NCBI GenBank assembly: GCA_016794545.1
Contig: JAEUJX010000140.1
Span: forward strand, 1 to 32,719
DNA: 32,719 bases
Direction of reading: 5' to 3'
From: Myxococcales bacterium
GTDB taxonomy: Bacteria > Myxococcota_A > Polyangia > Haliangiales > Haliangiaceae
Positions 1 through 32,719 of the stretch are shown here, piece by piece. A program made the position numbers and the translations under genes. The notes below the pieces were generated by a model that saw nothing but the letters and a program-made list of their open reading frames with translations, was not told where the DNA came from and made no database searches. Within the stretch, counting starts at the first letter, position 1. Each line of letters starts with the position of its first letter.

Positions 1-924
1 GATCACACTCGCGAGCGCGGCCTTGACCTCTGCCGGATCGAACCACGTCGCCGCCGTGCGCCACGCCGCGAGGCTCGCGAGGTCGGCCTCGCGCGAGTCG
101 TAGCAGAACGCGCTCAGGACCTGCCACGGCGGTGCGTGCTCGCTGCGGGGCGTCTCGGAGATCCGGCGCAGGAACAGGCGGTACGCGGCCTCGTTCGCGG
201 TGTCGAACGTCGGGGCGTTGTGGAACATCGCCACCACGCCCTGCATGCACGCGGCGTACAGCTCCGGATCCGCGGCACTCCGGGTGATCCGCTCGTAGAA
301 GGGCACGAACGACGCATCGCCGAGCTTGCCACCCGCGGCGCACGCTTCGCGGCGCAGCGCCGGATCGGGATCGCGCTCCGCCATCGCGAGCACGCGGGCC
401 GCGGCGCCGGGGATCGACCGGCTGCTCGGGCGCGTCAGCGCATCCAGCGCACGCGCGCGCACGGCCGGCGCCACGTGCTGCGTGGACTCAAGCAGGAACG
501 CCGCGATCCGCGGGTTCGCGGAGGCATTGGGCGCCAGCGTGTGGATCATCGCCTCGCGCACGCGGTCATCACGCTCGCCGCGCGCCGCATCCACGATCGC
601 GTTCGCGCCGTCGGATCCGAGCAGCTCGGCGGCCTGGATACGCACGGCCGGCGCGCGGTGCGCGAGCAGCCGCGTGCCGAGCGCGACCGACAGCTGCGGC
701 CTGCGCGTCGCGAGCTCCGCGGACAGCACTCGCATCGCGGGGCACGTGGACGTGATCTGATGGCGCTCGAGCCCGCAGGTCTCGAGGTCGACGATCAGCT
801 TCTCCAGCCCCGACGGCGCCACCTCGACGATCCGGGGCGCGGCGTGCGCGGCGGGCCGGCCCTCGTCCGCCCTCGTGCACGCTGCCAGCGCGAGCACGCC
901 ACCTACCACCAGAAGTCGCTTCAC
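1..924 (-). CDS. HEAT-repeat-like lipoprotein (C-terminus cut by window edge)
   Basis: The frame is open from a GTG at 924 to the left edge, 308 codons without a stop, so the 3' end is missing. The start has a good ribosome site (AGAAGGGC, 6 bases upstream). The first 16 residues (MKRLLVVGGVLALAAC) are a lipoprotein signal peptide with lipobox LAAC, so the mature protein is predicted to be lipid-anchored. The rest is alpha-helical and built from recurring Ala/Leu/Arg units such as APAVRIQAAELLG, VAPAVRARALDAL and DPDPALRREACAAGGKLGD, about 35-40 residues apart, which is the look of HEAT/PBS-lyase-type repeats. Such repeats are protein-protein interaction scaffolds; no catalytic motif is visible and no partner is evident. 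It is divergent from the Gre-like gene, with under 40 bases between. The repeat assignment is by eye. Confidence 0.8.
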   Translation of the reverse strand, partial: MKRLLVVGGVLALAACTRADEGRPAAHAAPRIVEVAPSGLEKLIVDLETCGLERHQITSTCPAMRVLSAELATRRPQLSVALGTRLLAHRAPAVRIQAAELLGSDGANAIVDAARGERDDRVREAMIHTLAPNASANPRIAAFLLESTQHVAPAVRARALDALTRPSSRSIPGAAARVLAMAERDPDPALRREACAAGGKLGDASFVPFYERITRSAADPELYAACMQGVVAMFHNAPTFDTANEAAYRLFLRRISETPRSEHAPPWQVLSAFCYDSREADLASLAAWRTAATWFDPAEVKAALASVI

Positions 925-962
925 GAGCGCCCTTCTAGTCCCGATTCGAAGGAAGCTCAAGC

Positions 963-983
963 ATGAAAGTGACGCGCTCGTGA
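963..983 (+). other. possible 6-codon leader minicistron
   Basis: ATG at 963 has the best ribosome site in the area (AAGGAAG at 949-955, 7 bases upstream). It encodes only MKVTRS, and its TGA (981-983) overlaps the GTG start (980-982) of the Gre-like gene as GTGA. This arrangement would load ribosomes at the strong site and couple them to the weaker downstream start. Alternatives are chance, or a sequencing indel that hides a longer N-terminus. Confidence 0.4.
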
Positions 984-1450
984 CCAAGGAGACGCTACGC
1001 GCCGAGCTGCTCGCCGCGCTCGAGGCCGCGCTCGTCACCGCGCGGGCCGCCCATGCGACCGCCATCGAGGGCGCGACGCACCCCGAGGCCAAGGCCGAGA
1101 ACGATAAGGACACCCGCGGGCTCGAGCAGAGCTACCTCGCGCGTGGCGTCGCACAGCGGGTGGCCGACCTCGAGGCCGCGGTGCACGACGTCGGTCGCCT
1201 CGTGCTGCGCGCGTTCTCGCGGACCGATCCGGTCGCGCTCACCGCGCTGGTGACGATCGACGAGGACGGGGAGACCGAGACGTTATTCATCGCTCCCGCC
1301 GGGGGCGGCACGATGCTGTCGGGTGGCGTGCAAGTCGTCACCACGTCCTCGCCGCTCGGGCGGGCGCTGCTCGGCAAGCGCGTCGACGATGACGTCGAGC
1401 TGAAGCTGCCCGGCAAGACGCGCGAATTCTCGATCACCGAGATCCGCTGA
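980..1450 (+). CDS. GreA/GreB-family transcription factor-like protein
   Basis: 156 residues from GTG at 980. The N-terminal ~75 residues are helical, with a segment (THPEAKAEND then DTRGLEQSYLA) that resembles the coiled-coil tip of GreA-like proteins. The C-terminal half (LSGGVQVVTTSSPLGRALLG, then KLPGKTREFSITEI) matches the FKBP-like C-terminal domain of GreA/GreB, whose hallmark is SPLGxALLGK. Gre factors enter the RNA polymerase secondary channel and stimulate cleavage of backtracked RNA through two acidic tip residues. Here the glutamate before Asn is kept, but the usual Asp three residues earlier is Ala, with Glu one residue further upstream, so cleavage activity is uncertain. It may be a non-cleaving secondary-channel regulator like Rnk or DksA. 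The start at 980 is chosen because the reading frame upstream is not family-like. Confidence 0.8.
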   Translation: MTKETLRAELLAALEAALVTARAAHATAIEGATHPEAKAENDKDTRGLEQSYLARGVAQRVADLEAAVHDVGRLVLRAFSRTDPVALTALVTIDEDGETETLFIAPAGGGTMLSGGVQVVTTSSPLGRALLGKRVDDDVELKLPGKTREFSITEIR

Positions 1451-1469
1451 GAGGCCATCCGATCGTGCA

Positions 1470-1483
1470 GGTGGCGGGCCACC
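1470..1483 (+). promoter_or_regulatory. small hairpin downstream of the Gre-like gene
   Basis: GGTGG and CCACC form a 5-bp stem with loop CGGG, 20 bases after the Gre-like stop codon and just before the next gene. There is no T-run, so it is not a standard intrinsic terminator. Five-bp GC stems are common by chance at this base composition. Confidence 0.25.
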
Positions 1484-1489
1484 CCCGCG

Positions 1490-1509
1490 ATGCGAATGTT
1501 GATTCGCAT
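1490..1509. promoter_or_regulatory. 20-bp perfect palindrome at the start of the small 1508/1490 gene
   Basis: ATGCGAATGTTGATTCGCAT is a perfect inverted repeat with 8-bp arms and a 4-base centre. It covers two of the three possible start codons of the next gene and ends on the third. It is AT-richer than its surroundings. It could be a dimeric repressor operator, or an RNA hairpin at the translation start. Confidence 0.45.
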
Positions 1510-1714
1510 GACCCCGACCACCGATCTCCTGGAGCTGCTGTCCCGGGCGGCGAAGCTGGCCGCGGACACCGGCGTCGACAACGAGGCGTTCATGGCCGCG
1601 GCGTGGAGCGCCGTGCTCGACGCGCACCCCGGCATGCGCGAGGCGCTCGCCGACAAGGAGCTTCGCAAGCAGCTCCGGGCGTGGCGCAAGCAGGGCCTGA
1701 TCGGCCAGGCCTGA
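1508..1714 (+). CDS. small helical protein, function unknown
   Basis: From ATG at 1508 it encodes 68 residues, starting MTPTTDLLELLSRAAKLAAD. In-frame ATGs at 1490 and 1496 would add six or four residues (MRMLIR), but they fall inside a palindrome and none of the three starts has a clear ribosome site. The protein is predicted all-helical and ends in a basic segment (KELRKQLRAWRKQGLIGQA) with no Cys, signal peptide or membrane segment. The basic tail could contact nucleic acid, but I recognise no family. It lies 40-60 bases behind the Gre-like gene and before the methylase-like gene on the same strand. The frame shows normal codon bias, so it is probably real. Confidence 0.6.
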   Translation: MTPTTDLLELLSRAAKLAADTGVDNEAFMAAAWSAVLDAHPGMREALADKELRKQLRAWRKQGLIGQA

Positions 1715-1774
1715 GGCCGGGACACCCGGTCGCGCATGACGACTTCGTGATCGATCCGGAGTAGCGTCGGCGTC

Positions 1775-2416
1775 GTGCCGGCGCGCGAAGTCATCTGCGG
1801 CGACGGCGTCGCGTACCTCGCGCGCCGCCTGCCGGATGACCACGCGATCTTCACGTCGCTGCCCGACCACAGCGAGATCCCCGCGCTCGGCGTCGCCGGC
1901 TGGCGCGCGTGGTTCGTCGACACCGTCGCGGCCGCGTGCCGTGCGGTCGCCGACGACGCGGTCGCCGTCTTCTATCAGACCGACGTCAAGCACGACGGCC
2001 GCTGGATCGACAAGGGCCACCTCGTGCTCTCGGGCGCCGACGCCGCGGGGAGCCACGCGCTGTTCCACAAGGTCGTGTGCCGCGTGCCCGCGGGGACGAC
2101 CACGTTCGGCCGGCCCGCGTACGCGCACCTGATCGCGGTCTCGCGCGAGCGCCGCCTCTCACCGGGTGCGTCCACGGCCGACGTCCTCCCGGCGCTCGGG
2201 ACGATGAGCTGGTCACGCGCGATGGGCAGCGCCGCGGCCGAGGCCGCGATCGGGTTCATCGCGGAGACCGGCGCTCGCGTCGTCGTCGACCCGTTCTGCG
2301 GCCAGGGCACCGCGCTCGCGGCCGCGAACGCGGCCGGCCTCGACGCGATCGGTGTCGAGCTGTCGCGCCGCCGCGCCGCCAAGGCGCGGACCGCGACCTT
2401 CGCGGACAGACCTTAG
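1775..2416 (+). CDS. DNA-methylase-fold SAM methyltransferase with altered motif IV
   Basis: 213 residues from GTG at 1775. The order of motifs is that of the permuted (beta-type) N6-adenine/N4-cytosine methylases: the catalytic-loop region comes first (residues 23-31, AIFTSLPD) and the SAM-binding motif I last (VVVDPFCGQGTALAAANAAG, about 169-188, followed by GVELSRRR). Canonical motif IV is (D/N/S)PP(Y/F); here it is SLPD, so the usual base-flipping aromatic is missing. This argues against a classical restriction-type methylase. It may methylate another substrate, for example RNA, or be a divergent orphan enzyme. There is no target-recognition domain or restriction partner nearby. The stop overlaps the end of the convergent zinc-ribbon gene by 4 bases. 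Confidence 0.7.
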   Translation: MPAREVICGDGVAYLARRLPDDHAIFTSLPDHSEIPALGVAGWRAWFVDTVAAACRAVADDAVAVFYQTDVKHDGRWIDKGHLVLSGADAAGSHALFHKVVCRVPAGTTTFGRPAYAHLIAVSRERRLSPGASTADVLPALGTMSWSRAMGSAAAEAAIGFIAETGARVVVDPFCGQGTALAAANAAGLDAIGVELSRRRAAKARTATFADRP

Positions 2417-2811
2417 CTGCCGCCCTTGACGATCCACATGTGGTCCGCGCCCGGCTGCTGCTGGGCGAGGGCGAGCGCGCGCTTCGCGTCCGCCTCGGTG
2501 GTGTACTCGCCGACGACGCGGTCCTCGCGTGCGTAGGAGTCGTGCGCCATGACGTACCACCGCGCGGTCGCTTCGAGCGCGGCGCGCTCGGCGGCGGTCT
2601 GGGGTGGCAGGTTCGCGGGCACGGGCGCGCCGGCGGGGAGCTCGATCTGGACGTACCAGTCGCGGGTCACCTCCCAGCGATCGAACAGACCTTCGTGGCC
2701 GCACGCGGGGCAGGTCATGAAGGTCCCGGTGCTGGTCGAGCGCTGGCCATCGTAGTGCGCCCGGGTCGAGCCGCACGCGGGGCAGCGGCAGACGTTCTTG
2801 CTCTCGCTCAT
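2413..2811 (-). CDS. zinc-ribbon protein, paralog 2 of a tandem pair
   Basis: 132 residues from ATG at 2811, which overlaps the stop of the preceding paralog as ATGA. Residues 8-37 form a zinc ribbon with knuckles CRCPACG (Cys 8, 10, 13) and CPACG (Cys 34, 37), followed by WEVTRDWYVQIELPAGAPVP. A second block (about 84-128) reads RWYVMAHDSYAREDRVVGEY, then TEADAKRALA, ending MWIVKGGS. Both blocks recur in the paralog upstream, with the same order and spacing apart from a shorter linker here. The C-terminal block has the alternating pattern of a small alpha/beta domain. I do not recognise a named family. A cytoplasmic RNA- or protein-binding accessory to the DTW protein is a guess from context only. 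Confidence 0.8.
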   Translation of the reverse strand: MSESKNVCRCPACGSTRAHYDGQRSTSTGTFMTCPACGHEGLFDRWEVTRDWYVQIELPAGAPVPANLPPQTAAERAALEATARWYVMAHDSYAREDRVVGEYTTEADAKRALALAQQQPGADHMWIVKGGS

Positions 2812-3269
2812 GACGGTTTCACCTCCAGGATCCAGACCTCGTCGCGGAGCGCCTCGTCCTGCGACGCGGCGTGGCGCGCCTCCAGCTCCGCGACCCTGCG
2901 CTTCGCCTCGGCTTCCGTCGCGAACTCGCCTGCGACGTAGTCCTCGCGCGCGAACGTGTCGCGGCCCATCACGCGCCAGCGCGAACGCGGTGCCTCGGCC
3001 TCGCGCGCCTCGCGTGCCTCGCGCGCCTTCGCGAGCTGCTGCTGGAAGTACTCGCCGTCGGCGAGGCCCGGTAGCGTCGCGGGGATGGGCGCGCCGTCGG
3101 GGAGATCGATCTCGACGAGCCAGTCCTCGGCGACCTGCCACGAGTCGTTGAGGCCGGCGTTGCCGCAGGCGGGGCAGGTCATGTACGAGAGGTCGACGAT
3201 CGAGCGCGACTCGTCGCAGTACGCCTCGGTCGAGCCGCACTCCGGACAGCGGCAAACGGTCTTCGTCAT
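2808..3269 (-). CDS. zinc-ribbon protein, paralog 1 of a tandem pair
   Basis: 153 residues from ATG at 3269, ATGA-coupled to the DTW gene before it and to its paralog after it. The zinc ribbon has Cys 6, 8 and 11 (CRCPECG) and Cys 32 and 35 (CPACG), plus an extra Cys 18. It continues WQVAEDWLVEIDLPDGAPIP, then an Ala/Arg/Glu-rich helical linker (about 74-94, repeats of AREARE) that the paralog lacks. The C-terminal block is RWRVMGRDTFAREDYVAGEF, then TEAEAKRRVAELEARHA, ending VWILEVKPS. The shared block order shows a local duplication. There is no signal peptide, so it is probably cytoplasmic. Function unknown; co-translation with a tRNA-modification-type protein is the only clue. Confidence 0.8.
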   Translation of the reverse strand: MTKTVCRCPECGSTEAYCDESRSIVDLSYMTCPACGNAGLNDSWQVAEDWLVEIDLPDGAPIPATLPGLADGEYFQQQLAKAREAREAREAEAPRSRWRVMGRDTFAREDYVAGEFATEAEAKRRVAELEARHAASQDEALRDEVWILEVKPS

Positions 3270-4405
3270 CCGAGCCAGCTCGTGAGGATCCGCGCGAGAC
3301 ACGCGGCGCGGTGGCCGCCGCGCCCCTCGGCGACCGGCGTCACGTCGCCGAGCGAGCGTGCGTAGTCCTCGAGAGCGCCGATCTTCTTGTTCGTGTGCGC
3401 GTACGCCGCGGCGCGCAGGTCGATCCGCGGCGGCAGCGCGCCGCCGGACTCCGCGACGAGCTGCGCGCCGTAGTGGCCCCACGTGCACACCAGGTCGGTC
3501 GGGCGGAGGAACGCGGCGAGGTCGGCGATGGCCGCCCCGCGTGCGGAGCCGGCCCGCAACCGCTCCTCGGAGAGCCGCGCGTGAAACGTCGTGGTCGGCG
3601 ACAGGGCGCGCTCCGGCGCGATCACGCGTGACAGCGTCTCGCCCGTCGCGAGGCGGTGCGCGACGACGTGCACGAGCTCGTCGCGGGGGCTCTGCGCGCC
3701 CGCCGCGTACGGCCACGCGTTCGCCTCGCCCGCGAGGACCACGAGATCCGCGCGGCGCGCGATCACGTCCGCGGGGAGCGGGCGCTTCGGCGGGCGCGGC
3801 GGCTTCGGCTGGCGCACGGTGTCCCGGCGCGCGCTGCCGGCCTGCGCCGCGAGCTGCGCCTCGATCATCGCGTTCATCGGCGCGAGCAGTGCCCGGAACT
3901 TCGCGGCATCGCCCTCGAGCGCGCCGAGCACGTGCATGAGTGCCTCGAGGGTCGAGCAGTACTCGGCCTTCGGCTCCTTCCGGATCCGGTAGATCGACGG
4001 TTCCGGCGCGTGGAACGCGTACCGCGGCAGCGCCTGGAGCGCCGGGTTGTCGCGCACGACCGTCTTGGCCTGCGACCAGGTTCCGTCGACGACGATCAGC
4101 GTCACCGGTCCCACCGGCGGCTCGGTCAAGATGTCCTTCGCCCCCGGCCCCGGGTAGAGCAGGATCGGATGGTCGCCGAGCAGGCTCGCGTCCCAGCGCA
4201 GCCCCACGTGCAGCTCGGCGCGCGGGAGGCACAGCGACGCCATCCGCGCCGTCCCGATCGGCTTCTCCTTCTCGCGCGGGTGCTGGAGGATCACGATCCG
4301 CGTGGTCGTCTCGAGCGTCGGGAGCGCCGCGCAATAGCACACGCTCTGCGGGCGGCGGCAGCGCGCACACATGGCGCGCGGCTGGCGGACGTCGAAACGA
4401 TGCAC
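3266..4405 (-). CDS. DTW-domain protein (TapT-like) with exonuclease-like C-terminus
   Basis: 379 residues from GTG at 4405. Residues 1-185 are a DTW domain: Cys 13/16/23/25 in a CxxC-x6-CxC zinc-like site, QHPREKEKPIGTARM at 41-55, and the signature VDGTWSQAK at 106-114. In E. coli TapT this family adds the 3-amino-3-carboxypropyl group from SAM to tRNA uridine-47. After a basic Pro-rich linker (about 197-212) comes a ~165-residue extension not usual for the family. It resembles the layout of a DEDDh exonuclease: LVVLAGEANAWP (DxE position, Asp lost), IAPERALSP, LVCTWGHYGAQLV (second Asp lost), RIDLRAAAYAHTNKKIGALE and HRAACLARIL (His kept, Asp lost). It is therefore probably non-catalytic. 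First gene of a three-gene coupled operon; an alternative start at 4480 would overlap the divergent gene. Confidence 0.82.
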   Translation of the reverse strand: MHRFDVRQPRAMCARCRRPQSVCYCAALPTLETTTRIVILQHPREKEKPIGTARMASLCLPRAELHVGLRWDASLLGDHPILLYPGPGAKDILTEPPVGPVTLIVVDGTWSQAKTVVRDNPALQALPRYAFHAPEPSIYRIRKEPKAEYCSTLEALMHVLGALEGDAAKFRALLAPMNAMIEAQLAAQAGSARRDTVRQPKPPRPPKRPLPADVIARRADLVVLAGEANAWPYAAGAQSPRDELVHVVAHRLATGETLSRVIAPERALSPTTTFHARLSEERLRAGSARGAAIADLAAFLRPTDLVCTWGHYGAQLVAESGGALPPRIDLRAAAYAHTNKKIGALEDYARSLGDVTPVAEGRGGHRAACLARILTSWLG

Positions 4406-4440
4406 ACCCGTTGATACCGCAATCCGGTACGATCGGAGAC

Positions 4441-5262
4441 GTGCCCGGAGTGACCCTCGCAGTCGTGCCGTCGGCGACACCGGGGGATAGCCGCGCCGCG
4501 CTCCTGGAGCTCTGCCGCGTGCTGCGGGGCCTGCTCGGCGTCGAGGTCACCGCGCTCCACCCCGAGACCTACGGCGAGCTCACGGATCTGTTCGAGAAGG
4601 GGCGCATCGACTACGCCTGGATGTCGCCGGCGCAGATGGTGATGGCCGGCGAGCACATGCGCCTCGTGCCGCTGCTCTCGGCGGTGCGCAACGACAAGAC
4701 CGACTACTCGTCGGTGCTGTTCGTCGAGGATCGCTCGCCGGCGCGGTTCACCGAGCAGCTCCGCGGCAAGCGCATCGCGTGGGTCGATCGCACGTCGGCG
4801 GCCGGCTACCTGTTCGTGCGGCTCCAGCTCGCCGCGCGCGGCATCGAGCCCGACGCGTTCTTCGGCGCCGAGCTGTTCGAGAAGTCACACGCGGGCGTGG
4901 TGCGCGCGGTGCTCGAGGGCCGCGCGGACGCGGGCGCGACGTTCGCCGAGCGACCGACCGACGGCGATCCGATCACGCGCGCCGGCTTCGTCAACGTCGC
5001 CCCCGACCGGTCGATCCGCGTGCTCGAGTGGACCGCCACGATCCCGAACGACGTGATCGTCGGGCACGGCCTGCTCGCCAAGGACGACCACCGCCGGTTC
5101 GGCAACGCGATCCTGACGCTCGCCGAGCGCGAGGACGGGCGGCGGCTCCTGCACAACGCGTTCGACGCGGAGCGCTTCCTGACGACGCCGAAGAACACGC
5201 TGAAGCCGCTCTACGACCTGGTGCGCCTCGCGCGCGCGCACGGCCTCCTGGCCCACCTCTGA
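4441..5262 (+). CDS. PhnD-like phosphate/phosphonate-binding protein without signal peptide
   Basis: 273 residues from GTG at 4441. The sequence has the type II periplasmic-binding fold of PhnD/PF12974 proteins: LAVVPSATPGDSRAALLELC, a lobe-closing segment FEKGRIDYAWMSPAQMVMAG, RGKRIAWVDRTSAAGYLFVR (typical SxSGY-like ligand loop), GRADAGATFAERPTDG and a C-terminal NTLKPLYDLVRLAR helix. Family members usually bind phosphonate, phosphite or phosphate for an ABC transporter, or act as sensor domains. Here there is no signal peptide, no lipobox and no permease or ATPase gene nearby, so the protein appears cytoplasmic and stand-alone. A sensor or orphan role is more likely than transport; the ligand is unknown. 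It is divergent from the DTW gene, with 35 bases between. Confidence 0.75.
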   Translation: MPGVTLAVVPSATPGDSRAALLELCRVLRGLLGVEVTALHPETYGELTDLFEKGRIDYAWMSPAQMVMAGEHMRLVPLLSAVRNDKTDYSSVLFVEDRSPARFTEQLRGKRIAWVDRTSAAGYLFVRLQLAARGIEPDAFFGAELFEKSHAGVVRAVLEGRADAGATFAERPTDGDPITRAGFVNVAPDRSIRVLEWTATIPNDVIVGHGLLAKDDHRRFGNAILTLAEREDGRRLLHNAFDAERFLTTPKNTLKPLYDLVRLARAHGLLAHL

Positions 5263-5277
5263 GTCCTCTGAGTCCTC

Positions 5278-5676
5278 TCAGCCCTCGACGTTGCGCAGGA
5301 AGTCGGCGACCTCGGCGAACCGGGCGTCGAGGAACGCGCGCACCTGGCCGGAGACGCCGTGGTGCTCCATCGCCGCGGTCATGCAGCGCATCCACGCGTC
5401 GCGCATCTCGAGGTTCACGGGGACGCGGCCGTGGCGCATCCGCAGGCGCGGATGGCCGTGCTGGAGCACGTAGTCCTCGGGGCCGCCGAGCCAGCCGATC
5501 AAGAACAGCGCGAAGCGATCGCGCGATCCGCGGGAGACCGCGCCGCGCTCGTCGCACGGGTGGAGCTGCGCGAGTGCGGGCTCGCGCTCGCTCATCACGT
5601 CGTAGAAGGTCTCGACGATCGCCTTGACGCGCTCGGCGCCGCCGAGCTGCTCGAACGGGGTGCTCGATCGATTCAT
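5278..5676 (-). CDS. group II truncated haemoglobin
   Basis: 132 residues from ATG at 5676, the normal length for a 2-on-2 globin. Visible landmarks are FYDVM (B9-B10, Tyr25), LHP (His39 at position CD1, as in other proteobacterial group II members), GWLGGPEDY, GHPRLRMRH with proximal haem ligand His82, and RDAWMRCM with Trp95 at G8. These are the hallmarks of TrHbO. Such globins bind oxygen and NO tightly and are linked to NO detoxification, redox sensing or protection of respiration. The start overlaps the stop of the small membrane protein upstream as ATGA, so the two are coupled. It converges on the PhnD-like gene with 15 bases between the stops. Confidence 0.92.
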   Translation of the reverse strand: MNRSSTPFEQLGGAERVKAIVETFYDVMSEREPALAQLHPCDERGAVSRGSRDRFALFLIGWLGGPEDYVLQHGHPRLRMRHGRVPVNLEMRDAWMRCMTAAMEHHGVSGQVRAFLDARFAEVADFLRNVEG

Positions 5677-5849
5677 CCGCGGAGGATCAATACCAGCGCC
5701 ACGGCCAGGATGATCACCGCGACGGCGATTCCGAAGACCTTGTTGGAGATCTGCGGCGGCGTGTCGGTCTCCGCGCGCTGGCGGTCGACCCACTGGCGCG
5801 TCTCGGAGCCCTCTCCAGGGCGCTCCGGTCCGAGATCGGCCATCGTCAT
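5673..5849 (-). CDS. small single-pass membrane protein
   Basis: 58 residues from ATG at 5849; in-frame ATGs at 5843, 5861 and 5885 are also possible, and no start has a convincing ribosome site. The N-terminal part (DLGPERPGEGSETRQWVDRQ) is polar and charged, then a single hydrophobic helix (FGIAVAVIILAVALVLIL) ends at a C-terminal RG, giving a tail-anchored layout. The stop overlaps the globin start as ATGA. Co-translation suggests a membrane partner or anchor for the globin, but that is inference. No known family is recognised. Confidence 0.65.
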   Translation of the reverse strand: MTMADLGPERPGEGSETRQWVDRQRAETDTPPQISNKVFGIAVAVIILAVALVLILRG

Positions 5850-5920
5850 GACACCGAGCATGACGCAATCTTGGCCGTCGCGCACCAGACCGCTCCTGGC
5901 CGGCGTACGTTCGACGTGAC

Positions 5921-6634
5921 ATGCACCGCGTTCCGCTCCTGGTACTGGCCGCCGCGTTCGTCGTTCCGCCTCCTGCCGCCGCTGCAGATTGTGCGCCGGC
6001 CGACCTGCAGACGGTCGTGATCACCAGGCAGGACGCGGCCGTACCCGCCGACGGCGGCATCCTCGTCGTCTCGACCGCGGGCGGGACACGCACCCCCGAG
6101 AAGAACGCCGAGGCCGTCCGCCCCACGTGGAAGCTTCGCGCGGGCGCCTCGTCGAGCGCGCCGAAGATCGACGTCTACGCGCCGGGCCTCGCGGTGTACC
6201 GGCTGGGCGCGGTGAAGGGCGCCGCCGAGCTCCTCGACGACGACGGCAAGGCCGTGGTCAAGGTCACGCCGGACCCGGCGAAGGCCGCGCCGCTCGCCGC
6301 GCCGAACGTGAAGAAGATCGAGTACCTCGCGACGCTGTCGCGGCGCTCGTGGCAGCGCATCGAGGTCACGCTCGATGCGGCACCGCCGGCGGGGACGTAC
6401 GCGATCGTGATCGCCGACGCGAAGGGAAAGGGCGTCTCGTGGAGCGCGGTCAACGCGGGGAGCACGCAGCAGTTCCCGTACACGCACAGCGACTGCGGCG
6501 TCGTGCCGAACGGGACGAGCGTGCCGAGCCCCGGTGAGACCGTCTCCGTGTTCTTCGTCGATGGAGCGGGCCGGCGATCTGCGGCGTCGAAGCCGCTGAA
6601 GCTCGGCGGGAAGCTGCGCCCGGGAAGCGACTGA
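5921..6634 (+). CDS. secreted protein of unknown function
   Basis: 237 residues from ATG at 5921. Residues 1-22 are a clear Sec signal peptide (MHRVPLLVLAAAFVVPP, then AAAAD). The mature protein has two Cys (shortly after the signal and in the HSDCG segment) that could form a disulfide. It is beta-rich with no repeats, membrane helix or catalytic motif that I can name. The middle (IEVTLDAAPPAGTYAIVIAD) looks like an immunoglobulin-like beta-sandwich edge. It is divergent from the small membrane protein/globin pair and is followed 50 bases later by the M16 protease genes on the same strand. A periplasmic or extracellular location is predicted; the function cannot be stated. Confidence 0.75.
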   Translation: MHRVPLLVLAAAFVVPPPAAAADCAPADLQTVVITRQDAAVPADGGILVVSTAGGTRTPEKNAEAVRPTWKLRAGASSSAPKIDVYAPGLAVYRLGAVKGAAELLDDDGKAVVKVTPDPAKAAPLAAPNVKKIEYLATLSRRSWQRIEVTLDAAPPAGTYAIVIADAKGKGVSWSAVNAGSTQQFPYTHSDCGVVPNGTSVPSPGETVSVFFVDGAGRRSAASKPLKLGGKLRPGSD

Positions 6635-6684
6635 CAGACTGCGACAGCCTGGGACACGCACGGGGATGGGGTAGGGTTCGCGCC

Positions 6685-8031
6685 ATGAAACTGCTCCCCC
6701 TGTTGCTGGCGGGCGCGATCGCACTGGCGTCGTCGGCGGCCCGCGCCGACGAGCCGAAGATCGCGTACCAGAAGTTCCAGCTTCCGAACGGCCTCAAGGT
6801 CTACGTGATCGAGGACCACAAGGCGCCGATCGCCTACGAGGTGCTCTGGTTCGAGGTCGGCTCCAAGGACGAGATCGCGAACCGCACCGGCTTCGCGCAC
6901 CTGTTCGAGCACCTGATGTTCAAGGGCTCGGCGCACCTGCCCGACGGCCTCATGGACAAGCTGCTCGAGGCCGCTGGCGGCTGGTCGAACGCGTTCACGT
7001 CGAGCGACATGACCGTGTACCAGAACGTCGGGGGCTCGAACTTTCTCGAGACGATGCTGTGGATCGAGGCGGACCGCGTCGCGGGCCTGCTCGACACGTT
7101 CGATCAGCCGAAGCTCGACAACCAGCGTGACGTCGTGCTGAACGAGCGCCGGCAGAGCTACGAGAACCGGCCGTACGGGATGGCGTCGCTCCTGATCTCC
7201 GAGGCTTTGTGGCCAAAGGATCACGGCTATCACTGGTCGACGATCGGGTACCCCGCGGACCTCAAGGCCGCGCAGGTCAACGACGTGGCGCAGTTCTTCC
7301 GCACCTACTACGTCCCGAACAACGCGACGATGGTGATCGCGGGCGACGTGAAGTTCGACGAGGTCAAGAGGCTCGTCGAGAAGTACTTCTCGTTCCTGCC
7401 GAAGGCGGCGGAGCCGGCGCGCCCGAAGTACAAGACGCCGGCGCCGATCACGAAGGAGATCGTGCTGGCGACGACCGACGACGTGCAGGTGCCGCGCGTG
7501 TACCTGACGTGGCGCGGCCCGAGCGGGTTCACCGCCGAGGAGCCCGCGCTCGATGCGCTCGGATCGATCCTCGGGGACGGCAAGTCGAGCCGGCTCTACA
7601 AGCGGCTCGTCTATGACGAGAAGATCGCGCAGGACGTCCACGCGGGCTTCCAGGGCGAGCAGATCGGCGGTGCGTTCCAGATCGTGGCGACCGCGAAGCC
7701 GGGCGTCGATCCGAAGCGGCTGATCGCGGAGATCAGCGAGGAGGTCGCGAAGATCGCCGGAGCGGCGCCGTCGCAGGCCGAGGTCGAGCGCGCGGTCAAC
7801 GCGCGCGAGGCGTCGTTCCTGAACGGGCTGGAGCCGACGCTGCAGCGCGCGATCCTGCTGGCCAGCTACGACGTCCAGGCCGGGGACCCCGACTACTTCG
7901 CCAAGGATCTCGCGCGCCGCCGCGCGGTCACCGCGCAGCAGATCCAGGCTGCCGCGGCGAAGTATCTGAAGCCGAACGCACGTGTCGTGCTGACGATCAG
8001 CCCCGGCAAGAAGCCGCAGGAGAAGAAGTGA
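6685..8031 (+). CDS. M16-family zinc peptidase, catalytic subunit
   Basis: 448 residues with a Sec signal peptide (cleavage likely after SSAARA, residue ~21). The inverted zinc motif HxxEH is present as HLFEH at 72-76 (zinc ligands His72 and His76, base Glu75), with the distal Glu ligand in LNERR (Glu154). N-terminal QLPNGLKVYVIEDHKAPI is typical of the family. The second half carries the non-catalytic M16 C-terminal repeat, including LGDGKSSRLYKRLV. M16 peptidases are clam-shaped chambers that degrade peptides and unfolded segments; bacterial two-subunit forms pair a catalytic and a substrate-binding chain. The next gene is that second chain, with overlapping stop and start. Periplasmic peptide breakdown is the likely job. 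Confidence 0.93.
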   Translation: MKLLPLLLAGAIALASSAARADEPKIAYQKFQLPNGLKVYVIEDHKAPIAYEVLWFEVGSKDEIANRTGFAHLFEHLMFKGSAHLPDGLMDKLLEAAGGWSNAFTSSDMTVYQNVGGSNFLETMLWIEADRVAGLLDTFDQPKLDNQRDVVLNERRQSYENRPYGMASLLISEALWPKDHGYHWSTIGYPADLKAAQVNDVAQFFRTYYVPNNATMVIAGDVKFDEVKRLVEKYFSFLPKAAEPARPKYKTPAPITKEIVLATTDDVQVPRVYLTWRGPSGFTAEEPALDALGSILGDGKSSRLYKRLVYDEKIAQDVHAGFQGEQIGGAFQIVATAKPGVDPKRLIAEISEEVAKIAGAAPSQAEVERAVNAREASFLNGLEPTLQRAILLASYDVQAGDPDYFAKDLARRRAVTAQQIQAAAAKYLKPNARVVLTISPGKKPQEKK

Positions 8032-9491
8032 TGAACCGCCTGATCATGGTCACCGCGCTCGTGATGTCCGCGCCGGCGCTCGCCGCGCCGAGTGTGTTCG
8101 ACAGGTCGGAGATCAAGGACTGGACGAAGCAGCCGGAGCCGACGACCGAGCCGACGTTCAAGCCGCCGGTCGCGCAGAAGCTCAGGCTGAAGAACGGCGT
8201 GCAGCTGCTCGTCGTCGAGAATCACAAGCTGCCGATCGTGTCGCTCGCGCTCGTGGTGCCGGGCGCGGGGTTCGCCGCCGATCCGAAGGGCAAGGGCGGT
8301 CTCGCGTCGTTCACGGCCGACCTGCTCGACGAGGGCGCGGGCGGCCTGTCGGCGATCGCGATCGCCGAGGAGACCGACCGGCTCGGCGCGAGCATCGGCA
8401 TCGGCGCCGACGCGGACGCCGCGTACGTCACGGTGAGCACGCTCGCGAAGACGCTCGATCAGACGATCGACCTCGCGACCAAGCTCGTGACGCAGCCCGC
8501 GTTCGATGACAAGGAGGCCGAGCGCGTGCACGGTGATCGCGCGACCTCCCTCGAGCTGCGGCGAGATCGGCCGCGCGAGGTAGCGCAGATGCTGCTCGCG
8601 GGCGCGATCTACGGACCGCAGTCGGCCTACGGCCACCCGGGCGCGGGCGTGCGGGAGGAGTTCGCATCCGTGACCGTCGCCGACGCGCGCGCGTTCTACA
8701 AGGAGACCTGGAACCCGGCCGTGATGACGCTCGTCATCGCCGGCGACGTGGACCCGAAGGCGCTGCAGGCCAAGCTCGACGCGAGCCTCGGCGCGTGGAA
8801 GCCGTCGGGCGCGAAGCGCGGCAAGCCGGTCTCCGCCGCTGCCGCGAAGGTCCCGAGCCGCCTGCTGCTGGTCGACCGCGCGGGCGCCGCGCAGTCCGAC
8901 GTGCGGATCGGGCTCCTCGGTCCGGGTCGCAAGGATCCGCGGTTCTTCGCGTTCGAGGTCTACCGCACGACGCTCGGTGACGGCTTCACGAGCCGCCTCG
9001 TCCAGCGCCTGCGCGAGCAGCTCGGGATCACGTACGGGGCGAACGCGAGCATGGACTGGCGCGTCGCGCGCGGACCGTTCGTGATCAGCACGGCGATCGT
9101 CACGCCCGCGACCGGCCAGGGCATCTTCGAGACGCTGAAGATGGTCGAGGAGCTGACCACCACGGACGTCCCGGCCGCCGAGCTCGACAAGTCGAAGCAG
9201 AACCTCATCCGCGCGCTCCCCGCCCGGTTCGAGACCAACGCGTCGACCGCCGACACGTTCGCCGAGCTCGCGCTCCAGGGCCTGCCGATCGACTGGTACG
9301 CGCGCTACGCGGACGGCATCCGCAAGGTCACCGCGAAGGACGTCAAGGCGGTCGCGAAGGCGGCCGTCCCGGCGCGGTCCGTGATCGTCTCGATCGTCGG
9401 CGACCTCGCGAAGATCCGCGCCGATCTCGACAAGCTCGGCCTCGGCGAGCCCGTCCTGTTCGACCTGCACGGCGCGCCGGTGAAGAAGTAG
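8031..9491 (+). CDS. M16-family peptidase-like protein, non-catalytic partner
   Basis: 486 residues from ATG at 8031, which shares one base with the stop of the catalytic subunit (TGATG), so it is translationally coupled. A signal peptide (MNRLIMVTALVMSAPALAA) is followed by about 25 Pro/Thr/Lys-rich residues, then the M16 fold (LRLKNGVQLLVVENHKLPIV). At the zinc-motif position the chain reads LASFTADLLDEGA, so both His ligands and the catalytic Glu of HxxEH are gone. The C-terminal repeat is well kept, with TTLGDGFTSRLVQRLREQLG and TYGANA. This is the usual division of labour in bacterial M16B pairs: this subunit shapes the chamber and binds substrate. Confidence 0.92.
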   Translation: MNRLIMVTALVMSAPALAAPSVFDRSEIKDWTKQPEPTTEPTFKPPVAQKLRLKNGVQLLVVENHKLPIVSLALVVPGAGFAADPKGKGGLASFTADLLDEGAGGLSAIAIAEETDRLGASIGIGADADAAYVTVSTLAKTLDQTIDLATKLVTQPAFDDKEAERVHGDRATSLELRRDRPREVAQMLLAGAIYGPQSAYGHPGAGVREEFASVTVADARAFYKETWNPAVMTLVIAGDVDPKALQAKLDASLGAWKPSGAKRGKPVSAAAAKVPSRLLLVDRAGAAQSDVRIGLLGPGRKDPRFFAFEVYRTTLGDGFTSRLVQRLREQLGITYGANASMDWRVARGPFVISTAIVTPATGQGIFETLKMVEELTTTDVPAAELDKSKQNLIRALPARFETNASTADTFAELALQGLPIDWYARYADGIRKVTAKDVKAVAKAAVPARSVIVSIVGDLAKIRADLDKLGLGEPVLFDLHGAPVKK

Positions 9492-9508
9492 CCCGTCGGG
9501 GCAGCCGG

Positions 9509-11959
9509 TCAGCGGATGTCGACGTTGCTGTGCGCGAACAGCCAGGCGCGCAGCGGCGGCCCTTCGGGCGGCTCCTCGACGTCGAGGCGCCAGATGCGGG
9601 CGGTGTCGTCCTCGGAGCCGGAGATGATGCGGCCGTCGCGGGTGAACCCGACGGCCTTCACGGCGTTGGGGTGACCGGTGAAGCGGCGGCCCTTGCCGCC
9701 GGTGATCGGCCAGACCCAGACGGTCGTGTCGATGCCGGCCGAGGCGACCCACGCGCCGTCGGCGCTGATGTCCATGTCCTTGATGCCGGCGAGGTTGCCC
9801 TCGAGGTCGATCGTGGGGCCCTCCGGGATCGCGTAGACATGGACGAGCTCGTCGCCGCCGGCGGAGGCGAGGTGCTTGCCGTCGGGGGTGAACACCAGCT
9901 TGCGGCACACGTCGATGTGGCTGCCGAGCGTCCGCAGGCGCTTGCCCTCGATCGTCCACAGCGTCGCGATGCCGTCCTCGTCGCCCGCCGCGAGCAGCGT
10001 GTTGTCGGGCGAGACGACGAGCGTGCGGAGCTCGGCGGCGTGCGCTTGCTGGAGGCGCGACGCCCCGGTCAGCGGGTCGATGCGTATGATCACGCCGTCG
10101 TAGCCGCCGACGAGGAGCGTCTTGCCGTCGCGTGTCCAGGTCACCGCGCGCAGGCCGTGCGTGTGGTGCACGAGCTCGCGGCCCTTCCCGCTCGCCACGT
10201 CCCATAACCAGAACGTACCGTCCTCGCTGGTCGAGGCGAGCTGCGCGCCATCCGGCGAGAACGCGACGCCGCGCACGGTCGCACCGTGGCCCGAGAGCTT
10301 GCGGCCCGTGCCGGCGGCGAGCTCCCACAGCCACACGTCGTGGTCCGTCCCGGCCGTGGCGAGGTGGGTGCCGTCGGCGGACATCGTCATCGTCTCGATC
10401 GGGCCGACGTGACCCTTCAGCGCGATCGACGTCCCCTTGTCGAGGTCCCACCAGCGCGCGGTGCCGTCGTCGCTGCCGGTCGCGGCGTGGGTGTCGTCGG
10501 GCGAGACGATCACGTGCTCGACGTCGTTGCCGTGACCGACGAGCGCGCGCGCGAGGCCGAGCCGCGCGGCATCGACGGCGATCTCGTGCGCGCGCGGCTC
10601 GGCGAGCGCCTGATCGGAGGCCTTGCGCAGCCAGGCGGCCGCGCGGCTCGGGTCGACGTCGAGCATCGCCTTCGCCTGATCGAGCAGCACCTTGTCGGTC
10701 GCGCGCTCGGCCTTGATCTGCGCGATCTCGGCCTCCTCCTTGGCCACCTTCAGCGTGCGGAACGACAGCACGAGCACGACGACCAGCACGATCGCCGCGA
10801 ACAGCGAGACGCCGACGGTGATCCGGTGCCGCCAGACCCAGCGCTTCAGCAGCTCCCACAGCCCGTACTCGTGCGAGGCCACGAGCTTGCCGGCGGCGAA
10901 CTGGCGGAGCTCGTCGGCGAGCTGCTTCGCGCTCTGGTAGCGGTCGGCCGGATCGAGCTCCATCGCGTGCTCGACGATGGTGGCCAGCTCGGGCGGTACG
11001 CGCGGCTCGCGCTCGGCGATCGGCCGGCGCCGTCCGTTCGAGACCGCCTCGATCACCTCGTCGGTCGAGTGACCGCGATACGGCGGCGTTCCCGACAGCA
11101 GCGTGTAGAGCAGCGTGCCGAGCGCGTAGATGTCGGTCCGCTCGTCGACGGCGTCGCCGCGCGCCTGCTCGGGCGCCATGTACGACGGCGTGCCGAGCAC
11201 CGCGCCCGCGTGCGTGAGCGAGCTGTCCGAGGACGATCCGGACTCCTCCGGCACCGGCGTGTCGGGACGGTGCGGGGCCTCGACGGCGCGGAGGTCCTTC
11301 GCGAGCCCCCAGTCGATCACGACGGTCTCGCCGAACGGACCGATCAGCACGTTCGACGGCTTGAGGTCGCGGTGCAGCACGCCCTCGCTGTGCGCATACG
11401 CGATCGCATCGGCGACCGCGATCGCGTGCGGCAGCAGCGCGATGCGCTCCTCGAGCGTCTTCGTCTCCTCGAGCACCACCTCGAGCGAGCGGCCGCGTAC
11501 GCGCTCCATCGCGTAGAACGCGCGACCATCGCCGAGCACGCCGGCCTCGTACACGCGGACGATCGACGGGTGCTGGAGGCGCGCGGTGATCAGCGCCTCG
11601 CGCTCGAACCGGGGATCGATCCGCTGGCCCTCGTGGCGCGTGACCTTGATGACGACATCGCGGCGCAGCCGGCGATCGCGCGCCGACAGGATCTTCCCCA
11701 TGCCGCCGCGCGCGAGCTCCGGTCCGATCGCGTAGCTCGCGGCATCGACGGTCGGCAGCGCGGCGAGATCGGTGACGACTCCCGGACCGGGGAGCGTCGC
11801 GGCGTGGCCCTCGAGCGGCGTCTCGTGCGGGCCGGGCGCCACCGTCTCGCCGTGCGCATCGATGGTCTCTCCGACCCCGACCAGCGAGGCGACCGTGCCC
11901 GCGGGCGCACCGTGCCCTCCGGGCAGAGTCGCCGCCTTGCCGGGATCCCCCTCACTCAT
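9509..11959 (-). CDS. membrane-anchored Ser/Thr protein kinase with WD40 sensor domain
   Basis: 816 residues from ATG at 11959. Residues 1-70 are a disordered Thr/Pro/Gly-rich head with two ATLPG repeats. The Pkn2-type kinase domain spans about 76-355: glycine loop ARGGMGKI, Lys105 (VVIKV), catalytic loop HRDLKPSN (Asp198), DWG in place of DFG (216-218), GTPSYMAPEQ (APE 262-264) and DERTDIYALG. A transmembrane helix lies at about 382-401. A helical segment follows, then seven or more WD40 repeats (about 470-800, e.g. GHGATVRGVAFSPDGAQLAS), expected to be on the far side of the membrane as a beta-propeller sensor. DWG is common in this bacterial subfamily and does not imply inactivity. Divergent from two oxygenase-like genes, with 80 bases between. 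Confidence 0.95.
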   Translation of the reverse strand: MSEGDPGKAATLPGGHGAPAGTVASLVGVGETIDAHGETVAPGPHETPLEGHAATLPGPGVVTDLAALPTVDAASYAIGPELARGGMGKILSARDRRLRRDVVIKVTRHEGQRIDPRFEREALITARLQHPSIVRVYEAGVLGDGRAFYAMERVRGRSLEVVLEETKTLEERIALLPHAIAVADAIAYAHSEGVLHRDLKPSNVLIGPFGETVVIDWGLAKDLRAVEAPHRPDTPVPEESGSSSDSSLTHAGAVLGTPSYMAPEQARGDAVDERTDIYALGTLLYTLLSGTPPYRGHSTDEVIEAVSNGRRRPIAEREPRVPPELATIVEHAMELDPADRYQSAKQLADELRQFAAGKLVASHEYGLWELLKRWVWRHRITVGVSLFAAIVLVVVLVLSFRTLKVAKEEAEIAQIKAERATDKVLLDQAKAMLDVDPSRAAAWLRKASDQALAEPRAHEIAVDAARLGLARALVGHGNDVEHVIVSPDDTHAATGSDDGTARWWDLDKGTSIALKGHVGPIETMTMSADGTHLATAGTDHDVWLWELAAGTGRKLSGHGATVRGVAFSPDGAQLASTSEDGTFWLWDVASGKGRELVHHTHGLRAVTWTRDGKTLLVGGYDGVIIRIDPLTGASRLQQAHAAELRTLVVSPDNTLLAAGDEDGIATLWTIEGKRLRTLGSHIDVCRKLVFTPDGKHLASAGGDELVHVYAIPEGPTIDLEGNLAGIKDMDISADGAWVASAGIDTTVWVWPITGGKGRRFTGHPNAVKAVGFTRDGRIISGSEDDTARIWRLDVEEPPEGPPLRAWLFAHSNVDIR

Positions 11960-11990
11960 CGGCTTCCGTAGGGTAACACCGCGCGAGCTC

Positions 11991-12011
11991 GAGCAGCGCT
12001 ACACGCTGCTC
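11991..12011. promoter_or_regulatory. 8-bp inverted repeat in the kinase/oxygenase divergent region
   Basis: GAGCAGCG and CGCTGCTC form perfect 8-bp arms around the centre CTACA. The repeat lies 29-49 bases upstream of the oxygenase start and 32 bases upstream of the kinase start, so a bound protein would cover the -35 area of either promoter. There is no T-run. An operator shared by both genes is the likeliest reading; a structured kinase 5' leader is the alternative. Confidence 0.45.
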
Positions 12012-12024
12012 GCCGAAGCCGAGC

Positions 12025-12033
12025 TGATATAGA
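12025..12033 (+). promoter_or_regulatory. possible extended -10 promoter element for the oxygenase pair
   Basis: TGATATAGA matches an extended -10 (TG-n-TATAAT-like). It ends six bases before the GTG at 12040, which would place transcription start at or next to the start codon and make the message leaderless. No clear -35 is seen. Confidence 0.35.
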
Positions 12034-12050
12034 GGGTCCGTGTGGACCCT
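12033..12050 (+). promoter_or_regulatory. hairpin with the oxygenase start codon in its loop
   Basis: AGGGTCC (12033-12039) pairs perfectly with GGACCCT (12044-12050) across the loop GTGT, which contains the GTG start codon. The left arm also holds the SD-like AGAGGG. If transcription begins upstream, the RNA could hide its own ribosome site; if the message is leaderless, the left arm is not transcribed and this element has no RNA role. Confidence 0.4.
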
Positions 12051-12600
12051 CGGCCCCGCGTGGCGCGACGAAGCGGCGCTCGCCCGCGCCTGGCGCACCG
12101 CCGCGCCGTTCCCGCACCTCGTGATCGACGATGTCGTTCCCGACGGTCCGCTGATGGAGCTGCTCGACGAGGAGGGCGTCGAGCACCAGGAGGGCGACAT
12201 CTTCGCGTTCGAGGCGAGCCGCGATCTCGACGCGCTCTCCACGGCGTTCGGCGCCGCGCTCTGTGGCCCGCTCGCGCGCATCACGGGCAAGCCGCTCGCG
12301 CGCGCCGCGCTCCGCGCCTATGCCTATCGCCCGGGCCACTACCTCCTGCCTCACACCGATCACCAGGACGGCCTGCCGCGCCTCGTCGCGTTCGCCTACT
12401 ACCTGCCGACGCCCGAGCCTCCGACGGGCGGCGAGCTCGAGCTGTTCCGCGTGACGGCGACGGCGACGGACTCCGCCGCGCTGATCGCGCCGCAGCCCTG
12501 GCGCCTCGCGGTGTTCGACTGCAGCGACGTGTCGCTCCACCAGGTCCGCGAGGTGCTCTCCGGCCTGCGCCTCTCGCTCGCCGGCTGGTTCTACCCGTGA
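12040..12600 (+). CDS. 2-oxoglutarate/Fe(II) oxygenase, prolyl-4-hydroxylase type
   Basis: 186 residues from GTG at 12040. The double-stranded beta-helix core carries the iron ligands HTD (His105, Asp107) in GHYLLPHTDHQDGLPRLVAF, then YYLPTPEPPTGGELELF, a distal His167 in SLHQVREV, and Arg177 in GLRLSLAGWF to bind the 2-oxoglutarate carboxylate. This is the full facial triad plus cosubstrate Arg, so it should be active. Relatives hydroxylate proline or other side chains of proteins, or modify nucleic acids; the substrate cannot be told from sequence. There is no signal peptide, so it is cytoplasmic. It is coupled by a GTGA overlap to a second, smaller oxygenase-like gene. Confidence 0.88.
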   Translation: MWTLGPAWRDEAALARAWRTAAPFPHLVIDDVVPDGPLMELLDEEGVEHQEGDIFAFEASRDLDALSTAFGAALCGPLARITGKPLARAALRAYAYRPGHYLLPHTDHQDGLPRLVAFAYYLPTPEPPTGGELELFRVTATATDSAALIAPQPWRLAVFDCSDVSLHQVREVLSGLRLSLAGWFYP

Positions 12601-13067
12601 GGTTGTCGCGGATCGCCACGATCATCCCCGACGCGCCGGCGCAGATGCCCGCCGTCACCCTCCGCCGCTACGCGCTGCTCGACAGGGGCAGCTACCTCCA
12701 CGCCGACGATGTTCCGCCGCCCGCCGGCGCCCTCGCGCTCGCGCAGACCACCACCGACCGCGCGCTCCGCATCGCCTCCACACGCCTCCTCGTCTTCGAG
12801 CCCGGTGACTACCTGCTCGCGCACCACGATCCGCTCCACGGCGATCACCGCGTCGAGCTGATCTACGACCTCTCGCCCGCGCCCGCCCCCTCGCAGGTCC
12901 GCTACCGCCGCGGCCGCGGCGCCGTGTTCTTCGTGTTTCCCTGCACCCCCGGCGCCGCGTGCGTCGTCGAGCGCGACCCGACGACGCAGAGCTACCACAC
13001 GTACGTCTCCCGGCTCCACGCCGGCGCCTCGATCGTCCGCCTCGTCATCCAGCTCGTGGACACCTGA
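12597..13067 (+). CDS. second 2-oxoglutarate oxygenase-like protein, shortened
   Basis: 156 residues from GTG at 12597, overlapping the stop of the first oxygenase as GTGA; an ATG at 12645 is a less likely start. It keeps the same architecture in shorter form: FEPGDYLLAHHDPLHGDHRV contains HxD (His76, Asp78), then ELIYDLSPAP, GRGAVFFVFPC, and a C-terminal YHTYVSRLHAGASIVRLVIQ in which His134 and Arg148 sit where the distal His and cosubstrate Arg should be. All four key residues appear present, though similarity to its neighbour is low outside these motifs. It may be a separate enzyme or the partner of a heterodimer. The family call rests on motif order by eye. Confidence 0.68.
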   Translation: MRLSRIATIIPDAPAQMPAVTLRRYALLDRGSYLHADDVPPPAGALALAQTTTDRALRIASTRLLVFEPGDYLLAHHDPLHGDHRVELIYDLSPAPAPSQVRYRRGRGAVFFVFPCTPGAACVVERDPTTQSYHTYVSRLHAGASIVRLVIQLVDT

Positions 13068-13195
13068 GCGGTCGGCGCGCCGGGTTGGCGACCTCGGGGA
13101 CGCGCGCGTTGTCAGGGTGTCCGGGAGAGAGAGGCGGGGCCGTGGCGGGACGCGCGGTTGCAGGCGGCACCGAGGGTGCAGTGCGGTCGCGGTGC

Positions 13196-13495
13196 ATGTG
13201 CACGCACTCCGTGATGCATCCGATCGTGGCGTACGACGCGCTCGCGCTCGCCGGGCTGGCGGGGACGGCGATCATCTGGAAGGCATCCGCGCCGACACCG
13301 CGGCCGGGGACCCGGTTCCTGGCCGCGTGGGCGGTGCTGTTCACGTTCGTGTTCGGAACCCTCGGGGCGCGGGACTGGCTCGACCTCTATCGCACCGCGA
13401 TCGGCGGGAGCGTGATGCTGGTCGGCGCGCTGCTCGTCGAGCTCATAGCAGCGGAGACAGCAGTCGTGCTGCCGCGCGCCCGAATCGTGTCTTGA
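13196..13495 (+). CDS. small multi-pass membrane protein
   Basis: From ATG at 13196 this is 99 residues; GTG 13211 or ATG 13214 would trim five or six (MCTHSV). None has a good ribosome site. Three hydrophobic helices are visible: YDALALAGLAGTAIIWK, FLAAWAVLFTFVFGTLGA and GSVMLVGALLVELIAAETAV. No charged catalytic residues or known motif are seen. Its 3' end overlaps the 3' end of the convergent phospholipase-D-type gene by 53 bases, which is unusual and weakens the call slightly, but the hydrophobic pattern is too regular for a shadow frame. A longer open frame upstream is arginine-rich shadow sequence. Confidence 0.6.
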   Translation: MCTHSVMHPIVAYDALALAGLAGTAIIWKASAPTPRPGTRFLAAWAVLFTFVFGTLGARDWLDLYRTAIGGSVMLVGALLVELIAAETAVVLPRARIVS

Positions 13496-14852
13496 GCGGC
13501 AGCTTGTCGATGTCGCGGCCCGAGAGCTCGCGCGAGAGCTCGAGGTCGTGGCGGAAGGCCTTCGCGAGCTCGCCGTTGACCTGGTCGCCCCAGGCGATCG
13601 CGATGTCCTCGAAGTTGAGGCGGAACGATCGGTTGTCGAGGTTCGCGGTGCCGATGATGGCGACGTCGTCGTCGCACACCATGGTCTTGGCGTGGATGAA
13701 GCGGGGCTCGTACTCGTAGACGCGAACGCCGGCGGAGAGCAGCTCGGGGAGATAGCTGCGGGCGGCGAGGTCGACGAGCTTGCTGTCGCCCTTCTTCGGG
13801 ATGATCAGCTTCACGTCGACGTCCCGGAGGCCCGCGGAGATCAGCGCGGTCAGGAGCGCGTCGTCGGGGACGAAGTAGGGCGTGGTGATCCAGCACCGCT
13901 CGCTGCACTGGTTGACGGCGGTGAACAGCGCCTTGTGGATCGCGAACGCGGCGGTGTCGGGACCCGAGCCGAGGATCTGGATGACATGCTCGCCGGCCTT
14001 GTCGAGCGCGGGGAACGTGTTCGCGTCGAGCGGGCACAGCGTGCCGGCGGCGTAGTAGTAGTCCTCGACGAACATCCGCTGGAGCGCCCACACGGCGGAG
14101 CCCTTGATGCGCATGTGCGTGTCGCGCACGAACTCCTTGCTGCGCGAGGCGGAGTGGTAGTCGACGATGTTCATGCCGCCGGTGAAGCCGACGCGGCCGT
14201 CGCACACGACGATCTTGCGGTGCGTGCGGAAGTCGGGCCGGCGGAGGCGCAGCGAGCGGAGGCGCACCGGATTGAACCACGCGATCTCGATCCCGGCCGC
14301 CTTCAGCGGTGCGAGGAACTTCTTCTTCAGCCGGTTGCACCCGGTCCAGTCGCACACGATCCGGATCCCGACGCCGGCCTGCTTGCGCTCGATCAGCGCG
14401 TCGCGCAGCTCGCAGCCGATCGTGTCGGGCTCCCAGATGTAGTACTCGAGGTGGACGTGGTGCGTCGCCGCTCGCACGGCGGCGAGGATCGCCGCGTAGC
14501 ACGAGTCTCCGTCGAGGTAGACCTCGACCTCCGACGCGCGCAGCGGGCCGACCTCGCCGAGCTCCATGCCGACGCGCGCGAGCTGGAGGTGCTCGATGGT
14601 GTCGGTGTCGAAGGCGGCGAGCGCCTCGAGCGCTTCGCGGACGATCCGCTTGTTCGCGGTGCGCTTGAGCTTCTTTCGCTCGAGCCGGAGCGGACCGATG
14701 ATCCGGTAGATCACGAGGCCGATCACCGGCAGGAAGATCAGCGCGAACAGCCACGCGAGCGTCGCCGTCGCCGATCGGCGCTGCAGGATGATGACGACCG
14801 AGACGCTGGCCACCCAGATCGCCAGCCCGATCGTGAGGAGCGGGATCCACAC
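13443..14852 (-). CDS. cls: cardiolipin synthase-like phospholipase D protein
   Basis: 469 residues from GTG at 14852. Two N-terminal membrane helices (about 2-23 and 31-52) match the PLDNc domain of bacterial cardiolipin synthases. Two HKD motifs follow: HRKIVVCDGRVGFTGGMN (His211, Lys213, Asp218) and IHAKTMVCDDDVAIIGTANL (His387, Lys389, Asp394), each with the expected trailing Gly/Asn. LEYYIWEPDTIG is also family-typical. The enzyme condenses two phosphatidylglycerols into cardiolipin at the inner membrane. The length is normal. It is followed convergently by a small membrane protein whose gene overlaps its 3' end. The next gene upstream on the same strand ends 15 bases before its start. 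Confidence 0.92.
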   Translation of the reverse strand: MWIPLLTIGLAIWVASVSVVIILQRRSATATLAWLFALIFLPVIGLVIYRIIGPLRLERKKLKRTANKRIVREALEALAAFDTDTIEHLQLARVGMELGEVGPLRASEVEVYLDGDSCYAAILAAVRAATHHVHLEYYIWEPDTIGCELRDALIERKQAGVGIRIVCDWTGCNRLKKKFLAPLKAAGIEIAWFNPVRLRSLRLRRPDFRTHRKIVVCDGRVGFTGGMNIVDYHSASRSKEFVRDTHMRIKGSAVWALQRMFVEDYYYAAGTLCPLDANTFPALDKAGEHVIQILGSGPDTAAFAIHKALFTAVNQCSERCWITTPYFVPDDALLTALISAGLRDVDVKLIIPKKGDSKLVDLAARSYLPELLSAGVRVYEYEPRFIHAKTMVCDDDVAIIGTANLDNRSFRLNFEDIAIAWGDQVNGELAKAFRHDLELSRELSGRDIDKLPLKTRFGRAAARLLSPLL

Positions 14853-14867
14853 GGCTCGTGGAACATA

Positions 14868-15461
14868 TCAGGGGGCGCGGCGGAACAGCAGCGAGTGGTT
14901 GTTCGCCGGCATCGCGACCATGCCGCGCAACACCAACCCGACCTTCGCCGCCGCCTCGCCCAGGTCGCGCAGGTCGCGCACGCCGAACCGCGGATCCTTG
15001 GCGTGCAGCCACTTCTCGAACTCGATGTTGGAGGGCGCCGTGACCCCGTCGAACCGGTACGGGCCGTACGTGTAGAGCAGGCCGTCCTCGGGGAGCAGGC
15101 GTGCGGCGCCGGCGAACAGCGCGAGTGTCGCTTCCCACGGCGAGATGTGGATCATGTTGATGCACACGATCGCGCCGGCGCGCTCGATCGGCCACGGCTC
15201 GACGAGCACGTCGAGCTCGAGCGGCGCCGCGAGGTTCGAGAGGCCGGCCTCGGCGGCGTGCGCCGCGATGCTCGCGCGCGCCGCTGGATCGGGATCGCTC
15301 GGCTGCCAGGTCACGCCGGGGAACGCGCGCGCGAAGTACACGGCGTGCTCGCCGGTGCCCGCGGCGATCTCGAGCACCGTGCCCTCGGGCGGCAGCTCGC
15401 GTGCGAGCACGTCGCGGATCGCCTCGCGGTTTCGCTCGGTCGCGGGGGCGTGCTGCTTCAA
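14868..15461 (-). CDS. DUF938-type SAM-dependent methyltransferase
   Basis: 197 residues from TTG at 15461, which overlaps the TPMT-like stop as TTGA; no better start exists in frame. The N-terminus (KQHAPATERNREAIRDVL) and SAM motif (VLEIAAGTGEHAVYFARAFP, then WQPSDPD) are diagnostic of the DUF938/PF06080 family. Further matches are CINMIHISPWEAT and YTYGPYRFDGVTAPSN. The family has the class I methyltransferase fold; I know of no firmly established substrate. Rare TTG initiation plus overlap suggests that translation depends on ribosomes finishing the upstream gene. Third gene of a methyltransferase operon. Confidence 0.88.
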   Translation of the reverse strand: MKQHAPATERNREAIRDVLARELPPEGTVLEIAAGTGEHAVYFARAFPGVTWQPSDPDPAARASIAAHAAEAGLSNLAAPLELDVLVEPWPIERAGAIVCINMIHISPWEATLALFAGAARLLPEDGLLYTYGPYRFDGVTAPSNIEFEKWLHAKDPRFGVRDLRDLGEAAAKVGLVLRGMVAMPANNHSLLFRRAP

Positions 15462-16069
15462 AGCGTCACCGCGTAGATCCGCTCGACCGCGACACCGAGC
15501 TCCGCGACCCGGCCGCCCTGCAGCTTGTCCTCGGCGAGCAGCTCGACGCTCGCGAAGTGCGTGCGGACCTCCGCGTCGGGCACGCTGAACGGCGGACCGG
15601 GCAAGAGCTCCTGCGGATAGTCGATCGCCACGAGCAGCCCGGGCACCGCTCCGGCGATCGCGCGCAGGTGCGCGACGTACTTCACGCGCAGCTCGGGCGG
15701 CAGCGCGACCAGCGCCGCGCGGTCGTACACCGCGTCGATCGCGCCGAGCTCGGCGCTGGTCACGTCGAACACGTCGCGCGCGAACAGCGTGATGCCGGCC
15801 GCCGAGTAGCGCGTGCCGTCGATCTCCGGCGCGAGGCCGTGCTCGGCGAAGAACGCGCGCACGGCGTCCTCGACGAGCTCGATGCCCACGACCTCGTGTC
15901 CGCGCGAGGCGAGGTACGCGAGGTCGTCCGACTTGCCGCACAGGGGGACCAGGACGCGCTTCCTGCCCTCGAGTCGCGACGCGAAGCGCGACAGCAGCGC
16001 GTTCGGTCTGCCCTCGTGAAACGCGATCCGTCCTTCCTGCCAGCGGTCGCGCCAGAACTGCGGGTCCAT
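15458..16069 (-). CDS. tpm: thiopurine S-methyltransferase-family protein
   Basis: 203 residues from ATG at 16069. Family marks are the N-terminus FWRDRWQEGRIAFHEGRPNA, motif I VLVPLCGKSDDLAYLASRGH, VVGIELVEDAVRAFFAEHGL, and DAVYDRAALVALPPELRVKY. Bacterial TPMT homologues methylate thiols and also selenium or tellurium oxyanions, giving volatile methylated products; eukaryotic ones inactivate thiopurines. The length is close to the bacterial family norm (about 210-220). It starts 3 bases after the UbiE-like stop and runs into the DUF938 gene with a 4-base overlap, so it is the middle gene of a coupled operon. Metalloid detoxification is possible but not shown by the context. Confidence 0.9.
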   Translation of the reverse strand: MDPQFWRDRWQEGRIAFHEGRPNALLSRFASRLEGRKRVLVPLCGKSDDLAYLASRGHEVVGIELVEDAVRAFFAEHGLAPEIDGTRYSAAGITLFARDVFDVTSAELGAIDAVYDRAALVALPPELRVKYVAHLRAIAGAVPGLLVAIDYPQELLPGPPFSVPDAEVRTHFASVELLAEDKLQGGRVAELGVAVERIYAVTL

Positions 16070-16072
16070 GCC

Positions 16073-16885
16073 TCAGCGTACCCGGGCGCTGACCACCGGC
16101 ACCACCCACAGCGCGTAACGTTCCGGATCGCGGATGCACTCGATGGTCGCGTCGAAGTGGTCGCGCACCTTCGCCGCCGGCCAACCGAGGTGCTCGGCGA
16201 GAGACTCGGTGTAGCCGTCGCGCCACGCCTCGAAGATCGCGGCGAACGTCGCGCGCGGGACGCGCTGCGGGTCGACGTGCACGTAGTCGATCGCGATGTC
16301 CTCGACCGGGAGCCTCCGCAGGTGCGCGAACACGTGGGTGCCGATGTGAAGATCGATCCCCGCGGCGCGCTCGTACGCGCGCGGCGCATCGCGCCAGAAC
16401 CCGGCGATGTCGAGCCGCGCGGGCCCCGCGTGGATCATGTCGTAGTCCTCCGGGATCACGTGGAGCACCGCACCCGGCCGCGCGACGCGCACCATCTCCG
16501 CGAGGATCTTCTCGGGCGCGGGCACCGCCTGGAGCAGGTGACGGCACACCACGAGATCGAAGGACCGCGCGGCGAACGGCAGCTCGAACGCGTCCCCCTG
16601 GCGAAACGTCAGCCGGTCGCCCACCGGCGCGTAGCGCTCGCGCGCGAGCGCGAGGTGCGACTCGAGCAGATCAAGCCCGACCAGCCGCGCGCGCGGGAAC
16701 ATCGCGGCGAGGCGCGACGTGATCTCGCCGGTGCCACAGCCAACATCGAGCACGTCGGGAGCGTCCGGCAGGTGGTGACGCGCGACGATCGGTTGTTCCT
16801 GCGGCCAGATCGCGTCGGCCTGCGCGGCGAGGTTCCGCACCATCGACTCGTCGGCCATCTCACGGGCCTGCGGATTCCGGTCCAT
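16073..16885 (-). CDS. class I SAM-dependent methyltransferase (UbiE-like)
   Basis: 270 residues from ATG at 16885; ATG at 16855 is an alternative. Motif I is DVLDVGCGTGEITSRLAAMF (44-63), followed by RLVGLDLLESHLALARERY, GDAFELPFAARSFDLVVCRH and the post-motif ILAEMVRVARPGAVLHVIPE. This is the Methyltransf_11/25 core used by UbiE-type enzymes. The C-terminal ~110 residues (IDLHIGTHVFAHLRRLPVED on) form a substrate domain I cannot place. First gene of three contiguous methyltransferases, suggesting sequential or alternative methylation of related substrates. It is divergent from a small secreted protein, with 80 bases between. Confidence 0.88.
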   Translation of the reverse strand: MDRNPQAREMADESMVRNLAAQADAIWPQEQPIVARHHLPDAPDVLDVGCGTGEITSRLAAMFPRARLVGLDLLESHLALARERYAPVGDRLTFRQGDAFELPFAARSFDLVVCRHLLQAVPAPEKILAEMVRVARPGAVLHVIPEDYDMIHAGPARLDIAGFWRDAPRAYERAAGIDLHIGTHVFAHLRRLPVEDIAIDYVHVDPQRVPRATFAAIFEAWRDGYTESLAEHLGWPAAKVRDHFDATIECIRDPERYALWVVPVVSARVR

Positions 16886-16965
16886 TCCCCGAGAATACCG
16901 AGCCGGTTCGCGGGGGTACGCCGGCGACCAGCACAGATCGCCACGCCGTGCGTACAACAGAGACG

Positions 16966-17325
16966 ATGAGGCTCCTCGCGCTGACCATCGCCACGGCTGC
17001 CATCGCCGGCGTCGCTGCTGCCGCCGGGCCGGCGGCGATCTCCGTGACCGGCCAGTACACGTCGAACTACGACGCGGTCACGCTGATCCAGCTCGGCGAT
17101 CGCGTCACCGGGACCTACAAGTGCTGCGGCGGCGGCACGATCGAAGGCCAGATCGACGGCCGCACCCTGCGCTACCGCTGGAAGCAGCCCGGCAGCTGGG
17201 GCTCGGGCGTGTGGCAGGTGAGCCCCGGGCGCCTCGAAGGCACCTGGGGCTCCAACCAGAGCGAGACCTCCGGCGGTCGCTGGGACCTGCTCCTCGTGAA
17301 GCCGCCGGCGCGCATCGCGAATTAG
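16966..17325 (+). CDS. small secreted beta-rich protein
   Basis: 119 residues from ATG at 16966; a GTG at 16948 would add six residues ahead of the signal. Residues 1-25 are a signal peptide (MRLLALTIATAAIAGVAAAA). The mature part is about 90 residues of beta-hairpins with strong Gly/Trp/Tyr spacing: GQYTSNYDAVTLIQLGDRVT, GTYKCCGGGTIEGQIDGRTL, RYRWKQPGSWGSGVWQVSPG, then GTWGSNQSETSGGRWDL. Each unit ends in a G-x-W or G-x-Y turn, like a small up-and-down barrel. A CysCys pair is present. I recognise the pattern from small exported bacterial proteins but no function is known. It stands alone between divergent and convergent neighbours. Confidence 0.78.
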   Translation: MRLLALTIATAAIAGVAAAAGPAAISVTGQYTSNYDAVTLIQLGDRVTGTYKCCGGGTIEGQIDGRTLRYRWKQPGSWGSGVWQVSPGRLEGTWGSNQSETSGGRWDLLLVKPPARIAN

Positions 17326-17494
17326 CCCATCCGAGGATCTCGGTGGCTGCTCGCCGCGCAACCGCGGGAGGCGGTCGGGCAGAGGGTGGAGGGCGACCCC
17401 GGCGCCTCGCGGCACCCGGGGACAGAGAGAAACGACGAGCCTGCAGGGGCGCCGGACCGTCCTCGCGGACGCCCGGCGGGATCCCGACGAAGGA
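17326..17494. other. non-coding gap between convergent genes
   Basis: 169 bases between the secreted protein stop and the stop of the Hc1-like gene. I see no convincing ORF, promoter or T-run terminator in it. Confidence 0.5.
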
Positions 17495-17767
17495 CTACTC
17501 CTTCTCGGCCGGCGCGTTCTTGATCTCGGTGACCTCGTTCCGGACGGTCTGCGCGAAGGCCTTCAGCTCCTGCATCGCGCCGCGAACGCGGGTACCGGCG
17601 GCCTTGTTGCCGTCGTTGTAGAACTTCTCGAAGTCCGCCTTCATGTTGGCGACGAGCTGCACCAGCTCGTTGTAACGGGCGACCGTGGAAGAGCCCGACG
17701 ACTCCGACTTCGTGTTTTCGTTTTGCGTCTCCATGAGGGGGGCTACCTTGCCCCATTCCTCTGACAT
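17495..17767 (-). CDS. histone H1-like protein, Hc1 family
   Basis: 90 residues from ATG at 17767; GTG 17773 and ATG 17734 are alternative starts. The core YNELVQLVANMKADFEKFYN, then GNKAAGTRVRGAMQELKAFA and QTVRNEVTEIKN matches the Hc1 family (PF07432), whose hallmark is GNKAAGTRVRKxMQxLKxxAQ. Chlamydial Hc1 compacts the nucleoid. Many free-living bacteria carry short versions like this that lack the long Lys/Ala tail, and here the protein ends almost at once (APAEKE), so DNA binding may be weak. The N-terminal ~27 residues are polar (METQNENTKSESSGSS). Codon use around the start is AT-richer than in neighbouring genes. It is divergent from the OPT transporter. Confidence 0.85.
   Translation of the reverse strand: MSEEWGKVAPLMETQNENTKSESSGSSTVARYNELVQLVANMKADFEKFYNDGNKAAGTRVRGAMQELKAFAQTVRNEVTEIKNAPAEKE
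17739..17754 (-). promoter_or_regulatory. hairpin presenting AAGG ahead of the inner Hc1 start
   Basis: On the minus strand GGGGC and GCCCC enclose the loop AAGGTA, ending five bases before the ATG at 17734. If that ATG is used, its only SD-like bases are in the loop. A 5-bp GC stem can easily be chance. Confidence 0.25.
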
Positions 17768-17844
17768 CTGCACCTGAATCGTGTTCTCTCAATGATTCCG
17801 CCCGATCCCGCAGGGCACGAAAACCGGGGTAACGTCCGGCCCCC

Positions 17845-19647
17845 GTGAAAACCACGCCCGAGGAGGATCCCGAGACCGTCTGGCTCAGGGAGGTATATCG
17901 CCCGAACGAGCCCAACCTGACCGTTCGCGCGGTGCTCGTCGGAGTCCTGATCGGCGCGGTGCTGTGCCTGTCGAACATCTACGTGTTCTTCAAGACAGGC
18001 TGGTCGCTCGGAGTCACGCTCACCGCCTGCATCCTCGCGTTCGCGGTGTTCCAGGGCCTGCGGGCTGCCGGCATCGATCGCCGGCCGTTCGGCGTCCTCG
18101 AGAACAACGCGCTCACCACCGTCGCGTCGGGAGCCGGCTACATGACCGCTGGTGGCAACGCCGCCGCGTTCGGCGCGCTGCTGATGGTCACCACCGTGCG
18201 TCCCGATCAGATCGGGATGGTCGCGTGGTTCGCGGTGATCGCCGTGATGGGCGTGTTCGCCGCCATCCCGATCAAGCGCCAGCTCATCAACAAGGAGGCG
18301 CTCGCGTTCCCGACCGGCACCGCGACCGCCGAGACCATTCGCACCATCCACAGCGCGGCCGACGGCAAGGGGAAGGCTGCGGCGAAGGCCCTGCTGTTCG
18401 CCTCGCTGTTCGGCGCGGCGCTCACGTGGATCCGCGATGCGTGGAAGCTGATCCCCGGCACGGTGGCGCCCGGCATCGAGCTCATGGGCGCGCCGCTCGC
18501 GAAGTGGACGATCGCGCTCAAGACCGAGGTCGTGCTGCTCGGCGCCGGCGCGCTGATGTCGTTCCGCACCGGCTGGTCGCTGCTGCTCGGCGGCGTCCTG
18601 ACCTACGCCTTCCTCGGCCCGTCGCTGTTCGAGCGAGGGCTCATCCCCGAGCCGAGCTACAAGGCGGTCGTCGGCTGGACCCTGTGGCCGGGCGCGGCGC
18701 TGCTCGTCGGCGCGGGCCTGACGTCGTTCGCGCTCGACTGGAGGAGCCTCGCGCGCGCGTTCCGCGGGATCGCCGGCGTGCTCGGCGCGAAGCGCGAGGA
18801 GAAGGGCATCGACGCCGTCGAGTGCCCGGAGTGGTGGTTCCCCGCCGGCTTCCTCGTGCTCACGCCGATCGTCGTCGTCCTGATGTCGATGATGTTCGAC
18901 ATCCCGATGTGGGCCGCGCTGATCGCGGTGCCGCTCGCGGTGCTGATGGGCTTCGTCGCGGCGCGCGTCACCGGCGAGACCGACGTCACGCCGACCAAGG
19001 CGCTCGGCCCGGTCACGCAGATGATGTACGGCGTGATCACGCCCGGAAACCTGTCGGGCAACATCATGTCCGCGAACGTCACCGGCGGCATCGGCCTCCA
19101 CGCCGCGGACCTCCTGACCACGCTCAAGACCGGCTGGCTGCTCGGCGCGAAGCCGCGGCACCAGCTCTACGCGCAGCTGTTCGGCGTGGTCGCCGGCGCG
19201 GCGATCCTCGTCCCGGCGTTCAACCTCGTCATCCCCGACCCGAGCGTGCTCGGCAGCGACGAGTGGCCCGCCCCGAGCTGCGTCGTGTGGGCCGGCGTGT
19301 CGAAGGCGTTCTCGAACGGGATCGATTCGCTGCACTCTTCGTCGAAGATCGCGATCCTCGTCGGCCTCGGGCTCGGCATCGCGATGGCGCTCGTCGAGAA
19401 GTTCGCGCCGAAGCACGCGAAGCCGTACATCCCGTCGCCCTACGGCATCGGCATCGCGATGGTCGTGCCGTGCTCGAGCTCGATCATGATGTTCCTCGGC
19501 GCCGCGATGGCCGAGGTCGTCCGCCGCCAGGTGCCGAAGTACGAGGGGTACGTGGTCCCGGTCGCGTCGGGCCTGATCGCCGGCGAGAGCCTGATGGGCA
19601 TCGCGGTCACCATGCTCACCACCGCGGGCATCTCGCTCGCCTTGTGA
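17845..19647 (+). CDS. OPT-family oligopeptide transporter
   Basis: 600 residues from GTG at 17845. It is a polytopic membrane protein with more than a dozen hydrophobic helices and the family segments LCLSNIYVFFKTGWSLGVTL, LTTVASGAGYMTAGGN, IPIKRQLINKEALAFPTGTA (then TAETIR), LGAKPRHQLYAQLFGVVAGA and PKHAKPYIPSPYGIGIAM. OPT proteins (PF03169) are proton-coupled importers of oligopeptides or, in the YSL branch, metal chelates; the bacterial members of this length are mostly assigned to oligopeptides. Two lipoprotein genes follow 12 bases later, the second an M1 aminopeptidase, which supports a role in peptide scavenging. The GTG start has only a weak ribosome site. Confidence 0.92.
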   Translation: MKTTPEEDPETVWLREVYRPNEPNLTVRAVLVGVLIGAVLCLSNIYVFFKTGWSLGVTLTACILAFAVFQGLRAAGIDRRPFGVLENNALTTVASGAGYMTAGGNAAAFGALLMVTTVRPDQIGMVAWFAVIAVMGVFAAIPIKRQLINKEALAFPTGTATAETIRTIHSAADGKGKAAAKALLFASLFGAALTWIRDAWKLIPGTVAPGIELMGAPLAKWTIALKTEVVLLGAGALMSFRTGWSLLLGGVLTYAFLGPSLFERGLIPEPSYKAVVGWTLWPGAALLVGAGLTSFALDWRSLARAFRGIAGVLGAKREEKGIDAVECPEWWFPAGFLVLTPIVVVLMSMMFDIPMWAALIAVPLAVLMGFVAARVTGETDVTPTKALGPVTQMMYGVITPGNLSGNIMSANVTGGIGLHAADLLTTLKTGWLLGAKPRHQLYAQLFGVVAGAAILVPAFNLVIPDPSVLGSDEWPAPSCVVWAGVSKAFSNGIDSLHSSSKIAILVGLGLGIAMALVEKFAPKHAKPYIPSPYGIGIAMVVPCSSSIMMFLGAAMAEVVRRQVPKYEGYVVPVASGLIAGESLMGIAVTMLTTAGISLAL

Positions 19648-19659
19648 TAAGAGCGCGGG

Positions 19660-20259
19660 ATGCGGATCGCGCTCTGCGTGTTTGTGATCGCGTGCGGCGG
19701 CTCTTCGCCGAAGCCGGCGGAGGCGCCATCCGCGCCGCCGGCCGCGAAGATGGCGTCGTTCACGCTCAACGGCTACACGCTGACCAGCGCCGAGTACTGG
19801 CCCTACGCGGGCACCGAGGACATCAAGTATCCGGAGGAGGTCCTGTGGGGCTTCTACCCGGTGCAGGGCGTCGTCCCCGAGGGTGAGACGGAGCCGAACC
19901 CGGCGTCGGCGCGGCCCGAGGCGGTCGCGTGCGCGGAGCAGGCGTACGCGGCGTTGCGCGCGTGGCTCGCGACGGATCCGCCGGTGCTGAAGCAGATCGT
20001 CGCGGCGAAGACCGCGGACGGCACGATGGTGCCGCGGTTCTATCTGTGGACGAACGACTACGGCCTCGCGGCCTCGCCGTATCCGCCGGGGCTGCGCGAG
20101 GCGCGGCTGTGGTGGTGGGCGCGCAAGCAGCCGGAGCCGCCGAAGCCGCCGGGCTACTGGAAGTGGGAGTCCGTGCTGACCCAGTCGGGCGAGTGCGTGA
20201 TCCCGCACCAGCCGCAGATCGATCAGTACCTCGCCGAGATGGCCGCGAAGCTCCCGTGA
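19660..20259 (+). CDS. lipoprotein of unknown function
   Basis: 199 residues from ATG at 19660, 12 bases after the transporter stop. A very short lipoprotein signal (MRIALCVFVIAC, lipobox VIAC, Cys12) is followed by a Pro/Ala/Ser-rich linker to about residue 30. The globular part is rich in Trp, Tyr and Pro (AEYWPYAGTEDIKYPEEVLW, LWWWARKQPEPPKPPGYWKW), which suggests a compact binding domain, and has a Cys pair (ACAEQ and GECVIP) that could form a disulfide. I recognise no family. Its stop overlaps the aminopeptidase start as GTGA, so it is co-translated with that enzyme and may work with it on the same membrane surface. Confidence 0.75.
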   Translation: MRIALCVFVIACGGSSPKPAEAPSAPPAAKMASFTLNGYTLTSAEYWPYAGTEDIKYPEEVLWGFYPVQGVVPEGETEPNPASARPEAVACAEQAYAALRAWLATDPPVLKQIVAAKTADGTMVPRFYLWTNDYGLAASPYPPGLREARLWWWARKQPEPPKPPGYWKWESVLTQSGECVIPHQPQIDQYLAEMAAKLP

Positions 20260-22088
20260 AGCCAACCGCCGTCGCGCTCGCGCTCGTCGCTGTCCTCGGG
20301 GCCTGCAAGGGCAGCGAAGCGCCGCGCGCGCCCGCACCAGCGCCCAAGCCCGATCCGCACTCGCAGTCCGAGCCGGCGCGGATCGTCGTCACGCACCTGG
20401 CGCTCGAGCTCACCGTCGACTTCGCGGCGCGCACGCTCGCCGGGACGGCGCGGCTGGACCTCGAGAAGCGAGACCCCAGCGCGACGGCGGTCGTCCTCGA
20501 CACCGAGGACCTGTTGATCGACAGCGTGGTCGACTGCGCGACGAAGGCGAAGCTCGGGCACGTGCTCGCGCCCGAGCGCCCGGTCCTCGGCCGTGCGCTG
20601 ACGATCGAGATCGGCGCGAGCGGCTGCGTCGAGATCGCGTACCGCACGGCGCCGGCGGCGCGCGCGCTGCTGTGGGTCGAGCCCAGCGGCACGCTCGGCA
20701 AGCAGCACCCGATGCTGTTCACGCAGTCGCAGGCGATCCTCGCGCGCACGTGGATCCCGCTCCAGGACTCGCCGGGCGTCCGGTTCACGTACGACGCGAC
20801 GATCCACGTGCCGAAGGGACAGTGGGCGCTGATGTCCGCGGAGAACCCGCAGCAGCTCTCGCCCGACGGCACGTACCGGTTCCGCATGCCCCAGCCGATC
20901 CCGAGCTACCTGATGGCGCTCGCGGTCGGCGACTTCGCGTTCCGGCCGATCGGCACGCGCACCGGCGTGTACGCGGAGCCCGCGCTGGTCGACGCCGCGG
21001 CGAAGGAGTTCGTCGAGGTCGATCAGATGATGGCCGCCGCCGAGGAGCTGTACGGGCCGTATCGCTGGGGCCGCTACGACATGCTCGTGCTGCCGCCGAG
21101 CTTCCCGTTCGGAGGGATGGAGAACCCGAAGCTCACGTTCCTCACGCCGACGGTGATCGCCGGCGACCGGTCGCTCGTCGATCTGATCGCGCACGAGCTC
21201 GCGCACTCGTGGTCGGGGAACCTGGTGACGAACTCGACGTGGAACGACTTCTGGCTCAACGAGGGGTTCACGACCTACGTCGAGCGCCGGATCATGGAGA
21301 AGGTGCGTGGCCCGGCGTACGGCGAGATCCAGTGGACGCTCGCCGAGAAGAGCCTGCGCGAGGTGCTCGCGAGGTACAAGGACACCGATCCGAACACGTT
21401 CCTCGCCCTGCGGCGCAGCGCGACCGACGAGCCCGATGACGTGCCCGGCAGCGTCGCGTACGAGAAGGGCTCGCTGCTGCTCCGCGCGCTGGAGCTCGCG
21501 TTCGGGCGCGACCGGCTGGATGCGTTCCTCCGGCGCCGGTTCGATCGCCTGGCGTTCCGGTCCTCGGACACCGAGACGTTCGAGGCCGACGCGAACGCCG
21601 AGCTGTTCGGGAAGCGGGCCGTCGGCTGGACGCTCGCGCCGTGGCTGCACGCGGGCGGCATCCCGCCGGGCCTCCCGCCGCAGCGCTCGGCAGAGGTGGC
21701 ACAGATCGAGGCGCTCGCGGCGCGCGTCGCGCTGCCGCCGCGCGGCTGGAACACCGCCGAGTGGACGATCTACCTCGACGCGATCCCGAAGACCGCGACG
21801 CGGGATCAGCTGCTCGCGCTCGATCAGCTGTTCGGCCTCACGCACGGCAACGCGGAGATCCTGATGTACTGGCTGCCGCACCTGATCCGCGCGGACATCC
21901 AGGCCGCGGCGCCGGTGATCGAGAGCTTCCTCACCACCGTCGGGCGCTACCGCATGGTGCGCCCCGTGTACGCGGCGATGATGGCGGGCGACGAGGCGTG
22001 GAAGACGCTCGCGCGCAGCATCTACGGCAAGGCGAAGGACCTGTATCACCCGATCGTCCGCGAGGGGATCGGGAAGCTCGTGAAGTGA
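20256..22088 (+). CDS. M1-family aminopeptidase lipoprotein (LTA4H/aminopeptidase B-like)
   Basis: 610 residues from GTG at 20256. The lipobox is LGAC (Cys17), followed by a Pro/Ala linker to about residue 40, so the enzyme is lipid-anchored. Active-site elements are GGMENPKLTF (GxMEN substrate loop, 286-295), zinc motif HELAH (His313, Glu314, His317) continuing SWSGNLV, third ligand Glu336 in WLNEGFTTYVE, and catalytic Tyr402 in VAYEKGSLLLR. The last ~150 residues form the helical repeat domain of the leukotriene-A4-hydrolase subgroup. It removes N-terminal residues from peptides. Its position after an OPT peptide importer suggests that it trims peptides at the envelope before uptake. Confidence 0.93.
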   Translation: MKPTAVALALVAVLGACKGSEAPRAPAPAPKPDPHSQSEPARIVVTHLALELTVDFAARTLAGTARLDLEKRDPSATAVVLDTEDLLIDSVVDCATKAKLGHVLAPERPVLGRALTIEIGASGCVEIAYRTAPAARALLWVEPSGTLGKQHPMLFTQSQAILARTWIPLQDSPGVRFTYDATIHVPKGQWALMSAENPQQLSPDGTYRFRMPQPIPSYLMALAVGDFAFRPIGTRTGVYAEPALVDAAAKEFVEVDQMMAAAEELYGPYRWGRYDMLVLPPSFPFGGMENPKLTFLTPTVIAGDRSLVDLIAHELAHSWSGNLVTNSTWNDFWLNEGFTTYVERRIMEKVRGPAYGEIQWTLAEKSLREVLARYKDTDPNTFLALRRSATDEPDDVPGSVAYEKGSLLLRALELAFGRDRLDAFLRRRFDRLAFRSSDTETFEADANAELFGKRAVGWTLAPWLHAGGIPPGLPPQRSAEVAQIEALAARVALPPRGWNTAEWTIYLDAIPKTATRDQLLALDQLFGLTHGNAEILMYWLPHLIRADIQAAAPVIESFLTTVGRYRMVRPVYAAMMAGDEAWKTLARSIYGKAKDLYHPIVREGIGKLVK

Positions 22089-22337
22089 TCAGGCGCCTTC
22101 GGCGCGCGTGTGGAACTTGAAGCCGGCCGCTTCCTTGACGTCCTTCTTCACCGCAGCCTCGAGCGCCTCGGCGTAGGCGTGGGGGTCGACCTTCGAGCTG
22201 CCGAGGTCGACCCAGATCTTGATGACGTCGATGTCATCGCCGGAGGGGCGGACCTGCACCTCGACGGGCGTGGCACCGGAGAACGCGAACCCCTTCACGT
22301 ACGCTTCGATCGCGCTGACGGCCCCGTTGATGTCCAT
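22089..22337 (-). CDS. small acidic protein next to BolA
   Basis: 82 residues from ATG at 22337, 12 bases after the BolA stop. Predicted layout is helix (AVSAIEAYVKGF), strand (PVEVQVRP), strand (IDVIKIWVDLG), helix (DPHAYAEALEAAVKKDVKEA), end. It has no Cys, signal peptide or known motif. Size and alternation are those of a small alpha/beta domain. Being last in an operon with bolA, it could be a partner or regulator, but I do not recognise the family. It is convergent with the aminopeptidase, whose stop codon is immediately adjacent. Confidence 0.7.
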   Translation of the reverse strand: MDINGAVSAIEAYVKGFAFSGATPVEVQVRPSGDDIDVIKIWVDLGSSKVDPHAYAEALEAAVKKDVKEAAGFKFHTRAEGA

Positions 22338-22349
22338 CCGCTCATCCTA

Positions 22350-22607
22350 CTACGGCGTCTTGGTCGTCAGCGAATCCACCGCGTGGACCGGCGGATTCGC
22401 CCCATTGATCAAGTGCTTGATCGCGCCGAGGACCAGGCGCTGCTGCTCGAGCATGCTCTTGCCGGCAAACGCGGTGGACACCACCCCGATCCGCCAGTGG
22501 CCGCCTCCGCCCGCGACCTCGACCGTGGCATCGGGCATCACCTTCTTGATCGAGTCGGTGATGGCATCCGGGATGGAGCCCACGAAGTCCGTCGCGTGAT
22601 CGCTCAT
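22350..22607 (-). CDS. bolA: BolA-family protein
   Basis: 85 residues from ATG at 22607. The family pattern is clear: an N-terminal helix with IKKVMPDATVEVAGGGGHW, then RIGVVSTAFAGKSMLEQQRL, LGAIKHLINGANPPVHAVDS and the terminal LTTKTP. The conserved QQRL, the loop around GGGGHW and the invariant His of PVHAV are the residues used by BolA proteins to bind monothiol glutaredoxins and share [2Fe-2S] clusters. BolA proteins act in iron-sulfur delivery and stress or envelope regulation. No glutaredoxin gene is in the window. It sits between a zinc-binding membrane protein (57 bases upstream) and a small unknown protein. Confidence 0.92.
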   Translation of the reverse strand: MSDHATDFVGSIPDAITDSIKKVMPDATVEVAGGGGHWRIGVVSTAFAGKSMLEQQRLVLGAIKHLINGANPPVHAVDSLTTKTP

Positions 22608-22663
22608 GCGCTGCTTCTACCCCACAACGAGCGGCGCCACCATCGTCAAGGCGCCGCGCGCGA

Positions 22664-22948
22664 TCAGCGGCGCAGCAGGGCGAGCAGCACGCCGACGCCG
22701 ACGCATCCGGCCATCACGAGGGCGAGCCAGCCGAGCAGGCCGACCCAGCCCGGCGCCAGGGACGTGCCGCCCTTCCGGGCGCAGCGCAGGCACACCGCGA
22801 ACGTGGTCGCTCCACCCTCGGTGAGCTCGCAGCAGTCGCCGCAGACCGGCGAGCGACAGCGGGCGCACGGACCGACCGCGGTCACGCCGCAGTGCGAGCA
22901 CCGCGCGAGCGGGCCCTCACCACCGCCGGCGGGCACGAGCGATGACAT
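22664..22948 (-). CDS. Cys-rich zinc-finger protein with C-terminal membrane helix
   Basis: 94 residues from ATG at 22948. Residues 17-56 carry nine Cys arranged as CSHC, CARC, CGDCC and CLRC (Cys 17, 20, 28, 31, 36, 39, 40, 53, 56), enough for two cross-braced zinc sites like a B-box or LIM-like fold. A Gly/Leu-rich hydrophobic helix follows (about 67-92, WVGLLGWLALVMAGCVGVGV) ending in RR, so the zinc domain is tethered to the membrane by a C-terminal anchor. Probably a cytoplasmic-face adaptor; no family name is known to me. First gene of the BolA operon. Confidence 0.72.
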   Translation of the reverse strand: MSSLVPAGGGEGPLARCSHCGVTAVGPCARCRSPVCGDCCELTEGGATTFAVCLRCARKGGTSLAPGWVGLLGWLALVMAGCVGVGVLLALLRR

Positions 22949-22954
22949 CGCCCT

Positions 22955-22966
22955 CGTACTGTACTG
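22955..22966 (-). promoter_or_regulatory. TACAGT -10-like element before the Cys-rich gene
   Basis: On the minus strand TACAGT lies nine bases before ATG 22948, with an SD-like GAGGG between. It fits TAnnnT and would give a very short or absent leader. No -35 is recognisable. Confidence 0.3.
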
Positions 22967-22977
22967 GCAACTCGACT

Positions 22978-23001
22978 CGCCTGGGCGTCATCCCCCAGGC
23001 G
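22978..23001. promoter_or_regulatory. 8-bp inverted repeat in divergent intergenic region
   Basis: CGCCTGGG and CCCAGGCG form a perfect 8-bp inverted repeat with an 8-base centre. It is in the 165-base gap between the divergent Cys-rich gene and the lysozyme-like lipoprotein gene. No T-run follows, so an operator is more likely than a terminator. I see no ORF in the rest of the gap. Confidence 0.4.
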
Positions 23002-23113
23002 TGACCCCCAGCCGCGCGCCCGCGCACGCGCGTCGCAAGTACGGGCTCTCGCACAACTCGCGCACCGATCTGACCGGCCACGCCATGCCCCTCGCCTTGC
23101 ACGGACGACCACC

Positions 23114-23836
23114 ATGGCCAAGCTGCTGGTTCTCGCGGCGCTCGTGCTCGGCGCCTGTGCATTGGACTCGGAACCCGAACCCGGCGAGCACGAGGAGGCC
23201 GCCGACCTCGAGCCGTTCGATGACGGCAAGGCCGACGGCGTCTCCGCGACGTTCAACCAGAACAACGTCGTCGACGACGCGCTGTTCACCGGGGACATGG
23301 ACGTGGCCGACGTGCAGGCGTTCCTCGAGGACACGCCGTATGGCACGCGGTCGTGGCTCGCGTCGTACAAGATCAACGGCGTGCCGGCGTCGCAGCGGAT
23401 CGTCGACGCGGCGCGCGCGGAGCGCATCCACCCGCTGATGCTGCTCGTGCGGATGCAGGTCGAGGCGTCGCTCGTCAGCAAGACCGCGACGCCGTCGCAG
23501 ACGCGGATCAACGCCGCGCTCGGCTGCGGCTGTCCCGACGGCGGCGGCTGCAGCGCGGCGTATCGCGGGCTCGACGCGCAGCTCACCTGCGGCGCGCACG
23601 TGCTGCGGCGCTGGTACGACGGCTCGTCCGAGGGCACCGGGCAGTGGAAGAAGGGGCAGGCGCGCAGGACGCTCGACCCGCGCACGGTCACGCCGGCGAA
23701 CCACGCCACCGCGTCGCTGTACGCGTACACGCCGTGGGTGCTCGTGGGCCGCGGGGGCAACTGGCTCGTCTGGAACGTCTCGAAGAAGTACGTGAAGTAC
23801 GCCGAGGATCAGGGCCTGATCCCGTCGACGCCGTAG
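23114..23836 (+). CDS. lipoprotein with lysozyme-like domain and DGKADG tag
   Basis: 240 residues from ATG at 23114. Lipobox LGAC (Cys15) is followed by an acidic linker ending in DDGKADG (36-42). The domain that follows, roughly 55-230, has helices around RIVDAARAERIHPLMLLVRM and QVEASLVSKT, like the catalytic-Glu helix of lysozyme/transglycosylase folds (HPxxLLxxxxxES/A). It also has a Cys-rich loop ALGCGCPDGGGCSAAYRGLD and CGAHVLRRWYDG. The Glu in QVEAS would be the candidate catalytic residue. Cell-wall cleavage is plausible but unproven; a wall-binding role is equally possible. It stands alone, 28 bases ahead of the flavoenzyme gene. Confidence 0.7.
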   Translation: MAKLLVLAALVLGACALDSEPEPGEHEEAADLEPFDDGKADGVSATFNQNNVVDDALFTGDMDVADVQAFLEDTPYGTRSWLASYKINGVPASQRIVDAARAERIHPLMLLVRMQVEASLVSKTATPSQTRINAALGCGCPDGGGCSAAYRGLDAQLTCGAHVLRRWYDGSSEGTGQWKKGQARRTLDPRTVTPANHATASLYAYTPWVLVGRGGNWLVWNVSKKYVKYAEDQGLIPSTP

Positions 23837-23864
23837 CGACCGGCGTCGTGTAGGATGCGCCGCC

Positions 23865-26327
23865 ATGTCCCGCCCGAACCTCCCCGAGCGCGCGCGCGTC
23901 GTCATCATCGGCGGCGGCATCATCGGCTGCTCGGTCGCGTATCACCTCGCGCACGCCGGCTGGCGAGACGTCGTGCTGCTCGAGCGCGACAAGCTGACGT
24001 CCGGCACCACGTGGCACGCGGCGGGCCTGATGGTGACGTTCGGCTCGACGTCGGAGACCTCGACGTGGATGCGCAAGTACTCGTGCGACCTCTACGAGGC
24101 GCTCGAGACGGAGACCGGGCAATCGACCGGCTTCAAGCGCACCGGGTTCATCGAGGTCGCGGCCGACCAGGATCGGCTCGAGGAGTACCGGCGCGTGTCG
24201 GCGTTCAACCGGCTGATGGGCATCGACGTCCACGAGATCTCGCCGGGCCAGGTCAAGGAGCTGTTTCCGCTCGCGCACGTCGACGATCTGCTGGCGGGTT
24301 TCTACGTGAAGGAGGACGGCCGCGCCGATCCGGTCGGCGTCACGATGGCGCTCGCGAAGGGCGCTCGCGCGCAGGGCGCGACGCTCCTCGAGGACACGCC
24401 GGTGATCGGGGTGAAGACGTCGCGCGGAGCGGTGAGCGCAGTGTCCACCGCCTACGGCGACATCGCGTGCGAGTACGTCGTCAACTGCGCCGGCATGTGG
24501 GCGCGCCAGCTCGGGGCGCAGAACGGCATCGCGATCCCGAACCAGGCGGCGGAGCACTACTACCTGATCACGGAGCGGATCCCGGAGCTCAGCAAGGACT
24601 GGCCGGTGCTCGAGGACCCGGCGTCGTACGTCTACTTTCGCGAGGAGGTCGGCGGCCTGATGATCGGGTTGTTCGAACCGATCTGCGCGCCGTGGAACGT
24701 CGGGCGCATCCCCGACGACTTCTCGTTCGGCGAGATCCAGCCCGACTGGGACCGCATGGGGCCGTACGTCGAGAAGGCGATGGCGCGGGTCCCGATCTCG
24801 ATGACCGCGGGCGTGAAGAAGTTCTTCTGCGGCCCGGAGAGCTTCACGCCGGACTTGCGGCCGATCGTCGGCGAGGCGCCGGAGGTGAAGAACTACTTCG
24901 TCGCGGCGGGCCTCAACTCGATCGGCATCCTGACCGGCGGCGGCATGGGCAAGGTCGTCGCGGACTGGATCATGACAGGCCGGCCGAACGTCGACGTCAC
25001 GGCGATGAACATCGACCGGCTGCACCACTACCAGACGACGCCGGAGTACCGCCGCACGCGCACCGTCGAGTCGCTCGGCATGGTCTACAAGTGCCATTAC
25101 CCGACGCACACGATGACCACGGCGCGCGGCGCCAAGGTGTCGCCGTTCTACGAGCGGCTGAAGGCGCGCGGCGCGTACTTCCGCGACGTCAGCGGCTGGG
25201 AGGGCGCCGACTGGTACAAGCCGGAGCTGCCGCGGATCGACCAGCACTCGTGGCAGCGCCAGCACTGGTTCCCGACGTGGGAGGCCGAGCACCGCGCCGC
25301 GCGCGACGGGGTGATCGTGATGGACATGTCGTTCATGTCGAAGTTCCTCGTCGAGGGACGCGATGCGGGCCGCGCCCTCAACTGGCTGTCGGCGAACAAC
25401 GTCGACGGGCCGGCCAACACGATCACGTACACGCAGTGGCTCGACGAGGCGGGCAAGCTGCAGGCGGACCTGACCGTCACCAAGCTCGCCGACGACAGGT
25501 ACTGGGTCGTCGCGTCCGACACGGCGCACCGCCACGTCCAGACCTGGATGCAGCGCTACTTCGACGCATCGGAGGCGCGCGCCCACGCGGCCGACCTGAC
25601 GGCGGCCTACGCCCAGCTGAACATCCAGGGCCCGCGCTCGCGCGAGCTGATGCAGCTGCTCACCAGCGCCGACATGAGCAACGAGGCGTTCCCGTTCCGC
25701 CACGCGCGCGAGATCGACATCGGCTACGCGAAGCTCCTCTGCATCCGGATCACGTACCTCGGCGAGCTCGGCTACGAGCTCTACATCCCCACCGAGCAGG
25801 CGCTCCACGTCTACGACCGCATCGTCGCCGCCGGCGAGTCCGTCGGCCTCGTGCACGCCGGCCTCAAGACGCTCGCGAGCTGCCGCATGGAGAAGGGCTA
25901 TCGCGACTACGGCCACGACATCGACAACACCGACACCGTCCTCGAGGCCGGCCTCGGCTTCGCCGTCGACCTCAAGAAGGCGGGCGGTTTCCTCGGCAAG
26001 GACGCGGTCGTCGCGCAGAAGGCCGCGGGCCCGCTGCCCAGGCGCCTGCTCCAGATCTTCGTGAAGGACCCCGAGCCGCTGATGTTCCACGCCGAGGTCG
26101 TCCGCAGGAACGGCGAGCCCGTCGGCTACATCCGCGCGGCCAGCTACGGCCACACCCTCGGCGGCGCGGTCGGCCTCGCGATGATCGCGGCGCCCACCGG
26201 CGCCGCGCTCGACCAGACGTGGATCGACGCCGGCACCTGGACCGTCGAGATCGCCGGACAGACCTACCCGGCCACGGCGTCCCTGAAGCCGCTGTTCGAT
26301 CCGGACAACAAGAAGATCAAGGGCTAA
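23865..26327 (+). CDS. FAD-dependent dimethylglycine/sarcosine dehydrogenase-like protein with GcvT domain
   Basis: 820 residues from ATG at 23865, with SD TAGGAT upstream. The N-terminal DAO-type flavin domain has VVIIGGGIIGCSVAYHLA (GxGxxG, 16-21) and SGTTWHAAGLM, where His51 is the residue that takes covalent FAD in dimethylglycine and sarcosine dehydrogenases. GLNSIGILTGGGMGKVVADW closes this domain (about residue 380). A linker domain follows, then a GcvT folate-binding region (about 470-810) with QLNIQGPRSRELMQLL, RITYLGELGYELYIP and the C-terminal GYIRAASYGHTLGGAVGLAM. The family demethylates N-methylglycines and passes the one-carbon unit to tetrahydrofolate. The exact substrate is not certain; no glycine-cleavage or betaine genes are adjacent. 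Confidence 0.9.
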   Translation: MSRPNLPERARVVIIGGGIIGCSVAYHLAHAGWRDVVLLERDKLTSGTTWHAAGLMVTFGSTSETSTWMRKYSCDLYEALETETGQSTGFKRTGFIEVAADQDRLEEYRRVSAFNRLMGIDVHEISPGQVKELFPLAHVDDLLAGFYVKEDGRADPVGVTMALAKGARAQGATLLEDTPVIGVKTSRGAVSAVSTAYGDIACEYVVNCAGMWARQLGAQNGIAIPNQAAEHYYLITERIPELSKDWPVLEDPASYVYFREEVGGLMIGLFEPICAPWNVGRIPDDFSFGEIQPDWDRMGPYVEKAMARVPISMTAGVKKFFCGPESFTPDLRPIVGEAPEVKNYFVAAGLNSIGILTGGGMGKVVADWIMTGRPNVDVTAMNIDRLHHYQTTPEYRRTRTVESLGMVYKCHYPTHTMTTARGAKVSPFYERLKARGAYFRDVSGWEGADWYKPELPRIDQHSWQRQHWFPTWEAEHRAARDGVIVMDMSFMSKFLVEGRDAGRALNWLSANNVDGPANTITYTQWLDEAGKLQADLTVTKLADDRYWVVASDTAHRHVQTWMQRYFDASEARAHAADLTAAYAQLNIQGPRSRELMQLLTSADMSNEAFPFRHAREIDIGYAKLLCIRITYLGELGYELYIPTEQALHVYDRIVAAGESVGLVHAGLKTLASCRMEKGYRDYGHDIDNTDTVLEAGLGFAVDLKKAGGFLGKDAVVAQKAAGPLPRRLLQIFVKDPEPLMFHAEVVRRNGEPVGYIRAASYGHTLGGAVGLAMIAAPTGAALDQTWIDAGTWTVEIAGQTYPATASLKPLFDPDNKKIKG

Positions 26328-26370
26328 TTAGGTCCGACCGAGTTAATGCGCGAACTGTGCAACACGTGGT

Positions 26371-26386
26371 GTCCGGCGGGCCGGAC
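26371..26386. terminator. candidate bidirectional terminator hairpin
   Basis: GTCCGG and CCGGAC pair across the loop CGGG, in the 61-base gap between the converging flavoenzyme and LamG-like lipoprotein genes, two bases after the latter's stop. There is no U-tract on either strand, so termination would be atypical. Confidence 0.45.
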
Positions 26387-26388
26387 GG

Positions 26389-27174
26389 TCACTGGGCGCA
26401 CGTGATCGGCGAGCTGTCGAACAAGAGCTCGTCGAACCAGGCCTCGGACGGCGGGAGAGACGTCACGATGCTCGGCCAGTCGATGCCGAGGTAGAGGTGG
26501 GTCGGTCGCGGATGTGGTGTGGCGCCGGTGGCGATGGCGGCGTCGGCGAGCTCGGTGCCATCGATGAAGATCCGGATGGTGCCGGTGGTGTCGGCCGGGA
26601 TCTCCATCTGGAGGCAGGTCCAGCGGTTCAGCGGGAACGCGGTGGCGGACTCGCGGTACTGCGTGGAGCTGTAGTCGTTGTTGACCACGACGCCGTCGCG
26701 GATGCCCATCGAGACGCCCTGGCCGCTGCCGTCGGCGAAGTTGAACAGCTGGTCGAACATCGTCGAGGCCGGCGTCGGCAAGTAGACGAACACGCGCGCG
26801 TGCAGGGTGCCGGTGATCGGGAGGCCGTCGTACGCGAGCAGGAGCGCGCGCGGGTACGTGGTCATCGTCGTGATCGGATCGGTCTGCGCGCGGATCGAGG
26901 AGCCGCCGCGGTAGGCGCGCACGGTGGACAGCGCGACGGTGCCTTGCTCGAGGTCGAGCTGCCAGCGCGGGTCGAGGACGGTGCCCTCGAAGCCGTCGCA
27001 CACGAGGCCGCCGGCCGTGCCGCACAGCGAGGGCGGGGCGTCGATCGTCATCATCGGTGCGTCGGCATCCGGGCCGCCGTCGTCCGGCGCGGCGTCGCGC
27101 GCGGCATCGAACGCGACGCGGCCGCACGCCGTCGTGACCACCAGCACGAGCACCCGGAGTCGCACCACGCTCAT
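26389..27174 (-). CDS. LamG/concanavalin-like lipoprotein
   Basis: 261 residues from ATG at 27174. Lipobox TTAC (Cys17) is followed by an Asp/Ala/Pro-rich linker (DAAPDDGGPDADAP) typical of myxobacterial surface lipoproteins. From about residue 50 the protein has a jelly-roll pattern of the LamG/concanavalin-like type: LVCDGFEGTVLDPRW, VRAYRGGSSIRAQTD, LHARVFVYLP, FPLNRWTCLQMEIPADTTGT, IRIFIDGTELADAAI and a final AWFDELLFDSSP. The Cys in LCGTAGGLVC and at the C-terminus (ITCAQ) may bridge. Such domains bind sugars or surface polymers; no catalytic residues are evident. Its start is only 15 bases from that of the divergent esterase gene. Confidence 0.82.
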   Translation of the reverse strand: MSVVRLRVLVLVVTTACGRVAFDAARDAAPDDGGPDADAPMMTIDAPPSLCGTAGGLVCDGFEGTVLDPRWQLDLEQGTVALSTVRAYRGGSSIRAQTDPITTMTTYPRALLLAYDGLPITGTLHARVFVYLPTPASTMFDQLFNFADGSGQGVSMGIRDGVVVNNDYSSTQYRESATAFPLNRWTCLQMEIPADTTGTIRIFIDGTELADAAIATGATPHPRPTHLYLGIDWPSIVTSLPPSEAWFDELLFDSSPITCAQ

Positions 27175-27192
27175 TGTACAGTCATTGCGATG
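27171..27192 (+). promoter_or_regulatory. compact divergent promoter region with TCATTG direct repeat
   Basis: Two copies of TCATTG (27171-27176 and 27182-27187) lie 11 bases apart, spanning the 15-base gap and one start codon. TACAGT (27177-27182) fits TAnnnT and lies 7 bases before the esterase ATG, the spacing for a leaderless message. Neither gene has a ribosome site. Confidence 0.4.
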
Positions 27193-28779
27193 AAGGCTTG
27201 GTGTGTGCTCGCGGGGCTGCTGGTGGCATGCGGCGACGACGCCGACCCGCTGCGCGTGACGCTCGACACCGGCGTGGTGATCGGCGTTCCGCAGGGCGAG
27301 GCGCGCGCGTTCCTCGGCATCCCGTACGCGGCGCCACCGGTCGGCGAGCTGCGCTTCAAGCCGCCGAAGCCCGTGGAGCCCTGGAGCGAGCCGCGCGATG
27401 CGGCGGGGGTCGGCACGCAGTGCTACCAGACGTTCTCGCTGTCGGGCGCGGGCGGCGAGGAGGACTGCCTGTTCGTCAACGTGTGGGCGCCCGCCGACGA
27501 CGGCAAGCCGAAGCCGGTGATGGTGTGGCTCCACGGCGGCGCGTTCGTGTTCGGCTCCGGTGGCGACGACTTCTACAGCGGCAAGCACCTCGCCGAGACG
27601 TACGGCGTGATCGTGGTGACGGTGAACTACCGGCTCGGCGCGCTGGGCTTCCTCGCGCACCCGGCGTTCGCGGCGGAGGATCCGGCGTATCCGTCGTCGG
27701 GCAACTGGGGCCTCGACGATCAGCTCGCCGCGCTCGAGTGGGTGCAGCGCAACATCGCCGTGTTCGGCGGCGACCCCGCGCGCGTGACGCTGTTCGGCGA
27801 GAGCGCCGGCGGGTTCTCGACGTGCGCGCACTACGTGTCGCCGCGCTCGGCCGGGCTGTTCGCGCGCGCGATCACGCAAAGTGGCATCTGCGCGATCATG
27901 TTCCCCGAGCCGGCGAAGGCCGAGGCCGAGGCGGCGGGCATCGCCGTCGCGGAGCAGCTCGGCTGCCCGGGCACCGGCGCCGCCGCCGCGGCGTGCCTGC
28001 GCACGAAGGCACCGGAGGCGCTGCTCGCCGCGACGAACCCGCCGGCGCCCGCGAACCAGGTGCACACCGGCGGGCCGTTCTACGCCGGTGGCAACGTGCT
28101 CTCGACGCTGCCGAACGTCGACGGTCTCGTGCTGAAGGGCACGCTGCGCGAGCTGTTCGCGGCCGGAGGCTACGAGAAGCGCCCGGTGATCATCGGCGGC
28201 AACCTCGACGAGGGCACGCTGTTCCACTCGTCGTTCTTCGCGCAGGAGGTCCCGGACGAGACCGACTACCGCGCGGCGCTCGCCCGGCGGTTCGGTGCGG
28301 CGAACGTCGACGCGATCGTGGCGCGCTATCCGGTCGCGAGCTTCCCGGGCGCGAACCGCGCGATCGCCGAGGTCTCCGGCGACTCGTTCTTCGCGTGCGC
28401 GGCGCGGCGCTCCGCGCGGGCGATGGCGGCGAACGGCGCGACGACGTACCTCTACCAGTTCGAGCGAGCACCCGAGGGGCCGTTCCTCCAGGGCCTCGGC
28501 GTGTTCCACTCCTCCGAGATCCCGTTCGTGTTCGGCACGGATCCGGCGTTCCCGCTCGGGCGCGTCGGCCCTGGCGGTGCGGCGACCGCCGAGGCGATCC
28601 AGGGCTACTGGACGCGGTTCGCGGCGACCGGTGATCCGAACGACGGAGCCGCGCCTACATGGGCGCCGCTCGACCCCGCGGCAGGCAACTACCTCGCGAT
28701 CGGGAGCGCGATCGCGGAGAAGCCAGCCTTCAAGGCCGCCGCCTGCGACTTCTGGGATGCCGTCGTCCCGCCTCCGTAG
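27190..28779 (+). CDS. carboxylesterase type B lipoprotein
   Basis: 529 residues from ATG at 27190, with lipobox LVAC (Cys14). The COesterase (alpha/beta hydrolase) domain runs nearly full length: FLGIPYAAPPVGELRFKPP, EDCLFVNVWAP, oxyanion loop LHGGAFVFGSG (His115-Gly-Gly), nucleophile Ser205 in LFGESAGGFS, acid Glu341 in GGNLDEGTLF, and base His440 in GVFHSSEIPFVFG. The triad is complete, so it should hydrolyse carboxylic esters at the cell surface or periplasm. It pairs divergently with a carbohydrate-binding-like lipoprotein, which may point to esterified polysaccharide as substrate (inference). Confidence 0.93.
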   Translation: MKAWCVLAGLLVACGDDADPLRVTLDTGVVIGVPQGEARAFLGIPYAAPPVGELRFKPPKPVEPWSEPRDAAGVGTQCYQTFSLSGAGGEEDCLFVNVWAPADDGKPKPVMVWLHGGAFVFGSGGDDFYSGKHLAETYGVIVVTVNYRLGALGFLAHPAFAAEDPAYPSSGNWGLDDQLAALEWVQRNIAVFGGDPARVTLFGESAGGFSTCAHYVSPRSAGLFARAITQSGICAIMFPEPAKAEAEAAGIAVAEQLGCPGTGAAAAACLRTKAPEALLAATNPPAPANQVHTGGPFYAGGNVLSTLPNVDGLVLKGTLRELFAAGGYEKRPVIIGGNLDEGTLFHSSFFAQEVPDETDYRAALARRFGAANVDAIVARYPVASFPGANRAIAEVSGDSFFACAARRSARAMAANGATTYLYQFERAPEGPFLQGLGVFHSSEIPFVFGTDPAFPLGRVGPGGAATAEAIQGYWTRFAATGDPNDGAAPTWAPLDPAAGNYLAIGSAIAEKPAFKAAACDFWDAVVPPP

Positions 28780-28850
28780 TCCGTGGAACTTTGACCCTCC
28801 GGCTGGTGTCGACCTTGGGTGCTGATACGCTGGTCGATGGGGGGACTGCG

Positions 28851-31800
28851 ATGAATCGATATCTCGCGATCGTTCTGATCGCCGTGGGCGCCATCCTGGT
28901 CGGGCGCATCGATACTCACGACGGGCGCTGCGAGTGGGTGTTCCTGGACCACGGGCTGACGATGAAGACGTGCCCGTCGGGCGTGGTCCGCCAGACCGCG
29001 CAGCTCGACGTGTCGGGCGTGCGGCGCAGCGCCGAGGCCTCCGTCGCCATCCGCGCGACCGCGCACTACACGGTGAAGGACGCCGACGCGGTGCAGACGA
29101 TGCCACTGCCGGAGATCACCGAGATCGCGCTGTCGCTCGTCGACGCGAAGGGCAAGGCGACGCCGCTGGCGACCAAGGAGTGGAAGGCCGGCGCGACGAC
29201 GTTCAAGGTCCCCGAGGTCCCCGACGGTGACTACAAGCTGCACGCGACGTACAAGACGCGGATCGGCGCGGGCGAGCTCGACGCCCAGATCCCGCTGTTC
29301 ACGCCGGCCCGCGTGCACGTGATCACCGACCGTCCGCTCTACGAGCCGGGCAACACGGTGAAGTTCCGCGCCGTCGTGCTCCGCGCGCGCGATCTCGCGC
29401 CGCTCGACGGCCGCCCCGGCCGCTGGGTCGTGAAGGATCCGAACGGCGAGGTGCTGCTCGAGGAGAAGATGGCCGCGACGGAGTGGGGCGTGGTGTCGGG
29501 CAGCTTCCCGCTCGATCGCCAGGCGCAGACCGGCTACTGGCACGTGGCGTGGGAGTCGGCCGGCGCCGTCGACGACGTCACGTTCAACGTCGAGCCGTTC
29601 AAGCTGCCGCGGTTCCGCGTCGAGGCGAACGCCGACAAGACGTTCTATCGCGCCGGCGACAAGCCGACGGTGAAGGGCGCGGTGATCTACAGCTCCGGCG
29701 CGCCGGTCGCGAAGGCGAAGGTCGAGATCACGTGGGACATCCAGGGCGAGTGGCCGCCGCCGCTCGACTGGCAGGAGAAGACGCTGCCGAAGACCGCGAC
29801 CACCGGCGAGAACGGCCGGTTCGAGCTCGCGCTGCCCGTCATCCCGAAGGACCTCCAGGGGCAGGTCACGCTCGCGGCGAAGATCGCGGCGATCGATCCG
29901 GCGGGTGACCGCGTCGAGGGGGCCGCGTCGGTGCTGCTCTCGGAGGACGGCATCGCCGTCTCGTCGGTGACCGAGCTCGGCGACGGGCTCGTCGAGGGCT
30001 TCAACAACCGGCTCTACGTGCGGGTCGCGACGCCGGACGGACAGGTCGTGCGCAAGGCCAAGGTCACGCTCAAGCGGTCGTGGGAGGCGAACGACAAGGG
30101 CATCGAGGCCGAGCTCGACGAGGACGGCGTCGCCGCGCTCCAGATCGATCCGGGCGCGCCGGTCAACATCACGATCCCGGCGCTGCCGTACCGACCGCAG
30201 CCGAAGGTCGCGGCCGTCACGCGCGACGAGCCGCAGGATCTGATCGGCGGTGAGGGTGCGTCCCTCGCCGATCAGGTGGAGATGGACAAGTGGCTCGTGC
30301 CGCTCGGCGCGTGCGGGAAGTGGTACGGCGCGACCGGCGGCGGCGACGACGAGAGCGGCGCGACCTCGGCGCTGATCGGCATGCGCGTCGACGCGGGTGG
30401 TGGCATCGGCACCGTCGGTGCGGCCGGAAATCCGCTCGCGCAGTGCGTGGCGCAGATCGTCCGCGGCAAGCGCCTGCCCGCGGGCAACGAGCGCATGTAC
30501 ACCGTGACGTTCAACTTCGAGGATCCGGAGATCTCGACGCTCGAGTACGAGGTGCACAGCGCGCTCGAGCAGCCCGACGAGCTGGCGGGCGCGATCGGCA
30601 ACCTCGCGAAGAGCGCGCGCGACTGCCTGCCGCGCAACGTCGAGGGCGACCTCGGCAAGCTGCTCCAGTGGCGCGTGACGAAGGGCAGCAAGGAGGTCCA
30701 GCTCGGGCCATGGATCACGGTCAAGCCGCCGAAGGCCGAGGACGGGGAGGAGCCCGAGCCACAGACCACTGCGGCCGCGGCGTTCGGCTGCGTCAGCTCG
30801 CGCATCGGCACGCGCGTCACACTCTCCGAGCCGTTCGGCGGTGACGGCCTCGGCTACATCGACTTCACCGTGACGCCGCCGGAGACCGCCACCGACGTGC
30901 GGCCGCAGCCGACGACGATGCTCGGCTACGAGCTGACCGTGGTCGCGGACATCGAGGGCAAGCCGTCGACCAAGCTGCGCATCCAGCCGGGCGACATCCC
31001 GAACGTGCGGCTGCGCGTCACGCCGATCCTCGCGAAGCACGGCGACAAGGTCACCGTCGAGGTGATCCGCGGCCCGGGCTTCTCCGGGAAGCTGCCGAAG
31101 AAGCTCGTGCTGACGCACCTGAAAGGCAACCAGGAGGCCGAGCTCGACGACGATCGCAAGGCGACGTTCACCATCGACGACAAGATCGAGGGGTGGGCCG
31201 AGGTCCAGGCGCTCGGGGCGCGGGCCCTCGTGTTCGTGAAGCCGAAGAGCGACCTGGTCGTGTCGGTCGAGCCCGAGAAGCCGCGCTACAAGCCGGGCGA
31301 TCAGGCGCAGCTCGCGATCTCGACGAAGATCGCCGGCAAGGGCGGGCCCGCCGCGGTCGGCCTGTTCGGTGTCGACGCGAGCCTCGGCCAGCTGGTGTCG
31401 CTGCCGGGCGCGGACTCGATGGGCCGGCTCCAGCCGAAGGTCGAGACCGGCTCGCCCGCGTTCGGCATGCTCGACGGCCAGGCGCTCACGCTCGGGCGGA
31501 TCCGGGGCGCGAACGCGGCGGCGGCGACGGTGCTGCGCGTCAGCGCGATCCCGAAACCGCCGGAGCTCGACGCGGTGGTGAACGCGAGCGCGCGTTCGCA
31601 GTTCGATCCGGTCGAGGAGCTGACCGATCACTTCTATGCGGTGCTCGCCGAGCTGCACGTGCAGGCGCGCGCGTGGGAGACGAAGGCGCCCGCGACGGAG
31701 AAGATGAAGCCGGCGACGATGGCGCGGCTGTGGACGGCGGCGCTCGACGCGGCGGAGAGGAAGGGCGAGAAGGTGACCGACGCGTACGGCCGCCGGCTCA

Positions 31801-31925
31801 CGCTGTCGATGCTGCCGGGAGATCTGTTGTCGCTGACGGATCCGCGCGCGGTGGTGGTGGTCGGGACGCGGTTGCCCGAGGACACGGAGAACTGGTCGGA
31901 CTGGGTCGCGAAGGAGAAGCCGTGA
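28851..31925 (+). CDS. alpha-2-macroglobulin N-terminal half (MG domains to bait region)
   Basis: 1024 residues from ATG at 28851 with a strong SD (GGGGGGA, 7 bases away). Residues 1-19 are a signal or anchor (MNRYLAIVLIAVGAILVG). MG2 is marked by ITDRPLYEPGNTVKFRAVVL (about 158-177), MG3 by ADKTFYRAGDKPTVKGAVIY. A Cys-bearing insertion lies in the middle third. The bait-adjacent BRD domain is seen in VEPEKPRYKPGDQAQLAIST and VGLFGVDASLGQLVSLPG. It ends RLPEDTENWSDWVAKEKP. The thioester/TED and C-terminal domains are not here; they belong with the next gene, which starts one base inside this stop. Bacterial macroglobulins trap proteases in the periplasm. Confidence 0.88.
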   Translation: MNRYLAIVLIAVGAILVGRIDTHDGRCEWVFLDHGLTMKTCPSGVVRQTAQLDVSGVRRSAEASVAIRATAHYTVKDADAVQTMPLPEITEIALSLVDAKGKATPLATKEWKAGATTFKVPEVPDGDYKLHATYKTRIGAGELDAQIPLFTPARVHVITDRPLYEPGNTVKFRAVVLRARDLAPLDGRPGRWVVKDPNGEVLLEEKMAATEWGVVSGSFPLDRQAQTGYWHVAWESAGAVDDVTFNVEPFKLPRFRVEANADKTFYRAGDKPTVKGAVIYSSGAPVAKAKVEITWDIQGEWPPPLDWQEKTLPKTATTGENGRFELALPVIPKDLQGQVTLAAKIAAIDPAGDRVEGAASVLLSEDGIAVSSVTELGDGLVEGFNNRLYVRVATPDGQVVRKAKVTLKRSWEANDKGIEAELDEDGVAALQIDPGAPVNITIPALPYRPQPKVAAVTRDEPQDLIGGEGASLADQVEMDKWLVPLGACGKWYGATGGGDDESGATSALIGMRVDAGGGIGTVGAAGNPLAQCVAQIVRGKRLPAGNERMYTVTFNFEDPEISTLEYEVHSALEQPDELAGAIGNLAKSARDCLPRNVEGDLGKLLQWRVTKGSKEVQLGPWITVKPPKAEDGEEPEPQTTAAAAFGCVSSRIGTRVTLSEPFGGDGLGYIDFTVTPPETATDVRPQPTTMLGYELTVVADIEGKPSTKLRIQPGDIPNVRLRVTPILAKHGDKVTVEVIRGPGFSGKLPKKLVLTHLKGNQEAELDDDRKATFTIDDKIEGWAEVQALGARALVFVKPKSDLVVSVEPEKPRYKPGDQAQLAISTKIAGKGGPAAVGLFGVDASLGQLVSLPGADSMGRLQPKVETGSPAFGMLDGQALTLGRIRGANAAAATVLRVSAIPKPPELDAVVNASARSQFDPVEELTDHFYAVLAELHVQARAWETKAPATEKMKPATMARLWTAALDAAERKGEKVTDAYGRRLTLSMLPGDLLSLTDPRAVVVVGTRLPEDTENWSDWVAKEKP

Positions 31926-32719
31926 TGAACAAGCAACTCTCGATGGTGCTGATGCTCGCGGCGATCGCGGCGTGCAAGGGGCGCGATCAGCGGCACGAGC
32001 AGGCGCAGAAGGGCGTCGACCTGCCGAGCCGCCCGAGGTACCAGATCGCGGCGCCCGCATCGCGCGAGGACGACGGCTCCGACGAGTCCGGGGGCACGGG
32101 CACCGCGATGGCGCTCGAGGAAGGGAAGATGGGGAAGAAGGACTCGGATCGCGCCGAGGGCCAGTACAAGATGAAGAAGGAGCAGTCGGACCCCGAGCTC
32201 GCGCGCCAGCAGGCGATCGAGCAGGCGAGGAGCGCCGGCGTGCTCGGTTCCAGCGAATTGTCCTCGGGCCTCGACGACGCGGACATGAACGGCGGGTTCG
32301 GCTTCGGTCGATCGGGCTACGGCCCCGGCGGCGGCGGGACCGGCTGGGGCACGGTCGGCACGGGCAAGTACGGCACGATCGGAAAGGGCTCGGGCACGGG
32401 CTCCGGCTATGGTGTCGGCGGCGGCCGCGGCGGCATGCGCGGACGTGGCGGCGGCGGCCCGGCGGACGCGGAGCCCGAGGCCGCGACGCGCGCGTGGTTC
32501 CCCGAGACGTTTCTGTTCGAGCCGCTGGTGGTGACCGACGGCAACGGCGCGGCGACGGTCCCCGTGCGCGTGCCCGACCGGCTGACCACGTGGCACGTGC
32601 TCGCGCTCGCGCACTCGCGCGAGGGCGCGCAGGGCGGCGCGACCACGGAGTTCCTCGGCACGCTGCCGGCGTACGTCGATCTCGTCGTTCCGAAGTTCCT
32701 CGTGATCGGCGACGAGATC
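31925..32719 (+). CDS. alpha-2-macroglobulin C-terminal half, lipoprotein (cut by window edge)
   Basis: 265 codons are visible from ATG at 31925 and the gene continues beyond the window. It shares one base with the previous stop (TGATG). A lipobox signal (MNKQLSMVLMLAAIAAC, Cys17) opens it, then a charged Lys/Glu/Gln segment (about 60-110) and a Gly-rich linker (about 128-180, e.g. GTGSGYGVGGGRGGMRGRGG). From about 194 the text is that of the A2M domain directly after the bait region in one-chain macroglobulins: TRAWFPETFLFEPLVVTDGN, AATVPVRVPDRLTTWHVLAL. The thioester motif and TED domain should lie just past the window. The protein is thus the second chain of a split macroglobulin. Confidence 0.86.
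   Translation, partial: MNKQLSMVLMLAAIAACKGRDQRHEQAQKGVDLPSRPRYQIAAPASREDDGSDESGGTGTAMALEEGKMGKKDSDRAEGQYKMKKEQSDPELARQQAIEQARSAGVLGSSELSSGLDDADMNGGFGFGRSGYGPGGGGTGWGTVGTGKYGTIGKGSGTGSGYGVGGGRGGMRGRGGGGPADAEPEAATRAWFPETFLFEPLVVTDGNGAATVPVRVPDRLTTWHVLALAHSREGAQGGATTEFLGTLPAYVDLVVPKFLVIGDEI

Follow-up and report, generated by a model that had tools for sequence, protein, structure and literature searches.

Two adjacent genes at the end of the window, here called A and B, are predicted to encode an alpha-2-macroglobulin that has no reactive thioester and is cut in two at the position of its relatives' bait region, and by sequence comparison this two-gene form is found across the phylum Myxococcota. 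No paper describing two-gene macroglobulins was found in a literature search. The two halves are probably (roughly 60%) reassembled, outside the cytoplasm and as a heterodimer, into a thioester-less, membrane-anchored macroglobulin. That A and B form a heterodimer is very likely, and anchoring of the complex to the membrane on the periplasmic side is likely; its action as a protease or effector trap is proposed tentatively, at slightly less than even odds. The window is the whole stretch of 32,719 nucleotides that was analysed, and its coordinates are those of contig JAEUJX010000140.1 (positions 1 to 32,719, forward strand).

Gene junction

Chain A (1024 aa) is encoded at 28851-31925 (+), as indicated by the open reading frame, Pfam, orthologues and model matches to C3 beta chains, and reading of the frame in the window places its TGA stop at 31923-31925. 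Chain B begins in a different frame with an ATG at 31925-31927. The stop of A and the start of B share one base in the sequence TGATG (31923-31927, +); this overlap, described in the first-pass annotation, was verified by direct reading and is conserved in orthologues. Comparison of junctions identified AAGGAG, a Shine-Dalgarno-like site for B, within the 3' end of A (31911-31916, +). The window contains the 5' 265 codons of gene B (31925-32719, +), and the rest is located at bases 142-1902 of contig C266. This contig begins with exactly the 141 bases that end the window, and the reading frame continues without interruption from one contig into the other as far as a stop at C266:1902, giving 851 aa in all.

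Across Myxococcota, 35 genomes provided 36 junctions with the A/B division; the survey of the phylum that had been proposed thus extends, from one locus to the phylum, the claim that a macroglobulin is divided at its bait position between a coupled pair of genes. At all 36 junctions an intact A is directly upstream of B and the halves are encoded by two genes, not on one polypeptide. Gene offsets were -4 nt in 27, -1 in 7, 0 in 1 and +2 in 1, and a Shine-Dalgarno-like word was present just upstream of B at every junction, compared with a background of 17% for randomly chosen sites within A genes. The overlap fits a putative 1:1 production of A and B. Among 290 genomes of the class, A was found in 20 and B in 19, the difference being one contig that ends within the linker of B; no orphan A or B was found beyond what a contig end explains, and no fused version of the split family was seen among the loci read. 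Three long stop-to-stop B frames (L119, L120 and L131; 1585-2206 codons) were considered as fusions and rejected, because A occupies a different frame that terminates where B begins. The split B proteins form a single clade (SH-aLRT 100). Neighbour comparison revealed no conserved operon partner, in that no gene family recurs beside the A-B pair across lineages. An aldehyde dehydrogenase gene upstream and a MurB-like gene downstream of A-B, both named from reading the sequences, are lineage-specific neighbours.

Domain organization of the two chains

Chain A consists of an N-terminal hydrophobic helix, MG1 to MG5, a Cys-rich insert, the first half of MG6 and a helical tail. In Pfam searches MG2 was matched above the cut-off (PF01835, residues 154-247, E=1.2e-23), and A2M_BRD was matched partially, at 21.5 bits against a curated cut-off of 22.7. 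The earlier statement that A ends after its BRD domain is refined by this partial match just below the threshold and by about 180 aa of conserved sequence that lie C-terminal to it. The N-terminal hydrophobic segment MNRYLAIVLIAVGAILVGR (28851-28907, +), located by hydropathy in chain A and eight orthologues, has no lipobox and is predicted to be a membrane anchor or an uncleaved signal; in the L027 orthologue it is replaced by a lipobox. The insert (residues 470-680; 30258-30890, +), characterized by profile comparison and predicted helix/strand order, contains two Cys-pair repeats that are tentatively described as TonB-C/AgmX-like following a weak profile comparison (P=1.3e-4 and 0.023). Neither the insert nor the tail had a match in Pfam or NCBIfam. 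The first half of MG6 (residues 797-860; 31239-31430, +) includes the VDE-type macroglobulin motif GLFGVDASLGQL, and its conservation across 34 orthologues is 0.58. The C-terminal tail (31581-31922, +), which ends DAYGRRL...GTRLPEDTENW, is helical in the model and has a conservation of 0.62. In a by-eye comparison it occupies the place of the DFWGNxY...SGPDE segment, which lies within the bait region of one-chain relatives.

The body of chain B comprises half of MG6, MG7, CUB, a TED-like toroid and MG8. It is preceded by a lipobox, a charged stretch and a Gly-rich stretch, all of which had been noted before and were read directly. The lipobox IAAC (31964-31975, +) ends in Cys17, is followed by Lys at +2 and is present in 34 of the 36 B proteins, 33 of them identified by rule and one, L127, by eye; no paper on Lys at +2 in lipoprotein sorting was found in a literature search. 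WFPETF (32495-32512) opens the second half of MG6, which leads into MG7 (PF00207; 32495-32719, +). This is the most conserved segment of B (0.75), and PF00207 scored 44 bits against a cut-off of 21, with a full match in orthologues. When the sequence past 32719 was inspected for a CxEQ thioester and a TED domain, as had been suggested, the former was absent and a TED-like toroid was present. No C..Q occurs anywhere in the 851 aa, and CxEQ is absent from every B at the 36 junctions read, including the TED of orthologues. In the model of a B orthologue a helical toroid spans 368-637; the Pfam TED profile gave no scoring match in B or its orthologues.

Proposed assembly and competing explanations

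The A/B boundary cuts MG6, as in C3 and C5, because in domain-level comparisons of the models B matches complement C5/C3 alpha chains and A matches C3 beta chains; TM-scores against complement are low because the domains are not reliably placed. Both MG6 halves, residues 797-860 of A and 189-245 of B, are conserved, yet they are poorly predicted in single-chain models of A and B. The low confidence of the first half with A modelled alone is merely suggestive, because the chain A model is itself weak (pTM 0.33). Of the three mechanisms raised in the first-pass annotation, reassembly of two chains in the envelope is the best supported, because the boundary cuts MG6 and both halves are conserved; the association itself we infer. 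The split MG6 sandwich would be completed in trans by A and B, as in two-chain C3 and C5, with A held in the inner membrane through its N-terminal helix and B lipid-anchored via a disordered tether some 100 residues long.

Complement C3 and C5 are two-chain proteins at this boundary and are inactive until a further cut, and C5 has no thioester. Complement chains are derived by proteolysis from one precursor, are disulphide-linked and carry an anaphylatoxin domain at the start of the alpha chain. Common to C5, C3 and C4 and to A/B is a boundary inside MG6, with A resembling the beta and B the alpha chain (fold matches at domain level, with low TM-scores). Unlike complement, A and B come from two genes and not from one proteolysed precursor, and B begins with a lipobox and a disordered leader, with no anaphylatoxin domain. 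The two-gene lineage would show that the C3/C5-type chain boundary arose in bacteria through gene division, not proteolysis.

The assembled complex may guard the envelope by trapping its targets non-covalently and without a thioester, as MagD of Pseudomonas aeruginosa is reported to do; MagD is a Type II macroglobulin without CxEQ that traps TEV at the inner membrane (PMC5764988). A macroglobulin fold without CxEQ is common to MagD and A/B, as is attachment to the inner membrane within the envelope, which is predicted for A/B. Whereas MagD is one chain, encoded in a six-gene operon and held by its partner MagB (PMC5764988), A/B consists of two chains from two genes with their own predicted anchors. 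Neighbour comparison found no mag-type operon or mag-like neighbours around the A-B pair, which counts against the proposed trap-forming heterodimer. Type I macroglobulins (ECAM / Salmonella A2M) have CxEQ, are one chain and are co-expressed with PBP1c (PMC5764988); they share the superfamily fold with A/B, in which none of these three features was found. A, B and the linker offer separate genetic handles on the mechanism of thioester-less macroglobulins, which the MagD papers leave open.

The linker of B (173 aa; 31976-32494, +), delimited by model confidence, length and identity, consists of a charged cassette followed by a Gly-rich part. It is predicted to be disordered (model confidence about 30 in an orthologue model) and lies exactly at the bait position. 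By sequence comparison its length is kept (81-173 aa in 35/36) and its sequence is not (identity of 18% compared with 38% in the B body), as in bait regions, and the charged cassette is also found in the bait region of C112, a one-chain protein with a thioester. It is conceivable, if doubtful, that this leader senses protease, the lipid holding B at the membrane and any cut of the tether freeing the MG6-MG8 body and triggering rearrangement; such a role is compatible with the heterodimer. The same appearance would be expected of any lipoprotein tether. The long Gly-rich stretch is present in this B and its nearest orthologue, whereas most other orthologues have a reduced version or none. One AgmX/PglI-type protein and one VWA lipoprotein contain it as well, so the Gly-rich part may be a generic stalk. 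This restriction to close orthologues and the presence of the stretch in unrelated envelope proteins weaken the earlier proposal of the Gly-rich linker as the bait; the entire B linker might still be cleaved as a bait.

It had also been proposed that the macroglobulin is constitutively pre-cut: without a covalent link at the bait position, the complex would be permanently in the cleaved conformation and would bind its target without a trigger. The covalent break is located where bait cleavage breaks one-chain proteins, some of the MagD present in vivo is a shorter, cleaved product (PMC5764988), and without a thioester nothing needs protection from early activation. This explanation is somewhat less likely than not; the long tether is kept although it would be superfluous in a pre-cut protein. 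Two chains also need not represent the cut state, because C3 and C5 are divided at the same place without being activated.

A point against the proposed trap is that the ability to trap could have disappeared together with the thioester. As a further alternative, the pair might serve the envelope as a scaffold, an adhesin or a signalling complex, with the macroglobulin fold reused and the Cys-pair repeats of A forming the working part. The disappearance of the motif from every B read and the additional repeats and helical tail of A are consistent with such a role, and the protective mechanism of MagD has been described as unresolved (PMC12663445). The TED-like toroid and the MG6-MG8 body are nevertheless conserved in B despite the missing thioester, and MagD still traps a protease (PMC5764988), which makes a function other than trapping rather improbable. 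Co-transcription of A and B with no association, for which the separate export signals of the chains might be cited, is very improbable, as each chain alone lacks half of MG6, orphans are explained by a contig end, and the overlap is kept across the phylum. Although the assemblies are drafts and one orthologue (L070, genome G005) has a broken B frame, a decaying pseudogene or an error breaking one ORF has a negligible chance of explaining why the overlap, the Shine-Dalgarno-like word, the lipobox and the linker are conserved over 36 junctions from 35 genomes, and a sequencing error or frameshift as the cause of the split is refuted by these comparative data.

Other macroglobulins of the class and genome

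Homologues of B in the same class include one-chain GCFEQ macroglobulins (L142-L153), whose C-terminal half matches B over its whole body (E=8e-84); the alignment has a gap precisely where GCFEQ lies. They contain an A-like half, a helical segment and a disordered linker in the same order as A/B, and differ in being one chain with the thioester present. Two one-chain thioester proteins have six predicted transmembrane helices inserted at the bait position. Considered with the lipidated or transmembrane leader of the split family, they raise the speculative and rather unlikely possibility that the bait position in Myxococcota repeatedly became a membrane anchor, in which case the bait would be a membrane-tethered tripwire and the two-gene form a phylum-wide class of macroglobulins, with separately produced halves that join through a shared MG6.

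A second split macroglobulin was found in this genome on contig C113, where the genes overlap by four bases and the domain boundary is the same. GCFEQ is kept in this pair, the lipobox is on the A' chain and an ordinary signal peptide is on B'. The pair falls outside the main split clade in the tree, and its split is apparently independent of that of the main family. In macroglobulins generally, a cut in the bait region causes the chain to rearrange. A gene boundary at the bait point that is phylum-wide and was apparently reached twice, once with the thioester, would constitute a natural experiment on the purpose of that cut. Because the C113 protein proved to be split, the number of one-chain paralogues in this genome is six.

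Two coupled genes and completion of chain B

The alpha-2-macroglobulin at the right end of the window is encoded by two genes. Chain A, read directly from the sequence, runs from an ATG at 28851 to a TGA at 31923-31925 (1024 aa), and chain B starts with an ATG at 31925, giving a one-base overlap. The N-terminus of chain B, MNKQLSMVLMLAAIAAC, is a lipoprotein signal, from which a charged stretch and then a Gly-rich one lead up to WFPETF (32495); what the first-pass annotation had stated of the split, the lipobox, both stretches and WFPETF all held on re-reading. The window covers contig C532 from end to end (draft genome of 8.5 Mb), and its last 141 bases are also the first 141 bases of contig C266. 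The frame is open across the C532-C266 join and reaches a stop at C266:1902, so that the full chain B comprises 851 aa. The join was supported by the joined protein, which aligned end to end, at 77% identity, with the contiguous orthologue L058. A CxEQ thioester had been sought past the end of the window; no C..Q was found in the 851-aa protein, and the motif is therefore absent from chain B as completed through C266.

Domain make-up and the MG6 boundary

Membership of the pair in the alpha-2-macroglobulin superfamily is firm. Chain A gave a full MG2 match and its structure model matched complement C3 beta chains and A2ML1, while chain B gave a PF00207 match. Profile comparison of chain B with GCFEQ macroglobulins matched the entire C-terminal half (E=8e-84), with a gap exactly at GCFEQ, and the chain B model, built for L058, contained a helical toroid at 368-637, with C5 and C3 alpha chains as best fold matches. 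Since A resembles C3 beta chains and B resembles C5 and C3 alpha chains, the gene boundary cuts MG6, as the chain boundary does in complement C3 and C5. Conservation of the MG6 half was 0.58 in A and 0.75 in B, the highest value within B, and both halves were poorly predicted when each chain was modelled alone. Both observations fit an MG6 completed in trans, which we only infer because the chain A model was weak overall (pTM 0.33).

The earlier statement that chain A ends after its BRD domain was softened, as the BRD match was partial and just below the Pfam cut-off, and conserved sequence lies downstream of it. The last 110 residues of chain A are helical and take the position of the segment ending DFWGNxY...SGPDE..DD in one-chain relatives, just ahead of a disordered linker, which places the gene boundary between that segment and the linker. 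Two Cys-pair repeats at 30258-30890 (residues 470-680) tentatively resemble TonB-C/AgmX domains in their predicted pattern, with weak statistical support.

Conservation of the split and the chain B linker

Chain B orthologues were found among relatives, in 19 of 290 genomes of the class (strong matches, full or contig-cut) and in 40 of 379 genomes of other classes of the phylum, Myxococcota according to the taxonomy shown for L027. Chain A was present in 20 of the 290, namely the B-positive set and G027, in which the contig stops within the B linker. No A-B fusion was seen. Junctions were read in two batches (16 and 20), giving 36 from 35 genomes, G449 contributing two. The offset from the A stop to the B start was -4 in 27, -1 in seven, 0 in one and +2 in one, and a Shine-Dalgarno-like word stood directly upstream of B in all 36, compared with 17% of positions drawn at random within A genes. 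A lipobox was present at the B start in 34 of 36, of which 33 were called by rule and one, L127, by eye; of the other two, L128 carries a single hydrophobic helix and L129 seven or more. The B bodies formed a single clade (SH-aLRT 100) in a quick-search tree with SH-aLRT support, without bootstrap and with a long-branch warning from the tool. The L128 locus (G321:C6) is a tandem A-B-B, with two chain B genes after one chain A gene. In L070 (G005:C954), whose junction was among those read, chain B is broken further on by a mid-gene frame break, either real or an assembly error.

In 35 of 36 proteins the lipobox-to-WFPE distance was 81-173 residues, with a median of 101. The exception, L129 (G449:C18), has 439 residues with transmembrane helices; residues 1-439 are polytopic, the hydrophobic helices replacing lipobox and linker. 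Median pairwise identity of B was 18% in the linker versus 38% in the body. Related B proteins share the charged cassette ESGGTGTAMALEEGKMGKKDSDRAEGQYKM, which in this genome is also found, at 74% aa identity, within the bait of a one-chain macroglobulin with a thioester (C112). The long Gly-rich part was confined to this B and its closest orthologue; elsewhere in the genome it occurs in an AgmX/PglI-type protein (C685), the C715 bait and a VWA lipoprotein (C558), the C685 and C558 family names being taken from reading of the sequences. A linker cassette (GGTGTxMxLEEGxMGKKDS... plus a GYGxGGGRGGMRGR stretch) is common to otherwise unrelated envelope proteins of the genome (window 32081-32494; C112:11727-11930; C685:3128-3313; C558:997-1185). 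From this distribution the Gly-rich/charged stretch looks like a shared stalk and not a bait particular to this B. The proposal that the Gly-rich linker is the bait is weakened, the Gly-rich part being restricted to close orthologues and also occurring in the unrelated C685 and C558 proteins; the linker as a whole may still be cut as a bait.

Proposed mode of action and other macroglobulins of the genome

We think that A and B would reassemble into a single macroglobulin on the periplasmic side of the membrane, with A anchored through an N-terminal helix and B through its lipid, and that this thioester-less pair would hold its target non-covalently, after MagD of Pseudomonas aeruginosa, for which such holding is described (PMC5764988). 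For MagD, protection against some T6SS effectors that target peptidoglycan is also described, with its mechanism unresolved (PMC12663445). Lacking CxEQ, the pair is not of the bacterial Type I, and unlike MagD it is not part of a mag operon; it may work like two-chain C5 or MagD. Cleavage within the linker may act as the trigger, or the pair may be in the cut form at all times. Sequence does not decide between the two. The comparison with C3/C5 cautions that two chains need not mean activation. No published description of a two-gene macroglobulin was found within the searchable part of the literature, and novelty is claimed within that scope.

PF00207 gave nine matches in the genome, which resolve into eight single genes or gene pairs. 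Of these, six are single-frame macroglobulins with CxEQ (two on C48, and one each on C309, C112, C589 and C715), the frames on C112 and C715 reaching contig ends. A second split macroglobulin lies on C113 of the source genome G000 (L024:612-5269, minus strand), where a lipobox-bearing MG2 protein of 566 aa is followed, with a four-base overlap, by a B-like protein of 987 aa that has an ordinary signal peptide and carries GCFEQ; pairs of this type were also found in G004, G006 and G015. In the tree the C113 B is placed not in the main split clade but next to one-chain GCFEQ proteins (support 93; long branch), and the simplest reading is therefore that this split apparently arose independently of the main family, at the same boundary. 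Two one-chain GCFEQ proteins, L144 (G135:C2) and L148 (G250:C52), carry six predicted transmembrane helices at the bait position, followed by the linker EGGTGTRAKGEEGSMGN and then FPETLLW.
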